From positions 1,116,001 to 1,180,000 of the forward strand of contig NC_015635.1 of the NCBI RefSeq assembly GCF_000270245.1: a DNA stretch of 64,000 nt. Reading direction: 5' to 3'. Shown here in pieces: positions 1 to 64,000 of this stretch; the first letter of the stretch is position 1; the number at the start of each line of letters is the position of its first letter. The translations under genes were made by a program, and so were the position numbers. Origin of the DNA: Microlunatus phosphovorus NM-1. Lineage in GTDB: Bacteria; Actinomycetota; Actinomycetes; Propionibacteriales; Propionibacteriaceae. Below the pieces are notes generated by a model. That model was not told the origin of the DNA. It made no database searches and saw only the letters and a list, made by a program, of their open reading frames with translations.

Positions 1-4787
<4,787 letters not shown>

Positions 4788-4937
4788 CGGGGGTTTACCT
4801 CCGCAAGGCTTCGACGGTGAGACCCGGGGGTGGGCGTCTCACCAGGTCAGCCTGCCATCAATCGTGTCGTTGGTACCAACCTGGCGCGCTCTGACGCCTG
4901 GTGTCGCGATTGCGGCGGTTCCTGGCATCATCGCAGC

Positions 4938-5429
4938 ATGGCTGCCTTTGACCAGACGGGCGACCGGGATCGTGATGCCGCGGGCCGGGCCCGGCAGGCG
5001 CGGCCGAGGGATCGGCTCGGCAGACCGCTGCCGTACGGGAGTGTCGGGGTCGAGCCGGTCTCGGAGGAGCCGCTGCCGCCGGGACCGACCATCGAGTCCG
5101 CTCGCGCCTTGCTGGCCGAGGGCCGACCGTTCTCCGCGCACGAGGTGTTCGAGGCTCGTTGGAAGGACGCGCCGGCTGCGGAGCGGGATCTGTGGCAGGG
5201 GCTGGCGCAGCTGTGCGTCGGCAACACCCATCGGGAACGCGGCAACGCGGTCGGGGCTCGTCGGCTGTGGGGTCGGGCCTTGGGACGACTGACCGCCTAT
5301 CGCGCCGCCGACCAGCCGACGTACGACCTCGATCTCGCCGCGCTGATCGGCTGGCTCACCGCGCGGCTCGCCGAGCTCTCGGCCAATGATGTCGCGGAGG
5401 GGAGTGATCCCGGCCTACCGCCGATCTAG
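4938..5429 (+). CDS. DUF309 family protein
   Basis: A 163-residue protein whose middle part matches the DUF309 pattern: an acidic helix, then SAHEVFEARWKDAP and DLWQGLAQLCVGNTHRERGN, where His, Glu and Trp are the typical conserved residues. The family is helical and its function is unknown. The ATG at 4938 is chosen because the domain begins well inside and the frame upstream has no better start; the first 40 residues are Arg- and Pro-rich and may be disordered. It converges with the next gene, and the two stop codons overlap by four bases. Confidence 0.75.
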   Translation: MAAFDQTGDRDRDAAGRARQARPRDRLGRPLPYGSVGVEPVSEEPLPPGPTIESARALLAEGRPFSAHEVFEARWKDAPAAERDLWQGLAQLCVGNTHRERGNAVGARRLWGRALGRLTAYRAADQPTYDLDLAALIGWLTARLAELSANDVAEGSDPGLPPI

Positions 5430-6076
5430 CTGATCGGGGTGTCGGCGTCGGTGAGGGGTGCGGTACGGGCCTGGTTCGGCTGCCGGCCGGCGGCGGTGAG
5501 CTGCCGGCGGAACTCGGGATGGCGGTCGAGGTGTTCCCGGAGCCGGCTCAGTCCCGTGTCCTGCAGGCAGACGACGTCGACCCCGGCCCGATGCAATTGG
5601 GCGGCGAGCTGATCAGCCGATTCCGTGCCGGCCAACGCCAAGACGACTCGGCCTTCCCGTCCGCCGATCACCTCGGCAACCCTGCGCAGCAGGGTCTTGC
5701 GACGCTTGGCCAGCGCCGGGGAACGGACCGGGAGGGACAGCTGATTCAGCAGCGCGGCGAGGGCGCCGTTGTCGCCGGTCAGCCCTGGGCCGACATTCTC
5801 GCTCTCACACAGCGCCACGACCTCACGTAGGGTCCGCCGCACCCAGCCGTCCAGGTCGACCGGCCGTGCGCCCTGGCCGAACGCCTCGCCGAAGCGGTCC
5901 AGCACCTTGCTGACCAGCACGGTGGTGGGAATCTCGGTGTCGATCGCCATGGCGCGGCGGCGCGCGACGCGAGTCACGTCTTGCCAGGAGACGGGTGGGC
6001 AGGAGACGGGTCGTCGGAGGTGACGGGCAGAGCCCGACCACGAACCGTACGGGTGCGTCATCGCTGCTACCGACAT
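5426..6076 (-). CDS. Hypothetical protein
   Basis: A 216-residue protein I do not recognise. It is mostly helical with no signal peptide or membrane segment. Two parts look structured: DTEIPTTVLVSKVLDRFGEA and a later stretch ending in GREGRVVLALAGTESADQL, which resembles an alpha/beta unit. The start at 6076 is preferred because AGAGGA lies seven bases upstream; another ATG near 5951 (MAIDTEIP) would remove a basic N-terminus of about 40 residues. Function unknown. Confidence 0.5.
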   Translation of the reverse strand: MSVAAMTHPYGSWSGSARHLRRPVSCPPVSWQDVTRVARRRAMAIDTEIPTTVLVSKVLDRFGEAFGQGARPVDLDGWVRRTLREVVALCESENVGPGLTGDNGALAALLNQLSLPVRSPALAKRRKTLLRRVAEVIGGREGRVVLALAGTESADQLAAQLHRAGVDVVCLQDTGLSRLREHLDRHPEFRRQLTAAGRQPNQARTAPLTDADTPIS

Positions 6077-6167
6077 GAAGTTTTCCTCTCGAGATCGCGC
6101 CTGGGCTGATATACCAAGCGTGACAGGAGGGCCGAACACAAATCCCGACTGACCTTGATCTACTGCC

Positions 6168-6668
6168 TCACCACAGGGGCCGGACGGGCGGCAGTTCCCC
6201 GTCGGCCTGACTCACGACCGCAACGAGGTCCTCGCGCAGGGCTGCCAGCCGGTCGGGCCCGATGATCGCGGCCCATTGGCCCTCCAGCGAGTGATAGATG
6301 TCCTCCGATGCCACCAGCAGTGCTTGCCCGCGTTCGGTCAGCTCCACCGGCCGGACCCGCGCGTCGCCCCGCGATGTCAGTCGCCGGACGTAGCCTGCCG
6401 CGACCAGCGCGTCGACCAGCTTGCTACTGGCCTGCTTGGTCATCCCCAGTGCTGCGCCGAGCTCACTACCCGGCAGCGGTCCGGGGCGCAGCGTGAGCAG
6501 TGCGAAGCCGTACGCCGGTCGGAGCTCCCCCCAGCCTTGCTCGGCGAGTTCGGCGTGCAGGTCGGTGATCAGCTGCCGGTAGGCGATGGCGAGGAGCCGG
6601 GCGAGCGGCAGCGACCCGTCCGCTGCGGCCGCTTGGTTAACTGATTTCCCGGTGCTCACTGAGCCCAC
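6168..6668 (-). CDS. MarR family transcriptional regulator
   Basis: A 166-residue winged-helix repressor. The DNA-binding part is LPGSELGAALGMTKQASSKLVDALVAAGYVRR (about 60-92), followed by the wing SRGDARVRPVELTERGQALL, the usual MarR signature. The family forms dimers that bind short palindromes and release them on ligand binding. It overlaps the end of the upstream cupin gene by 13 bases, so the two are an operon. Two matching palindromes lie upstream of the operon, and a partial copy (6635-6647) lies inside the first codons of this gene, which suggests autoregulation. Confidence 0.88.
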   Translation of the reverse strand: MGSVSTGKSVNQAAAADGSLPLARLLAIAYRQLITDLHAELAEQGWGELRPAYGFALLTLRPGPLPGSELGAALGMTKQASSKLVDALVAAGYVRRLTSRGDARVRPVELTERGQALLVASEDIYHSLEGQWAAIIGPDRLAALREDLVAVVSQADGELPPVRPLW

Positions 6669-7033
6669 GGTGGAGTCAGCAGCGTGCCGTCGCCCAGTTG
6701 TGCCTGGCCGCCGACCGGCAGGCAGCAGAGCAGCTCGACGGGTTCGTCGCCATCGTTGCCGAGGCCGAAGGGGACACCGCTCGGCACCACGATGGCGCTG
6801 CCGGTCAGGGCGGTCTCCTGGACCCCGTCGATCGTCACGTCAGCGGTGCCGCGGAGGACCAGGAAGATCTCCTCCCGCGTCAATGAGTGCGGGGTCGGCG
6901 TGGTGCCGGGAGCGAGCTGAACCCGCCACAGTGAGTTGTCGGTGGTGCTGCCTCGGCTGGGGGTGGCCAGCGAGGTGAAGGTCGTCCCGCCGAGGGTGTG
7001 CGTCGGGGCGCTCGGGGCTTGGACAACAGACAT
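6656..7033 (-). CDS. Cupin domain protein
   Basis: A small 125-residue single cupin. Motif 1 is represented by TPTPHSLTREEIFLVLRGTADVTIDG and motif 2 by VPSGVPFGLGNDGDEPVELL; the His and Glu residues could hold a metal ion, though the second motif has no obvious His. Start ATG at 7033 has AAGGAGAT upstream. It is the first gene of an operon with the MarR gene and probably senses or modifies a small molecule linked to that regulator. The substrate is unknown. Confidence 0.75.
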   Translation of the reverse strand: MSVVQAPSAPTHTLGGTTFTSLATPSRGSTTDNSLWRVQLAPGTTPTPHSLTREEIFLVLRGTADVTIDGVQETALTGSAIVVPSGVPFGLGNDGDEPVELLCCLPVGGQAQLGDGTLLTPPWAQ

Positions 7034-7051
7034 GCCGATCTCCTTCGCAAG

Positions 7052-7070
7052 TGGTCAACTGATTTGACCA
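7052..7070. promoter_or_regulatory. Probable MarR operator 1
   Basis: Perfect inverted repeat with arms TGGTCAA and TTGACCA and a five-base centre CTGAT. It lies about 20 bases upstream of the cupin start codon, covering the early transcript or ribosome-binding region. Confidence 0.65.
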
Positions 7071-7098
7071 TCGTCCCTTATGGTCCGGATATAGTCAA
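7070..7098 (-). promoter_or_regulatory. Promoter of the cupin-MarR operon
   Basis: On the minus strand TTGACT (complement of 7093-7098) is followed after 17 bases by GACGAT (complement of 7070-7075). The -35 box is the right half of the 7093-7109 palindrome, and the second palindrome lies just downstream of the -10 box, so a bound repressor would block this promoter. Confidence 0.5.
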
Positions 7099-7109
7099 CT
7101 GAATTGACT
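7093..7109. promoter_or_regulatory. Probable MarR operator 2
   Basis: Perfect inverted repeat with arms AGTCAA and TTGACT and centre CTGAA. Its centre is 40 bp from operator 1, close to four helical turns. It overlaps the -35 box of the operon. Confidence 0.65.
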
Positions 7110-7222
7110 GAATTGGCAACCAGCAGGTGGGCAGGTGGCTCGGTTTCCACCCGTGCCAATCGACACCTGGCACACTCTGCGCAGCAATCGCACGACGGGG
7201 AAGACGTGGGGAGGTCGGTCGA

Positions 7223-8119
7223 GTGACGCGAGCGTCGGGGCGCGACCAGCTCAAGCCCATGGAGCGGCTGATCCGGATCTTGATCTGCCTCGCCGACGAC
7301 GACCGCGGTCGTGGGGTGCCGATCGTCACCTTGCTGAGGATGGCCGATCTCGACGAGGACACCGAAGCGGCGCGGGTACAGCTGCGCCGGGACCTGACGA
7401 TCCTGCGCCGGGGCGGCTGGGACATCGAGAACGTGGCCGGCGAAGGCGAGGATGGCCGCTATCTGTTGCGTGCTCGAGACAACCGGCTGGCGCTGCTGCT
7501 CACCCCCGGCGAGCGGGCCGCCCTCGGGTCGCTGCTCTATCTGAACGACATCGACCGGGTCATCCCACCGCCGTCCTTGGGGCGCTTGGTGCACGCGGTC
7601 CAAGACCGGAGTCTGGTGCGGTGCAGCTATGCGGGGCGTCGGCGGGTCCTGCACCCCGACCAGCTCTACGTGACCACCTCGGGCTGGGTGCTGGCCGCGC
7701 GGATGGCGGTGGACGAGCCGGCCAAGGAGTACGTGATCGCCTGGATGGACGGTCTGCGGATCGACCGACCGGGTACGGCGGCAGCGGCGATCATGCGGCC
7801 GACCGAGCGCCTCGATCCGATGCACTGGCAGCTGGACCCGCCGATGACCGTGCGGCTGGCCGTGGTGACCCCCTTCGTGGCCGACGTCTTGGTGCAGTTC
7901 CCGGCTGCCACCGTCGTGCCCCCTTCCGCCGATACCGCCCCTGAATCGACTGCCGACGACGAACCGCCGGAGACCGTTGTCGAGTTGGTGGTCACCAATC
8001 AGGCCACCTTCCGGTCCCGGCTGTATGCGCTCGGCTTGAGAGTGCGGGTGCTGGAGCCGGCAACTCTGGTCACCGAGATCGCGATGAACCTGCAGGCCGT
8101 CGTGGAGAGCGGTGGCTGA
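7223..8119 (+). CDS. pafB: WYL-domain transcriptional regulator, PafB-like
   Basis: A 298-residue regulator of the PafB type: an N-terminal helix-turn-helix (about 4-75, MERLIRILICLADDDRGRG to LRRDLTILRRGGWDIE), then a WYL domain (SLVRCSYAGRRRVLHPDQLYVTTSGWVLAARM, about 130-165) and a C-terminal WCX-like extension. In mycobacteria PafB and PafC together activate DNA-repair genes independently of LexA/RecA. The GTG at 7223 is chosen because GGGGAGG lies just upstream and the domain follows directly. It overlaps the next gene as TGATG, so the pair is translationally coupled. No proteasome genes are adjacent, unlike the mycobacterial locus. Confidence 0.8.
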   Translation: MTRASGRDQLKPMERLIRILICLADDDRGRGVPIVTLLRMADLDEDTEAARVQLRRDLTILRRGGWDIENVAGEGEDGRYLLRARDNRLALLLTPGERAALGSLLYLNDIDRVIPPPSLGRLVHAVQDRSLVRCSYAGRRRVLHPDQLYVTTSGWVLAARMAVDEPAKEYVIAWMDGLRIDRPGTAAAAIMRPTERLDPMHWQLDPPMTVRLAVVTPFVADVLVQFPAATVVPPSADTAPESTADDEPPETVVELVVTNQATFRSRLYALGLRVRVLEPATLVTEIAMNLQAVVESGG

Positions 8120-9093
8120 TGGCGATCTACGGCGATCGGGTCGCGCTCTTGCCGCGACTGCTCGACATCCTCTTCTACCACCCCGACGGGATGCGGTTCT
8201 CCGAGCTGGCTGCCGAGGTCGGCCGTGCTGAGGACGACGTGCGCGAGACGCTCAAGACGTACTACCTGACGGACCTGGCGGACTACCTGCCCGATCTGGT
8301 GGCCCGTCCCGATGTCCTGGAATTCTTGAACGACGATGGCGAGGAGATCGGAGATGCGTCCACGGCGACCGCGGTGCGGCTGGCGACGATGTCCCCGGGG
8401 CACGAGCTCGGCGTGTCCTACCTCAGCCTGCCCGACCTGGCCCGGCTCTATCGGCTGGCCACGGATGCCGTCGCGTTGCACCCCGACGACCGGGTGCTGG
8501 CCTCGGCCGTACGGAAGCTGGGCGACGGCGTGCTGCCCGGATTGCGGATCATCCAGAACGATCCCTGGCGGTGGCTCGACGATCTGCGACTGGCAGTGCG
8601 TGAGCGTCGTCGGGTCGCGGTGCGCTATGCGCGGGCCTGGGAGCCGACGATCGAGGACGGTGTGATCGAGCCGTACGGCTTGCTCCGTACGCTGCGGGGC
8701 TGGGAGATCGACGCCGCGCCCGGCGACGAGCGCAGCGCCTTGCGAACGTACCTGCTCAGAAATCTGCGCTCGGTGACCGTCCTGCCGGACACCTTCGAGC
8801 TGCCGGCGGATCGGAACGTGATGATCATCGAACATCGCACCGAACTCGCCGTGGTTCTGGAAGTGCCGCACTTCGCCGCCTGGGCGGTCGACTCCTACGC
8901 CGAGCGGGTGGAGCTGATCGAGGATCTGCCGGATGTGGCCCGGCTGCGGGTCTTCGTGCTGCAGCCCTATCGACGCCGGATCGGGCTGATGCTGGTCGCC
9001 GGCGGTCCGCGGGCGCGGGTGCTCGAGCCGGTCGACCTGCGCGGGGCCGGCGCGGAGGTCGCGAGGGAGATGCTGGAGCGCTATCGGTCTTGA
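8119..9093 (+). CDS. pafC: WYL-domain transcriptional regulator, PafC-like
   Basis: A 324-residue partner of the preceding regulator with the same plan: helix-turn-helix at the N-terminus (LLPRLLDILFYHPDGMRFSELAAEVGRAEDDVRETLKTYY), WYL domain (about 165-220, RRRVAVRYARAWEPTIEDGVIEPYGLLRTLRGWEIDA) and C-terminal region. It starts on the stop codon of pafB. PafB and PafC are known to act together, and in some actinobacteria they are fused. The gene ends 13 bp from the stop of the converging TetR gene. Confidence 0.8.
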   Translation: MAIYGDRVALLPRLLDILFYHPDGMRFSELAAEVGRAEDDVRETLKTYYLTDLADYLPDLVARPDVLEFLNDDGEEIGDASTATAVRLATMSPGHELGVSYLSLPDLARLYRLATDAVALHPDDRVLASAVRKLGDGVLPGLRIIQNDPWRWLDDLRLAVRERRRVAVRYARAWEPTIEDGVIEPYGLLRTLRGWEIDAAPGDERSALRTYLLRNLRSVTVLPDTFELPADRNVMIIEHRTELAVVLEVPHFAAWAVDSYAERVELIEDLPDVARLRVFVLQPYRRRIGLMLVAGGPRARVLEPVDLRGAGAEVAREMLERYRS

Positions 9094-9106
9094 CGAAGGC
9101 GGCAGA

Positions 9107-9763
9107 TCAGCGGGTGGGGCCCATCACCGCATGCGTCTGGTCGCTGGTGAGTGCCGGCACCGGGAGGGGTGAGGGAGCGCCGGGCTCGGCGCGGAGAGCG
9201 TCGATCATCAGGTGCAGATAGCGCCGGTACAGGTCGGGATGGGCGTCGCGCGAGCGCATCATGATCGCGTTGAGTCCCACCTGGATGAAGGTCAGGTCGG
9301 TGCCGGTGACGTCGTCTCGGAGCTTGCCTGCCTCGCGGGCCCGCTCGATCAGCGCACGGTATTTCGGAGCCATCACCGTCCGGTTCCAGGCATGCTGCTC
9401 AACGCTGAGTCGGTCCCCGTTCAGGATCTGCGCGAGCCCCTTGTCCCGCAACTGCAGGGCGAGGGCGTGTTCCAGGAAATCGACCAGACCGCGCCAGGGG
9501 TCGGCGTCGGCCAACGCCGCGTCGGCGAGCGCGCCGAACTCGGCGGTCTGTTCGGCGAAGAGCGACTCCAGCACCTCCTCCTTGTTCGCGAACCGGCGGT
9601 AGGCGGTGCCCACCCCGACCCCGGCGTGGTGCGCGATGTCGTTGAGGGTGACGTCGAGACCGCGCTCGGCGAACAGCTCCCGGGCGGCGGCCAGCAGTCT
9701 GGTCCTGTTCTCGGCCGCGTCTCGGCGCAGCTCCCTTGGCTTGGTCGCGGTCACGGTGTCCAC
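9107..9763 (-). CDS. TetR family transcriptional regulator
   Basis: A 218-residue TetR repressor. The N-terminal helix-turn-helix spans about 17-63 (NRTRLLAAARELFAERG, LNDIAHHAGVGVGTAYRRF, NKEEVLESLF); the rest is the variable ligand-binding half. The GTG start at 9763 is followed by a second in-frame GTG three codons later. The gene is divergent from an MFS exporter with two ATCCGGAT palindromes in between, the usual arrangement for a repressor controlling an efflux pump. Confidence 0.88.
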   Translation of the reverse strand: MDTVTATKPRELRRDAAENRTRLLAAARELFAERGLDVTLNDIAHHAGVGVGTAYRRFANKEEVLESLFAEQTAEFGALADAALADADPWRGLVDFLEHALALQLRDKGLAQILNGDRLSVEQHAWNRTVMAPKYRALIERAREAGKLRDDVTGTDLTFIQVGLNAIMMRSRDAHPDLYRRYLHLMIDALRAEPGAPSPLPVPALTSDQTHAVMGPTR

Positions 9764-9771
9764 CCTAGCTC

Positions 9772-9795
9772 ATCCGGATAGACAGTATCCGGATA
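9772..9795. promoter_or_regulatory. Probable TetR operators (two ATCCGGAT palindromes)
   Basis: Two copies of the palindrome ATCCGGAT, at 9772-9779 and 9787-9794, the second extended to TATCCGGATA. Their centres are 15 bp apart. The second sits in the spacer of the exporter promoter. Confidence 0.55.
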
Positions 9796-9807
9796 ACTTG
9801 CTAGGGT
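9779..9807 (+). promoter_or_regulatory. Promoter of the MFS exporter
   Basis: TAGACA (9779-9784) and TAGGGT (9802-9807) are separated by 17 bases. The predicted start of transcription, about seven bases further on, coincides with the ATG at 9814. Confidence 0.5.
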
Positions 9808-9813
9808 CGCAGT

Positions 9814-9861
9814 ATGCGGATGAGAGATATCCACTTAGTCGACCGAGTGGGCAAACGGTGA
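9814..9861 (+). CDS. Possible leaderless leader peptide, 15 aa
   Basis: A 15-codon frame reads MRMRDIHLVDRVGKR and stops with TGA at 9859-9861, overlapping the GTG at 9858 of the exporter frame. The ATG is at the predicted transcription start, so it could be read as a leaderless message. The exporter start has no clear ribosome-binding site, so translation of this peptide may deliver ribosomes to it. It is too short for coding statistics; the call rests on position alone. Confidence 0.35.
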   Translation: MRMRDIHLVDRVGKR

Positions 9862-11048
9862 CTGGGCCTGTGACCGTACGTCCGGTGAGCCGATCGCTGA
9901 CGCTCGTGTTGGCGCTGCTGACGGTGTTCGGTCCTATCTCGATGGATCTGTACCTGCCGGTGCTGCCGCGGCTGGCCGCCGATCTGGACGCAGGCACCTC
10001 GGCCGCGCAGCTGACCATCACCGCATGTCTGGTCGGACTGGCGGCGGGGCAGATCATCGCCGGTCCGCTGTCGGATCGGTTCGGTCGTCGGCGCCCGCTG
10101 ATCATCGGGGTGAGCAGCTACGTGGTCGCCTCGGTCGCGTGTGCGTTGAGCCCCAGCATCGAGATCTTGATCGCCGCCCGGCTGCTACAGGGTCTGGCCG
10201 GCGCCACGGGGGTGGTGATCGCTCAAGCGGCAGGTCGGGATCTGTACTCGGGCGCTGCGCTGGTCCGCTACTACGGTCGGCTCACCGTGCTGGCCGGCTG
10301 TGCCGCGATCGTCGGCCCGCTGGTCGGTGGTCAGTTGGCCAGGCTCACCGACTGGCGCGGCATCTTCGTGTTCCTCGCCGCCGTGGGTGCGGCGATCCTG
10401 CTCGCCGTGCTGCTGATCTTCCGTGAGTCGTTGCCGATCGAGTCCCGTACGGCAGGTGGCCTGTCCCACTTCCGAGCCAACGTGCGCGTGCTGTTGGCCG
10501 ACCGACGCTTCCTGGGCACCGCACTGACCATCAGCTTCCTCAACGGGGCGGTGTTCGCCTATCTCAGCGGCGCCACCTTCGTCCTGCAGGGCATCTACGG
10601 TCTGACGCCGCAGCAGTACTCCTACGCCTTCGGGCTGGGCTCGCTCGCGTACGTGCTCAGTGGCTTCGTCTCCGGTCGATTGAGCGAGCGCTGGTCGTCC
10701 ACCGGCACCTTGGCCCTCGGTCTCGGAATCGCGGTGACCGGAGCGGCGGGCATTCTCGCCGCCGGCACCGCCGGCCTGCCGCTGTGGGTGATCCTGGCCT
10801 CGATCGTGCTGCTGACCAGCGGTGTGGCGACCAGCACGCCGCCGGCCACGGCGCTGGCGCTGGCCGACTATGCCCGCGTCGCCGGCACTGCGGCCTCGCT
10901 GCTCGGGCTGGGTCGCTATGCGTTCGGTGCGATCGCCGCCCCGCTCGTCGGACTCGCCGGTGAGCACACCGCGGTCCCCTTGGGAGTGGTCGCCCTCGCC
11001 TGCTCGGTCCTCGCCGCGGCGTCCCATCTTCTCACTCGCCACCGATAA
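9858..11048 (+). CDS. Bcr/CflA family MFS drug exporter
   Basis: A 396-residue, 12-helix major facilitator transporter. Helix 1 carries the Bcr/CflA signature SMDLYLPVLPRLAADL; the loop between helices 2 and 3 has GPLSDRFGRRRPLIIG, the MFS motif A; RLLQGLAGATGVVIAQAAGRD follows. The family exports drugs such as bicyclomycin and chloramphenicol, and some members export cysteine-related compounds. Starts at GTG 9858, 9870 and 9885 are all possible; 9858 is chosen because it overlaps the stop of the leader frame. It is divergent from the TetR gene and probably repressed by it. Confidence 0.85.
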   Translation: MTGPVTVRPVSRSLTLVLALLTVFGPISMDLYLPVLPRLAADLDAGTSAAQLTITACLVGLAAGQIIAGPLSDRFGRRRPLIIGVSSYVVASVACALSPSIEILIAARLLQGLAGATGVVIAQAAGRDLYSGAALVRYYGRLTVLAGCAAIVGPLVGGQLARLTDWRGIFVFLAAVGAAILLAVLLIFRESLPIESRTAGGLSHFRANVRVLLADRRFLGTALTISFLNGAVFAYLSGATFVLQGIYGLTPQQYSYAFGLGSLAYVLSGFVSGRLSERWSSTGTLALGLGIAVTGAAGILAAGTAGLPLWVILASIVLLTSGVATSTPPATALALADYARVAGTAASLLGLGRYAFGAIAAPLVGLAGEHTAVPLGVVALACSVLAAASHLLTRHR

Positions 11049-11157
11049 GGTGCTCCGGCTGTCCCTCTACCGGGCTCCTCTTGCGACCGCTGTCGTGGTT
11101 CACTTCCTTCGTGGCCGAGCGGAAGGGCCATGCCAGCAGGAATGAAAGAGGTCTCTC

Positions 11158-11214
11158 GTGTCCGCCGGCTCGACTGTTACCGGCATCGTGGTGTTGTCCA
11201 TGGCCAAGTTCTGA
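11158..11214 (+). CDS. Possible 18-aa small ORF
   Basis: A GTG with GAAAGAGG nine bases upstream opens an 18-codon frame, MSAGSTVTGIVVLSMAKF, in the 200-bp gap between the exporter and the next TetR-like gene. The peptide is hydrophobic in its middle. No homologue is known to me; it may be chance. Confidence 0.2.
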   Translation: MSAGSTVTGIVVLSMAKF

Positions 11215-11256
11215 CCCCGGACCCAGACGGGCCCGGTCTGTGCTTCGCTAGCCCTC

Positions 11257-12066
11257 ATGTCCCCCCGTCCGGCTCCCACCAGGTATGACCCGACCGCCAT
11301 GCGGATCCTGGATGCCGCTGCCGAGTTGATCGATGCGAGTCTCTCCGAGGCCTCTGGCGACCTGCCCGCGCGGTTGAGATCGATCCATTTCCCGGCCGCA
11401 CTGGACTGGATCCGGATCGAGGACATCACTCGGGTGTTGTCCGGATATCAGCCGGCGATCAGCAAGAAGGCGATCGTCAACCGGTGGGGGAGCAAGGAAG
11501 AGCTCGTCCACGACGCCGCCTTGCACTGCATCCTTTATCGAGACCAGCCCGCCGGGGGCACCCCGGACGCAACGCCCGAGTTCTTGGTGGCGGTGGCCAC
11601 GTCGGCCGGCTTGGCGCGAGCTATCACCGTCACCGCCGACACCATCATGGGCAACCTAGTGTCCTCGCCGCGCAGCTTCCTGCTGATGCATCTCGCTCCG
11701 ATGCTGCCGCGGCATCCCGAGATCCAGCGACAGATCGCTGAGGACGGACTCCGGATCCAGCGCGAGTGGTCGCAGGGCTATCAGCAATTGATGATGGCGT
11801 ACGGAATCGTGCTGCGACCCGAGTGGACGATGGAGCGCCTCGCCCTTGCTGTCCAACTGCTGCTCGACGGGCATCTGCTGCGCACTCGGATCGACCCGTA
11901 CCTCATCGAGACGGCTCGCTGGGAGTCGAGCAGCGTCTTCGCCACCGCGGTCGTGACGCTCATTGTCGGCGCGATCGACCACGACCGGTCCGGCTTGACC
12001 GCCGCCGACTACCTCGACTCGGTCACCAGTGCCTCTGGCCGGCCGATCACAGATTCGCGAAGCTGA
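11257..12066 (+). CDS. TetR-like transcriptional regulator
   Basis: A 269-residue protein with a TetR-type N-terminal half: TAMRILDAAAELIDASLSEA, a longer than usual inserted loop (about 34-50), WIRIEDITRVLSGYQPAISKKAIVNRWGSKEELVHDAAL. The recognition helix region VLSGYQPAISKKAIVNRW replaces the more common GVS-TLYRYF pattern. The C-terminal half is helical. The target is unknown. Its last 20 bases overlap, antisense, the decayed propeller fragment that follows, so insertion of that fragment may have shaped its C-terminus. Confidence 0.65.
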   Translation: MSPRPAPTRYDPTAMRILDAAAELIDASLSEASGDLPARLRSIHFPAALDWIRIEDITRVLSGYQPAISKKAIVNRWGSKEELVHDAALHCILYRDQPAGGTPDATPEFLVAVATSAGLARAITVTADTIMGNLVSSPRSFLLMHLAPMLPRHPEIQRQIAEDGLRIQREWSQGYQQLMMAYGIVLRPEWTMERLALAVQLLLDGHLLRTRIDPYLIETARWESSSVFATAVVTLIVGAIDHDRSGLTAADYLDSVTSASGRPITDSRS

Positions 12067-12265
12067 CATAGGTGATCGCCGGGTGGCGCTGGTGTGTCCC
12101 TTGCACGCCATCACTGCGACCACCGTGCTGCGTGCTTGCCAGCGCTGCACCGTGGATGGAGCCACCGGGGCCCGGCTGCGGCTGGGGCCAGGTTTGTTCG
12201 TCGAAGACGGCCGCGTGCAGGCGCTGATTCCCGCCCGATCCCTTCGGGAGATCGCCGATCAGCAC
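12047..12265 (-). pseudogene. Decayed fragment of a propeller-repeat protein
   Basis: The 72-codon minus-strand frame contains GSGGNQRLHAAVFDEQTW, PGPGGSIHGAALASTQ and the end HPAITYVSFANL. These align with repeat 4 (GGNQRLYSATFDGHTW, PGPGGSTHGPALATTQ) and the extreme C-terminus (TPAITYVDFMRL) of the intact gene at 18818-19681. Repeats 5 and 6 and the N-terminal half are missing, so this is a remnant with an internal deletion. The frame has stayed open. Confidence 0.75.
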
Positions 12266-12312
12266 CAGTGCGGATTCTGGAACCAGCGGTAGGTTCGGCC
12301 GTATCTGCGCAC

Positions 12313-12801
12313 CTATCGCTGACTGTCAGGCGCGTCGTGCCCGGGGGTCGGTGCTGACGGCATGGATGGTGTTGGTAGGGCGCCGATCTGCTGCAGGACG
12401 CCGAGTTCGTCGCGGACACCCCAGTGCTCGGCCAGTCGGTCGCCCTCGGTCCGATAGATATGGATCGTCGGCATCGTGTACGGACGGCCGGCGAACTGCT
12501 CGCCGTGGATCGGCGCGACCGCCACGCCGTGGGCAACCGCCCGGATGACGATCCGGTCCTCGGTGACGAACTCGTCGAGCTTCTCGTAGCGGATCGCCAG
12601 CACCTGGGTGACATAGGTGAGGATCTGGCGGTAGCCGTCCGGGCCTGGCGGCAGCGGGAACGGCGAGCCGTGGTCGACGAAGTCGCTGGTCACGGCGCTG
12701 TCCAAGCAGCTCAGGTCATGGGAGTTGATCGCGTCGAAGACCGCCTGGGCGGCGGGCAGTGCCGGGTTGGTCGTCGTCATCGGCGTCGTGTCGGTGAACA
12801 T
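12313..12801 (-). CDS. SnoaL-like / NTF2-fold protein (ester cyclase type)
   Basis: A 162-residue alpha+beta cone-fold protein. QAVFDAINSHDLSCLDSAVTSDFVDHGSPFP, GPDGYRQILTYVTQV and the late IHIYRTEGDRLAEHWGVRDELGVLQQIG match the SnoaL-like pattern, in which a His or Asp in the pocket acts on small hydrophobic substrates. Start ATG at 12801 has GAGGAGCC upstream; ATG eight codons later is possible. It is divergent from a TetR gene across a region holding two palindromes. Confidence 0.75.
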   Translation of the reverse strand: MFTDTTPMTTTNPALPAAQAVFDAINSHDLSCLDSAVTSDFVDHGSPFPLPPGPDGYRQILTYVTQVLAIRYEKLDEFVTEDRIVIRAVAHGVAVAPIHGEQFAGRPYTMPTIHIYRTEGDRLAEHWGVRDELGVLQQIGALPTPSMPSAPTPGHDAPDSQR

Positions 12802-12831
12802 ACGGGGCTCCTCATCTGGCTAGAGTGTAGT

Positions 12832-12862
12832 TGGAATCAGATTCCAGTGGAATTATGTTCCA
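12832..12862. promoter_or_regulatory. Two probable TetR operators
   Basis: TGGAATC-A-GATTCCA at 12832-12846 is a perfect 15-bp palindrome. TGGAA-TTATG-TTCCA at 12848-12862 is a second one with the same outer five bases. They are 16 bp apart between the divergent SnoaL-like and TetR genes, and are likely bound by the TetR protein. Confidence 0.65.
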
Positions 12863-12876
12863 GCGAATGGAGCGAG

Positions 12877-13524
12877 ATGTCAACCACCCGTGCGTACGAC
12901 AGTGCGAAACGCGCCGAGGCTGCCCGACTCACCCGTCGGCGGATCCTGGATGTCGCACGCTCGCAGTTCCTCGAGACCGGCTATCACGGCACGACGATCT
13001 CGGCTCTCGCACGGGCCGCGCGGGTCAGTCCGCAGACGATCTACAACACTTTCGGGGGGAAGGCGGAGGTGCTGAAGGCGGTCTACGACGTCCTGCTGGC
13101 CGGAGACGACGAGCCGATTGCCCTGAACGACCGGCCCGAGATCGCCAGGGTCCGCAGCCAAAGCAGCGCACCGGAGACACTGCGGGCGTACGCGTCCGTC
13201 GCCCGGCTGCTCTTCGGCCGGGTGGGTCCGCTCCTCGGGGTGGTGCTCGCCGAGGGAGCGGGGTCCGACACGGAGCTGGCCGACTTCTTGGCCACGATCG
13301 ACCGGGAACGGCGGATCGGCAACGCCGGTGTCGTCAAGCACCTGGCTGAGAGGTTCGGTCTCGCCGAGGGGCTCACGGTCGAGCAGTTGGTCGATCACGT
13401 GTGGACGTTGACGGCCCCGGACAACGGAGATCGGCTGGTCCGTCGCTGCGGTTGGTCGCTCGATGCGTACGAGCACTGGCTCGCGGAGGGACTGATCGCC
13501 GGACTCGGGACGCTGGGCGGCTGA
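12877..13524 (+). CDS. TetR family transcriptional regulator
   Basis: A 215-residue TetR protein with a clear N-terminal helix-turn-helix: LTRRRILDVARSQFLETGYHGTTISALARAARVSPQTIYNTFGGKAEVLKAVYDVL (about 18-74). The C-terminal half is variable. The ATG at 12877 follows GGAGCGAG. Two palindromes just upstream probably form its operator and would control both this gene and the divergent SnoaL-like gene. Confidence 0.88.
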   Translation: MSTTRAYDSAKRAEAARLTRRRILDVARSQFLETGYHGTTISALARAARVSPQTIYNTFGGKAEVLKAVYDVLLAGDDEPIALNDRPEIARVRSQSSAPETLRAYASVARLLFGRVGPLLGVVLAEGAGSDTELADFLATIDRERRIGNAGVVKHLAERFGLAEGLTVEQLVDHVWTLTAPDNGDRLVRRCGWSLDAYEHWLAEGLIAGLGTLGG

Positions 13525-13525
13525 G

Positions 13526-13600
13526 TTGTTGGTGCTGGGTGCTGGGTGCTGTGCTGGGGCGGGTTCGGGGTTCGGGGTTCGGGGTCCGGGCGCCGGGGCG
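13526..13600. repeat. Short tandem repeats of GGTGCTG and GGTTCGG units
   Basis: Downstream of the TetR stop the sequence is a run of GTGCTGG units and then three GGTTCGG units. No reading frame here looks coding. It lies between converging genes. Confidence 0.6.
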
Positions 13601-13626
13601 AGAATCGCGCTATCCGACCTTCTGCG

Positions 13627-13689
13627 GATCGAAAGGTGCGCAGATGCTGTTTCACCTCGGGCGAAACGACATCCAGGCACCTTTCGATC
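13627..13689. terminator. Long hairpin, possible bidirectional terminator
   Basis: GATCGAAAGGTGC (13627-13639) and GCACCTTTCGATC (13677-13689) are perfectly complementary over 13 bp. An inner pair GTTTC/GAAAC (13649-13653, 13663-13667) lies in the loop. It sits between converging genes. There is no T-run. Confidence 0.45.
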
Positions 13690-13715
13690 TTCGATCAGGT
13701 CGATCTTCGATCAGG
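13685..13715. repeat. 15-bp tandem direct repeat
   Basis: CGATCTTCGATCAGG occurs at 13685-13699 and again at 13701-13715, overlapping the right arm of the hairpin and the end of the phosphoesterase gene. Confidence 0.7.
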
Positions 13716-14202
13716 GAAGGTCATGGATCACCGCGGATGCCAGTCGACCGTCGGTGATGATCAGTTCCGCCAGTGTGCGGAACGGCTGCCGCCGCTTGTC
13801 GGTCGGCGAGCCGGGGTTGACCATGCGTAGCCGATCATCGGCCACGTCCATCGGGATATGGGAGTGTCCGAAGATCACCAGGTCGGCGGCGGGAAAGCGG
13901 CGCTTCATGCGCGCCAGCCGACCGTCCTTTGAACCGGCATCGTGGATCATCGCCACCCGCAGTCCTTCCAGGTCGAGCTCGAGGCTCTCGGGTGCGCCCC
14001 AAGCCGCGACCTCGGGACCGTCGTTGTTGCCCAGCACCACGCGTACGGGCGCAAACGCGGACAACTCGTCCAGCACCTCGGGGATGCAGACATCGCCCGC
14101 GTGCAGGATCAGGTCGGCCTGCTCCGCATGCACGGCGACCGCACGGGGACAGCGCTTCCAGAATCGGGGCGCATGGGTGTCGGACAGGGCCAGGACTCGC
14201 AC
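13711..14202 (-). CDS. Metallophosphoesterase, YfcE/MJ0936 type
   Basis: A 163-residue calcineurin-like phosphoesterase. The metal-binding motifs are in order: VLALSDTHAP (D-x-H), LILHAGDVC (GD), VVLGNNDGPE (GN[DH]), VAMIHDAG and VIFGHSHIPM (GHSH). These coordinate two metal ions in phosphodiesterases of this family. The GTG at 14202 is chosen because the first motif begins five residues later. A shrunken relative of this gene lies at 21179-21310. Confidence 0.85.
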   Translation of the reverse strand: MRVLALSDTHAPRFWKRCPRAVAVHAEQADLILHAGDVCIPEVLDELSAFAPVRVVLGNNDGPEVAAWGAPESLELDLEGLRVAMIHDAGSKDGRLARMKRRFPAADLVIFGHSHIPMDVADDRLRMVNPGSPTDKRRQPFRTLAELIITDGRLASAVIHDLP

Positions 14203-14253
14203 CCGACTCAGCCTGCCATGCCGCCACACAACCAGCGAGCAGCTCACTGGCGG

Positions 14254-14269
14254 GCGCCGATATCGGCGC
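14254..14269. repeat. 16-bp perfect palindrome
   Basis: GCGCCGATATCGGCGC. Its position about one period before the first clear repeat unit, and the following CAAGACCAACC, suggest a diverged first unit of the array. Confidence 0.6.
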
Positions 14270-14303
14270 AAGACCAACCACGGATCGGGCGGACCCGATG
14301 GTG

Positions 14304-14459
14304 CGTCTTGCGCTCATGGGCCGCAGACGATCGGCGGTGGAGCGTGCCGGCCGCACGTCTTGCGCCCGCGGGCCGCAGACGACCGACCCCGACCCAGAGC
14401 GCCCGTACGTGTCACGCCCGCGGGGCACAGACGATCAGCACGACGACCGATCAGCACAA
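14304..14459 (+). repeat. Tandem array of palindromic units, period 52 bp
   Basis: Three 26-nt units begin at 14304, 14356 and 14408, exactly 52 bp apart. Each reads CGTCTTGCGC, then CCGCGGGCC, then a segment ending AGACG; the outer CGTCT and AGACG pair and the core is near GCCCGCGGGC. The 26-nt intervals differ. Two further units with the same spacing are at 41451 and 41503. Confidence 0.75.
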
Positions 14460-14508
14460 CGACGAGCCGCGTTGGCCAAGACCAGATCCGGTGGCCCCGA
14501 CCACAAAC

Positions 14509-14536
14509 CTGACGCATCCTTGCGGGGGCGTACGCT
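14509..14536 (+). promoter_or_regulatory. Promoter of the aminotransferase, probably leaderless
   Basis: CTGACG (14509-14514), 16 bases, TACGCT (14531-14536). The ATG at 14543 is at the predicted transcription start and has no ribosome-binding site. Confidence 0.4.
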
Positions 14537-14542
14537 CCGTTC

Positions 14543-15943
14543 ATGACAGTGTTGTCCACCGAGAATCAGCCGGCTCAAGCCGTCGCCAGTGCCTCAGCGA
14601 GTCGTGCGTCCGAGCACCTGTGGATGCATTTCACCCGGATGTCGAGCTACGACCAGGCGCCGGTGCCGACCATCGTGCGGGGCGACGGGGCGTATATCTG
14701 GGATGAGCGGGGCAAGCGCTATCTCGATGGACTTGCTGGACTCTTCACCGTGCAGGTCGGTCATGGCCGCCGGGAGCTGGCCGAGGCGGCTGCCAAGCAG
14801 GCCGCCCAGCTGGCCTACTTCCCGATCTGGTCCTACGCCCACCCAGCCGCTGTCGAGCTGGCCGAGCGGATCGCCGATCTGGCTCCGGGGGAGATCAACC
14901 GGGTCTTCTTCACCACCGGCGGCGGGGAAGCGGTGGAGAGCGCCTGGAAGCTGGCGAAGCAGTACTTCAAGGAGATCGGCAAGCCGCTGAAGCACAAGGT
15001 GATCTCGCGTGCGGTGGCTTACCACGGGACCCCGCAAGGCGCGCTGTCGCTGACCGGGATCCCCGCGGCGAAGCAGCAGTTCGAGCCGCTCGTGCCCGGC
15101 GCGCACAAGGTGCCGAACACCAATTTCTACCGCGCTCCGGAGCACGGCGACGACGAGGTCGCGTTCGGGCGCTGGGCTGCCGATCAGATCGCCCAGGCGA
15201 TCGAGATGGAGGGCCCGGACACGGTCGCGGCGGTGTTCTTGGAGCCGGTGCAGAACTCCGGCGGCTGCTTCCCGCCACCGCCGGGCTATTTCGAGCGGGT
15301 GCGGGAGATCTGCGACCGGTATGACGTCCTGCTGGTCAGCGACGAGGTGATCTGCGCGTTCGGCCGACTGGGTCACATGTTCGGCGCGGAGCGCTTTGGC
15401 TACCAGCCCGACATCATCACCTGTGCCAAGGGGATCACTTCCGGGTACGCCCCGCTGGGCGCGATGCTGGTCTCGGATCGGGTCTACGAGCCGTTCGCCT
15501 CGGGTGCGACGACCTTCATGCACGGCTATACCTTCGGCGGGCACCCGGTCTCGGCCGCGGTGGCGTTGGCCAATCTCGATCTGTTCGAGCGGGACGGGCT
15601 GCTCGACCACGTCCGGAGCAACGAGGGTGCCTTCCGGGCGACCTTGGACCGGCTGCGGGAGCTGCCGATCGTCGGCGACGTCCGCGGTGCCGGCTACTTC
15701 TACGGCATCGAGCTGGTGAAGGACAAGGCCACCAAGCTCACCTTCAACGCCGACGAGTCGGAGCGGCTGCTGCGCGGCTTCTTGTCCAAAGCCCTCTTCG
15801 ACGCGGGCCTCTATTGCCGCGCCGACGATCGGGGCGACCCGGTGATTCAGCTGTCTCCGCCGCTGATCTGCGATCAGCAGCAGTTCGACGAGATCGAGCA
15901 GATCCTCCGCTCCGTGCTCACCGAGGCCTGGTCGCTGTTGTAG
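14543..15943 (+). CDS. Class III PLP-dependent aminotransferase
   Basis: A 466-residue fold-type I aminotransferase of the omega-amino acid:pyruvate / putrescine group. Motifs: FFTTGGGEAVESAWKLAKQY (phosphate-binding region), VISRAVAYHGTPQGALS, VFLEPVQNSGG, LLVSDEVICAFGR (Asp for the cofactor ring), and ITCAKGITSGYAPLGA with Schiff-base Lys296. The C-terminus carries the usual small domain. It transfers amino groups from amines or beta/omega-amino acids; the exact donor is unknown. The gene is monocistronic. Confidence 0.9.
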   Translation: MTVLSTENQPAQAVASASASRASEHLWMHFTRMSSYDQAPVPTIVRGDGAYIWDERGKRYLDGLAGLFTVQVGHGRRELAEAAAKQAAQLAYFPIWSYAHPAAVELAERIADLAPGEINRVFFTTGGGEAVESAWKLAKQYFKEIGKPLKHKVISRAVAYHGTPQGALSLTGIPAAKQQFEPLVPGAHKVPNTNFYRAPEHGDDEVAFGRWAADQIAQAIEMEGPDTVAAVFLEPVQNSGGCFPPPPGYFERVREICDRYDVLLVSDEVICAFGRLGHMFGAERFGYQPDIITCAKGITSGYAPLGAMLVSDRVYEPFASGATTFMHGYTFGGHPVSAAVALANLDLFERDGLLDHVRSNEGAFRATLDRLRELPIVGDVRGAGYFYGIELVKDKATKLTFNADESERLLRGFLSKALFDAGLYCRADDRGDPVIQLSPPLICDQQQFDEIEQILRSVLTEAWSLL

Positions 15944-16043
15944 GGGCCTAACGACCCCTTGACGCCCGGCGCCCGGCGCGAGCAGGGTATGTACAGCCGG
16001 TGTCCGAAAAAACCCAGGGACACCTTCCGACGATGGAGTCCCC

Positions 16044-17522
16044 ATGTCTGCTTCCACCCTGACCCCAGATGCCGCCAAGCGGAAGGCTGCTGGCAAACGC
16101 CTACGCAAGACTGTGCCACTGGAGGCGCAGGGGGTCTGGGATCCCGCCAAGCGGACGATCGATCCCATCCAAGTGCTGCTCGATCAGGACGAGCCACGGC
16201 TGCAAGTCCTGGTCCCGGAGCGGCATCGGCGGATGGCGACTTCCGCGTTCGCCTTCTACCGCGGCTCTGCCGCTGTGATGGCCTACGATCTGGCGACGGT
16301 GCCGCGCACGGGGATCATGGTGCAGGCAAACGGCGATGCACATCTGTCCAACTTCGGATTGTTTGCGTCGCCCGAGCGCCGGCAGGTCTTCGACCTGAAT
16401 GACTTCGATGAGACCCTCCCCGGACCCTGGGAGTGGGACCTGAAGCGGCTCGCGACGAGCTTCGTGCTGGCCGCCCGCGACAACTGCCGACTCATGGGCT
16501 CCACGTGGCGGGACGCTGACGGCAAGCGGCTGGCCGAGACGGCAGCGAAGGCATACCGGACCCAGCTGCGCGGCTTCGCGAAGAAGAGCGTCCTCGACGT
16601 CTGGTACGCCAGCGCGACGGCCGATCAGATCCAAGCAAAGGCACCGGACAAGGACGTCGAGGCATGGGACCGGGTGGTTGCGGACGCGAAGAAGGAGACC
16701 AGCGCAGCGGCGGTGAAGAAACTCACCGAGGTGGTCGACGGCCAGCGCCAGTTCAGGCGCGTCGTTGACTGGGACAACGGCAAGTTCGTGGTGCCACTGA
16801 GAGATCTCGATGAGTTCTTGGACTCGAAGGCGTTCAGTGCGCACGCCGGTCAGGATCTGCGCGGGTTCGTGGATCCGGACGGGATCCACAAGCAGATCAA
16901 GGAGAACCTGCAAGGCTTCCAGGACTCGACCTCGGCGGACCGGAGACATCTGCTCAGCCACTTCGAGATCAAAGACATCGCCTTGAAGGTGGTCGGTGTC
17001 GGTAGCGTCGGCACCCGTTGCTTTGCGGTGCTGTGTGAGGGAGCCGATCACGGCGAGCCGTTGATGCTGCAGGTCAAGCAGGCGATGGAGCCGGTCCTTG
17101 CCCTGGCTGGCCTGCCGTGCGAATACACCGACCAAGGGCATCGGGTGGTCGACGGGCAACGGCTGATCCAGTCGGCCAGCGATATCTTCCTCGGCTATTC
17201 ATCCTCGTCCAACGAGCAGTTCTACTACTGGCGCCAGCTCGCGGATGAGAAGGGTTCGGTGGAGATCGAGGATCTCGATCCCAGTGAGGCCGAGGCCTAT
17301 GCGACGTTGTGCGGTTGGGCGCTGGCCCATTCCCACGCTCGCAGCGGCGATTCGATCTCGATCGCCGGCTATCTGGGCAAGAGCACCGACTTCGAGAAGG
17401 CGATCAGCAAATTCGCGGTGCGCTACGCGGACCAGGCCGAACGTGACCACAAGGCTTGGGTCAAGGGCATCAAGCACGGCCGGATCAGCTCGGACGACAC
17501 CGCTTCTCGCAAGGTGGCTTGA
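16044..17522 (+). CDS. DUF2252 family protein
   Basis: A 492-residue protein with the family pattern: RHRRMATSAFAFYRGSAAVM, QANGDAHLSNFGLFASPERR, FDLNDFDETLPGPWEWDLKR, then VGVGSVGTRCFAVLCEG and RVVDGQRLIQSASDIFLGY, HARSGD near the end. The family resembles kinase-fold phosphotransferases (the GDAHLSN/FDLNDFDET pair looks like a catalytic loop and metal site) but its reaction is not established. Start ATG 16044. It converges with the glycosyltransferase, 9 bp apart. Confidence 0.88.
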   Translation: MSASTLTPDAAKRKAAGKRLRKTVPLEAQGVWDPAKRTIDPIQVLLDQDEPRLQVLVPERHRRMATSAFAFYRGSAAVMAYDLATVPRTGIMVQANGDAHLSNFGLFASPERRQVFDLNDFDETLPGPWEWDLKRLATSFVLAARDNCRLMGSTWRDADGKRLAETAAKAYRTQLRGFAKKSVLDVWYASATADQIQAKAPDKDVEAWDRVVADAKKETSAAAVKKLTEVVDGQRQFRRVVDWDNGKFVVPLRDLDEFLDSKAFSAHAGQDLRGFVDPDGIHKQIKENLQGFQDSTSADRRHLLSHFEIKDIALKVVGVGSVGTRCFAVLCEGADHGEPLMLQVKQAMEPVLALAGLPCEYTDQGHRVVDGQRLIQSASDIFLGYSSSSNEQFYYWRQLADEKGSVEIEDLDPSEAEAYATLCGWALAHSHARSGDSISIAGYLGKSTDFEKAISKFAVRYADQAERDHKAWVKGIKHGRISSDDTASRKVA

Positions 17523-17531
17523 CGCCGTTCG

Positions 17532-18755
17532 TTACCCAGCTGGGGTCGGTTGCAGAGACACGACGTCGGCCAGCCGGGCGACGATGTCACTCGGTGTCGG
17601 TTGGCTGGCAATCTCGGCGCTGACCTGCCGGGCCTGGTCGAGGAAGTGGGGTTCGATCAGCAGTCGGTCGACCAGCTCACGGGCGATGCCGACGTTGATC
17701 GTGCCGGGATCGTGGGCAAGACCGACACCACGATCGACCACCCGCTGCGCCGACATCGGATTGTCGGCGAAGCTGGGCAGGACGAGCTGCGGCACGCCGT
17801 AGAACAGAGGAGCGGCCGTGGTGCCGGAGCCGCCGTGGTGGATCAACAGGCTGCAGCTGGGTAGGAAGGCCGAGAGTGGCAGATACCCAACAGAGCGCAC
17901 GTTGCCCGGCAGCTCGCCCAACGACGTGAGATCGGCGGTGCCCGCCGCGAGGATGACGTCCACATCGAGACTCGCCAAGGCTTCGATGACGACGGTGAGG
18001 CTGCTGGTGCCGCTGATCAGGGGCACGACGGTGCCGAGGGTGACGCCGACCCTTGGTCGCTCGATCGGCCCGAGCACCCAGTCCGGAAGCACGGCACCCC
18101 CGTTGTACGGGACGTACTGCATGCCCCACCACGGACGGCCGTCGACCGCATCGGCAACCTCGGTTCGGTCGGCTGGGATTCCGCCCATACTCGGTGCTCG
18201 CGGATCGATCCGGGCGATCAGTTCTGGCGGGTTCGCCGAGAGATCGAGACGCTGGCGCAATGGCACCAGGACGTCTTCGGGAACCATCGGCTGCGATCGG
18301 TTGCGCCAACTCGCGTCCCGGGTGGACCAGGAGATTCGGTTGCCGACTTCCAGCGCTGGGACGCCGAGCGCGCTCGCGGCGAGCAGCCCCGCTGGGTGGT
18401 CACTCGTGGTGGCGATGACGTCGGGCCGGAACGAGCGGGCCGCCGCAATGGTGCCTTCGGTCATCGTGGCGGTGAAGGCGGCGAAGGGTGCATGCACCCT
18501 GGCTGCGTTCTTCACCTCGACCGGCGCGTCGGCAGGTAGCTCGTCGGGCCGCTTGCCCCACCCCGTCAGCGCTGCCCATCGTTCTCGGTCGGGGAAGACA
18601 TCCAGCACAGGCAGTCCAGCTCGGGCGGCGACCTCGGTCAGCTCGCCGGTGGTCGCCAGGGCGACCTCGTGGCCGGCCGCGCGTGCTGCCCAGACCAGCG
18701 GCACGATCGGTAGCAGCAGTCCGTACGCGGGTGCGGCAGCGAAGAGGATCCTCAT
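17532..18755 (-). CDS. Glycosyltransferase, macrolide / UGT (GT1) type
   Basis: A 407-residue GT-B enzyme. The N-terminal half begins MRILFAAAPAYGLLLPIVPL, typical of the acceptor domain. The C-terminal donor domain has GVTLGTVVPL, then SLLIHHGGSGTTAAPLFYG and PQLVLPSFADNPMSAQRVVDRG, the nucleotide-sugar signature. Such enzymes attach a sugar to a small acceptor such as a polyketide or sterol. No biosynthetic cluster is nearby, so the acceptor is unknown. It lies downstream of the propeller gene on the same strand, 62 bp apart. Confidence 0.88.
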   Translation of the reverse strand: MRILFAAAPAYGLLLPIVPLVWAARAAGHEVALATTGELTEVAARAGLPVLDVFPDRERWAALTGWGKRPDELPADAPVEVKNAARVHAPFAAFTATMTEGTIAAARSFRPDVIATTSDHPAGLLAASALGVPALEVGNRISWSTRDASWRNRSQPMVPEDVLVPLRQRLDLSANPPELIARIDPRAPSMGGIPADRTEVADAVDGRPWWGMQYVPYNGGAVLPDWVLGPIERPRVGVTLGTVVPLISGTSSLTVVIEALASLDVDVILAAGTADLTSLGELPGNVRSVGYLPLSAFLPSCSLLIHHGGSGTTAAPLFYGVPQLVLPSFADNPMSAQRVVDRGVGLAHDPGTINVGIARELVDRLLIEPHFLDQARQVSAEIASQPTPSDIVARLADVVSLQPTPAG

Positions 18756-18817
18756 GGAGTCGAGTCTGCTCCTGCTGCTCAGCCAGTCAGATCACGTAGC
18801 TCTGTGTTGACGGTCGA

Positions 18818-19681
18818 CTACAGGCGCATGAAGTCCACATAGGTGATCGCCGGCGTGTTGGCGCTGGTGTAGCCCGGCGCCACCTCGTGCTGGCTTCTGA
18901 GGTCGCGAGACCAGAACAGACGTTCGTCACCGAGCACTCCTTTCCAGACCATGACCACGCCGAGACCCACTTTCGCAATCGCGGGGCCGTGGCTGGATCG
19001 GCCCACGGCCAGCGCCTGGGCGGACCATCTGCCGTTCACATACGAAGATTTCCACAGCCGGTCATCGCCACCGGATCCCTTCCACACCATCAGTGCGGTG
19101 CCCTGCTGGGTGGTCGCCAATGCGGGCCCATGAGTGGAACCGCCGGGGCCTGGCAGCGGCTCGGACCAGGTGTGGCCGTCGAACGTCGCCGAGTACAAGC
19201 GCTGATTTCCGCCTGAGCTCTTCCATGCCAACAGCAGCCGGCCGTCACCCAGATCGGCCAACGCGGGGCCGTGGGTGGAACTGGCCTTGCCGTCGCAGGC
19301 AGGTTGCTGGGCGGCATTGACCTGAGCTGTGTACCAGATGTGCTCGTCGGTGTTGGCGCCCCGCCAGGCCATCGCCACCGAGCTGCCGTACGTGGCGAGG
19401 GCAGGGCGGTCCTCGGTACGCGGAGCGCCGGCCGGGAGCGACTGCCGCGACCAGTTGGTCGTGATGGGTGCGACGGCAGTCCAGATCCGGTTGTCGTTGT
19501 CGGCGCCGCGCCAGGCCGCGGTGAATCCGCCGCCCGGCAGCCGGGCCGCTGCGATGCCGAGGCTGCTGCCCGAGGCGGGCATTTGGAATGCGCGAAGGAA
19601 TCCGCCGTCGGAGTGCTCCGAGGAATAGATCGCCTGGTCGGTTCCGTGTCCGCGCCAGATGATGAGGGGTCGTGCGGCCAT
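18818..19681 (-). CDS. Six-repeat beta-propeller-like protein
   Basis: A 287-residue protein built from six repeats of about 47 residues. Each starts with a strand and W-[RK]-G: LIIWRGHGTDQAIY, FTAAWRGADNDNRIW, VAMAWRGANTDEHIW, LLLAWKSSGGNQRLY, ALMVWKGSGGDDRLW, VVMVWKGVLGDERLF. Many repeats later carry HGPALA. The pattern suggests a closed propeller of lectin type. There is no signal peptide. The ATG at 19681 has AAGGAGG upstream. A decayed partial copy is at 12047-12265. Ligand binding is inferred from the fold only. Confidence 0.7.
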   Translation of the reverse strand: MAARPLIIWRGHGTDQAIYSSEHSDGGFLRAFQMPASGSSLGIAAARLPGGGFTAAWRGADNDNRIWTAVAPITTNWSRQSLPAGAPRTEDRPALATYGSSVAMAWRGANTDEHIWYTAQVNAAQQPACDGKASSTHGPALADLGDGRLLLAWKSSGGNQRLYSATFDGHTWSEPLPGPGGSTHGPALATTQQGTALMVWKGSGGDDRLWKSSYVNGRWSAQALAVGRSSHGPAIAKVGLGVVMVWKGVLGDERLFWSRDLRSQHEVAPGYTSANTPAITYVDFMRL

Positions 19682-19873
19682 GTGGGTATGCCTCCTTGGG
19701 TTGCGTTCTCACAAGAGGTCTGTGAGAGCACCCTCCAGATACGAGATCGAGCCGATATCCGGCAGCTGCCCAGCAGCGATGTTCGGTGGAGACGTGCAAT
19801 CAGGAGCAGGTAGGGTCCGGATCGGGCGAGGTGTGCGCCTCGCGGGGCTCGGTCGTCGTCAGGAGGCGGTCTG

Positions 19874-20575
19874 TTGCGGTTGCTGCTGATTCGCCATGGC
19901 CAGACACCGAACAACGTCAGCGGTGCCTTGGACACCGCGATTCCCGGTGCGGGTCTGACACGGCTCGGGCACACCCAGGCGATCGCGGTGCCGCCGGCGC
20001 TGGGCGACGAGCGGATCGCTGCCATCTACGCCTCCCGATTGACTCGAACCCAGCTGACCGCGGCGCCCCTGGCCCGCGTACGGCGACTGGATGTGACGGT
20101 CACCGCCGGTCTGGAGGAGATCTCGGCCGGCACGTTGGAGATGCGTGCCGATCCCGAGGCGCTGCGCGGGTATGTCGACTGCCTGGTCAGCTGGGTACAC
20201 GGCGACCTCAGTCATTCGGTGCCGGGCGGTATGTCGGGTCACGAGTTCTGGGAGTGCTACGACGGGGCGATCCGGACCGTCGCGGCAGCCCACGACCCGG
20301 AGTCGACCGTGGCGGTCTTCAGCCACGGTGCGGCCATCCGCGTCTACACCGCGCTCGCCACTGGGCTCCGACCGGAGGCGGTCGCTGATCTCTCGATCGC
20401 CAACACCGGTATGGCCGTGCTGGAGGGTGATCCGGACATCGGCTGGCGTTTGGCACGGTGGAGCAGCACACCGCTCGGCGGTGTCGACCTCCTGGATCAT
20501 CGTGCGCACGATGTCACCGGCGAGAGCGTCGAGGAGACCTCGGCTGCTGACGGAGAACCGCCTCTCGCGCCCTGA
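19874..20575 (+). CDS. Histidine phosphatase superfamily protein
   Basis: A 233-residue phosphoglycerate-mutase-like enzyme. The catalytic RHG is in LLLIRHGQTPNNVSG at the start; YASRLTRTQLTAAPLA supplies the next Arg; VAVFSHGAAIRVYTAL has the second His. The family removes phosphate from sugars, nucleotides or proteins through a phospho-His. The TTG start at 19874 places RHG at residue 7-9, its usual position. Nothing in the neighbourhood fixes the substrate. Confidence 0.88.
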   Translation: MRLLLIRHGQTPNNVSGALDTAIPGAGLTRLGHTQAIAVPPALGDERIAAIYASRLTRTQLTAAPLARVRRLDVTVTAGLEEISAGTLEMRADPEALRGYVDCLVSWVHGDLSHSVPGGMSGHEFWECYDGAIRTVAAAHDPESTVAVFSHGAAIRVYTALATGLRPEAVADLSIANTGMAVLEGDPDIGWRLARWSSTPLGGVDLLDHRAHDVTGESVEETSAADGEPPLAP

Positions 20576-20732
20576 GGTTGGCCGCGACACGCCGCATGCG
20601 CAGCAGCGAGAGTCAAATTCCCATCACGAAGGAATGACTGATGCCTGCAGCATGTCTGACCGAACAGGCACGAGTGGCTCGGCGGACAATGCCTCTCGTC
20701 CAGTGGGTTCGCTGCCGTCGTACTGTTCGATC

Positions 20733-21164
20733 ATGCTCACCGCAATCCATACCTTGGTGTATTCCGACGATGCGGCCGCGACCCGGGCATTCTTCAAAGA
20801 TGTGCTGCGCTGGCCCTACATCTCGGAGGGAGAGCGTGGTGATGCCGGAGTCGGCGGCACCGGCACCGGCGGCGCTGACCCGGCCGAGTGGCTGATCTTC
20901 GGCACCGGACCCAGCGAGCTGGGTGTCCATCCCACCGCCGGCGAGCACGAGGGGAGACCTTGGCGCTCACCCAAGCATCACTCCGTCGCGCTCATGTGTG
21001 ACGATCTCGATGCCACCATGGCCGAGCTCGCCGGGCGGGGCGCGCAGTTTGCCGGAGAGCCGCAGAACATGGGTTTTGGACGGGGCGTGCTGGTTCAGGT
21101 GCCCGGAGCCGATGACATGCTGCTGTATGAGCCGCGGCACGCGGTGGCCTATCACCTGCGTTGA
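20733..21164 (+). CDS. VOC family (glyoxalase/bleomycin-resistance) protein
   Basis: A 143-residue protein with two paired betaalphabetabetabeta units: TAIHTLVYSDDAAATRAFFKDVLRWPY and later SVALMCDDLDATMAELAGRGAQF, ending in VPGADDMLLYEPRH. Family members are metal-dependent lyases or binding proteins. The ATG at 20733 is chosen because the first beta-strand starts three residues later. The 14 bases ATCACCTGCGTTGA are repeated in tandem at the stop codon. Confidence 0.82.
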   Translation: MLTAIHTLVYSDDAAATRAFFKDVLRWPYISEGERGDAGVGGTGTGGADPAEWLIFGTGPSELGVHPTAGEHEGRPWRSPKHHSVALMCDDLDATMAELAGRGAQFAGEPQNMGFGRGVLVQVPGADDMLLYEPRHAVAYHLR

Positions 21165-21178
21165 TCACCTGCGTTGAG

Positions 21179-21310
21179 TCAGCTCGGCCGTCGGAAGGCG
21201 GCGTCGCAGTCGGGACTGTCGCTGTTGCCAAGGACAGCGCGTACCGGAGCAGACGCCGACGACTCATCCAGCATGAGTACGCGCACGCAGGTCAGCCTGT
21301 CACGCCGTCG
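21179..21310 (-). pseudogene. Shrunken fragment of a metallophosphoesterase gene
   Basis: On the minus strand the sequence reads LTCVRVLMLDESSASAPVRA followed by VLGNSDSPDCDAA. This matches two separated parts of the intact protein at 13711-14202: SRVRVL at its start and VLDELSAFAPVRVVLGNNDG around the third metal motif. The part between them, with the D-x-H and GD motifs, is deleted, and everything after GNSD is lost. The DNA match is also visible, for example GCGTACTCATGCTGGATGAG. Confidence 0.7.
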
Positions 21311-21344
21311 AAGCGGCGGATCTGCGGTCAGGCAGGATGACTCC

Positions 21345-23441
21345 ATGAGCCCCGTGAGCCCGATGAACTTTGCCTCCTTGTATGCGCATGGGTTCGCCCG
21401 GGTGGCGGCCTGCACCACCGATGTCTATGTTGCCGATCCGGCCCGCAACGCCGCGAGCGTGATCGAGGTCGCCCGTCGAGCGTCGGGCGAAGGGGTGGCG
21501 GTCGCGGTGATGCCCGAGCTCACCCTGACCGGCTACGCGGTGGAGGATCTGCTCGGTCAGGATGCCCTGCTGGATGCGGTGCTCGTCGGGCTCGCCGACA
21601 TCGTGACGGCTTCCGCCGACCTGCTGCCGGTGATCATCGTCGGCGCGCCCCTGCGACACAACGCCCGGCTGTTCAACACAGCGGTGGTGATTCATCGCGG
21701 ACGCGTCCTCGGCGTCGTGCCGAAGATCCATCTGCCGACCTACCGTGAGTTCTACGAGCGTCGGCAGTTCGCCTCCGGGGACGGGATCGTCGGGCTGGAG
21801 ATCACCATCGCCGGCCAACGTGCCCCGTTCGGCACCGACCTGCTGTTCGAGGCGAGTGATGTCCGGGGGCTGCGGATCGGAGTGGAGATCTGCGAGGACA
21901 TGTTCGTGCCGGTGCCGCCGTCGAGCCGGCTGGCTCTGGCCGGCGCCACGGTGATCGCGAACCTGTCGGGCAGTCCGATCACGATCGGCCGGTCCAACAC
22001 CCGCAGCCTGCTCTGTCGGGCACAGTCGCTGCGCTGTCTGGCCGCCTACCTGTACGCGGCAGCCGGCCAGGGTGAGTCGACCACCGATCTGTCCTGGGAC
22101 GGGCAGACCAGCATCTTCGAGAACGGGGCTGAGCTCGCCCAGGGCGCCAGGTTCGAGGAGGATCCGCAGCTCACCACCGCCGACATCGACCTCGATCTGT
22201 TGCGCCAGGAGCGCGCCCGGCAGGGAACCTTCGAGGACAATCGCCGTGGGGCGCTCGGTGGCGCGTCGTTCCGGACGGTGGAGTTCACCTTGGCGCCGCC
22301 GATGAGTGACCTCGGGCTGCGCCGCCGGGTCGAGCGGTTCCCGTTCGTGCCGGCCGATCCGGAGCGGCTCGCCCAGGACTGCTACGAGGCGTACAACATC
22401 CAGGTCGACGGCCTGGCCCAGCGGCTTCGGGCGATCCACACCGAGAAGGTGGTGATCGGCGTCTCGGGCGGCCTGGACTCGACCCACGCGCTGATCGTGG
22501 CCGCCCGGGCGATGGACCTGCTCGGGCTGCCGCGTACCAACATCCTCGGCTACACCATGCCTGGGTTCGCCACCGGCGATGTGACCAAGTCCAATGCCTG
22601 GCGGCTGATGACCTCGCTCGGCATCACCGTGCACGAGCTCGACATCCGACCGACCGCGACGCAGATGCTGGCCGATCTCGACCATCCGTTCGGTCGCGGG
22701 GAGGAGGTCTACGACATCACCTTCGAGAATGTCCAGGCGGGGTTGCGGACCGACTACCTGTTCCGGCTGGCCAACCACCACGGCGGGATAGTGCTCGGCA
22801 CCGGTGACCTCTCCGAGCTGGCGCTGGGCTGGTGCACGTACGGGGTTGGCGACCAGATGTCGCACTACAACGTCAACGGAGGCGTGCCCAAGACGCTGAT
22901 CCAGCACCTGATCCGGTGGGTCAGCGGGCTGGTGCCGTTCGCCGGCGAGACCGCTGACGTGCTGCTGGCGATCCTGGACACCGAGATCTCCCCGGAGCTG
23001 ATTCCGGTCAAGCCCGGCGAGGTGCCGCAGAGCACGGAGAAGTCGATCGGACCGTACGAGTTGCAGGACTTCAACCTCTTCTACACGCTGCGGTTCGGCT
23101 TCGCTCCCTCCAAGATCGCCTTCCTGGCCCAGCACGCCTGGCGGGACGTCGACGCCGGCAGCTGGCCACCGGCGTTCCCGCGGGAACGCCGGCGAGCGTA
23201 CGACCTGCCGGTGATCCGGGAGTGGCTGATCGTGTTCGTCAAACGCTTCTTCGGCTTCGCCCAGTTCAAGCGGTCCGCGATGCCGAACGGCCCCAAGGTG
23301 TCGCATGGCGGTTCGCTCAGCCCGCGTGGCGACTGGCGGGCACCATCGGACGGGAACGCGGCGGTCTGGCTGGCCGACATCGAGCGCAACGTGCCGACCG
23401 GGGTCGATACGGTAGCGGCAGCACAGAGGTCGTCGACATGA
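21345..23441 (+). CDS. nadE: Glutamine-dependent NAD+ synthetase
   Basis: A 698-residue two-domain enzyme making NAD+ from deamido-NAD+ and ATP with glutamine. The N-terminal nitrilase-type glutaminase has Glu58 (MPELTLTGY), a Lys in [15 protein letters not shown] and nucleophile Cys183 (VEICEDMF). The synthetase domain has the PP-loop VSGGLDS at 373-379, and later [13 protein letters not shown] and [13 protein letters not shown]. The end [22 protein letters not shown] matches mycobacterial NadE closely. ATG 21345 has AGGA upstream; ATG 21363 ([11 protein letters not shown]) is an alternative start. Confidence 0.96.
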
Positions 23442-23474
23442 CATCACCCATCTGAAAGGCAGGTCGCTGAGCGC

Positions 23475-24449
23475 ATGAGAGTTGTGATCACCGGTGGAGC
23501 GGGATTCCTGGGTTATCGACTGGCCGAGGCCCTGCAGCAGAAGGGCAGCTTGGTTGTCGCCGACGGGGAGTCGGAGCCGATCGAGGAGATCGTGCTGTTC
23601 GATCAGCCCGGTGGGGTGGCACGGCTGACCGATCTCCCGGCTACCTGGCGTGCGGTCGGCGGAGACGTCGCCGGCGCGGACTTCGGCGCGCTGCTGGGTG
23701 ACGGACCAGTCGGTGTCTTCCATCTCGCCTCGATCGTCAGTGGCGAGGGCGAGCGCGACTTCGACCTCGCGATGCGCGTCAACCTGGACGGCGCACGGCA
23801 GTTGCTCGAGGCCTGCCGCGCTCACCCGCACCCGGTGCGGCTCACCACCACGAGTTCACTCGCGGTCTTCGGTCCGGCCAGCGGGGACACCGTCGACGAC
23901 GACTCGCTCGTCCAGCCGGCCACCACGTACGGGATGACGAAGGCGGTGCTCGAACTGCTGATCAACGACTACGGCCGCAAGGGCTTCGTCGACGGCCGCG
24001 CCGCCCGGCTACCTACGGTGATCATCCGACCTGGCGTCCCGAACGCAGCGGCCTCGTCGGCCGCCAGCGGAGTCTTCCGCGAACCGTTGAAGGGCGTGGA
24101 CTGCCAACTGCCCTTCCCGCTCGAGACCGTGATGGCGGTGGCCAGTGTGGAGTCGATCATCGACAACCTGATCCTGCTGCACGAGGCACCCGCCGAGGTG
24201 CTCGAGGGACGCCGCACAGTGACCCTGCCCAGCATTTCGGTCACCTTCGCCGAGATGGTGGAGACCTTGCAGCAGGCGGTGCCGGCCGACCAACTCGGCG
24301 CAGTGACGGTTCAGCCGGATCCGGCGGTGCAGGCGATCGTTTCGAGCTGGCCGACCCACGTCGAGGGCACCCGCGGAGTCGGGTTCGGGCTCCGACCGAC
24401 CGACGATCTCGCGACCACTTTGGCGGCGTACCGCGCCCGCTACTGCTGA
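23475..24449 (+). CDS. denD: NAD-dependent epimerase/dehydratase family protein, D-erythronate dehydrogenase-like
   Basis: A 324-residue extended short-chain dehydrogenase. It has VVITGGAGFLGYRL (TGxxGxxG, NAD binding), TTTSSLAVFG and the YGMTK catalytic Tyr-Lys pair (near 155). The stretch VIIRPGVPNAAASSAASGVF with FREPLKG is characteristic of DenD, which oxidises D-erythronate to 2-oxo-tetronate. It starts 33 bp after nadE and may be cotranscribed with it. No kinase or decarboxylase of a tetronate pathway is adjacent, so the role is less certain than the family. Confidence 0.75.
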   Translation: MRVVITGGAGFLGYRLAEALQQKGSLVVADGESEPIEEIVLFDQPGGVARLTDLPATWRAVGGDVAGADFGALLGDGPVGVFHLASIVSGEGERDFDLAMRVNLDGARQLLEACRAHPHPVRLTTTSSLAVFGPASGDTVDDDSLVQPATTYGMTKAVLELLINDYGRKGFVDGRAARLPTVIIRPGVPNAAASSAASGVFREPLKGVDCQLPFPLETVMAVASVESIIDNLILLHEAPAEVLEGRRTVTLPSISVTFAEMVETLQQAVPADQLGAVTVQPDPAVQAIVSSWPTHVEGTRGVGFGLRPTDDLATTLAAYRARYC

Positions 24450-24465
24450 CAGGACGACTGGATTG

Positions 24466-24969
24466 TCAGCTGGCGAAGGTGGCCGGCATCCGGGCGGCAT
24501 CGCTGGGCAGCGGTGGGTACCGGATGTCGTCCACCTGAGGTAGCCAGTTGACCGATTCCGGGACGATGACCACGGTCGTGGTCGGGGCCTCTGCCGGGTC
24601 GGAGTCCACCGCCGGATCGGCCAGTTCACCCGACGGGTCGGAGACCACGATGGCGACGCCGGCGACCCGGACCACGCGTCCCCAGTCGGCTGTGCTGGCG
24701 TCGACATCCAAGGCGACGTCAGCACCGTCGAGGAACTGGCTGGCGTCGCTGTACGCCGGCAGTCGGATCAGGATTCGATGCCCCCAGATCGCGTACCGGA
24801 CGGCCAAGGCGACCACACCCCGGGCGCGGGCGTAGCGGAGCAACCCGACGTGTCGCCGGCTCACCACGCTCCACGGTGTCGGGCCGGCGGGGACCTGACG
24901 ATGCCGCTGGTGGGCAGGCCGGTGCAGGGGAGCAAGATGGGTGGAGAGGGGGATCTGATGCGCTGTCAT
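24466..24969 (-). CDS. Hypothetical protein, possibly FMN-binding split-barrel type
   Basis: A 167-residue protein. The part SRRHVGLLRYARARGVVALAVRYAIWGHRILIRLP and SDASQFLDGADVALDVDA resembles the strand order of pyridoxamine-phosphate-oxidase-like proteins, which reads as G-x-L with V-x-P-V-N-Y in canonical members; here the Pro and Asn are missing. The C-terminal 40 residues are Pro-rich. It may bind flavin or F420, or be a degenerate member. It is downstream of ppdK on the same strand. Confidence 0.5.
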   Translation of the reverse strand: MTAHQIPLSTHLAPLHRPAHQRHRQVPAGPTPWSVVSRRHVGLLRYARARGVVALAVRYAIWGHRILIRLPAYSDASQFLDGADVALDVDASTADWGRVVRVAGVAIVVSDPSGELADPAVDSDPAEAPTTTVVIVPESVNWLPQVDDIRYPPLPSDAARMPATFAS

Positions 24970-25095
24970 CGCAGATCATCTGCCCGTCGAGGAGTCGGTT
25001 GCAGGATCCCCCTCAGTCTTCCACCAATCACCCGGTCCGCGAAGGGCCGAAGACCCCTCAATTTGGTAGATCTCTCAACCAGTCTTGTAGATCCT

Positions 25096-27831
<2,736 letters not shown>

Positions 27832-27887
27832 GCGGTCTCTCCTCGTTCCTTGGTCTGCGGTTCCTTGGTTCGCTCAGCTGTTGACGA

Positions 27888-28877
27888 TCAGCTGTCGACG
27901 ACCTCGACCAGATCCTCGATCGGACGCCGGTTGGTCGGGACGTTCGGGGCGGCCTGGCCGATCCGGAGCAGCAAGTGCGGATAGAACGGCAGACCGAGTT
28001 CGGCGCGGAGCTGCTTGCGGGTGCGCTTCACCTCGATCACCTGGGTGATCAGGCCGGCCACGTAGTCGAGCCGGGTCGCCTCCAGCCAGAGCCGCTGCAA
28101 GGCCTCCCCGGCGCGCAGCCAGGCGTACGGGCCGTCCTCGACGGTGCCCAGGATCATCAGGCACTGCTCGGCGTCGGAATCGCGTACCGGAGACATCTGG
28201 CCGGACACCTTGACACCGAAGTCCCGGATCGGCACGTCATTGGGTTCCCGCGACTCCATCGGGAAGGAGCGGGAGGTCACGCCGTCGCGACGGGTGGCGA
28301 TGCTGGTGGTCCACTCGCGCAACTCGGCGAGGTAGGCCGGGTTGTCGTTCTCTGCCGCATCGGCCTCCTGCAAGAGCCGGGCAGCGGTGTTCCGGGCTTC
28401 CCTGGTCTCCAGCGCGACCAGGGTCGCATTCTCCTGGGCGGCGGCATTGGACAGCTCCCACTGGATCTCCTCGGGCACCTCGCGCTCGAAGAACTCACGC
28501 CGGTTGGTGTGGCGCCGTGCGATCGCCGGCTCCAGCCGGACCAGGGGTGTCCACGGGGCCCGATGATCGGCGACCGTCAGCCGAGCCAGCAGGTCGGGAT
28601 CGTTCGGGTCGGGGAACCGTTCCACCACGAAGCTCTTGCGCTCGGCGGCGAGAGCCACCCTGGCGTTGAACAGTGCGCAGCCGCAGCTGATCAGCAGCTG
28701 GCGGGAGGTCGGGTCCAAGACGTGCAGCCGTCGCTCCCGGTTGGCCCGGAGCTCGAAGGTGGTGGGAGTGATCCGGAATCGCCAAGGCTGGGTGTTGTGC
28801 ACCGACGGTGCGAGACTCGCCTGCGCCGCAACGCGATGCAGCAGTGCGGTCTGCTCTCTGGCGGCGGTCGTGGTCAT
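27888..28877 (-). CDS. Acg-family nitroreductase-like FMN protein
   Basis: A 329-residue protein of the Acg type, with two nitroreductase-fold halves in one chain. SLAPSVHNTQPWRFRI is the family hallmark; RRHTNRREFFEREVPEE and LEATRLDYVAGLITQVIEV with PHLLLRIGQ follow. In mycobacteria related proteins are induced by hypoxia (DosR regulon) and bind FMN without clear enzyme activity. ATG 28877 has GAGGAG seven bases upstream. The gene is downstream of nothing obvious and 56 bp upstream of ppdK, on the same strand. Confidence 0.85.
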   Translation of the reverse strand: MTTTAAREQTALLHRVAAQASLAPSVHNTQPWRFRITPTTFELRANRERRLHVLDPTSRQLLISCGCALFNARVALAAERKSFVVERFPDPNDPDLLARLTVADHRAPWTPLVRLEPAIARRHTNRREFFEREVPEEIQWELSNAAAQENATLVALETREARNTAARLLQEADAAENDNPAYLAELREWTTSIATRRDGVTSRSFPMESREPNDVPIRDFGVKVSGQMSPVRDSDAEQCLMILGTVEDGPYAWLRAGEALQRLWLEATRLDYVAGLITQVIEVKRTRKQLRAELGLPFYPHLLLRIGQAAPNVPTNRRPIEDLVEVVDS

Positions 28878-29061
28878 GATGGGACTCCTCGTTCGGATCG
28901 ACGTTCGCCTCAACGAGCTGCCGACTCCTACCCCAGCGGCCCGAGAGGCCCACATCGCCAGTGTCTGCCGGGCCGGCTGCGGTCAGCAGAGTCGGAAGTC
29001 CCACCGGGAGGCGCCAGTGGTCTGTGTTGGTCGTCACTCGCTGTTCGCTGCGCTCCACAGA

Positions 29062-29125
29062 CTCCGTCTTCCTTCCTCGCTCGCAAACGAAAAGCGTGTT
29101 TGCTCCCTCGTCTGTCCAGACGGAG
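29062..29125. repeat. Nested hairpin with loop GAAAAGCGT (copy 1)
   Basis: Outer stem CTCCGTCT (29062-29069) with AGACGGAG (29118-29125); inner stem GCAAAC (29083-29088) with GTTTGC (29098-29103) around the loop GAAAAGCGT. The core AAACGAAAAGCGTGTTT is identical at 52639-52654. Confidence 0.6.
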
Positions 29126-29129
29126 CCGT

Positions 29130-29157
29130 CGCTCCGCTCACGGCCGCTCGCGACGGG
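29130..29157 (-). repeat. 28-bp dispersed repeat, copy 1
   Basis: On the minus strand: CCCGTCGCGAGCGG followed by CCGTGAGCGGAGCG. The plus-strand copy at 44324-44351 differs at two positions. Confidence 0.6.
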
Positions 29158-29190
29158 TATCAGTCGGGGCGGCCTGGGTCTCATCCACCC

Positions 29191-29793
29191 ATGACGAACT
29201 TCCATGTATGTGAGGCCGGGCCAGCTGACCTGGTGGCGGCCGAGTTGTGTCTCGATGAGTTGTCGAAGGACTTCGAAGGGAGCCTGTCGGACCCGGAGTC
29301 CGAGCGGGTGATCTGCAAGCAGCTCGACTGTGCGACCTTGGTGGTCGAACAACAGCTCCGAGCCAAAGTGTGGAGCCATGACTGTGACTCCGAGCTGGGC
29401 AAGCTCTTCGACGGCGAACTCCTCGTCCGCGAGCTGACCACCGTCTTCGCTCATGGCTCCGGAAAGCGCCGAGGGTTCCACTCCGGGACGTTTCGCTGGC
29501 GGACCTCCGCCGGCATCGTCCAGGGCCACCTGCGGGGGATGACGAACGAAGGTACGCACCGCAAGCCCGCGTTCGACGGCTGTCAGAAGTGCGGTGATGA
29601 CAACGTGATGGAGGGCCGCTTGTGTGGTCGCCTGGTCCGGCCGACCGATGAGAAGCTCGCGGGTATCCAGGTCACGGCTGCGTACCGGATTCGGTACGAC
29701 TCGTCGGAAGGTGGCGGAGTCGGTGGCGTGGCAGGAACCATCGAGGGCTTGCTGATTCGCACCTGCGGCTGCGAGAAGGACTGCGGCTGCTAG
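29191..29793 (+). CDS. Cys-rich hypothetical protein
   Basis: A 200-residue protein I do not recognise. Its Cys residues fall in pairs: FDGCQKCGDDNVMEGRLCG near 150 and the terminal RTCGCEKDCGC. Such spacing suggests a bound zinc ion or iron-sulfur cluster. The middle part (FHSGTFRWRTSAGIVQGHLRG) looks like a beta-rich core. ATG 29191 is the best start, but its ribosome-binding site is weak. It stands between two repeat elements and has no obvious operon partner. Confidence 0.55.
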   Translation: MTNFHVCEAGPADLVAAELCLDELSKDFEGSLSDPESERVICKQLDCATLVVEQQLRAKVWSHDCDSELGKLFDGELLVRELTTVFAHGSGKRRGFHSGTFRWRTSAGIVQGHLRGMTNEGTHRKPAFDGCQKCGDDNVMEGRLCGRLVRPTDEKLAGIQVTAAYRIRYDSSEGGGVGGVAGTIEGLLIRTCGCEKDCGC

Positions 29794-29822
29794 GAGCAGC
29801 GGCCGTGCTGGTCGCCCCAGCC

Positions 29823-29890
29823 GATCTGCTCGATCTTGTCGGTCTCGCTCTATCTGTAGCCAGTGCAGATCCAACAATCCCGAGCAGATC
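29823..29890 (+). repeat. 68-bp palindromic element, copy 1 (degenerate right arm)
   Basis: The left arm GATCTGCTCGATCTTGTCGG (29823-29842) is intact. The right arm (29871-29890) has 16 of 20 expected bases: CCAACAATCC then CGAGCAGATC. It sits after the Cys-rich gene and ahead of the TolB-like gene. Confidence 0.75.
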
Positions 29891-29937
29891 CGGTCAGGGC
29901 ACCCAATCGCCACAAAGCCGAACGTAGGGTTGTGCGA

Positions 29938-30819
29938 GTGGCGTACCGCACGTTGGGATCCGGTCAGCGTTGTCAGGTGTGGGTCGGGGGGCCGGACCTG
30001 GTGGAGCCGGAGTTGATCTTCGAGACCGACGAGTTGCTGATCGAGGCGCCGAACTGGTCGTTGGCCGGCGACGTGCTGTACGTCAACGGGAACGGGCGGC
30101 TGTGGCGGCTGCCCGTGGACGGTTCCGCGGGACTGGAAGAGATCCCGCACCAGGGCCTGCCGAGCATCAACAACGATCACGTCCTCGACCCGGACGGCGA
30201 GCAGGTCTATCTATCCGCCGAGGACGGCCACATCTACCGCGCCGCGCTGACTGGAGGACCGGTTGAGCGGGTCACGGTGGACGAGGGCGTATGGCACTTC
30301 CTCCACGGTGTCTCGCCGGACGGCGGCCGGCTGGCGTACGTTCGCCTCAAGGACTTCGCCGAACCCGGGCGGCTGGCGATCATGGCGCCGCATGGACCGA
30401 CAACGGTCGTCGACACCGGGCCCGGCCATCTCGACGGCCCGGAGTGGTCACCGGACGGGCGGTGGATCTATGTCAACACCGAGGCCTTTACCGATCGACC
30501 CGGTCACGCCCAGCTCGCCCGCGTACGCGATGCCAGTCTCGGCGAAGGAACGGAGATCGAACGGCTGGTGGTCAGCGACACGGTCGACTGGTTCCCGCAC
30601 CTGTCACGCGACGGGCACTTCGCCAGCTACATCGTGTTCCCACCGGGCACGTTGGGACATCCGCCGGACTTGGACGTCGAGGTCCGAGTCGTGTCGACAG
30701 CCGACTGGACCGTGCCGCTGCGGCGCTATCCGCTGTTCGGCGGTCAGGGCACGCTCAACGTCAACAGCTGGGCCCCGACCGGCCGGAGGTTCGCCTTTGT
30801 GGCCTACCCGATTCAATAG
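29938..30819 (+). CDS. TolB-like beta-propeller (PD40-repeat) protein
   Basis: A 293-residue cytoplasmic propeller. Repeats with [ST]-x-D-G-x-x-[IV]-Y are visible: LDPDGEQVYLSAEDGHIYRA, VSPDGGRLAYVRLKD, WSPDGRWIYVN, LSRDGHFASYIVF, WAPTGRRFAFVAYP. There is no signal peptide, so unlike TolB it is not exported. The GTG at 29938 is favoured by TAGGG eight bases upstream. It is 46 bp upstream of a Fic gene on the same strand. Confidence 0.8.
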   Translation: MAYRTLGSGQRCQVWVGGPDLVEPELIFETDELLIEAPNWSLAGDVLYVNGNGRLWRLPVDGSAGLEEIPHQGLPSINNDHVLDPDGEQVYLSAEDGHIYRAALTGGPVERVTVDEGVWHFLHGVSPDGGRLAYVRLKDFAEPGRLAIMAPHGPTTVVDTGPGHLDGPEWSPDGRWIYVNTEAFTDRPGHAQLARVRDASLGEGTEIERLVVSDTVDWFPHLSRDGHFASYIVFPPGTLGHPPDLDVEVRVVSTADWTVPLRRYPLFGGQGTLNVNSWAPTGRRFAFVAYPIQ

Positions 30820-30865
30820 CGTCATCACCGACCAAGCAGCGACGGCCGGAGGAGGGGACAGACCT

Positions 30866-31621
30866 GTGATCGCAGACGAGTACGCCATCGATCCCCGTCG
30901 GTACGCCAAGGTGTTGCGCGAGCAGCACTCGAGCAGGATGAAGGGCGGCATCTATCACCTGACCCAGATAGTGATGGCCTACAACTCGAACAAGATCGAG
31001 GGCAGCCAGCTGAGCTCGGAGCAGACCCGGTACATCTACGAGACGCGCACCATCGCGGGGGACGATGTCAATGTCGACGACATCATCGAGACCGTCAATC
31101 ATTTCCAGGCGTTCGACGAGATGCTCGATCAGGTGGACGAGCCGATCACGGCGCAGACGATGAAGAGTTGCCATCGCACCCTCAAGCACGGCACGGCGGA
31201 CGCCCGTCAGGACTGGTTCGCCATCGGCGACTGGAAGCGCCTGGCCAATGCGATCGGAGACGTCCAGACCACCGCGCCCGCGAAGGTCGAACTCAAGATA
31301 ACGCAGCTGCTGAGATCAGTCCCGGAGACGATGTCTTTCGAGGACATCGTCGACTTCCACCACCGCTTCGAGCGCATTCACCCTTTCCAGGACGGCAACG
31401 GCCGGGTGGGCCGGCTGCTCATGTTCCAGCAATGCCTGCGGAACGGCATCATGCCCTTCGTCGTGCTTGACGCGCAGAAGCAGTTCTACTACCGGGGCCT
31501 CAGTGAATATGACGACGAGCCCGGCTTCTTACGCGACACGTTCCGCTCTTTCCAGGACGCCTACTACGACCGGTTTGCCCCGTTCGTCGAGGTGCTGCCC
31601 GCCTCTGGGAAGTACACGTAG
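30866..31621 (+). CDS. Fic family protein, class II (N-terminal inhibitory motif)
   Basis: A 251-residue Fic enzyme, which transfers AMP or a similar group from a nucleotide to a protein hydroxyl. The active-site motif HPFQDGNGR is complete, with catalytic His172. The N-terminal helix has S41-N-K-I-E45-G46, the (S/T)xxxE(G/N) inhibitory motif, whose Glu blocks productive ATP binding; this marks class II self-inhibited Fic proteins. FVVLDAQKQFYYRGL covers the flap and partner region. The GTG at 30866 follows GGAGGGG. It has no antitoxin gene beside it, as expected when the inhibitor is intramolecular. Confidence 0.9.
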   Translation: MIADEYAIDPRRYAKVLREQHSSRMKGGIYHLTQIVMAYNSNKIEGSQLSSEQTRYIYETRTIAGDDVNVDDIIETVNHFQAFDEMLDQVDEPITAQTMKSCHRTLKHGTADARQDWFAIGDWKRLANAIGDVQTTAPAKVELKITQLLRSVPETMSFEDIVDFHHRFERIHPFQDGNGRVGRLLMFQQCLRNGIMPFVVLDAQKQFYYRGLSEYDDEPGFLRDTFRSFQDAYYDRFAPFVEVLPASGKYT

Positions 31622-31677
31622 TCGGCTAGTGGCAGCGGGTCGTCACGTTGGAGGAGCCTTGTGCTGACCCCTCCTAG

Positions 31678-33096
31678 CTACGGCACCTTGGCCGGCAGCC
31701 GGACTCGGATGGTGGTGCCGTAGCCGACCTGGCTGATCACCTCGGATGTGCCACCGTGGGCAGCGACGATCGAGGACACGATGGCCAGCCCCAGACCGGC
31801 GCCGCCGGTGTGGCGGGTACGGCTGGCGTCGCCGCGCCAGAACCGGGTGAACACGTGGGCGCGGTCCTCGACCGGGATGCCAGGGCCGTGATCGGTGACC
31901 AGCAGAGTGTGTACGCGGCTGCCGGCTTCGCCAGCATCGGTCGGCGCCGGTCGGACCGTCACCTCGACCGGGCTGCCGGGGGGCGTGTGCTGGACCGCAT
32001 TGCCGACCAGGTTCTGCAGCACCTGCTGCAGCTTCGGTGCGTCGCCCAACAGCGTCGCCGGCCCGGCCGCGTGTAGCGAGAACGTACGGTCGGGGTTGAT
32101 CACGCGGGCGTCCTCCACCACCTCGGTCGCCAGCACGGCGAGATCGACCGGATCGAGATCCAGCGGTCGCGCCCGGTCGAGTCGGGCGAGCAGCGCGAGT
32201 TCGTCGATCAGCACTCGCATCCGTCCCAGCTGGGTCATCGCGCGCTGCATGGCCTGGTCGCGGCGGTCCTCGTCGGTCAGGCCGCCCTGCAGATAGAGCT
32301 CGATCCAGCCGGTCGCGGTGGTCAGCGGGGTCCGCAGTTCGTGGGAGGCGTCGGCGACGAACGCGCGCAATCGAGCCTCTGCCTGCTGCTGGACGTCGAA
32401 CGCCTCGTTCACGGTGAGCGCCAACCGTTGCATGTCCGGATCGTCGGTCGGCACCGGCAGTCGTACGGTTCGATCGCCCGCCGCGAAGGCGTGCGCCTGC
32501 TCCGTCATCCCGTTCAGTGGCCGCAAGCTGCGGCGCACGATGAGCACGGTCGCCGCGGTGATCGCGGCCAGTGCGCCGGCCACGCCGGCCACGGCGATCA
32601 GCACCAGTCGCCGTTGGGCGGCGGCGGCGACCCTGGTATCGAACCCGATGATCATCGCGTCGGCCTGGACGATCGTGCCGTCGGTATCGACGAAGCTGGC
32701 CTGGGCAGGGCCGATGTCCAACCGGATCGCCAGCATCCCCGGCCGGTCGGGGACCTCATGCGGCCGACCATCGTTCAGGGCGGCGCCCTGGAGCGCGACG
32801 GCAGTCTCCCGGTCGGTGTTCACCGCCATGGCGACCCGTCCATCGTTCTCGATCACGACGGCGGCGTTCTCCGGCTTGGCCATGCTCTCGGTGGTCGCCG
32901 CATCGATCTGGAGTCCGTGCAGCCCGATCAGACCGGCCTCGATCCGACCCGCAGTCGTCACCAGCCGATTGTCGATCTGGTCACGCATATAGGAGCCGAC
33001 GAAGAGCACCGAAAGCGTCGTCGTCACGACGATGACGATCACGCTGCTCGTCACCAGCAGGACGATCAGTCGGGAGCGAAGCGTCCAGCGCGTCAC
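31678..33096 (-). CDS. Sensor histidine kinase (two-component system)
   Basis: A 472-residue membrane kinase. Helix 1 about 9-31; an extracellular sensor part about 32-155; helix 2 about 160-182; HAMP; then the dimerisation domain with phospho-His252 in ADASHELRTPLTTATGWIELY; and the ATPase domain with LQNLVGNAVQHT (N box), DHGPGIP (G1) and GGAGLGLAIV (G2). It overlaps the response regulator by four bases. The divergent neighbour is an envelope-transporter cluster, its probable target. The ligand is unknown. Confidence 0.93.
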   Translation of the reverse strand: MTRWTLRSRLIVLLVTSSVIVIVVTTTLSVLFVGSYMRDQIDNRLVTTAGRIEAGLIGLHGLQIDAATTESMAKPENAAVVIENDGRVAMAVNTDRETAVALQGAALNDGRPHEVPDRPGMLAIRLDIGPAQASFVDTDGTIVQADAMIIGFDTRVAAAAQRRLVLIAVAGVAGALAAITAATVLIVRRSLRPLNGMTEQAHAFAAGDRTVRLPVPTDDPDMQRLALTVNEAFDVQQQAEARLRAFVADASHELRTPLTTATGWIELYLQGGLTDEDRRDQAMQRAMTQLGRMRVLIDELALLARLDRARPLDLDPVDLAVLATEVVEDARVINPDRTFSLHAAGPATLLGDAPKLQQVLQNLVGNAVQHTPPGSPVEVTVRPAPTDAGEAGSRVHTLLVTDHGPGIPVEDRAHVFTRFWRGDASRTRHTGGAGLGLAIVSSIVAAHGGTSEVISQVGYGTTIRVRLPAKVP

Positions 33097-33842
33097 GTCA
33101 TTCCTTCGTCGGCCCGGATCGTGTAGCCGAAGCCTCGAACGGTGTGGATCAGCGGCGGGAGGTCGGCATCGATCTTGCGCCGCAGATTGGAGACGAACCG
33201 TTCGACCACGTTGCTGTCGCCACCGAAGTCGTACTGCCAGAGCTGATCGAGGATCTGGGCTTTCGACAGGACCCGGCCCTGGTGGAGCAGCAGATAGACC
33301 AGCAGCCGGAACTCGGTGGGGGACAAGTCGATGCTGCGGCCCGCTCGCCGGGTCAGATGGCGGTCCTCGTCGACCTCCAGATCACCGCAACGCAGCACAC
33401 CCCTGGGCGACACCCCGGTCGATGCCAGCCGATCCAGACCGGGCTGCCCCGCCTGGCCGTACCCGCCGGCCCGGCGCAGCAGACCCTCCAGCCGTACGGT
33501 CACCTCGACCACGCTGAACGGTTTGATCAGGTAGTCGTCGGCACCGAGCCGCAGCCCTTTGACCCGGTCCTCCACCGTGTCCCGCGCCGACAAGAACAGC
33601 ACCGGCATGGTCTCGCCCCGATGGCGCAGCAACTGGACGAAGTCGAAGCCGTCGATGCCGGGCATCATCACGTCCAGCACGATCGCGTCCGGATCGTCGG
33701 AGCCGAACAATGCGAGCGCCGCCTGGGCGTCCGCTGCGGTGCTCACCCGGAAACCGGCGAAGCTCAACGACGACTGCAGCATCTCCCGGATGCCGTCGTC
33801 GTCATCCACCACCAGCACGTGGGCCTGCGTCGACCGCGTCAC
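33093..33842 (-). CDS. OmpR/PhoB-type response regulator
   Basis: A 249-residue regulator. The receiver has the acidic cluster VVDDDDG, phospho-acceptor Asp57 (IVLDVMMPG) and Lys in DDYLIKPFSV. The C-terminal winged helix has LSPTEFRLLVYLLLHQGRVLSKAQILDQLW and VVERFVSNLRRKI. The start is GTG at 33842. It is the first gene of the operon with the kinase. Three CGTCAG sites in the upstream gap may be its binding sites. Confidence 0.94.
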   Translation of the reverse strand: MTRSTQAHVLVVDDDDGIREMLQSSLSFAGFRVSTAADAQAALALFGSDDPDAIVLDVMMPGIDGFDFVQLLRHRGETMPVLFLSARDTVEDRVKGLRLGADDYLIKPFSVVEVTVRLEGLLRRAGGYGQAGQPGLDRLASTGVSPRGVLRCGDLEVDEDRHLTRRAGRSIDLSPTEFRLLVYLLLHQGRVLSKAQILDQLWQYDFGGDSNVVERFVSNLRRKIDADLPPLIHTVRGFGYTIRADEGMT

Positions 33843-33891
33843 GGGCTTTAGTTTTTCACTGTCCCTGCTGGTCGCAAGCCTGGTACGCCGT

Positions 33892-33931
33892 CGTCAGCCA
33901 ATCGTCAGGTTCCGGGCCCCGATTCCGTCAG
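33892..33931. promoter_or_regulatory. Possible response-regulator binding sites
   Basis: CGTCAG occurs at 33892, 33903 and 33926. The first two are 11 bp apart and the third 23 bp further, close to whole helical turns, the usual layout for OmpR-type direct-repeat binding. The sites lie between the regulator and the MMPL gene. Confidence 0.3.
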
Positions 33932-34020
33932 CCTGTCTCGATTGGGTGGATCCGACGCGTGGCTTCGGGGTCGCGCGCGTCGTCAGGGGCCCGTTGGGCG
34001 TGCCGCGAGAGGGATCAGCC

Positions 34021-37000
34021 ATGTCGACTTTCCTGTATGCCCTAGGGCATGCCGTCGCGCGTCACCGCTGGCGAGCACTGCTGGTCTGGGTGCTGCTCAC
34101 CGTGCTCTGCTTCGGCGTGAGCAGCGTGGCCAAGGGCGCACTGGTCAACGACTACTCGATTCCAGGTACGGAGTCGCAGGCCGGCATCGACACCCTCGAT
34201 CAGCGCTTTCCCCAGGCCTCGGGCACCACCGGGCAGCTGGTGTTCCAGTCCAAGTCCGGGCCGATCAGCGACCACAAGTCGGCCATCGAGAGCCAGATCA
34301 AGGCGATCGAGAAGGTCAAGCACGTCAGCAGCGTCGACGACCCGTTCGCCTCGGGTGCGGTCGGGACCATCTCCGACAACAAGGAGTTCGCCCAGTCCCA
34401 GATCCAGTTCGACGTCTCGGTCACCGATCTGAACGAGACCACGATCCACGAGGTGGAGAAGGCCGCCGTCACACCGGCCGGGCAGAACTACATCACCACG
34501 CTCGGCGGCGACATGTACACCCCGACCGGGGCCGGCGTCGGATTGACCGACCTGATCGGTGTCTTCGTCGCGTTCGTGGTGCTGTCGATCACATTCGGCT
34601 CGCTCGTCGCCGCCGGGCTGCCGCTGATCACGGCCGGGCTTGGCGTTGGGATCACCATGTCGACGATCCTGACCATCGCCTCGGTGGCGACCATCTCCAC
34701 CACCACCCCGACCTTGGCCTTGATGATCGGCCTGGCCGTCGGCATCGACTACGGCCTGTTCATCGTCACCCGGCACCGACGACAGCTCGCTCAGGGCCTC
34801 ACCGTCGAGGAGTCGATCGCGCAGGCCTCGGCCACCGCCGGGTCGGCGGTGGTGTTCGCCGGTACGACCGTGATCATCGCGCTGTGCGGCCTGGCGGTGG
34901 CCAACATCCCCTTCCTCACCGTGATGGGTGTCGCTGCCGCCTGCGGTGTCGCGGTCGCGGTCTGTGCGGCGCTGACCCTGCTGCCGGCCTTCCTGGCCAT
35001 CTGTGGCAATCGGCTCCGGCCCAAGGAGAAGTCGCATGCGGTCAAGCTCGCTGCCAAGGCGGCCGCCGGGCGCACGATGGGCGCGCACTGGGTGGCGATC
35101 GTCACCAAGATCCCGGCGCTCACCGTAGCGGTGGTGCTGCTGGTGATCGGCGTGGCCGCCTTCCCGGTCAAGGACCTGGCGCTGGCCTTGCCGGACAACG
35201 GCAGCGCCGAGCCCGGTACGCCGCCGCGTACCACCTTCGACCTGATCGCCAAGGAGTTCGGACCCGGCTTCAACGCCCCGCTGCTGGTGACCTCGGACAT
35301 CATCACCAGCACCGACCCGAAGGGCACGGTGCAGTCCCTCGCCGACGACATCGCCAAGATCCCCGGGGTCAAGGCGATCACCAAGCAGACGCCGAACCAG
35401 ACCGCCGATCTCGGGCTGGTCCGGGCCGTGCCGGAATGGGCGCAGAGCGATCCGCGGACCACCGAGCTGGTCGGCAAGATCCGCGCCCAGGCGCCAGGCT
35501 GGGAGGACAAGCTCAAGATCTCCGACATCACCGTCACCGGCACCACCGCGGTGGCGATCGACGTCAACAGCCGGCTGAGCGGCGCGCTGGTGCCGTTCGG
35601 GCTGGTGGTGGTCGGCTTGGCGCTGTTGTTGTTGATGATCGTCTTCCGCTCCGTCGCGGTGCCGATCAAGGCCGCCCTGGGATATCTGCTGTCGATCGGG
35701 GCGGCGCTGGGCACCGTGACGGCCTGCTTCATCTGGGGCTGGGGTGCCGGCCCGCTCGGGATCAGCGCGATCGGCCCGATCGTCAGCTTCCTGCCGATCA
35801 TCTTGATGGGGGTGCTGTTCGGCCTGGCCATGGACTACGAGGTGTTCCTGGTCTCGGCGATCCGGGAGGACTACGTCCACAGTGCCGCACATCCAGGTCT
35901 GCAGAACCGGGCGGGTCATGCGATCCGGACCGGGTTCATCTCCAGCGCGCGAGTGGTCACGGCGGCAGCGGTCATCATGATCTCGGTCTTCGCCGCATTC
36001 ATCCCCGAAGGCAGCTCGACGATCAAGCCGATCGCCGTCGGCTTGGCGGTCGGGGTGTTCGTGGATGCCTTCCTGGTTCGGATGACGTTGGTGCCCGCCG
36101 TGCTGGCACTGCTCGGCGACAAGGCGTGGTGGATGCCGAAGCGGCTCGATGCGGCGCTGCCGCATATCGACGTCGAGGGCTCGGCTCTGGTCCGGCATGT
36201 CGAGCAGGTCGACTGGGACGAGGCGCACCCGGCGATCGCGATCCGCGGCGAGGGAGCGCTGATCGCCGCCGGCAGCGGTCCCGCGCCGGTCGAGCTCTCG
36301 GTGCCGACGCAGGCCACCGTCAGCTACGACCATCCGGACCCCGGAGTCCGTACGGCACTGGTGTGGACGTTGGCCGGTTGGCGCAAACCGGCCGGTGGGG
36401 TGTTGTCGGTGCTGGGTCAGGTGCTGCCGGAAGAGGCCGGCTACGTACGCAAGCTGGTGCGGGTGATACCGCTGCCCAGCAGCGACGACGACGCGGTCTC
36501 GGTCCGCCGATATGTGTCCACGTTGCTGATCGCGCAGTCCGGGAAACCCTGGCCGTCGCCGAAGACCACCTCGCGGGCAGTCCAGTACGCGACGGGCTGG
36601 CTGTCACCATTGCGCGGACCGGTTGGCGATGCCCCGCCGCTGGGGGAGCGCCGGCTGGGTCAGCTGACCGCCCTGGAACGCCGACTGGTCACGCTGGCTG
36701 CGGCCGCCGTCCAGAGTCCGAAGCTGATCGTGGTGGAGGAACCGGACCGCGACCTCGCGACCGCCGAGCTGTCCTGGTTCGCCGGTGTCTGCGCCGAACT
36801 GGTCCACGACGCCGGGCTGACGGTGCTGCTGGTCGGGGCGAAAGTCACCGCGCTGGCCGGTGCGGAAGCTGGGGGAGGTGCGGGAGTGGCGGTGGACGCC
36901 GTCGAGCCGGCCGAGCAGGTGACGCCATCGGAGGGCGGTTCGGTCGAGCGGGTTGACGTCGAATCGGCCGCCGAGATGACGCTCGTCCGCGATGGCGCGG

Positions 37001-37149
37001 CTGTTCTCGATGCGGAGTCGGTCCCGGAGATCCCAGTCGTCTCCGAGGTCGAGACGGATGTCGAGTCGGTGGACCGACCCGGCGAGTCTCCACCGCCCAA
37101 CGAGGACGGACCGGAAGCCAGAGAGGAGCGGGCCCATGAGCTCGCCTGA
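34021..37149 (+). CDS. MMPL/RND transporter fused to a degenerate ABC-ATPase-like domain
   Basis: A 1,042-residue protein. Residues about 1-705 are an MMPL-family transporter: helix at the N-terminus, a long external loop, helices 2-6 (VGIDYGLFIVTRHRRQL), a second loop and helices 7-12 (GVLFGLAMDYEVFLVSAIRED), which exports lipids or hydrophobic compounds using the proton gradient. Residues about 715-945 look like an ABC nucleotide-binding domain: TALVWTLAGWRKPAGGVLSV, LGERRLGQLTALERRLV in place of the signature, and LIVVEEPD as Walker B (901-908). Walker A is degenerate (PGVRTA). An acidic tail follows. It overlaps the YhgE/Pip gene by 14 bases. Confidence 0.85.
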   Translation: MSTFLYALGHAVARHRWRALLVWVLLTVLCFGVSSVAKGALVNDYSIPGTESQAGIDTLDQRFPQASGTTGQLVFQSKSGPISDHKSAIESQIKAIEKVKHVSSVDDPFASGAVGTISDNKEFAQSQIQFDVSVTDLNETTIHEVEKAAVTPAGQNYITTLGGDMYTPTGAGVGLTDLIGVFVAFVVLSITFGSLVAAGLPLITAGLGVGITMSTILTIASVATISTTTPTLALMIGLAVGIDYGLFIVTRHRRQLAQGLTVEESIAQASATAGSAVVFAGTTVIIALCGLAVANIPFLTVMGVAAACGVAVAVCAALTLLPAFLAICGNRLRPKEKSHAVKLAAKAAAGRTMGAHWVAIVTKIPALTVAVVLLVIGVAAFPVKDLALALPDNGSAEPGTPPRTTFDLIAKEFGPGFNAPLLVTSDIITSTDPKGTVQSLADDIAKIPGVKAITKQTPNQTADLGLVRAVPEWAQSDPRTTELVGKIRAQAPGWEDKLKISDITVTGTTAVAIDVNSRLSGALVPFGLVVVGLALLLLMIVFRSVAVPIKAALGYLLSIGAALGTVTACFIWGWGAGPLGISAIGPIVSFLPIILMGVLFGLAMDYEVFLVSAIREDYVHSAAHPGLQNRAGHAIRTGFISSARVVTAAAVIMISVFAAFIPEGSSTIKPIAVGLAVGVFVDAFLVRMTLVPAVLALLGDKAWWMPKRLDAALPHIDVEGSALVRHVEQVDWDEAHPAIAIRGEGALIAAGSGPAPVELSVPTQATVSYDHPDPGVRTALVWTLAGWRKPAGGVLSVLGQVLPEEAGYVRKLVRVIPLPSSDDDAVSVRRYVSTLLIAQSGKPWPSPKTTSRAVQYATGWLSPLRGPVGDAPPLGERRLGQLTALERRLVTLAAAAVQSPKLIVVEEPDRDLATAELSWFAGVCAELVHDAGLTVLLVGAKVTALAGAEAGGGAGVAVDAVEPAEQVTPSEGGSVERVDVESAAEMTLVRDGAAVLDAESVPEIPVVSEVETDVESVDRPGESPPPNEDGPEAREERAHELA

Positions 37150-39376
37150 ACGCAAGCGCACGGCGCCGGCACCGATGTCGCGCTGGCTGGTGCCGGTGGT
37201 GGCGATCCTGCTCACGGCACTCGCCGGCGGCATCGTGCTGTGGGCCGTCCACGGTCATCAAAACAGCGGGCCGGCGGTGCCGCTCGCCATCGTCAATCTC
37301 GATCAGCCGGTCACCCAGGGCTCGGGCAGCGACGCGAAGACGATCGCCGCGGGCCGCCAGCTCGCGGCCAGCCTCAGCTCACCCGATCCGGACAACCAGA
37401 CCCCGCTGTCCTGGCAGCTGGTCGATTCCGACGACGCGGCAACCGGTCTGCGGGACGGCACCTACTACGGCGTGCTCACCATCCCGAAGAGCTTCTCGGC
37501 GCAGGTCACCTCGACCTCGTCGACGAAGCCGGAGCAGGCGCAGCTCAAACTGGTGAACAACGATGCGGCCAGCGCTGCGGTCGCCGCCTTGGCCCAACTG
37601 TCGGTCAACGAGGCTGCCCGAGGTCTTGGCGACCAGGTGACCAGCAACTACGTCGACGCGATGCTGCAGAACCTGACCAAGATCAACAAGAATCTGACCA
37701 GCTCGGCCAAGAGCGCAGACTCCCTGGCCAGCTCCAGTCATGAGCTCGCTGACTCCGCCGAGCAGCTCGCCGGGTCTGCCGACCAGGTCGCCGACGGCGC
37801 GGGCAGCCTCGACAGCGGCACCAAGAGCCTGGAATCGGGTACGGAGTCGCTGGCCGCCGGGGCCAGCAGCGCGGCCCGCGGGGCCGACCAGGTCGCCTCC
37901 GGCGCCCGTGAGCTGGCCTCCGCCGCGGGTCGGCTCGCCTCCGGGGCGTCAGCCGCGGCCAAGGGCGCCGACGATGTCGCCAAGGGCGCCTCGGATCTGG
38001 CCGACCTCGCCGATGGCCTGCACAAGGGCACCGGGACACTGGCGACGTTGACCGATCGCCAGAACACCGGGCTGGGGCGGACGGACCGAGCGGCCGGTGC
38101 CCATGCGACCGGAGCCGCCGACGTCGCGGATCGAGCAGCTCGGATCGCCGACGACTGTCCGGCCGCGCTGGACGCCGGGTACTGCCAACGGGTCGCCGAT
38201 CTTGCCCGCCGGATCGGCGTCGAGTCGCGTGCTGCCACCGCGCTGGACAAGCTGGTCGGGGTCCAGGTCGACCGCGGTAAGGCGATCGACAAGGCGGCCG
38301 GCCGGATCGACACTGCCGCCGGCCGACTCGACACCGGGCTCGGCAAGCTCGGGCCTGCAGCGAAGAAGGTCGGGAACGCGGTCGACGACATCGGCGACGG
38401 TGCGACCGAACTGGAGCGGGCGGCGACCTCGCTCGCCTCCGGTGCCGCCGAGGTGGCCGACGGGACCCGCAGCGTGGCCGACGGTGCGGCCAAGACTGCG
38501 TCGGGCGTCCAGGACATGGCCGTTGCCGCCGACGAGCTGTCCACCGGCACCGACAAGCTGGCCTCGGGGGCACACCAGCTCGCCGATGGTGCCGACCAGC
38601 TCGCCGACGGCAACGACCAGCTGGCCTCCGGGCTGGCGAGCGGCGCCAAGCAGGTGCCCAGTTACAGCGATGATGAGCGCAAGGCACTCGATGAGGTGGT
38701 CACCACTCCGGTGACGGTCAAGACCAGTGCCGACAACCCGAGCACCGTGGCCGCCGGTCTGGTTCCTGTCGTTCTCGGTCTGGCGCTCTGGCTCGGCACC
38801 TTGATGATGCTGCTCACCAGGCCGCCGGTTCCGGTCGGGCTGTCGTGGGCCCAGGCGTCCCCGATCCGCCGGGTGGCGTTCGGTCTTGCCCCGGTGGTTC
38901 TAGTCGGCCTGGTGCAGGCGGGTCTGCTGATCGGTCTGGTGGCGATCGTCGGGATGCCGATTTCGTCCCCGCTCGGGCTGACGCTGTTCACGGTCCTCGG
39001 GGTGTTCGCGTTTGCCGCCACCAACCAAGCGCTGGTCAGCCTGTTCGGCGGTATCGGCCGGCTGGTCAGCCTCGCCTTCGCCCTGGTGGAGGCGGCGGCT
39101 CTGGGCGGGCTGATGCCGATCGAGACGGCGCCCGCCGGGATCCAGCTGCTGAACGGAATGCTGCCGCTGCCCCAGTTCGTCAACGGCGCCGGGCAGCAGC
39201 TGCTCGGCGGTCACGGTGGCCTGGCGACCGCCTGCCTGGTGCTGTCGCTCTGGACGGTGCTCGCGTTGGGTGTCTCGGTGCTCGCCGCCGCCCGCCGCAG
39301 CAGCCGGATCGGAGCCGGCGACTCCAGCACAGGGATCCCAGAACCACACCCGCGACCCGAGGCGGCGCCGGCATAG
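37136..39376 (+). CDS. YhgE/Pip family membrane protein
   Basis: A 746-residue protein: one N-terminal helix (about 12-38), an external domain starting VPLAIVNLDQPV, a long helical section (about 200-545) made of repeats such as ADQLADGNDQLASG and GASSAARGADQVASGARELA, then five or six C-terminal helices of ABC-2 type. Relatives serve as phage receptors (Pip) or parts of protein/lipid export systems (type VII secretion-linked YhgE/EsaA). The ATG is inside the end of the MMPL gene, which indicates coupled translation. Confidence 0.85.
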   Translation: MSSPERKRTAPAPMSRWLVPVVAILLTALAGGIVLWAVHGHQNSGPAVPLAIVNLDQPVTQGSGSDAKTIAAGRQLAASLSSPDPDNQTPLSWQLVDSDDAATGLRDGTYYGVLTIPKSFSAQVTSTSSTKPEQAQLKLVNNDAASAAVAALAQLSVNEAARGLGDQVTSNYVDAMLQNLTKINKNLTSSAKSADSLASSSHELADSAEQLAGSADQVADGAGSLDSGTKSLESGTESLAAGASSAARGADQVASGARELASAAGRLASGASAAAKGADDVAKGASDLADLADGLHKGTGTLATLTDRQNTGLGRTDRAAGAHATGAADVADRAARIADDCPAALDAGYCQRVADLARRIGVESRAATALDKLVGVQVDRGKAIDKAAGRIDTAAGRLDTGLGKLGPAAKKVGNAVDDIGDGATELERAATSLASGAAEVADGTRSVADGAAKTASGVQDMAVAADELSTGTDKLASGAHQLADGADQLADGNDQLASGLASGAKQVPSYSDDERKALDEVVTTPVTVKTSADNPSTVAAGLVPVVLGLALWLGTLMMLLTRPPVPVGLSWAQASPIRRVAFGLAPVVLVGLVQAGLLIGLVAIVGMPISSPLGLTLFTVLGVFAFAATNQALVSLFGGIGRLVSLAFALVEAAALGGLMPIETAPAGIQLLNGMLPLPQFVNGAGQQLLGGHGGLATACLVLSLWTVLALGVSVLAAARRSSRIGAGDSSTGIPEPHPRPEAAPA

Positions 39377-39537
39377 GACCACAATTTCGGTCCATGGGTG
39401 GGTTCACCGTCCTGGGCCGGGTGCTGGCTCGCAATCTCCATCCATGGGTGAGAATTCCAACGCGGGATCTGGGAAGTTCGGTCCGAAAGCCGTCCATGGA
39501 CGGAATTGCCGACCGGTGAGAAGTTCGTAGGAGGGTG
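39377..39537. repeat. Diverged tandem array, period 50-52 bp, core TCCATGG
   Basis: TCCATGGGTG occurs at 39391 and 39441, and TCCATGGACG at 39493: spacing 50 and 52 bp. Units two and three also share GAATT and GAAGTTCG at equal distances. It fills the gap between the YhgE/Pip and PrsW genes. No frame here is coding. Confidence 0.55.
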
Positions 39538-40380
39538 ATGAGCGAGCTATCTGCACGAGTTCCGAGGCGGCACCGGTTCGCCTGGCTGCTGGTCCTGGTG
39601 GGCGGCGTGGCCGCTTACCTGATCGTGCTGCGTACGCTGGTCGCCACCCAGAACCCGCTGTATGTGCCGTCGCTGCTGTTGCTCGGCTCGGCCGTGGTGC
39701 CGGCGGCGGTGCTCGTCTATGCGGCATCCGGCCGACAAGGCTCGCCGGTCGGTGCCGGGGTGATTGCCGCGGTGGCCGGGATCGGCGGGGTGTTCGGCAC
39801 CGTCGCGGCCGGCACCTTGGAGTACGACACGCTGCAACGCCTCGGTGCGGTCCCGATGATCATGGTCGGGCTGATCGAGGAGTCGGCCAAGCTGGTCGTC
39901 CCGATCGTGATCTTGATCTTCGTACGACGCCTTCGCGTGCCTGCTGCCGGGGTGGTGATCGGGGTCGCGTCGGGCATGGGTTTCGCCACCCTCGAGACGA
40001 TGGGGTACGGCTTCTCCGCGCTGCTGCAGACCCGCTCGATCGCCGAGCTGGACCAGACCCTGCTGTTACGGGGGCTGCTGTCTCCGGCCGGCCACGTGGC
40101 CTGGACCGGGATCACCACGGCGGCGCTGTGGCATGTTGCGTCTGCCCCGCGCAAAGGCCGCGCGGTCCTGCTGTTCCTTGGCGCGTTTGCCGGCAGCGTC
40201 GCATTGCATGCGCTCTGGGACGGTACGAACAGTGTGCTCGTCCGGGCCATCGTCGGCCTGGTCAGCTTTGGTGCCCTGTTGATCGTCGTCCGTCGTTCCC
40301 GCCGACTCGGCTCGGCCAACCCGATCCCGCCCGGCCCTATTCCGCCCGACTCCATGGGGACTTCCGTCGAGCGAGCATGA
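39538..40380 (+). CDS. PrsW family intramembrane metalloprotease
   Basis: A 280-residue integral membrane protein with about eight helices. The PrsW motifs are present: LIEESAKLVVP (EExxK, near 114), FATLETMGYGF (second Glu), GHVAWTGITTAALWH and VALHALWDG, whose His residues complete a metal site. PrsW proteases cleave anti-sigma factors or other membrane proteins. ATG 39538 or the GTG one codon earlier follow AGGAGG closely. It overlaps the FUSC gene as ATGA. Confidence 0.85.
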   Translation: MSELSARVPRRHRFAWLLVLVGGVAAYLIVLRTLVATQNPLYVPSLLLLGSAVVPAAVLVYAASGRQGSPVGAGVIAAVAGIGGVFGTVAAGTLEYDTLQRLGAVPMIMVGLIEESAKLVVPIVILIFVRRLRVPAAGVVIGVASGMGFATLETMGYGFSALLQTRSIAELDQTLLLRGLLSPAGHVAWTGITTAALWHVASAPRKGRAVLLFLGAFAGSVALHALWDGTNSVLVRAIVGLVSFGALLIVVRRSRRLGSANPIPPGPIPPDSMGTSVERA

Positions 40381-41438
40381 ACATCTCCGGCAAGCTCGAC
40401 AGAACTCGGCGGGTGGTGCTGGCGGACCTGGTCGCCCTCCGTCCCGCGCAGGGCACTCGTCGGGGTGCCATCCGCGCGGCCGTCACGATGACGACGATGC
40501 TCACCGGGTTGGCCGTCGCAGGCCGACTCGACTGGTCGATCTATGCGACCTTCGGAGCCTTCACCTGTGTCTACGGCGGCAGCCGTCCCCGGCCGGAGCG
40601 CTGGCGTACCCAGGCCTTCCTCGGCCTGCTGCTGACCGCCGCCGTCGCCTCCGGTGCCCTGGTCGGCCTCAGCGATCAGCGCCGCTGGCTGGCCATCCCG
40701 GTGGTCGCGCTGTGGGCCACGGCGGGCGCGGTGCTCTCCGATCGCTACTCCTGGCGACCGCCGGGCCCGCTCTTCGTGGTGTTCGCCGTCGCCACCTGCA
40801 GTGCCATCCCGACCACACCGCCGGTGGTGTTGATCGCCCTTGGCCTTGCCGCGCTGACCGCCGCCTTCGCGGTCCTGCTCGGAGTGCTGGAGGCGCGCTG
40901 GCTGCCCGGTCGATCCTGGAGACCACCGCCACCGGGCCTGCCGCCGCCACCGGCGCATCGGCAACGGATCCAGGCGATCCGGTGTGCGGTCGCCGTCGCG
41001 ATTGCCGGGCTGATCTCGACGACCGCCGGGATCCCCCACCCCTATTGGGCGATGATCGCCGCGGTGGTGCCGCTCGCCGCCCGGCCGTTGCGGGCGCAGT
41101 TGGTGCGCGGCGTCCACCGCACGCTGGGGACCCTGGTGGGCCTGGCGGTCGCCGCAGCGCTGCTGGTCGCGCCGCTGCCGGTGGCGGTGACGATCGCTCT
41201 GATCGCTGTGCTGCAGGGGACTGCTGAGCTGCTGGTGATCCGCAACTACGGCTTGGCGCTGGTCGCGATCACACCGCTCTCACTGCTCTCGATGCAGCTG
41301 GCCAACCCGCAGCCGGTGCCGGCCCTGCTCGTCGACCGGCTGGTCGAGACCCTGATCGGGGTTGCCGTCGGACTGGTGGTCGCGATCGTCACTCGCGACC
41401 GTACGGTGCCCTTCGTCGACGGATACGCGCCGCGGTAG
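40377..41438 (+). CDS. FUSC family membrane protein
   Basis: A 353-residue membrane protein with two groups of helices separated by a Pro-rich loop (PPPPGLPPPPAHRQRI, about 186-200). The second group has HPYWAMIAAVVPLAARPLRAQLVRGVHRTLGTLVGL, the aromatic-acid exporter/FUSC-like pattern. Related proteins take part in efflux of aromatic acids or other organic anions. It starts on the stop codon of prsW, so the two are coupled. It is the last gene of the + strand run. Confidence 0.8.
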   Translation: MNISGKLDRTRRVVLADLVALRPAQGTRRGAIRAAVTMTTMLTGLAVAGRLDWSIYATFGAFTCVYGGSRPRPERWRTQAFLGLLLTAAVASGALVGLSDQRRWLAIPVVALWATAGAVLSDRYSWRPPGPLFVVFAVATCSAIPTTPPVVLIALGLAALTAAFAVLLGVLEARWLPGRSWRPPPPGLPPPPAHRQRIQAIRCAVAVAIAGLISTTAGIPHPYWAMIAAVVPLAARPLRAQLVRGVHRTLGTLVGLAVAAALLVAPLPVAVTIALIAVLQGTAELLVIRNYGLALVAITPLSLLSMQLANPQPVPALLVDRLVETLIGVAVGLVVAIVTRDRTVPFVDGYAPR

Positions 41439-41450
41439 GTGTCCCACGTA

Positions 41451-41528
41451 CGTCTTGCACCCGCGGGCCCTAGATGATCGCAGGTTCGGCGGGAGGTCCC
41501 TACGTCTCGCGCCCGCGGGCCATAGACG
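41451..41528 (+). repeat. Two units of the 52-bp-period palindromic repeat
   Basis: Units begin at 41451 (CGTCTTGCAC, CCGCGGGCC) and 41503 (CGTCTCGCGC, CCGCGGGCC), 52 bp apart, in the same orientation as the array at 14304. They lie between converging genes, where they could also end transcription. Confidence 0.75.
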
Positions 41529-41556
41529 CACGCACCTGACTCCTTGACTCGATCGT

Positions 41557-42915
41557 TCAGCTCGCCGGCAGCTCGCCCTCCGGCAGTTCGGTCTCGGGCT
41601 GCTCGGGCACGGGGCGCTCGATCAGGGTGACGATGACGACCGCCAGCACGGACCAGAAGGCGGTCCAGCCCACCAACGACACGCTCACCGGCAGATTGGC
41701 GGCGAGGACGATGCCTGCGACGACGGCGATCAGAGCGAGCAGCAGCGATCGGCGCCGGTGGACCCAGATGCCGGTTCGGCCGGTGGTCACCCCACGCTGC
41801 TCGGCGGCCCCGCGCAGTGCGGCGACACCATCGCCATAGAGCCCGCGCAACCGCGTCGGCGTACGGAACGGGCCGGCGAGCCAACCGACGATCGCGACCG
41901 CGACCCCCAGCACCGTGGCCGCGACGGCCGTCGACTGCATCGAGGAGGTCACGGCGTCATAGAACAGGGTGGCCACCGGCCCGGGAAGCACACTGGCCGG
42001 AACGACGGTGACGAGTGCGATCCGCCCAGCCGCGAAGGCGATCGCCAAGAGGGCCATCGCCAGTGCGAAGCCGATGCCGGTCCAGACCAGCGCGCGATGC
42101 CGGCGGTTCGCCACCAGCACACCACCGACCAGCAGAGCGAGAGCCAGCCAAGGCAGCCAGGCGCCGACGGCAAGGGTGGCTCCGTACGCCAACTGTGCCC
42201 GCGGCAGGTCGTCGGACTGGAGCAGCACGATGGTGCGGTCGATCGTCGGGATCCGCTGGGCGACACCGACACCGCGCTGGACCAGCTGGGCCTTCACCTG
42301 GGTGATGATCGGGTCGAGTGGGATGCCGAGTGAGCCGTCGGCGTTGATCCTCGCGATCGCGGCGGGGTCATTGCGCAACGTCGCGATCAGCTGTGTGTGA
42401 GCAACGCGCAGCGCCTCGCGCCACAGGACGTTGAACTGGTCGGAGTCGACGAGCCGGATCACGCCATCGCGGACCTGGGAGCGCAGCCCTTCGGCAATCG
42501 AACCCTGCAGGGTCCGCAGCGCGGCGGTCGCCCGTGGCCGGGTACCCAGGGAGATCAGGCCATCGGTCAGGTCCTGGGCGACCTGATCGAAGTCGACCTG
42601 GGCCTCGATGGCGTTCATGGCCTGGTCCACCACGTAGGCCTTGACCGCGGGGTCTTGGGACAGTGGCGCGTACGTGGCCACGAAGCGCTCGGTGTCGGTC
42701 AGGGTCCACTTGGCCCAGCCGGTGACCACGGCGACCGGAGACAGCAACACCCCGAGCAGGATCATCACCACCGCGAGCACCGCACGAGACCGGCGAGGCG
42801 GCCGGTGGCCGGTCCGGTCAGCGAGGTCGCTCCCTCCTTCGCCGGCTCGCAGGGTGGCGTTCTCCGCTTCCAGGGCGGCGACTCGGGCGCGCAGGTCGTC
42901 GGTCGACTCACTCAT
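41557..42915 (-). CDS. Hypothetical membrane protein with N-terminal coiled coil
   Basis: A 452-residue protein. A short heptad segment at the start (LRARVAALEAENATLRAGE) is followed by a helix (about 43-66), an external domain of about 170 residues (DTERFVATYAPLSQDPAVKAYVVDQAM onward), and four further helices (about 245-265, 278-305, 325-350, 385-430). The external domain with its ERFV and repeated VxxxL pattern is common in actinobacterial membrane proteins of unknown function. Function unknown. Confidence 0.7.
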   Translation of the reverse strand: MSESTDDLRARVAALEAENATLRAGEGGSDLADRTGHRPPRRSRAVLAVVMILLGVLLSPVAVVTGWAKWTLTDTERFVATYAPLSQDPAVKAYVVDQAMNAIEAQVDFDQVAQDLTDGLISLGTRPRATAALRTLQGSIAEGLRSQVRDGVIRLVDSDQFNVLWREALRVAHTQLIATLRNDPAAIARINADGSLGIPLDPIITQVKAQLVQRGVGVAQRIPTIDRTIVLLQSDDLPRAQLAYGATLAVGAWLPWLALALLVGGVLVANRRHRALVWTGIGFALAMALLAIAFAAGRIALVTVVPASVLPGPVATLFYDAVTSSMQSTAVAATVLGVAVAIVGWLAGPFRTPTRLRGLYGDGVAALRGAAEQRGVTTGRTGIWVHRRRSLLLALIAVVAGIVLAANLPVSVSLVGWTAFWSVLAVVIVTLIERPVPEQPETELPEGELPAS

Positions 42916-42970
42916 ATGTTCACGATCTCACTGCCTGCCCGGCTGCGCCTCACCCGCAGATGGTGACGAT

Positions 42971-42999
42971 TCGCGTCCGGCCGCTCGGGCCTGTAGTCT
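42971..42999 (+). promoter_or_regulatory. Possible promoter of tRNA-Thr
   Basis: TCGCGT-like -35 region from 42971 and TAGTCT at 42994-42999, about 39 bases ahead of the tRNA. The -35 box is weak. Confidence 0.3.
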
Positions 43000-43037
43000 T
43001 CTGCGTCGGCGCGTCGGGGAACCGGCGCGCGAGTTGT

Positions 43038-43110
43038 GCCCCTATAGCTCAGTAGGCAGAGCGTCTCCATGGTAAGGAGAAGGTCTGCGGTTCGATTCCG
43101 CATGGGGGCT
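43038..43110 (+). tRNA. tRNA-Thr (GGT)
   Basis: Full cloverleaf: acceptor GCCCCTA with TGGGGGC, D-arm AGCTCAGTAGGCAGAGC, anticodon stem CTCC/GGAG with loop ATGGTAA (anticodon GGT), T-arm GCGGTTCGATTCCGC. CCA is not encoded. Confidence 0.95.
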
Positions 43111-43230
43111 CGGAGTCCGGTTCCGGCGCCACCGCGCGTCGGCGGAGTGCTTAGTCCGGTCAGGCCCTGGTGACCTTGACCGACCGAGCACACTGGTCGT
43201 GGCGGGTGCGTCGCGACAGCAGGGTTCTGC

Positions 43231-43306
43231 GGCGGGATAGCTCAGGCGGTAGAGCAAGCGGCTCATAATCGCTGTGTCGCGGGTTCGAGTCCCGCTCCCG
43301 CTACCA
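43231..43306 (+). tRNA. tRNA-Met (CAT), elongator type
   Basis: Acceptor GGCGGGA with TCCCGCT (first pair G-U), D-arm AGCTCAGGCGGTAGAGC, anticodon loop CTCATAA, T-arm GCGGGTTCGAGTCCCGC, and an encoded CCA. The paired end differs from initiator tRNAs, so elongator Met is preferred. It lies 34 bp upstream of rpmG. Confidence 0.93.
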
Positions 43307-43340
43307 CGCAGTCACCAACCAAGAACCGAAGGAAACGACC

Positions 43341-43508
43341 ATGGCCAAGTCCACGGATGTGCGCCCCAAGATCACCATGGCCTGCACCGTGTGCAAGGAG
43401 CGGAACTACATCACCAAGAAGAACCGGCGGAATGACCCCGACCGGCTCGAGCTGAAGAAGTTCTGCCCGCGTTGCCACAGCCACACCGCTCACCGCGAGA
43501 CCCGCTGA
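43341..43508 (+). CDS. rpmG: 50S ribosomal protein L33
   Basis: A 55-residue protein: [55 protein letters not shown]. The two CxxC pairs make this the zinc-binding form. It has GAAGGAAA upstream of the ATG. In mycobacteria an rpmG gene likewise precedes hadA; here a chelatase gene lies between. A strong terminator hairpin follows. Confidence 0.96.
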
Positions 43509-43547
43509 CCTGCTCGTACGTCAGCGCGTCCCATACCGGACACACCG

Positions 43548-44315
43548 ATGAGCCGCCGAGAATCCTCGGCGGCTTTGTCGCGTTCCAGGTCACCCCGGAT
43601 CGACTCACCGCCACTGATCGGCTTGGCCCATGGCAGTCGGCACGCCGGTGTCACACAGGGGATCGAGGCCCTGCTGGCGGAGGTCGCCGTCCAGACCGGT
43701 GTGGCGACCTACCCGGCGTACCTGGACCTCACCTCACCGGATCTGGATGCCGTCGCAGTGATGCTGGCAGCGGCGGGGGAGCGTACGGCGGTGGTGGTCC
43801 CCTTGCTGTTCACCGAGGCGTTCCATGCCCGGATCGACGTGCCGGCCGCGGTCGCTCGCGCTACTGAGGTTTCGGGAGTTCGGTTCACCATCGCTCCGGT
43901 GCTCGGCACGGCTGACGACGTCCTCGAGGTGGTGGCTCAGCGGCTGGCCGCCGCAGGCACCGGAGACGACGAGCCGGTGCTGCTCTATGCCGTGGGCTCC
44001 TCGCGGGCTGCCGCCAATGCTGCGGTCGCCGACCTTGCCGACCGATTGTCCGCCCGCCGTGGCGCGCCGGTACGGGCCGGTTTCGGGACCACCGACCCCC
44101 AGGCCACGGACGTGCTCGCCGAATGGGCCGTCCCGGCCGGCACCGTGGTGCCGTTGTTCGTCGCTCCCGGACTGCTGCTCGACGCCATCGCCACCGCAGT
44201 GACCGCCGCCGGCTGGCGACTGGCCGACCCCCTCGGCACCCTCCTCGCCCCCCTGGTGGCCGAGCGCCATCGGGCGTCCCTGAATCGAGCCCGAGCCGGA
44301 TCGAGCGAGCGTTAG
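43548..44315 (+). CDS. CbiX/SirB-type sirohydrochlorin chelatase
   Basis: A protein of up to 255 residues with two similar halves. LIGLAHGSRHAG carries the family HGSR, with the metal-binding His; VVVPLLFTEAFHARIDVP gives the second conserved region. Such enzymes insert iron or cobalt into sirohydrochlorin for sirohaem or cobalamin. The ATG at 43548 places the start inside the rpmG terminator, so the true start may be TTG 43575 or TTG 43623, just ahead of AHGSR. No other sirohaem or cobalamin gene is near. Confidence 0.75.
   Translation: MSRRESSAALSRSRSPRIDSPPLIGLAHGSRHAGVTQGIEALLAEVAVQTGVATYPAYLDLTSPDLDAVAVMLAAAGERTAVVVPLLFTEAFHARIDVPAAVARATEVSGVRFTIAPVLGTADDVLEVVAQRLAAAGTGDDEPVLLYAVGSSRAAANAAVADLADRLSARRGAPVRAGFGTTDPQATDVLAEWAVPAGTVVPLFVAPGLLLDAIATAVTAAGWRLADPLGTLLAPLVAERHRASLNRARAGSSER
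43552..43576 (+). terminator. Rho-independent terminator of rpmG
   Basis: GCCGCCGAG, loop AATC, CTCGGCGGC, then TTTG: a perfect nine-pair stem with a short T-run. It overlaps the first codons of the next frame. Confidence 0.8.
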
Positions 44316-44323
44316 CGAGCGAG

Positions 44324-44351
44324 CCCGTCGTGAGCGGCCGTGAACGGAGCG
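44324..44351 (+). repeat. 28-bp dispersed repeat, copy 2
   Basis: CCCGTCGTGAGCGG followed by CCGTGAACGGAGCG, the inverted counterpart of 29130-29157 (26 of 28 bases). It lies between the chelatase and hadA-like genes. Confidence 0.6.
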
Positions 44352-44379
44352 CCGGTTCGATCTGGACTAACGTTGCCTC

Positions 44380-44805
44380 ATGCCCATCACCGCCGACCAT
44401 GCCGGTCGTCGCTACCCGCCGACCGCACCGTACGAGGTCTCGGCAGCCAAGATCGCCGAGTTCGCTCGTGCTCTCGGCGACGACAATCCCGCCTACTTCG
44501 GTGCTGACCCGATCGCGCCGCCGACCTTCGTCGCGGTGATCTCGTCGGCGGCGTGGGAGTCGATGTTCGACGACCCTGAGCTCGGGCTGGCGCTGCGCCG
44601 GATCGTGCACGGCGATCAGCGGTTCACCTACCAGCGCCCGCTGCGCCCCGGTGACACGGTGCAGGCCACCTTGACCATCGACCGGGTACGCAACCGTGGT
44701 GCCTCCGACATCATCTCCTCCTCCGTCGAAGTGGAGACCCTGGACGGCGAGCTGATCTGCACTGCTGCGGCGACCTTCTTCCACGCCCACGAGGGGGACT
44801 CATGA
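44380..44805 (+). CDS. hadA: (3R)-hydroxyacyl-ACP dehydratase subunit, HadA-like
   Basis: A 141-residue hot-dog protein of the MaoC N-terminal type: YEVSAAKIAEFARALGDDNPAYFG, IAPPTFVAVISSAAW, HGDQRFTYQRPLRPGD. It lacks the catalytic Asp-His pair, as HadA does, and would pair with the catalytic subunit that follows. In mycobacteria HadA/HadB dehydrate beta-hydroxyacyl intermediates in fatty-acid elongation (FAS II). It overlaps hadB by four bases. Confidence 0.87.
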   Translation: MPITADHAGRRYPPTAPYEVSAAKIAEFARALGDDNPAYFGADPIAPPTFVAVISSAAWESMFDDPELGLALRRIVHGDQRFTYQRPLRPGDTVQATLTIDRVRNRGASDIISSSVEVETLDGELICTAAATFFHAHEGDS

Positions 44806-45245
44806 GTGAGCTGGACATTGCCCAGGTCAGCGTCGGGGACCGGTTGCCGAGTCTGAGCGTCCACTTCACCCGGGAGACGCTGGTCCGCTATGCCGGTGCG
44901 TCCACCGACTTCAACCCGATCCACTATTCGAACTTCTACGCCGCCCAGGTCGGCCTGCCCGGTGTGATCGCGCACGGCATGCTGACGATGGGCAGCGCGC
45001 TACGGCTGGTGACCGACTGGGTCGGCGATCCGGCGCGGGTGCGCTCCTACTTCGTCCGGTTCACCAAGCCGGTCGTGGTGCCGGACGACGCCGAAGGTGC
45101 CGAGGTCGTCTTCAACGGGGTCGTTCAGTCGATCGACGGGTCGGAGGTCACTATCGCCATCGAGGCGGTCGCCGATGAGGTCAAGGTCCTCGGCGCAGCT
45201 CGGGCCGTCGTGGACCTCGGGGCTGTCGTGGATCTCGGGGCATAG
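44802..45245 (+). CDS. hadB: (3R)-hydroxyacyl-ACP dehydratase catalytic subunit, HadB-like
   Basis: A 147-residue MaoC-type dehydratase. The catalytic Asp36 and His41 are in GASTDFNPIHYSN; GVIAHGMLTMGSALR is the second motif. It is translated by overlap with hadA and forms the active site of the heterodimer. The last 18 residues contain a small repeat, VVDLGA twice. No hadC follows; murB starts directly after the stop codon. A role in fatty-acid elongation is inferred; mycolic acids are not implied. Confidence 0.88.
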   Translation: MSELDIAQVSVGDRLPSLSVHFTRETLVRYAGASTDFNPIHYSNFYAAQVGLPGVIAHGMLTMGSALRLVTDWVGDPARVRSYFVRFTKPVVVPDDAEGAEVVFNGVVQSIDGSEVTIAIEAVADEVKVLGAARAVVDLGAVVDLGA

Positions 45246-46289
45246 GTGAGTCTCGCGGGCACCCTCGCCGAGGTCACCACGCTGCGGGTCGGGGGACCGG
45301 CCCGGACCATGATCACCGCCGGCAGCGAGGCCGACCTGATCGATGCCGTTCGGGCCGCCGACGAGACCGGGGAACCGGTGCTGGTGCTCGGTGGCGGATC
45401 CAATGTGCTGATCGGCGACGAGGGATTCGACGGCACGGTGGTCCGGATTGCCACGCGCGGGATCGATGCGGACGTCTCCACCTGCAGCGGGGCAACGGTC
45501 CGGGTTGCCGCAGGGGAGGACTGGGACGGGTTCGTCGCGCGCGCGGTCGAACAGGAATGGAGCGGCGTCGAGGCCTTGTCCGGCATCCCCGGCTTGGTCG
45601 GCGCCACCCCGATCCAGAACGTCGGGGCCTACGGCGCCGAGGTCTCCCAGACCATCGCCAGCGTCCGGACCTGGGATCGGGTCGCCCGGCGCCAGACCAC
45701 CTTCTCGGTTGCTGACTGCGGCTTCGGCTACCGCTGGTCACGGTTCAAGGCCGAGCCGGATCGCTATCTGGTGCTGGAAGTGACCTTCCAGTTCTCCCTG
45801 GGCGCGCTGTCGGCGCCGGTCCGCTATGCCGAACTGGCCCGGACGCTGGGCGTGGCCGTAGGCACCCGGGTGCCGGCGAGCGAGGTCCGTGCCTCGGTGC
45901 TCCGGCTGCGGGCCGGCAAAGGCATGGTGCTGGATGCCGGCGACCATGACACCTGGAGTGCCGGCTCCTTCTTCACCAACCCGATCCTGACGTCCGCCGA
46001 GGCGGCCCAGCTGCCAATGGAGGCGCCGCGTTATGACCAGCCGGACGGGCGGGTCAAGACCAGTGCCGCCTGGCTGATCGAGCACGCCGGCTTCGGCAAG
46101 GGGTTCGGCACCGAGATCGGCACGGGCCGAGCCACATTGTCGACGAAACACACGCTGGCCGTGACCAACCGGGGCGGCGCGAGCGCTTCCGATGTGCTGG
46201 AGCTGGCCCGCGAGGTCCGCTCCGGCGTCGTGCAACAGTTCGGCATCACCTTGGTGCCGGAGCCCGTGCTAGTGGGCTGCTTCTTGTGA
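45246..46289 (+). CDS. murB: UDP-N-acetylenolpyruvoylglucosamine reductase
   Basis: A 347-residue FAD enzyme that reduces enolpyruvyl-UDP-GlcNAc to UDP-MurNAc with NADPH in peptidoglycan synthesis. FAD-binding motifs: VLGGGSNVLIGDEGF and LSGIPGLVGATPIQNVGAYGAE. The catalytic Ser is in SAGSFFTNPIL, as in type I MurB, and the C-terminal Glu is in TLVPEPVLVG. The GTG start immediately follows the hadB stop, so the three genes form one operon, as in several actinobacteria. Confidence 0.94.
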   Translation: MSLAGTLAEVTTLRVGGPARTMITAGSEADLIDAVRAADETGEPVLVLGGGSNVLIGDEGFDGTVVRIATRGIDADVSTCSGATVRVAAGEDWDGFVARAVEQEWSGVEALSGIPGLVGATPIQNVGAYGAEVSQTIASVRTWDRVARRQTTFSVADCGFGYRWSRFKAEPDRYLVLEVTFQFSLGALSAPVRYAELARTLGVAVGTRVPASEVRASVLRLRAGKGMVLDAGDHDTWSAGSFFTNPILTSAEAAQLPMEAPRYDQPDGRVKTSAAWLIEHAGFGKGFGTEIGTGRATLSTKHTLAVTNRGGASASDVLELAREVRSGVVQQFGITLVPEPVLVGCFL

Positions 46290-46612
46290 GCACACCCGAC
46301 CGGACACGTCCGGGAAGCGTTCTGACGACCTCAGCCCACCCGGCGAGGTCATCGACTGGTGCCCTGTGGTTGCTTCATTTCACGCGAAGCAACCACGGCG
46401 CACCAGTGAGTGCGCACTCACTCGAGAACCACCGACCAAACCCCCGCACCCACCCCGATAGACCCGGAGAGTCAGAAGCTCCGCCCACCGCAATCGCGGA
46501 GCTGGGTCAGAGTCGGGAAGTGTGACAACTCCGCGGCTCAACCCCGCCAACGCGGCATGTCGCGCCGCTGGAGCTCGTTGAGCCGCACGAATGTCACGAT
46601 CCGCCCATACGC
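46290..46612. other. Gap between converging genes
   Basis: About 320 bp with one strong hairpin (46355-46407). Translated frames here are rich in Ser, Pro and Arg and look non-coding. Confidence 0.6.
46355..46407. terminator. Long hairpin, probable bidirectional terminator
   Basis: ACTGGTGC (46355-46362) pairs with GCACCAGT (46400-46407), and inside it GTGGTTGCTTC pairs with GAAGCAACCAC across a nine-base loop. It lies between murB and the converging ligase gene. Confidence 0.7.
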
Positions 46613-48103
46613 TCAGGCGTCGAGCTTGATCTCCCGCTTGAGGATCTTCCCGGTGGGGCCCTTCGGCAGGGTGCCGAACCGGACGATTCGCGGATACTTG
46701 TAGATCGCGAGCCGGTCCTTCACGTGGTCGCGGATCTCCTCCTCGGTCGCCTCCGCGCCCTCCTTGAGGGTCACCAGCGCAGCGATCTCCTCGCCGTGCA
46801 GGGCGTCCGGCACGCCGAAGACTGCCGCCTCCGCGACCGCCGGATGGGTGTAGAGGACCTCCTCGATCTCTCGCGGATACACGTTCAGCCCGTTGCGGAT
46901 GATCATGTCCTTCTTGCGGTCGACGATGAAGTAGTACCCGTCCGCGTCCCGGGTCGCGAGGTCGCCGCTGTGGAACCAACCGCCGCGCATCGCCTCGGTC
47001 GTGGCGTCCGGGTTGTTCCAGTAGCCCTTCATCACGTTCTCGCCGCGGATCACGATCTCGCCGACCTCACCGTCGGCCACCTCGGTGTCGTCGGCATCCC
47101 AGAGCTGGAACTCCACACCGGCGATCGGCGTCCCCACCGAGCCAGGCTTGGCCGGCCGATCCGGATGATTGAAGGACGCGATCGGGGAGGTCTCCGACAG
47201 CCCATACCCCTCCAGTAGCTGGAACCCGAATCGACGCTGCGCCTCGTACAGCACCTCCACCGGCAGCGAGGCGCCACCGGACGCCGCCAGTCGCAGCTTG
47301 CTGGTGTCGAATCTGCCGGGGTCCGACACGGAAAGCAGTCCGACATACATGGTCGGCACGCCGAGGAACACCGTCACGCCGTCGGCGGCCACGATCCGCA
47401 GCGCCTCCTCGGGGTCGAACTTCGGCAGCAGCGTGAGGCAGGCGCCAGCGGCGATCGCGGCGTTGAGGCCGCAGGTCTGGCCGAAGGAGTGGAACAAGGG
47501 CAGTCCGCCGAACACCACGTCGCCGGGCTCGAGCGGCATCAAGGTAGCCAGATCGGTGCGCACGTTGCTGCCGAGGTTGTCGTGGCTCAACTCGGCGCCC
47601 TTGGGCTTTCCGGTCGTGCCGGAGGTGTAGAGGATGACCGCGGTGTCCTCGCCGGTCCGCTCGGCCACGGCCTCGGTCGGGGCCGCACCGGCCAGCGCTT
47701 GCTCGAACTCGCCGGGCACCACGACGAGCAGGTCGGTCCCGGTCACCTCGGCCGCCTTGCCGGCCTCCTCGGCGAACACCGCGAACACCACCGCCACCTT
47801 CACTCCGGCGTCCTGCCAGGTGTAGGCGATCTCACCCGCCTTGAGCAGCGGGTTCATCGGCACCACGATGGCGCCGAGTCGCAGGATCGCGTAGTAGGCG
47901 ATGGGGAAGTACGCGACATTCGGCATGATCAGCGCGACCCGGTCCCCCGCGGTCACTCCGCGGTCGGCGAGCAAAGTGGCGCACCGGGCCGCGGCCGCGT
48001 CGAGCGCGGCATAGTTGAGGACGTGCTCGCCCTGCTTGATGGCGGGCAGTCCGGGTTCGGAGCTGGCGCGGTCGGTGAGCCAGCGGGCGATGTTCGCACT
48101 CAT
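46613..48103 (-). CDS. Long-chain fatty-acid-CoA ligase (AMP-binding)
   Basis: A 496-residue adenylate-forming enzyme that activates a fatty acid with ATP and joins it to CoA. The P-loop-like motif ILYTSGTTGKPKGAELSH is complete; LLEGYGLSETSP, GWFHSGDLATRDADGYYFIVDRKKDMI and the C-terminal Lys in GPTGKILKRE follow in the usual order. The ATG at 48103 is clear. An iron box lies 90 bp upstream but on a promoter reading the other way, so iron control of this gene is uncertain. Confidence 0.93.
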   Translation of the reverse strand: MSANIARWLTDRASSEPGLPAIKQGEHVLNYAALDAAAARCATLLADRGVTAGDRVALIMPNVAYFPIAYYAILRLGAIVVPMNPLLKAGEIAYTWQDAGVKVAVVFAVFAEEAGKAAEVTGTDLLVVVPGEFEQALAGAAPTEAVAERTGEDTAVILYTSGTTGKPKGAELSHDNLGSNVRTDLATLMPLEPGDVVFGGLPLFHSFGQTCGLNAAIAAGACLTLLPKFDPEEALRIVAADGVTVFLGVPTMYVGLLSVSDPGRFDTSKLRLAASGGASLPVEVLYEAQRRFGFQLLEGYGLSETSPIASFNHPDRPAKPGSVGTPIAGVEFQLWDADDTEVADGEVGEIVIRGENVMKGYWNNPDATTEAMRGGWFHSGDLATRDADGYYFIVDRKKDMIIRNGLNVYPREIEEVLYTHPAVAEAAVFGVPDALHGEEIAALVTLKEGAEATEEEIRDHVKDRLAIYKYPRIVRFGTLPKGPTGKILKREIKLDA

Positions 48104-48175
48104 GACTCGAACCTAGTGGCGTACGCCACACTTTGCACCAGCTTCGCGACTCAGAAGAATTTCTGACGATGGGTG

Positions 48176-48204
48176 TTGACTCTCCTCGAAACATAGGTTA
48201 GGCT
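48176..48204 (+). promoter_or_regulatory. Rightward promoter overlapping an iron box
   Basis: TTGACT (48176-48181), 17 bases, TAGGCT (48199-48204). The -10 box lies within the iron box. Transcription would start near 48211 and enter a region with no convincing gene. Confidence 0.5.
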
Positions 48205-48211
48205 CGCCTTA
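48193..48211. promoter_or_regulatory. DtxR/IdeR-type iron box
   Basis: ATAGGTTAGGCTCGCCTTA matches 15 of 19 positions of the DtxR/IdeR consensus TTAGGTTAGGCTAACCTAA. A metal-loaded repressor here would block the overlapping promoter. Confidence 0.65.
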
Positions 48212-48809
48212 CTCGTTCATCGAGCTGCCACTGGCTGAAGCCCGTGTCGGACACGGTGACTAGAGCCTCCCGGGTCTGGGGAGGTGTCGCGTCAGCGAGT
48301 GGGGCGCGGTCGGAGTGCGGGGGGTCGCGCACGACCGCGCCATCGCTGCGCCCATGTGGTGGGCCTGTTCGCGACGATGACGAGCGTTCACCGGCTACGT
48401 CGTCACTCTTGGCGACGACGAACTCTGTTGAATCGGCTCGCTTCACTCGCGGGCGTGGCTTCGCTCATCGCTCCTCCGCGCGCCGGGCACGTCCTCTTCC
48501 CGCTCACGGACCTGTTTGCCGGGTTGCCCATTCCGACTTCGCACCAGCCGGGTCATCTGCGCACCACGTCGTGTGGCCCGATTCCCACTCCGCACCAACC
48601 GGGTCATCTGCGCACCCCGTGTACGTGGTGCGCGGTCGCATCAGCTGGTGCGAAGTGGGATCTGCGGGCCGGGTGATCTCGGATTCTGGACCCGCACTTC
48701 AGTTCGAGTTGGGCCGTAGAATCGCACCCGGCGACAACGAGGCGCCGCCGATCCACCGCAAGCGGAACGCCGCTGCGCGCTCATCGACCATCGACTAAGG
48801 AAGCCCTGA
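48212..48809. other. 600-bp region without a convincing gene
   Basis: Contains a short palindrome CCGTGTCGGACACGG (48242-48256), Ser/Arg-rich frames that do not look coding, and a repeat array (48541-48680). It could be the body of a small regulatory RNA made from the iron-box promoter, or eroded DNA. Confidence 0.45.
48541..48680. repeat. Repeat array, two direct and one inverted unit, period about 51 bp
   Basis: GCACCAGCCGGGTCATCTGC at 48541 recurs at 48592 as GCACCAACCGGGTCATCTGC. A third unit is inverted: on the minus strand, CACTTCGCACCAGC and GCGCACCACGT appear between about 48610 and 48660. Confidence 0.6.
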
Positions 48810-50084
48810 ATGAGCCTGTCCGATCTCAGTTCCGCCGATCTCGCCGCGTTGCACGGCGAGCTGACCACTGCGTACGACACGCTGGTGGGCAAGGGGCTGA
48901 AGCTCGATCTGACCCGCGGGAAGCCGGCTCCGGCCCAGCTGGATCTGTCCAATGAGCTGCTGAGCCTGCCGGGTGAGGGGGAGTTCAAGGCCGCCGACGG
49001 CACCGATGTCCGCAACTACGGTGGCGGTCAGGGGCTGCCGGAGATCCGCGAGATCTTCGCCGAGCTGCTCAATGTGCCGGTGGCACAGCTGGTGGCCGGC
49101 GACAACGCCAGCCTCTCGATCATGCACGACACCTTGGTCTATTCCCTGCTCAAGGGCACCGTCGACTCCGAGCGGCCCTGGGTGCAGGACGAGATCACCT
49201 TCCTCTGTCCAGTGCCCGGCTATGACCGGCATTTCGCCTTGTGCGAGCAGTACGGCATCGCGATGGAGACCGTCGAGCTCGGATCCGACGGCCCCGATCT
49301 GGAGACGGTCAAGCGGCGGGTCGCCGAGGACCCGAGCGTCCGCGGCATCTGGATCGTGCCGACGTACGCCAACCCGAACGGTGCCGTCTACACCGAAGAG
49401 GTCACCCGCGAGCTGGTCTCGATGCCCGCGGCGGCGCCCGACTTCCGGATCTTCTGGGACAACGCGTACGCGGTCCACCACCTCACCGACCATGAGAACC
49501 CGGCCGTCGACGTGCTGGGCCTGGCCACCGAGGCCGGCAACCCGAACCGGGTGTTCGTGTTCGCCTCCACCTCGAAGATCACCTTCGCCGGAGCTGGGGT
49601 CTCGTTCTTCGCCAGCTCGCCGGCCAATGTCACCTGGTATCTCAAGCACCTCGGCAAGCGGACCATCGGCCCGGACAAGCTGAACCATCTGCGGCACGCC
49701 CGTTATCTGGGCAGCGCCGATGGCGTACGCGCCCTGATGCGCAAGCACCGGGCGATCATCGAGCCGAAGTTCGAGCAGGTGGAGACCATTCTCGAGGAAC
49801 GGCTCGGCAGCTATCAGGTGGCGACGTGGACCCGGCCGGAAGGCGGCTACTTCATCAGCCTGGATGTGCCCGACGGCTGCGCCACTCGGGTGGTCGCGCT
49901 GGCCAAGCAGGCCGGCATCGCCATGACCGGCGCCGGGGCCGCCTTCCCGTACGGCAGGGACCCCCGCGACCGCAACATCCGGATCGCGCCGACCTTCCCC
50001 TCCCCGGACGATGTCGCCGCCGCCATCGAGGGTCTGTGCACCTGCGTGCTACTGGCCGCCGTGGAGCAGCGGACCAGCGCGTGA
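48810..50084 (+). CDS. aspT: Aspartate aminotransferase, AspT/MocR-like subgroup
   Basis: A 424-residue PLP enzyme of the actinobacterial AspT subgroup (aminotransferase with MocR-like fold), which makes aspartate from oxaloacetate and glutamate. Features: LDLTRGKPAPAQLDLS near the N-terminus, YGGGQGLPEIREIFAEL, PTYANPNGAVY, FWDNAYAVHHL with the cofactor Asp and Tyr, and FASTSKITFAGAGVSFFASS with the Schiff-base Lys. ATG 48810 follows AAGGAAG. It is monocistronic. Confidence 0.88.
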   Translation: MSLSDLSSADLAALHGELTTAYDTLVGKGLKLDLTRGKPAPAQLDLSNELLSLPGEGEFKAADGTDVRNYGGGQGLPEIREIFAELLNVPVAQLVAGDNASLSIMHDTLVYSLLKGTVDSERPWVQDEITFLCPVPGYDRHFALCEQYGIAMETVELGSDGPDLETVKRRVAEDPSVRGIWIVPTYANPNGAVYTEEVTRELVSMPAAAPDFRIFWDNAYAVHHLTDHENPAVDVLGLATEAGNPNRVFVFASTSKITFAGAGVSFFASSPANVTWYLKHLGKRTIGPDKLNHLRHARYLGSADGVRALMRKHRAIIEPKFEQVETILEERLGSYQVATWTRPEGGYFISLDVPDGCATRVVALAKQAGIAMTGAGAAFPYGRDPRDRNIRIAPTFPSPDDVAAAIEGLCTCVLLAAVEQRTSA

Positions 50085-50403
50085 CGAAGGGTCGTGGAGT
50101 TAGCCGGTTCGACGCGTCGCGTTAGGAGGGTGGTGTCGAGCGCCGACCTACTGCGCGGCACCCGAGCACGCACCGCGCTGCGTTGTCGTCGTCGCGGATA
50201 GAACCCCGCTATCCGACTCCTCCTCCGCCTTGCGCGGCACGCACCCGGGCACCTGCTCGCTACGGCCGCCGTTCGACACCACCCTCCTGGCCGACTACAC
50301 TCTCGGTCTTGGTGCTGGACACCTAGGATGGTGCGCGCCCTTGATCAGCCGCGGGATTGGCTAGATTGGAGGGTGGACGCACGGTCTAGGGATCCGGCGC
50401 CGA
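50085..50403. other. Intergenic region with a structured 165-bp element
   Basis: About 320 bp before tRNA-Trp. It holds the 50124-50288 element and the promoter region of the tRNA-secE transcript, in which I see no convincing -35/-10 pair. No coding frame. Confidence 0.5.
50124..50288. repeat. 165-bp element with 16-bp inverted ends
   Basis: AGGAGGGTGGTGTCGA (50124-50139) and TCGACACCACCCTCCT (50273-50288) are perfect inverted repeats. Inside, CGGATAG and CTATCCG form a further hairpin around 50210. It may be a miniature inverted-repeat element or a structured RNA. No target-site duplication is obvious. Confidence 0.55.
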
Positions 50404-50476
50404 AGGGCAATAGCTCAACTGGCAGAGCATCGGTCTCCAAAACCGAAGGTTGGGGGTTCAAGTCCCTCTTGCCCTG
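50404..50476 (+). tRNA. tRNA-Trp (CCA)
   Basis: Acceptor AGGGCAA with TTGCCCT, D-arm AGCTCAACTGGCAGAGC, anticodon stem CGGT/ACCG with loop CTCCAAA (anticodon CCA), T-arm GGGGGTTCAAGTCCCTC, discriminator G. It precedes secE, as in other actinobacteria. Confidence 0.95.
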
Positions 50477-50550
50477 CAGATCCGCCCGTCGCGGCGTCGT
50501 CGACGCCCGGCGGGGCGGGTGCAGAACGACCGCAGGAGAAGGGCGACGAC

Positions 50551-51015
50551 GTGGCAGATGGCGACAAGGTGGACCCGGCCGACGAGCCGGACGCCGAAGC
50601 CACCCCGGCTGACGCCGAAGGCGGGGTCGAGCCGACCAACGCCGAGCTGGCCGATCAGATCGGTGAGGCCGAGGACGACGAGTCGGAGGACAGTTCGACG
50701 GAACGCGAGCTGGTCACCGCCGGAAGCGCCGCACGGTCTGCCAGGGAGGCGTCGGAGTCCGGATCGTCTGCGGGGCAGGCCAAGAAGGGCAAGGCCACGC
50801 CGAAGCAGCGGCACGACGCGCCGGCGCAGAAACGGACCGGGCCGATCACCTTCATCCGGCAGTCGATCGACGAATTGCGCAAGGTGGTCTATCCCACCGG
50901 CTCGCAGTTGGGCAACTACTTCGTGGTGGTGCTGATCTTCGTCCTGTTCATCATCGCGTACGTCAGCCTGCTCGACCTGGGCATCGGCGCCGGGATCTTC
51001 CGGATCTTCGCCTAA
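50551..51015 (+). CDS. secE: Preprotein translocase subunit SecE
   Basis: A 154-residue protein. The conserved SecE core is at the C-terminus: [21 protein letters not shown], then one membrane helix [25 protein letters not shown]. It clamps SecY in the Sec channel. The first 90 residues are acidic and low-complexity, a common actinobacterial extension. The GTG start follows GGAGAAGGG. Order tRNA-Trp, secE, nusG, rplK, rplA is the standard one. Confidence 0.95.
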
Positions 51016-51052
51016 CCACCTCCTCACACCCCTAGCAACTGGAGAGATACAC

Positions 51053-51955
51053 GTGTCTGAGACCTTTTCGGCCGAACCGCCGCGCCCTGCGGCTGATGAG
51101 TCGGAAGGCTCCGCGACGCCCGAGGTCGATCTCGGCTCGGCCGAGGTGAGCGGTGGCGACGACGACTTCGACATCGATCTCGGCGGCGGCTTCAGCTCCC
51201 GCAGCGACGAGGACGACCTCGACATCAACCTCGACTTCGGCGGCGAGTCCGTCGTGGAGGAGTCCGACGACGACTTCGACATCGATCTCGGTGCCGCCGA
51301 GGCCGAGGAGGAGCCCGAGGACGAGGACGCCGAGGACGGGCCCGACCCCGCCGAGGTGGCGCTGGAGGCCTTCCGCAGCGAGCTGCGGAGCAAGCTCGGC
51401 GACTGGTACGTGGTGCACACCTACTCCGGCATGGAGAACCGGGTGCTGCAGAATCTGGAGAACCGGGTCAGTTCGCTGAACATGGAGGACTACATCTTCG
51501 AGATCGTGGTCCCGACCGAAGAGGTCACCGAGATCCGCAACGGACAGCGTAAGCAGATCCGCCGGACGGTGCTGCCGGGCTACGTGCTGGTACGGATGGA
51601 GCTGACCGACGAGTCCTGGTCGACCGTGCGGCACACGCCGTCGGTGACCGGCTTCGTAGGCCACTCCAACCAGCCGGTGCCGCTGAGCCTGGACGAGGTC
51701 GAGAAGATGCTCGCCCCGGCGGTCATCGCGGCGGCTACCGCCACCTCCGAGGGTCCGACCCGGCGTAAGAAGAAGGTCGAGGTCGCAGACTTCGCCGCCG
51801 GCGACTCCGTGATGGTCGTGGACGGGCCGTTCGCCGGCGTGCACGCCACCATCACCGAGATCAATGCCAATGCCCAGCGGCTCAAGGCGCTGGTCGAGAT
51901 CCTCGGTCGCGAGACCCCGGTCGACCTCACGTTCGCCCAGATCCAGAAGGTCTGA
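51053..51955 (+). CDS. nusG: Transcription antitermination/termination factor NusG
   Basis: A 300-residue NusG. The NGN domain begins [22 protein letters not shown] (about 118), with [30 protein letters not shown]; the KOW domain is at the end ([39 protein letters not shown]). It links RNA polymerase to Rho or the ribosome. The first 115 residues are an acidic extension with three copies of a motif of the form FDIDLG or [12 protein letters not shown] start at 51053 with GGAGAG upstream. Confidence 0.96.
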
Positions 51956-52088
51956 GCGACTGGTCGCTGGCGGTACGGAGCAGGCACCGGCCCGTTTCAC
52001 GTACCATTGACCGGTTGGGCAGCCCAGCCTGACCATCGCACACCCGCCGGAAGCCCGGCGCAAACCCAACAGAAGGACCCAGACAGCA

Positions 52089-52520
52089 ATGCCTCCCAAG
52101 AAGAAGGTCGCCGCCCTCGTCAAGGTGGCGCTGAACGCCGGCGCTGCCACCCCGGCGCCGCCGGTCGGCACGGCGCTCGGCCCGCACGGCGTCAACATCA
52201 TGGAGTTCTGCAAGGCCTACAACGCGGCCACCGAACCCATGCGTGGCAACGTGATCCCGGTCGAGATCACCATCTACGAAGACCGCTCGTTCACCTTCAT
52301 CACCAAGACCCCGCCGGCCGCCGAGCTGATCAAGAAGGCCGCCGGGATCCAGAAGGGCTCCGGCGTCCCGCATCGTGACAAGGTCGGCAAGATCAGCCGC
52401 GACCAGGTCCGCGACATCGCCACCACCAAGCTGCCCGACCTGAACGCCAACGACGTCGACGCCGCCATGAAGATCGTCGAGGGCACCGCCCGCTCCATGG
52501 GAGTCACGGTCGCGGAGTAG
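52089..52520 (+). CDS. rplK: 50S ribosomal protein L11
   Basis: A 143-residue L11. [35 protein letters not shown] and [25 protein letters not shown] are typical; the C-terminal domain binds the GTPase centre RNA of 23S rRNA. Preceded by GAAGGACC. It is followed by a 300-bp gap before rplA, longer than usual. Confidence 0.97.
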
Positions 52521-52823
52521 TTGGCTTGGTCAGACATGGTGGTGACCGTGGATTCGTAACGTGACCCCTGTGTTTGATTGCTCGCTACCGCTCGCTGCGA
52601 TTTTCGCTTCTACCCGCCGATTTCGTCGCGTTTGGTGAAACGAAAAGCGTGTTTCACCAAGCCGCTCCTCAACTCGGCGGCGCGAAAATCGGCGGTGGCC
52701 GGGTCCAAGAAGCGGTGGTGGAGTCTAGAGAGACTCGCACCCACTACAACTGAATAGTCATCTCAACTCACCTGGGAGGGCATGCGTTGCCCGTTGAACC
52801 AGAACTGGTGAAAGGAACCAGAC
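52521..52823. other. Structured rplK-rplA intergenic region
   Basis: About 300 bp with nested and competing hairpins (52598-52695), a small hairpin GAGTCT/AGACTC (52721-52736), and near rplA the hairpin GGGCA/TGCCC. These may form the rplA leader. Confidence 0.55.
52598..52695. ncRNA. Nested hairpin with loop GAAAAGCGT (copy 2), possible mRNA leader
   Basis: Outer stem CGATTTTCGC (52598-52607) with GCGAAAATCG (52682-52691); middle stem CCGCCGA with TCGGCGG; inner stem TTGGTGAAAC (52632-52641) with GTTTCACCAA (52651-52660) around GAAAAGCGT. An alternative stem CCGCCGATTT (52614-52623) with AAATCGGCGG (52686-52695) competes for the same bases. Confidence 0.45.
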
Positions 52824-53525
52824 ATGAAGCGCAGCAAGAACTACCGGGCCGCAGAGGCGACCATCGACGGGACATTGCTCTACTCGCCGGTCGAGGCACT
52901 GACGCTGGCCAAGAGCAACACGAAGGCCAAGTTCGACGAGACCGTCGACGTGTCCTTCCGCCTGGGCGTCGACCCGCGCAAGGCGGACCAGATGGTCCGC
53001 GGCACGGTCAACCTCCCCAACGGCACCGGCAAGACGGCACGGGTCCTCGTCTTCGCCACCGGTGACCGCGCGGAGGCCGCCAAGGCAGCCGGCGCCGACG
53101 AGGTCGGCTCGGACGAGCTGATCACCAAGGTGCTCGGCGGCTACCTCGATTTCGACGCGGTCGTCGCCACCCCCGACCTGATGGGCAAGGTCGGTCGGCT
53201 TGGCCGGGTGCTCGGTCCGCGTGGCCTGATGCCGAACCCGAAGACCGGCACCGTGACCGTCGACGTGGCCAAGGCCGTGTCCGACATCAAGGGCGGCAAG
53301 ATCGAGTTCCGGGTCGACCGGCACGCCAACCTGCATTTCATCGTGGGCAAGGCGTCCTTCTCGACCGAGCAGCTCGCACAGAACTACTTCGCCGCGCTGG
53401 ACGAGGTGCTGCGGCTCAAGCCGAGTGCCTCGAAGGGTCGCTATCTGAAGAAGGCCACCATCTCCACCACGATGGGGCCGGGCATCCCCGTCGACACCAA
53501 CAAGACCAAGCCTGACGCCGAGTGA
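52824..53525 (+). CDS. rplA: 50S ribosomal protein L1
   Basis: A 233-residue L1. [64 protein letters not shown] and the closing [17 protein letters not shown] are diagnostic. It binds the L1 stalk of 23S rRNA and often represses its own operon by binding the mRNA. Start ATG 52824 has GAAAGGAACC upstream. The unusual leader ahead of it fits with local regulation. Confidence 0.97.
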
Positions 53526-53581
53526 TCGCGGTCGGCCGGCTCCTGTGATCTGACCCCACCCCGTAGACTCCGGATTCGTCC

Positions 53582-54394
53582 ATGCTCGTCGTGAGCTGGG
53601 TCGCCGCCTTCGTGGCGTGCCTCTCCTACGGGGTGGCGACGGTTCTGCAGTCCGTCGGCGCCCGACGGGCTGCCAGTGCTGCTGGGGTCAGCGGGGTGCT
53701 CGGGATCTTCGCGCAGCTGCCGTACCTGGCCGGTCTGGTCCTCGACACCCTCGGATTCGTCGGCAGCGTGGTTGCCCTGCGACAGCTGCCGCTGTTCCTG
53801 GTCGAGGCGATCATCGCCGCCAGCGTGGGCGTCACTGCAGTGGGCGCGGCGCTGCGCGGGGAGCATCTGGCCCGGCGGGACTGGGGCGCGCTCGGCGTCC
53901 TCGTCACCGGCCTGGTGTTGCTCAGTCTCAGCGCGAGCCCGGCGGCGGCCGCCGCCACCTCGCGCTCTCAGGACTGGCTGATCCTCGGCCTGGTCCTGGT
54001 GCCCCTGACGATCGGGCTGCTGGGATTCAAGCTGACTGGACGCGCCTCGGTGGCGTTGCTGTCCATCGCCGCCGGACTGGGGTTCAGCGGGGTGGCGACA
54101 TCCGCCCGCGCGATGAGCTCGGATCCGATCAGCCTCGAGCTGCTGACCAACCCGCTGCTGTGGGCGATCCTCGCGTACGGACCGCTCGGCATCGCCTTGT
54201 TCGCGGTCGCCCTACAGCGTGGCAAGGCCACGGTGGTGGCGGCGACCACGTTCGTCATCCAAGTGGTCGTTCCGTCGACCATCGGTCTGCTGTTGTTCGG
54301 TGACGGTATCGCGCAGGGCCGTACGCTGGTCGCCGCGGCCGGCTTCCTCTGCGCCATCGGCGGCACGATCGCGCTCAGCCGATTCGCCGAGTAG
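53582..54394 (+). CDS. DMT-like membrane transporter
   Basis: A 270-residue protein with nine predicted helices and little else. Helix 1 is VVSWVAAFVACLSYGVATVLQS; LRQLPLFLVEAIIAASVGVTAV and the late VALQRGKATVVAATTFVIQVVVPSTIGLLLFGD resemble drug/metabolite transporters of the EamA/NIPA type. The substrate is unknown. It starts 56 bp after rplA but need not be cotranscribed. It converges with the GNAT gene, 9 bp apart. Confidence 0.7.
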   Translation: MLVVSWVAAFVACLSYGVATVLQSVGARRAASAAGVSGVLGIFAQLPYLAGLVLDTLGFVGSVVALRQLPLFLVEAIIAASVGVTAVGAALRGEHLARRDWGALGVLVTGLVLLSLSASPAAAAATSRSQDWLILGLVLVPLTIGLLGFKLTGRASVALLSIAAGLGFSGVATSARAMSSDPISLELLTNPLLWAILAYGPLGIALFAVALQRGKATVVAATTFVIQVVVPSTIGLLLFGDGIAQGRTLVAAAGFLCAIGGTIALSRFAE

Positions 54395-54403
54395 CCACTT
54401 CGG

Positions 54404-54919
54404 TCAGCGAGCAGCCAGCTGGGCCAGGGCCTCGTCGGTGAGCCGGTACCTCGTCCACTCGTCCATGGCGACGGCCCCGAGACTGCGATAGAACTCGATC
54501 GACGGAGTGTTCCAGTTCAGCACCGACCACTCCACCCGGGTATGGCCGCGGTTCACCGCGATCGTGGCCAGGGACGACAGCAGCGCGGTGCCCAGCCCGC
54601 TGCCACGCTGCTCGGGTCGGACGTACAGGTCCTCCAGATAGATCCCGTGGACGCCATCCCAGGTGGAGTAGCTGAGAAAGTAGAGGGCGAACCCGACGAC
54701 CTGTCCGTCGACCTCGGCGACCAGGGCGTACGCGGCGGGGGTCGGGCCGAAGAGCGCGGCCCGGAGCTGGTCTGGGGTCGCCTTGACCTCATCGCGGGCC
54801 CGCTCGTACGTGGCCAGGTCGCAGATCAGGTCATGAATGGTGGCGACATCGTCGACCTCGGCGGGCCGGATTCCAGGGGGCAGCTCGGACTCGATCACGG
54901 GCTGGAGCCTAGTGCTCAC
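54404..54919 (-). CDS. GNAT family N-acetyltransferase
   Basis: A 171-residue acetyltransferase. IRPAEVDDVATIHDLICDLATYER opens the fold; the acetyl-CoA loop is in LEDLYVRPEQRGSGLGTALLSSL (R-x-x-G-x-G/A); VEWSVLNWNTPSIEFYRSLGA is the late motif. The pattern ATYERARDEV with YSTWDGVHGIYLEDLYV is typical of the diamine/thialysine acetyltransferase branch, but the substrate is not fixed. The GTG start is at 54919. Confidence 0.87.
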   Translation of the reverse strand: MSTRLQPVIESELPPGIRPAEVDDVATIHDLICDLATYERARDEVKATPDQLRAALFGPTPAAYALVAEVDGQVVGFALYFLSYSTWDGVHGIYLEDLYVRPEQRGSGLGTALLSSLATIAVNRGHTRVEWSVLNWNTPSIEFYRSLGAVAMDEWTRYRLTDEALAQLAAR

Positions 54920-54952
54920 CGGCGGAAGCGCTGGTTCACCTTCTCGTGAGCG

Positions 54953-55005
54953 TGTGAGCGTCGCTCCGGCTCACAAGAAGGGGGACGGCCGGAGCGACGC
55001 TCACA
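54953..55005. terminator. 18-bp perfect hairpin downstream of the NlpC/P60 gene
   Basis: TGTGAGCGTCGCTCCGGC (54953-54970) pairs perfectly with 54988-55005 across a 17-base loop. It lies about 50 bases beyond the NlpC/P60 stop codon. No T-run follows. Confidence 0.65.
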
Positions 55006-55053
55006 CTCGGGTGTACGGCTGATGGGGGGCATGCCGCAGACCCGGTCTTTCGG

Positions 55054-55611
55054 TCAGCCCGGGCGGCGGGCTCCCGCGTACGGCATGTACTTCATCTTGA
55101 TGTAGGCCACGGGCTTGCCGGGCCGTGAGGCGTGGATGACCTTGCCCTTGCCGGCGTAGATGCCGACGTGGGATTTGCCGGAGTAGAAGAAGACGAGGTC
55201 GCCCTTCTTGAGCTTGGACTTCTTCACCTTCTTGCCGAAGCGCGACTGAGCCTGGGAGGTCCGAGGGATCTTCTTGCCTGCGGACTTCCAGGCGCCGCGG
55301 GTCAGACCCGAACAGTCCCAGGCATCCGGGCCGGTGCCGCCGTAACGGTAGCGATCACCCAGCTGCTTCTTGGCGAAGGCCAACGCCTTGGCGCCCTTCG
55401 ACTTCTTCTTCTTTTTCTTCTTGACAAGGCTGACCTGGGCGGCGGTGACCGAGCCGACCAGCTGCGGGCTGGCGCCGCTCTGAGGCAGAGCGGAGATCGG
55501 TGCGGCGGGCTTCGTGACATCGGCCCGGGCAGGCAGCTCGGTGCCGGCGAAAGCCGAGAACGCCAGCGCGAACACGGCAGTGCCAGCGGCGACCCGCTTG
55601 ACGATGGTCAT
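55054..55611 (-). CDS. NlpC/P60 family cell-wall peptidase
   Basis: A 185-residue exported protein. A signal peptide (VKRVAAGTAVFALAFSAFAGTELPARA, about 1-30) is followed by a linker containing seven Lys in a row and a C-terminal NlpC/P60 domain. The nucleophile is Cys100 in WDCSGLTRG; His is in KSHVGIYAG and HASRPG. Such enzymes cut peptide cross-links in peptidoglycan. The ATG at 55611 has GGGGAGA upstream. The polybasic segment may bind teichoic acid or nucleic acid. Confidence 0.9.
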   Translation of the reverse strand: MTIVKRVAAGTAVFALAFSAFAGTELPARADVTKPAAPISALPQSGASPQLVGSVTAAQVSLVKKKKKKKSKGAKALAFAKKQLGDRYRYGGTGPDAWDCSGLTRGAWKSAGKKIPRTSQAQSRFGKKVKKSKLKKGDLVFFYSGKSHVGIYAGKGKVIHASRPGKPVAYIKMKYMPYAGARRPG

Positions 55612-55772
55612 GAACGCATCTCCCCTTGGTATCGGTGACAGGCTGAGGGAAGGCGTCATCACCACCCCGTCGGCGCTCGCACGTTACCAAACCGAGATAT
55701 TCTGTGCCAACCGTCAGATTTCCCTCCGTTTCTTCGAGATCTGTACGTGACCTTGGCCTGTGGGTTGGCGAT

Positions 55773-55802
55773 TTGGGCTCGCAGCGTCTGGTCGCGTACG
55801 AT
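55773..55802 (+). promoter_or_regulatory. Promoter of rplJ-rplL
   Basis: TTGGGC (55773-55778), 18 bases, TACGAT (55797-55802). Transcription would begin just ahead of the probable L10 leader. Confidence 0.5.
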
Positions 55803-55805
55803 GTT

Positions 55806-55885
55806 GGACGCCGAAGACCGCTGGTTGACTCGAGCCTGGCTCGATCCGAAGACTCCCGAATATCGGGGTGGCCCGCGCAGGTGAA
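55806..55885 (+). ncRNA. Probable L10 leader RNA
   Basis: The order of GCCGAAGACCGCTGG, hairpin TCGAGCC-T-GGCTCGA, CCGAAGACT, hairpin CCCGA-ATA-TCGGG and GCCCGCGCAGGTG resembles the actinobacterial L10 leader, to which the L10-(L7/L12)4 complex binds to repress rplJ-rplL. It ends about 180 bases before rplJ. Confidence 0.6.
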
Positions 55886-56068
55886 CATGATCGTCCTCGA
55901 CGATGTGCGACGCTCCCGACAGGGGCCGAAGCCGTACCCGTCGATGTCGCCCCGTGTGCCTGCGCACCGGGGCCGTTCTGTTCTCTGGGCCCTTCACTTT
56001 CGACCGGTGGGACGCGGAAGCGCTACGCCCGTAGTGCGTCAGAAGTCGGAACGTTGTGGAGGACACGT

Positions 56069-56728
56069 ATGGCGAGGCCGGACAAGGCAGCCGCGGTCGC
56101 CGAGCTGGCGGAGAAGTTCACCAGCTCGCAGGGCGCTGTGCTGACCGAGTACCGCGGACTCTCCGTGAAGGCGCTGAAGGAGCTTCGGCGCAATCTCGGA
56201 GACGATGCCACCTACGCCGTGTCGAAGAACACGCTGACCACGATCGCGGCCCAGCAGGCCGGTGTCGAGGGCGTCGAGGATCTCCTCGTCGGCCCGACGG
56301 CGATCGCCTTCATCGACGGCGACCCGGTCGTCGTCGCGAAGGGACTGCGTGACTTCGCCAAGGCCAATCCGCTTCTGGTGATCAAGGGTGGCGTACTCGA
56401 GGGCAAGGCCCTCAGCGCCGACGAGGTGAAGAAGCTGGCCGATCTGGAGTCCCGCGAGGTGCTCCTGGCCAAGGTCGCTGGCGGCATGCAGGGTGTCCTG
56501 CAGCAGGCCATCTCGCTCGTCTCCGCCCCGCTGTCCCAGGCCGCGCGTCTCATCGCGGCACTGGAGAAGGCAGCCGGGGAGAACCCGTCGCTCATCGCCG
56601 GTGCAGGTGCACCTGCCGAGCAGACCCAGGAGCCGACCAACGAGGAACTCGCCGCCCAGGCGAGCGAATCAGCAGCACCCGCTGCAGAACCCACCACCGA
56701 GGCGGCCGACGCCGCCGCGGACCAGTGA
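56069..56728 (+). CDS. rplJ: 50S ribosomal protein L10
   Basis: A 219-residue L10, the base of the L7/L12 stalk. [34 protein letters not shown] and the [15 protein letters not shown] and [18 protein letters not shown] stretches are typical. The last 45 residues form an Ala/Glu-rich tail longer than average. The ATG at 56069 follows GGAGGACAC. It is 42 bp from rplL in the same operon. Confidence 0.97.
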
Positions 56729-56770
56729 TCCGCAGCACCGCTGCAGAACAGAACGAAAGGAACGCCAATC

Positions 56771-57163
56771 ATGGCGAAGCTCAGCACTGACGAGCTCCTG
56801 GACGCCTTCAAGGAGCTGACGCTGATCGAGCTCAGCGAGTTCGTGAAGCAGTTCGAGGAGACCTTCGGCGTCACCGCCGCCGCTCCGGTGGCCGTGGCCG
56901 CCGCTGCCCCCGCCGCCGGCGGTGGCGATGACGCCCCGGCCGAGGAGGAGAGCGACGAGGTCGACGTCATCCTCGAGTCCATCGGTGACAAGAAGATCCA
57001 GGTCATCAAGGAGGTGCGCTCGCTCACCAGCCTGGGCCTGAAGGAGGCCAAGGAGCTGGTGGAGGCCGCCCCCAAGGCCGTCCTGGAGAAGGTCACCAAG
57101 GAGGCCGCTGCCAAGGCCAAGGAGGCCCTCGAGGGCGCCGGCGCCACGGTGGCCGTCAAGTAA
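56771..57163 (+). CDS. rplL: 50S ribosomal protein L7/L12
   Basis: A 130-residue L7/L12. The N-terminal dimerisation domain ([20 protein letters not shown]), Ala/Gly hinge and C-terminal factor-binding domain ([40 protein letters not shown]) are complete. It recruits translation factors. AGAACGAAAGGAACG lies upstream. A strong terminator follows the gene; rpoB, usually next, is not here and an ABC operon intervenes. Confidence 0.98.
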
Positions 57164-57193
57164 GTCACGCCGGGCGTACGCCCAGCAGACGCG

Positions 57194-57231
57194 CGAAGGG
57201 CGCGGGATCCGCACGGGTCCCGCGCCCTTCG
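57194..57231 (+). terminator. Terminator of rplJ-rplL
   Basis: CGAAGGGCGCGGGA pairs perfectly with TCCCGCGCCCTTCG across ten bases, 30 bases after the rplL stop codon. TCGTCC follows rather than a T-run. Confidence 0.75.
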
Positions 57232-57253
57232 TCGTCCTCGGCTCGCGTCCCCG

Positions 57254-57321
57254 GATCTGCTCGATCTTGTCGGTCTTGCTCTATCTGTAGCCCGAGCGAA
57301 GCCGACAAGATCGAGCAACAT
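57254..57321 (+). repeat. 68-bp palindromic element, copy 2
   Basis: Left arm GATCTGCTCGATCTTGTCGG (57254-57273); right arm CCGACAAGATCGAGC from 57302. Fifteen bases of the arms pair. It lies between converging operons and ends at the stop codon of the ABC ATPase gene. Confidence 0.8.
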
Positions 57322-58415
57322 CAGGAGGAAGACCTGGGGGCGAAGATCAGGGCCGGGCCGGACACGTCGACGGCGAGCCGCGTGCCCGGGACGGGGGTTG
57401 GGGTGCTGGTTCCGCCGGGGTCGTCAGCGGCGTCCGGGTCGTCCAGCCACCAGGCGAGCACGGACTCACCGCTGTCGGTGAGGGCGTCGATCCGCCAGTC
57501 GCGACCCCGGTACGCGACCGCGGTGACGGTCACCTCGACCGGCCCACGAGTCGAAACGGGCGCCGATGTCGCCGGCCGAAGTCGCAGCTGCTCGGGCCGC
57601 AGCAGGACGGTGACCGGGCCGGACGGTGGGCCGCCGTGATCCCCCACGGCCGGAAGCCGTCCGAGGGCACACCGTACGTGGGCATCGTCAGCCACGCCGG
57701 ACAGGATGATCGCGTCGCCGACGAACCGGCCGGTCCAGGGGTCGGCCGGATACCGGTAGATCTCCACCGGAGTGCCGGCCTGCCGGATCTCTCCCTCGCG
57801 CATCACCACCACCTGGTCGGCGGTGGACAGCGCTTCGTCGCGATCGTGACTGACCAGCAGCGCTGTGGTCCGCAGCTCGGTCAACACCGCGCGTACCTGA
57901 TCGCGCAGCTCGACCCGCAACTGCGGGTCGAGACCGCTGAACGGCTCGTCGAGCAGCAGCAGCTCCGGTCGGGGCGCCAGGGCACGAGCCAGCGCTACTC
58001 GCTGCTGCTGGCCACCGGACAGCTCGTACGGCATCCGCCGCTGCAGGCCGGTCAGACCGGTCAGCTCGAGCAGCTCGGCCACCCGGTCGCGGCGCTCTGG
58101 TCGAGAGAGGCGGTTCAGCCCGTATCCGACGTTGCGCTCCACGTCGAGATGGGTGAACAGCGCGGCGTCCTGCGGCACCAGTCCGACCCTGCGCCGCTCC
58201 GGTGGGAGGTCGTCCAGCCGGCGGCCTCCGGCCATCACCGTGCCGGACTCGGTCGGCAGCAGTCCGGCCAGACAGCGGAGCAGCGTCGACTTTCCGCTCC
58301 CACTCGGACCGAGCAGGCAGGCCAGGGCACCGTCGGCGACCGTCAGATCGATCGACCGCAGCACCGGCGGTCCGCCGTAGCCGGCGGACAACCCGCGTAC
58401 CAGCAGCGCGCTCAT
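57321..58415 (-). CDS. fbpC: Iron(III)-type ABC transporter ATP-binding protein
   Basis: A 364-residue ATPase. Walker A GPSGSGKST at 36-44, Q-loop in GLVPQDAALF, signature LSGGQQQRVALARAL near 133, Walker B LLLLDEPFSGLDP, and His in LLVSHDRDEAL. A C-terminal regulatory (TOBE-like) domain occupies about 250-364. The ATG at 58415 overlaps the permease stop as ATGA. It powers import of the cation bound by the lipoprotein upstream. Confidence 0.9.
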   Translation of the reverse strand: MSALLVRGLSAGYGGPPVLRSIDLTVADGALACLLGPSGSGKSTLLRCLAGLLPTESGTVMAGGRRLDDLPPERRRVGLVPQDAALFTHLDVERNVGYGLNRLSRPERRDRVAELLELTGLTGLQRRMPYELSGGQQQRVALARALAPRPELLLLDEPFSGLDPQLRVELRDQVRAVLTELRTTALLVSHDRDEALSTADQVVVMREGEIRQAGTPVEIYRYPADPWTGRFVGDAIILSGVADDAHVRCALGRLPAVGDHGGPPSGPVTVLLRPEQLRLRPATSAPVSTRGPVEVTVTAVAYRGRDWRIDALTDSGESVLAWWLDDPDAADDPGGTSTPTPVPGTRLAVDVSGPALIFAPRSSS

Positions 58416-59914
58416 GAGCCGACTCGCTCGCGCCGCGGCCGATCCGAGAGCAGCCACGCAGGCAGCGCGGCCAAGACGACCAGTGCGATTGCGTACGGGG
58501 TCGCGGCCCCATAGCGGGCGATGGCCGTCCGATCCCACAGATCAGTGGCCAGCGTGGCGCTGCCGGTCGGACGCAGCATCAGGGTGGCCGGCAGCTCCTT
58601 CATCACGGTCAGCATCACCAGCAGGGCACCGGCTGCGACGCCGGGCCAGGCCAGCCGCACGGTGACCTCCCAGAAGGCCCGCCGGCGGGACCGGCCGAGC
58701 GTCTGCGCCACCAGATCCAAGGTGGGGGACACGTTCTCCAACGCGCTCCGAGAGGCGGCCAGCGACTTCGGCACGAACAGCACGACGTACGCGAACACCA
58801 GCGCGGCGTACGACTGGTAGGCAAACGGCGCCAGCGCCAAGGTGGTGAAGACCAGGGCGAGACCGACGACGATCGCCGGCAGCCCGTGTCCGAGAAAGGC
58901 CAGCACCTGCAGGGTCTCGGCCAGTCGTCCCGGATAGCGCGCAGCCAGGGCGGCCAGCGGCAGTGCGAACGCCGTGGCGGCGACGGCCCCGGCGATCCCG
59001 AGTCCGAGGGTCGTCACGGCGCTGTTGGTCAGCCGGTCCCAGTCGAGGGCCCCGACAGTGCCGCCGGCGAGCAGCAGCCGGCGGAGCAGCGCGGCCAGCG
59101 GAACCCCGACCGCGCCGGCGGCCACCGCGGCGAGCCCGATCATGATCAGGATCGCCGTGCCGCGCGGGACCGGGCGAGGACTGGGCCGCGGCGCATTGCT
59201 CGACGGCCGGCGGCGTCCGGCGCCCCGGCGGGCGGTCAGCTCAGCCACGGTGAGCAGCAGCGCCAGCGCGACCAGCACCAGTGCCAGTGCCGCGGCGGCA
59301 TTGCGATCGAAGGAGACCAGATAGGTCGCGCGGACCGCCCAGGTGAGCACCTGGACGCGCAGCATGGCCGGGGCGCCGAAGTCGGCGATCGTGTACAGGC
59401 CGGCCAGCAGCGCACCGGCCGCGGCCGCCGGGGCGATCTGCGGGACCGTGACGGTCCAGAACGTCCGGCCGGGTCCCGAGCCCAGCGTTCGGGCGGCATC
59501 CAGCTGGCGGGTGTCGGCCATCCGCAAGGCGGCGCTGACCGGCAGTGTGACGTATGGCGTACAGGCCAGGACCATGATGGCGACGAGCGGCCAGAATCCG
59601 TTCAGGCCGGGAATGGTGGCGATCCAGGCAAAAGCGGAGACGTACGACGGCACCGCGAGCGGCAAGGCCGCCAGCACCAGCCACAGACCCGGCAACGGGA
59701 GCCGGACCCGGGTCGTGGCCCACGCGGTGGCGGTGCCGAGTGCGACCGAGCCGGCGATCACGGCCATCGTCAGGCCGATCGTGGTGAGGGCCAGGTCGAG
59801 GGTGCGCTCGCGCAGCAGCCAGCGGTCGATCGCGGCCGTTCCGCCGGCGGCCACCCGGACCACCAGGTAGACCAGCGGGACCGAGCAGAGTGCCGTCGCT
59901 GAGACGGCAAGCAA
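58412..59914 (-). CDS. fbpB: Iron(III)-type ABC transporter permease
   Basis: A permease of at least 500 residues with 12 helices in two homologous halves, as in FbpB. Each half has the loop that contacts the ATPase: ADTRQLDAARTLGSGPGRTFWTVTVPQIAP and ENVSPTLDLVAQTLGRSRRRAFWEVTVRLAWP. The first standard start codon is TTG at 59914, at the base of an 18-bp hairpin and with no ribosome-binding site. The frame is open upstream to the stop codon of the binding-protein gene, with which it is in phase. Confidence 0.87.
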   Translation of the reverse strand: MLAVSATALCSVPLVYLVVRVAAGGTAAIDRWLLRERTLDLALTTIGLTMAVIAGSVALGTATAWATTRVRLPLPGLWLVLAALPLAVPSYVSAFAWIATIPGLNGFWPLVAIMVLACTPYVTLPVSAALRMADTRQLDAARTLGSGPGRTFWTVTVPQIAPAAAAGALLAGLYTIADFGAPAMLRVQVLTWAVRATYLVSFDRNAAAALALVLVALALLLTVAELTARRGAGRRRPSSNAPRPSPRPVPRGTAILIMIGLAAVAAGAVGVPLAALLRRLLLAGGTVGALDWDRLTNSAVTTLGLGIAGAVAATAFALPLAALAARYPGRLAETLQVLAFLGHGLPAIVVGLALVFTTLALAPFAYQSYAALVFAYVVLFVPKSLAASRSALENVSPTLDLVAQTLGRSRRRAFWEVTVRLAWPGVAAGALLVMLTVMKELPATLMLRPTGSATLATDLWDRTAIARYGAATPYAIALVVLAALPAWLLSDRPRRERVGS

Positions 59915-59957
59915 CGCCAGCAGACCCGGGCGTTGCCGGGCCCGGGTCTGCTGGCGT
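59914..59957. promoter_or_regulatory. 18-bp intercistronic hairpin
   Basis: ACGCCAGCAGACCCGGGC (59914-59931) pairs perfectly with 59940-59957 across an eight-base loop. It separates the binding-protein and permease genes and reaches the permease TTG start. It may lower expression of the downstream genes relative to the binding protein or control the permease start. Confidence 0.65.
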
Positions 59958-59983
59958 CGGTGGCTGGTGATGGTCCGACGCGC

Positions 59984-61054
59984 CTAGACGAGCTGCACCT
60001 TTTGCAGCAGGGCGACGGTCTCCTCCAGCGATGCCAGGTCGGCCAGATCCAGATCCGGACCCTGCAGGTCGGCGAAGGCCGGTGCACCCTGCGGTCCTGC
60101 CGCACCCGGGACCAGCGAATACTCGTAGGTCTGCTCGACGAAGTAGGCCTGAGCATCCTTGCCGACCAGCCAGGCGACCAGCTCGTTGGCGGCCGCGTTC
60201 TCCTCGTTGCCCTTCATCACGCCGGCTCCGGTCACATTGACCAGCGCGCTGGTGGAGCCCGGCTTGCCGTACTTGAGCTGAGCGCGCATCTTGTCCGCGC
60301 CGACCTCGGAGGCGGTCTCGAACCAGTAGTAGTGGTTGATCAGGCCGGTGTCGAGGGTGCCGGTGTTGACGGCCTCCAGGATCTGGCCGTTGCCCTCGAA
60401 GATCTTGACGTCGTTGGCCTTCAGATCGGTCAGCCACTTCTCGGCGGCCGCCTCACCCTCACTGACGCGCAGCGCGGTGACGAACGCCTGGAAGGAGGCA
60501 TTGGTCGGCGCGATGCCGACCCGGCCCTTCCATTCCGGGGCGGTCAAGGCGGTGACCTCGTCGGGCACCTCGTCGGCCTTCAGCTTCTGGCCGTCGTAGA
60601 CGATCACCCGTGCGCGGCCGGTCAGCCCGACCCAGGATCCGTCCCGAGAGGTGTACTTGGGATCGACCGCGCCGGACACCTCGGTCGGCAGGGTGGTGAA
60701 CAGACCGGCGTCGGCGACCGCCCCGAGCGCGCCCGCGTCCTGGGAGAGGAACACCTGCGCCGGTGACTTGTCGCCCTCCTCCAGCAGCTGGGCCGCCATC
60801 TCGGTGGTGCTGCCGTACCGGGTCTCGACGGTGATACCGGTGGCCGCCTCGAACTTCTCGATCAGCGGTCCGACGAGCTCCTCGGAGCGGCCGGAATAGA
60901 GCACCACGGTCTGCGGTGCCGACGCCGAGGGCGAGGCGCCTTCCCCGGCGGACTCGCTGGCGTCTGAGCAGCCGACCAAGGTCGCGCTGAGGACGGTGGC
61001 CAGGCCGAGTGCGGCCAGGCGGCGGCGACTGATGAGCCGATGAGTGATGGGCAT
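59984..61054 (-). CDS. fbpA: Iron(III)-type ABC transporter substrate-binding lipoprotein
   Basis: A 356-residue lipoprotein. The signal peptide has SRRRLAALGLA, compatible with Tat export, and the lipobox LVGC with Cys29. The mature protein begins with VVLYSGRSEELVGPLIEKFEAATGI and carries INHYYWF late, the two-Tyr region that binds iron in FbpA/FutA proteins. It is the first gene of a three-gene transporter operon. An iron box overlaps the promoter about 60 bp upstream. Confidence 0.9.
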   Translation of the reverse strand: MPITHRLISRRRLAALGLATVLSATLVGCSDASESAGEGASPSASAPQTVVLYSGRSEELVGPLIEKFEAATGITVETRYGSTTEMAAQLLEEGDKSPAQVFLSQDAGALGAVADAGLFTTLPTEVSGAVDPKYTSRDGSWVGLTGRARVIVYDGQKLKADEVPDEVTALTAPEWKGRVGIAPTNASFQAFVTALRVSEGEAAAEKWLTDLKANDVKIFEGNGQILEAVNTGTLDTGLINHYYWFETASEVGADKMRAQLKYGKPGSTSALVNVTGAGVMKGNEENAAANELVAWLVGKDAQAYFVEQTYEYSLVPGAAGPQGAPAFADLQGPDLDLADLASLEETVALLQKVQLV

Positions 61055-61113
61055 GGTGGTTCCTGACGATCGAGTGATGAGTCGAGTGACGATGGGCCCC
61101 GGGCAGCGGGGCG

Positions 61114-61134
61114 AAATTAGGCTAGCCTTGGCTC
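61114..61134. promoter_or_regulatory. Probable DtxR/IdeR-type iron box of the transporter operon
   Basis: On the minus strand CCAAGGCTAGCCTAATT contains the core AGGCTA-CCTAA of the iron box; about 13 of 19 consensus positions match. It overlaps a TAATTT -10 box for the binding-protein gene. Confidence 0.55.
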
Positions 61135-61157
61135 GCTCGCCTCCTTCTCCCTAGAAT
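61129..61157 (+). promoter_or_regulatory. Promoter of the NarL-type two-component operon, probably leaderless
   Basis: TTGGCT (61129-61134), 18 bases, TAGAAT (61152-61157). The GTG at 61165 is at the predicted transcription start. The -35 box touches the iron box. Confidence 0.45.
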
Positions 61158-61164
61158 TCGGGGG

Positions 61165-61809
61165 GTGACGCCAGTCGGAGGAGCGGTCGGCAGCACCGCC
61201 GCGCGGATACGGCAGGTGCTGGTCGTGGACGACCATCGGGTCTGGTGCGACGCGCTCGCGTACGGATTGGATGGACGGCACGGAGTTGCCTGCGCCGAGG
61301 TTGCCCACACCCTCACCGAGGCCCGGACCCGGCTGATGAGCACTCCGGTGAATGGGGCTTTGGTCGATGTCTGCCTGCCCGATGGCTCGGGACTGGAGCT
61401 GATCGCGCCGCTGCTCGCCGCAGATCCGACGTGTCGGGTGGTGATGATCAGTGCCCATCCCCGGCCGGACCTGAAGCGCGAGGCACTGGCCCTGGGAGCG
61501 GTCGCCTTGTTGGCCAAGGAGGTCAGTCTGACCGCGGTGGTGGCTGCCCTGAGAGGCGGGGAGGTGCCGGCGCAACGCTGGGAAGCGCAGGCGGCGGGCC
61601 GACCCGGGCTGACGGCCCGCGAGCACGAGGTGCTGGGTCTGCTTGCCGTCGGGCTGGACGTGCGGGGGATCGCGCGCCAGATGGGATTGTCGGTCTACAC
61701 GGTGCGCGACCACGTACGCGCCCTGCTGGCCAAGCTGGGCGCGCACAGTCAGCTGGAGGCGATCGTCAACGCGGCCCAGTTGGGGCTCGTCCGTCTCGAC
61801 GGCCGGTGA
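61165..61809 (+). CDS. NarL/LuxR-type response regulator
   Basis: A 214-residue regulator. The receiver has VVDDHR and phospho-acceptor Asp68 (ALVDVCLPDGSG); the Lys of the active site is in LLAKEVS. The C-terminal LuxR helix-turn-helix is LTAREHEVLGLLAVGLDVRGIARQMGLSVYTVRDHVRALL (about 151-190). Its start is GTG, probably leaderless. It overlaps the kinase gene as GTGA. It is divergent from the iron transporter and may regulate it. Confidence 0.92.
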   Translation: MTPVGGAVGSTAARIRQVLVVDDHRVWCDALAYGLDGRHGVACAEVAHTLTEARTRLMSTPVNGALVDVCLPDGSGLELIAPLLAADPTCRVVMISAHPRPDLKREALALGAVALLAKEVSLTAVVAALRGGEVPAQRWEAQAAGRPGLTAREHEVLGLLAVGLDVRGIARQMGLSVYTVRDHVRALLAKLGAHSQLEAIVNAAQLGLVRLDGR

Positions 61810-63173
61810 GCTCGGTGAGAGCCGCCCGTTCCGGCTCGACGCCGGTGCCAGGCAGTTCGGGGGCCCCGGGAACCGTGCGCCGCGCGGTCACCGTCCATCT
61901 GCTCACGGTGACGGGCGCGCTGATCTTGGTCACGGTGCTGGTCGCGGGCGCGAGTTGGGTGTTCGCGCGCGGTGAGGCGTTCCGGATGGCCGGGCAGACC
62001 GGGCTGGCGGTGACCGATGTCGTCCTCGGGCCGCTGTCCGAGGCTGACCTGGGGCCCGAGGCGACGGTCGACCGTGCTGCGTTGACCGAGTTGTTCCACC
62101 CGTTCCTGTCCAGTGGGGTGCTCTACCGGGTCAAGGTGTGGCGGGTCGAGGGCGACGAGGCGGTCGTCATCTACTCCGACGTGCCGGCAGTGGAAGGAGA
62201 CCGCCGGCCGTACGATCCCGAGCTCGCGGCGCGGATGGCGGCACAGCCGACGGTCGTGGCCATGGTGCCGCAGACGCCCGAGCACCGGTACGAGAACGAC
62301 CAGGCTGACCGGCTGCTCGAGGTCTATCGTGCGTTCACCGATCGGGCCGGTACGCAGTTGCGACTCGAGGTCTATGTGCCGGCCAGCGTGGCCGCGACCA
62401 CCCGGGTGGTGCTCGCCCATGCACTTCCGGTGTCGCTGGCCGGACTCCTGGTGCTGAGTGCCGCGACCCTGCCGCTGGCCGTCCGGCTCGCCCGGCGGGT
62501 GTCGCGGATCGAGGCGGATCGCAGCGAACTGGTGCGGGCGGCGCTGGAGGCCTCCGAGGCGGAGCGAACGAGTCTGGCGCGGTGGCTGCACGACGGCCTG
62601 GTGCAGCATCTGGCCACCACCGGCGTGATCATCGACCTGGTGCTGGGCCGGGCCGACCAGTTGGAGTCGGCCGATCGACGGCTGCTGGAGCAGGCTCACG
62701 CCTTGGCCGATGAGGACCTCACCGCGCTGCGCGGCAAACTCGGTGAGCTGGCCGGTCCGGTGGTCGCGGCGACCGACCTTGCCGGGGTGGTGGAGGCCCT
62801 GGCGGCGGAGCTGACTCGGACGAGTGAGGGAGTGCCGGCGGTGACGGTACAGGTACCTGACGACCCGGAGCTGGCGCCGGGCACCAGGGCGCTGTTGCTC
62901 TCGGTGGTCGCGGAACTGCTCCGCAATGCCGTCCGGCACGCCGCTGCGGAGACCGTGACCGTCCGGGTGGACCAAGGGCCGGGCATCGTGACCATCTTGG
63001 TCAGTGACGACGGCCAGGGCTGGCCCGTGGAGTTGACCGAGGAACCCGGGCACGCCGGGCTGCGGCTGGCCACTGCCGCGGTTGAGGCAGCCGGCGGCCG
63101 GTTGCGGCTGCTGCCGGGTGCCGCCGCCGATGGCACCGGCGCCACCGCCCTGATCACCCTGCCCCGCCCCTGA
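61806..63173 (+). CDS. Sensor histidine kinase, NarL-partner type (HisKA_3)
   Basis: A 455-residue kinase. Helix about 27-50 (VHLLTVTGALILVTVLVAGASWVF), an external sensor of about 150 residues, helix about 205-228, then the HisKA_3 dimerisation domain with phospho-His262 in ARWLHDGLVQHL, and an ATPase domain with LLRNAVRHA and SDDGQGW. The G2 box is shortened to GHAGLRLATA. It starts on the stop of the regulator gene. The signal is unknown. Confidence 0.92.
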   Translation: MSSVRAARSGSTPVPGSSGAPGTVRRAVTVHLLTVTGALILVTVLVAGASWVFARGEAFRMAGQTGLAVTDVVLGPLSEADLGPEATVDRAALTELFHPFLSSGVLYRVKVWRVEGDEAVVIYSDVPAVEGDRRPYDPELAARMAAQPTVVAMVPQTPEHRYENDQADRLLEVYRAFTDRAGTQLRLEVYVPASVAATTRVVLAHALPVSLAGLLVLSAATLPLAVRLARRVSRIEADRSELVRAALEASEAERTSLARWLHDGLVQHLATTGVIIDLVLGRADQLESADRRLLEQAHALADEDLTALRGKLGELAGPVVAATDLAGVVEALAAELTRTSEGVPAVTVQVPDDPELAPGTRALLLSVVAELLRNAVRHAAAETVTVRVDQGPGIVTILVSDDGQGWPVELTEEPGHAGLRLATAAVEAAGGRLRLLPGAAADGTGATALITLPRP

Positions 63174-63191
63174 GCCCTTGCCCATACCCCG

Positions 63192-63259
63192 GTGTCGCTC
63201 GATCTTGTCGGTCTCGCTCGATCTATAGATGGTGCGAAGCCGACAAGATCGAGCAGATC
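63192..63259 (+). repeat. 68-bp palindromic element, copy 3
   Basis: GCTCGATCTTGTCGG (63197-63211) pairs with CCGACAAGATCGAGC (63240-63254). The outer five bases of the left arm have diverged. It lies between the kinase and the converging mutarotase gene. Confidence 0.8.
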
Positions 63260-63276
63260 CTGGGAGGCGAGTGGGG

Positions 63277-63624
63277 TCAGTTGAGGTGGAAGACCTCCTC
63301 GGTCGAGGCCCACCAGCCGCCGCCCTGGGATCCCTCGGCCGGCGGCAGCGAGCTCAGCGGTTGCTGCATCGGATCGGCGATCACCCACCAGCGCTGCGTC
63401 TCCGGGTCGGCCGCGATCGCCGCCCGATCGGCGGCGAGGTCGTCGCCGACGTACTCGTAGTAGGCGATCAGCAGGTTCTCCGGCTCGCGTAGATAGATGG
63501 AGTAGTTGGTGATGTTGGAGGCCCGCAGTCGGGCCAGCACGGTCGGCCAGACCTCGGCGTGGATCCGCTTGTACTCGGCGATGGCCTCAGGCCGTACGTG
63601 GATGAGCTCGCAGATGCGCTGCAT
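63277..63624 (-). CDS. rhaM: L-rhamnose mutarotase-like protein
   Basis: A 115-residue small alpha/beta protein. MQRICELIHVRPEAIAEYKRIHAEVWPTVLARLRASNITNYSIYL and LIAYYEYVGDDLAAD match the family, in which His in the first part and Tyr residues catalyse anomer interconversion of rhamnose. The late WWVIADPMQQPL is also typical. The ATG at 63624 has AGAGAGG upstream. No other rhamnose gene is in view. Confidence 0.87.
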   Translation of the reverse strand: MQRICELIHVRPEAIAEYKRIHAEVWPTVLARLRASNITNYSIYLREPENLLIAYYEYVGDDLAADRAAIAADPETQRWWVIADPMQQPLSSLPPAEGSQGGGWWASTEEVFHLN

Positions 63625-63667
63625 GGTGACCTCTCTCTGTGACCGGCGCTCCACGCTATCGACCCAC

Positions 63668-63735
63668 GATCTGCTCGATCTTGTCGGTCTTGCTCTATCT
63701 GTAGATCGAGCGAAGCCGACAAGATCGAGCAGATC
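63668..63735 (+). repeat. 68-bp palindromic element, copy 4 (best copy)
   Basis: GATCTGCTCGATCTTGTCGG (63668-63687) and its exact reverse complement (63716-63735) flank a 28-base loop containing CTTGCTC and GAGCGAAG, which can extend the stem. Confidence 0.85.
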
Positions 63736-64000
63736 AGGTCTTGGGGGTCGCTGCAACGCGACAATGCCGCGACACCTTCATCCCTCCTTGTCAAAGACCA
63801 GATCATGAGTATGCTTCCACCCGAGCAGCAAGTGATTTGCCTGTTCTGCTCCGCCGTGCGCTTTGAGTCTTGACTTCGCGCCCTCTTCTGTGTACTGTTG
63901 GGGTTTGCCCTAGCCATTTCAACGACCCGTTTCATTTGACACGGGCTGTTTGTCATGCGCAGAGCCACAACATGACACACTGCGAGTCTCGGAAGGACCC
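63736..64000. other. Upstream region of a gene beyond the right edge
   Basis: No coding frame is convincing. A strong + strand promoter lies at 63870-63898. In related genomes rpoB follows rplL, so the gene beyond the edge may be rpoB; this is inference from gene order only. Confidence 0.4.
63870..63898 (+). promoter_or_regulatory. Strong rightward promoter
   Basis: TTGACT (63870-63875), 17 bases, TACTGT (63893-63898). It reads off the right edge. Confidence 0.55.

Follow-up and report, generated by a model that had tools for sequence, protein, structure and literature searches.

ABC transporters and RND/MMPL transporters are regarded as distinct machines that run on different fuels, and MMPL proteins often move lipids. 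YhgE/Pip proteins are widespread and, to our knowledge, have no settled function. The Pip family has homologues in the ABC-2 superfamily (PMC3924187), and the part of that paper considered here mentions neither a nucleotide-binding domain (NBD) as partner nor an MMPL fusion of the family. We analysed a stretch of 64,000 nucleotides, hereafter the window, from the complete genome (5,683,123 bases) of Microlunatus phosphovorus NM-1 (contig NC_015635.1, positions 1,116,001 to 1,180,000). A first-pass annotation of the window had described a chain that combines RND/MMPL and ABC architecture and is coupled to a YhgE/Pip protein; the same combination was found to recur in other genomes.

The fused gene and its neighbours

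The frame at 34021-37149 is a true ORF, which begins with ATG at 34021, ends with the stop codon 37147-37149 and encodes 1042 amino acids. The features of the locus are, in positions of the window and residues of the fused protein:

34021..37149, + strand: MMPL transporter with a C-terminal pseudo-NBD, 1042 amino acids plus stop
34021..36129, + strand: MMPL (RND-type) membrane part, residues 1-703 (Pfam MMPL; structure model)
34729..34752, + strand: proton-relay motif 1, GLAVGIDY, residues 237-244 (matching motif in 102 of 104 fused proteins)
35818..35841, + strand: proton-relay motif 2, FGLAMDYE, residues 600-607 (motif in 104 of 104 fused proteins)
36163..36180, + strand: HIDVEG motif at the junction, where the tail starts (D, E and G invariant in 24 fused domains)
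36160..36870, + strand: degenerate ABC-type NBD as predicted, residues 714-950 (AF2, Foldseek, profile matches)
36331..36354, + strand: eroded Walker A, HPDPGVRT, residues 771-778 (aligned with GPSGSGKT of locus L022 and GQAGSGKT of locus L002)
36664..36690, + strand: ABC signature site, LTALERRLV in place of LSGGQ, residues 882-890 (alignment)
36721..36747, + strand: Walker B region, KLIVVEEPD, residues 901-909 (Walker B Asp changed to Glu; Glu kept at the catalytic position)
36817..36843, + strand: switch-strand region, LTVLLVGAK, residues 933-941 (H-loop His absent)
37136..39376, + strand: YhgE/Pip protein, ABC-2-like (TIGR03061, TIGR03062, ABC2_membrane_3; start position chosen by hand)
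33093..33842, - strand: OmpR-type response regulator, divergent from the MMPL gene (Pfam Response_reg, Trans_reg_C)
31678..33096, - strand: sensor histidine kinase, adjoining the response regulator (Pfam HATPase_c, HisKA, HAMP)

The protein matched the Pfam family MMPL (PF03176) with 255.3 bits against a cut-off of 20.5 (E 9.8e-76), and a model of the full-length fused protein (pLDDT 82.4) had MmpL3 (6ajf) as its best Foldseek match (E 4.7e-31). Two central helices carry the Asp-Tyr pairs of GLAVGIDY and FGLAMDYE, which correspond to the proton relay of MmpL3; the two fused proteins in which the first motif was missing are both cut by contig ends.

The YhgE/Pip gene overlaps the MMPL gene by 14 bases, with 37136 as the most likely start. 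Since this start falls within the final codons of MMPL, both proteins are probably translated together. The downstream protein matched TIGR03061 above the cut-off (100.8 bits versus 96.15, E 6.1e-29) and TIGR03062 below it (91.5 bits versus 102.2). Furthermore, it matched ABC2_membrane_3 (E 1.1e-18) and contains xxxLxxG repeats and a long heptad-repeat region; a PDB sequence search with it gave seven matches, all of them coiled-coil or repeat proteins. On the other side of the fused gene, the window locus has a divergent two-component system instead of the TetR-like frame that was found within 3.5 kb upstream at 67 of the 76 fused loci of our species-genome scan with enough room, whereas a response regulator was found within this distance at one of the 76. 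Therefore, the window copy may answer to a different signal than the copies at TetR-type loci.

Origin and motif state of the C-terminal domain

The tail that follows the MMPL helices, which were proposed to end at about residue 705, had been read as fitting an ABC NBD. It starts at about residue 714, and the family profile, AF2 and Foldseek agree with this reading. The window domain alone gave no match at E <= 10 in a Pfam scan, ABC_tran (PF00005) included, and its ABC matches elsewhere were weak, with a best E of 0.004 among PDB sequences and of 6.5e-5 in NCBIfam, where none of the models listed for it was above cut-off. The same was true for five fused relatives among the best 25 NCBIfam models listed for each. 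The connection was provided by the family: BLASTP of the window domain against the fused domain L022 (genome G034, a relative in the same order) gave an E of 4e-12 with the database size set to 1e6, and L022, a full-length domain with GPSGSGKT, matched ABC_tran with an E of 3.2e-16 and 60.6 bits against a cut-off of 25. Of six fused domains scanned with ABC_tran, four (L022, L089, L002 and L120) exceeded the cut-off and two, L091 and L005 (E 0.061), fell short of it. A fused paralog in the same genome is 50% identical over residues 1-816 and carries GQAGSGKT at the Walker A position. The profile match that had been asked of the domain was thus obtained with its relatives and with the family but not with the window domain alone.

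A profile built from 38 fused domains, that of the window included, matched 427 distinct PDB sequences at E <= 0.001, with ABCA3 as the best match (E 3.5e-20); among the best 60 of the 427, 58 were recognisable as ABC proteins and the other two were designed TIM barrels. The AF2 model of residues 706-965 had a pLDDT of 85.2 and a pTM of 0.82 and, compared by Foldseek, was closest to 4yer (E 2.9e-11, TM-score about 0.6); the best 50 rows listed were all recognisable as ABC-type systems. The predicted window domain therefore has the fold of an ABC NBD, and the lack of a RecA/ABC-like core, named beforehand as the outcome that would speak against the proposal, was not encountered. Since the family matches (L022 with ABC_tran, the 38-domain profile) and the Foldseek result point the same way, the ABC likeness goes beyond chance resemblance, which the BLASTP link to L022 also rules out, and residues 714-950 are, by alignment and model, a degenerate ABC NBD.

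Motif columns were read by alignment to three ordinary ABC proteins. In the window copy, Lys of Walker A is replaced by Arg, Gln of the Q-loop by Ser, SGG of the signature by TAL, Asp of Walker B by Glu and His of the H-loop by Ala; Glu is kept at the catalytic position. Hence, neither GxxGxGK[ST] nor LSGGQ is present, HPDPGVRT and LTALERRLV being found instead, and the latter aligns with LTRLERKTL-type sites of fused relatives and with LTALDYTRL of a standalone NBD of the same genome. HPDPGVRT, LTALERRLV, KLIVVEEPD and LTVLLVGAK all lie where the first-pass annotation had placed them, and the degenerate Walker A and missing SGG that it had noted were borne out by the alignment. The signature loss is real but not peculiar to the window copy, since every NBD preceding a YhgE/Pip gene that we read is without a signature: no LSGG-type sequence was found at this site in 104 fused proteins and 19 standalone NBDs. 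An LSGG-like pattern match in L016 was rejected as a signature because it lies away from the site.

The 104 fused proteins comprise 80 loci of the species-genome scan and 24 from other genomes, with at least two identical pairs among them, so that the rows are not independent. The Walker A Lys is present by column in 25 and absent in 79, and the full motif was found by pattern in 24; all Aeromicrobium and Planobispora loci of the 80 belong to these 24. Standalone NBDs have the Lys in four cases, the full motif also in four, and Arg or Gln instead of Lys in 15 of 19. The column of the catalytic Glu holds Glu in two of the 104 fused proteins, one of them the window copy, and in none of the 19 standalone NBDs. 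The helical subdomain, labelled by reading the sequences, was present in 10 of the 38 fused proteins in the tree set, including those of the window, Aeromicrobium and Planobispora types, and was missing together with the Q-loop region in 28. Judged from these alignments, the window copy, which keeps the helical subdomain, is not typical of the fused members, and it is one extreme of motif erosion in a group in which some relatives keep a standard Walker A.

Recurrence of the fusion and its link to YhgE/Pip

In the species-genome scan 310 stretches were matched, 171 of them with a relative, and the best 80 loci were kept; the sample is biased, since the scan pattern includes the DVEG junction motif and the best fused-domain matches were retained. 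All of these best 80 of 171 loci have an open frame from MMPL into at least 127 residues of the tail, with a few of them cut by contig ends. The search for the same fusion elsewhere in actinobacteria was thus successful in several families, and the genera include Aeromicrobium, Planobispora, Rathayibacter, Cellulomonas, Plantibacter, Brevibacterium, Promicromonospora, Saccharopolyspora and Microlunatus. As a proxy for the fusion we required a match that begins at model position 1-3 and lies in an open frame of 890 amino acids or more; by this proxy, the fusion is present in at least 24 of 296 genomes of the class, in at least seven families. A one-off fusion or a misassembly is ruled out by the same architecture in the 80 loci and these class genomes. 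In L034, a frame of 1863 amino acids covering MMPL, NBD and YhgE was rejected as a triple fusion because its Arg-rich junction looks like a frameshift.

Of the 80 loci, 79 have a YhgE/Pip-like frame that either overlaps the fused gene or comes after it, and the sole exception, L115, ends at a contig edge. No such frame was found at 23 unfused MMPL loci, hand-picked from search matches and read over 13.7-18 kb each. Starting from the partner, the N-terminal family of YhgE gave 59 matches in 41 of 148 class genomes, and 40 of the 59 matches exceeded the family cut-off. An NBD of the family lies directly upstream at 38 of these 40 places (not at L241 and L266), as a separate gene in 30 cases and fused to MMPL in eight, of which the window locus is one; the NBD family profile used here was built from an earlier collection that includes some of the 40 places. 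Seven of the 38 NBDs matched the profile weakly (E 5e-7 to 2e-18) and were read as still more eroded members, and an LSGG-type signature was found in none of the 38. Among the YhgE/Pip matches below the cut-off, 10 of 19 were read; these are mostly shorter frames, and none of the 10 has a family NBD upstream. Comparison of 38 of 40 with 0 of 10 indicates that the NBD link is a property of the YhgE/Pip group above the cut-off and not of every relative.

For the standalone NBDs, 16 of 20 neighbourhoods were read, and YhgE was directly downstream in all 16. No MMPL gene was found near these pairs within the 11-17 kb read, indicating that the pair can work without MMPL. One standalone pair, L203, is located in the genome of the window as a third copy, and L156, L157 and L161, from one genus of the same family, are further standalone NBDs beside YhgE; L158, L159 and L160 were rejected as ordinary ABC genes without YhgE. 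The window NBD, fused upstream of the YhgE/Pip gene at 37136-39376, belongs to this YhgE/Pip-associated NBD family, a grouping made here. Since the linkage is 79 of 80 for fused against 0 of 23 for unfused MMPL loci and an NBD accompanies YhgE at 38 of 40 places, the fused domain is, from gene order and homology, a YhgE/Pip partner subunit that became fused to an MMPL pump within a single clade.

Two quickly built trees of the MMPL region, with 65 fused and 6 unfused rows and with 38 fused and 19 unfused rows, both placed the fused proteins in one clade with an SH-aLRT of 100. At the root of this clade, the window copy groups with L162, a copy from Nocardioidaceae; since both have long branches, their basal placement is unsure. 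The Walker A state changed at least five times on the tree and the helical subdomain was deleted once. These trees give no direction for the Walker A changes; repeated loss across the clade is likely because most standalone relatives are also without the Lys, and some regain may have occurred as well. The simplest story is that an MMPL gene fused once with an NBD gene that was paired with YhgE/Pip and had already lost its signature.

The dN/dS of the domain was between 0.05 and 0.45 in all 19 pairs of relatives, compared with 0.06-0.20 for the MMPL part, and exceeded that of the MMPL part in 16 of the 19. Two Aeromicrobium pairs with intact Walker A had nearly equal values for domain and MMPL part (0.14 and 0.13; 0.07 and 0.06). 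The window copy, which has no close relative, is in none of the pairs; in its relatives, these ratios indicate, the fused domain is still under purifying selection. Furthermore, the frame is open through the tail in all 104 fused proteins, a collection partly chosen by that feature, and an alignment of 24 fused domains revealed invariant residues outside the ATP site.

Possible roles and relation to known transporters

We propose, with a probability of roughly 0.5, that the domain acts in the cytoplasm as a clamp, without hydrolysing ATP, and couples a proton-driven MMPL exporter to the ABC-2-like YhgE/Pip protein. The pseudo-NBD would no longer burn ATP, yet would dock on YhgE/Pip from the cytoplasmic side and thereby hold the MMPL pump together with the YhgE/Pip subunit in a single complex, which would move a hydrophobic or lipid-like substrate outward; the energy, formerly provided by an ABC ATPase, would come from MMPL. 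The clamp role and the proton gradient as energy source are what we infer from the genes and models described above. The helical subdomain of ABC proteins is the usual contact with the membrane subunit, and the strongest objection to the clamp is that 28 of 38 fused members are without it; classical docking is closed to them, while the window copy keeps the subdomain. Further points against it are the full Walker A of 24 of the 104 fused members, needless for a pure scaffold, the 16 NBD-YhgE pairs without MMPL and the below-cut-off YhgE/Pip proteins without NBD, and the faster change of the domain relative to the MMPL part in most pairs.

A bolder version, which we regard as tentative and rather unlikely, is that an ABC-2 system of YhgE/Pip and NBD lost its ATPase and was harnessed covalently to MMPL. 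The MMPL pump would then act through the dead NBD to drive the ABC-type membrane subunit, so that protons would power an ABC transporter. It is rather unlikely that the domain is instead a nucleotide sensor, which binds ATP without hydrolysis and gates MMPL, with protein contact only in copies like that of the window: intact Walker A motifs, among them those of the Aeromicrobium and Planobispora loci and of the same-genome paralog, and the two Aeromicrobium pairs in which domain and MMPL part are under similar constraint are consistent with a sensor, but the Lys is absent in most fused proteins, the window copy included, and Arg or Gln prevails in its place in the standalone NBDs.

ABC NBDs dimerise, and solved MmpS-MmpL assemblies are titled hexameric or C3-symmetric (titles only); the domain might accordingly be a self-association module that sets the oligomeric state of MMPL independently of YhgE/Pip, but we consider this improbable, since it leaves the co-occurrence of fusion and YhgE/Pip unexplained. 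Slightly more doubtful still is a decaying remnant without a role, attached to an MMPL part that works alone. The repeated Walker A changes, the deletion of the helical subdomain and the higher dN/dS of the domain fit such decay, but a dN/dS below 0.5 in every pair compared (the window copy being in none), the uninterrupted frames in a collection partly selected for them, the residues conserved outside the ATP site and the confident model of the window domain argue against it. Mixed pairs of active and degenerate NBDs are known in ABC transporters, and the window copy keeps a Glu at the catalytic position, but with Walker A, Q-loop, signature and H-loop all altered it is very improbable that the domain still hydrolyses ATP in a mixed pair whose active partner is an ABC ATPase from another locus.

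In the open-access papers searched, we found neither an MMPL-NBD fusion nor an NBD partner of YhgE/Pip; an earlier notice of the fusion elsewhere is possible. A recurrent fusion with a decayed ATP engine and an intact proton relay may be a natural change of a transporter's power source, and for YhgE/Pip it provides both a partner subunit and a link to lipid-type export that can be tested. Since the genome of the window holds the fusion in two forms and a separate NBD-YhgE pair as a third, they can be compared directly within one organism.

Compared with known systems, the downstream gene is by TIGR03061 a member of YhgE/Pip (TIGR03061, TIGR03062; Phage Infection Protein family, TC 9.B.74), and the N-terminal part of its product is weakly similar to EsaA/YueB of type VII secretion (TIGR03929, 54.7 bits versus a cut-off of 122). 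As this match stays below its cut-off, the locus was not assigned to type VII secretion. MmpL3 and other MMPL proteins (PF03176) share the fold and the proton-relay Asp-Tyr pairs of the window protein. Judged by titles only, AcpM, MmpS or a coiled-coil domain is present in some MmpL structures, and added partners are thus usual, but unlike the window protein none of those listed mentions an ABC domain. With ABC NBDs (PF00005, ABC_tran) the window domain shares, as predicted, the RecA-like core, the helical subdomain and the order of the motif sites; it differs from them in that Walker A, Q-loop, LSGGQ and H-loop are lost and in that it is covalently fused to an MMPL pump.

Standalone NBD genes and distant YhgE/Pip relatives

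A third member of the family in the genome that holds the window was found at locus L203 (C1:3446000-3463000); it is a standalone degenerate NBD, encoded by a gene of its own and carrying the motif GRSGSGRS, with YhgE/Pip directly downstream. In another genome, two pairs of standalone NBD and YhgE/Pip genes follow each other in succession (G877:C9:26608-31681; L248 and L258).

Ten further YhgE/Pip-like matches (L268-L277), with frames of mostly ~450-590 aa, scored below the family cut-off, the threshold of the YhgE N-terminal profile. An adjoining NBD of the YhgE/Pip-linked family was found at none of the ten places read, and these relatives possibly form a separate branch.

Further genes of the window

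30263-31621: member of the Fic/DOC family by Pfam match (E 3.9e-13)
39535-41438: PrsW-type intramembrane protease; the next frame overlaps it and matches FUSC_2 (fusaric acid resistance-like)

The protease and the FUSC_2 frame are close 3' neighbours of the YhgE/Pip gene.

Unusual open frames in other genomes

In a genome of the same genus (G018), one open frame (L045:6165-8501) combines the start of an MMPL protein with the C-terminal half of a histidine kinase, both on the same strand. Its first ~240 residues are closely related to the MMPL transporter of the window (58% identity over residues 1-233), and from its sequence the frame looks as if divergent genes of the window type had been rearranged. 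At L034:3401-8992, a single open frame of 1863 aa spans MMPL-NBD and YhgE/Pip, which are joined by an Arg-rich junction; judged from the sequence, this may be a frameshift instead of a real triple fusion.
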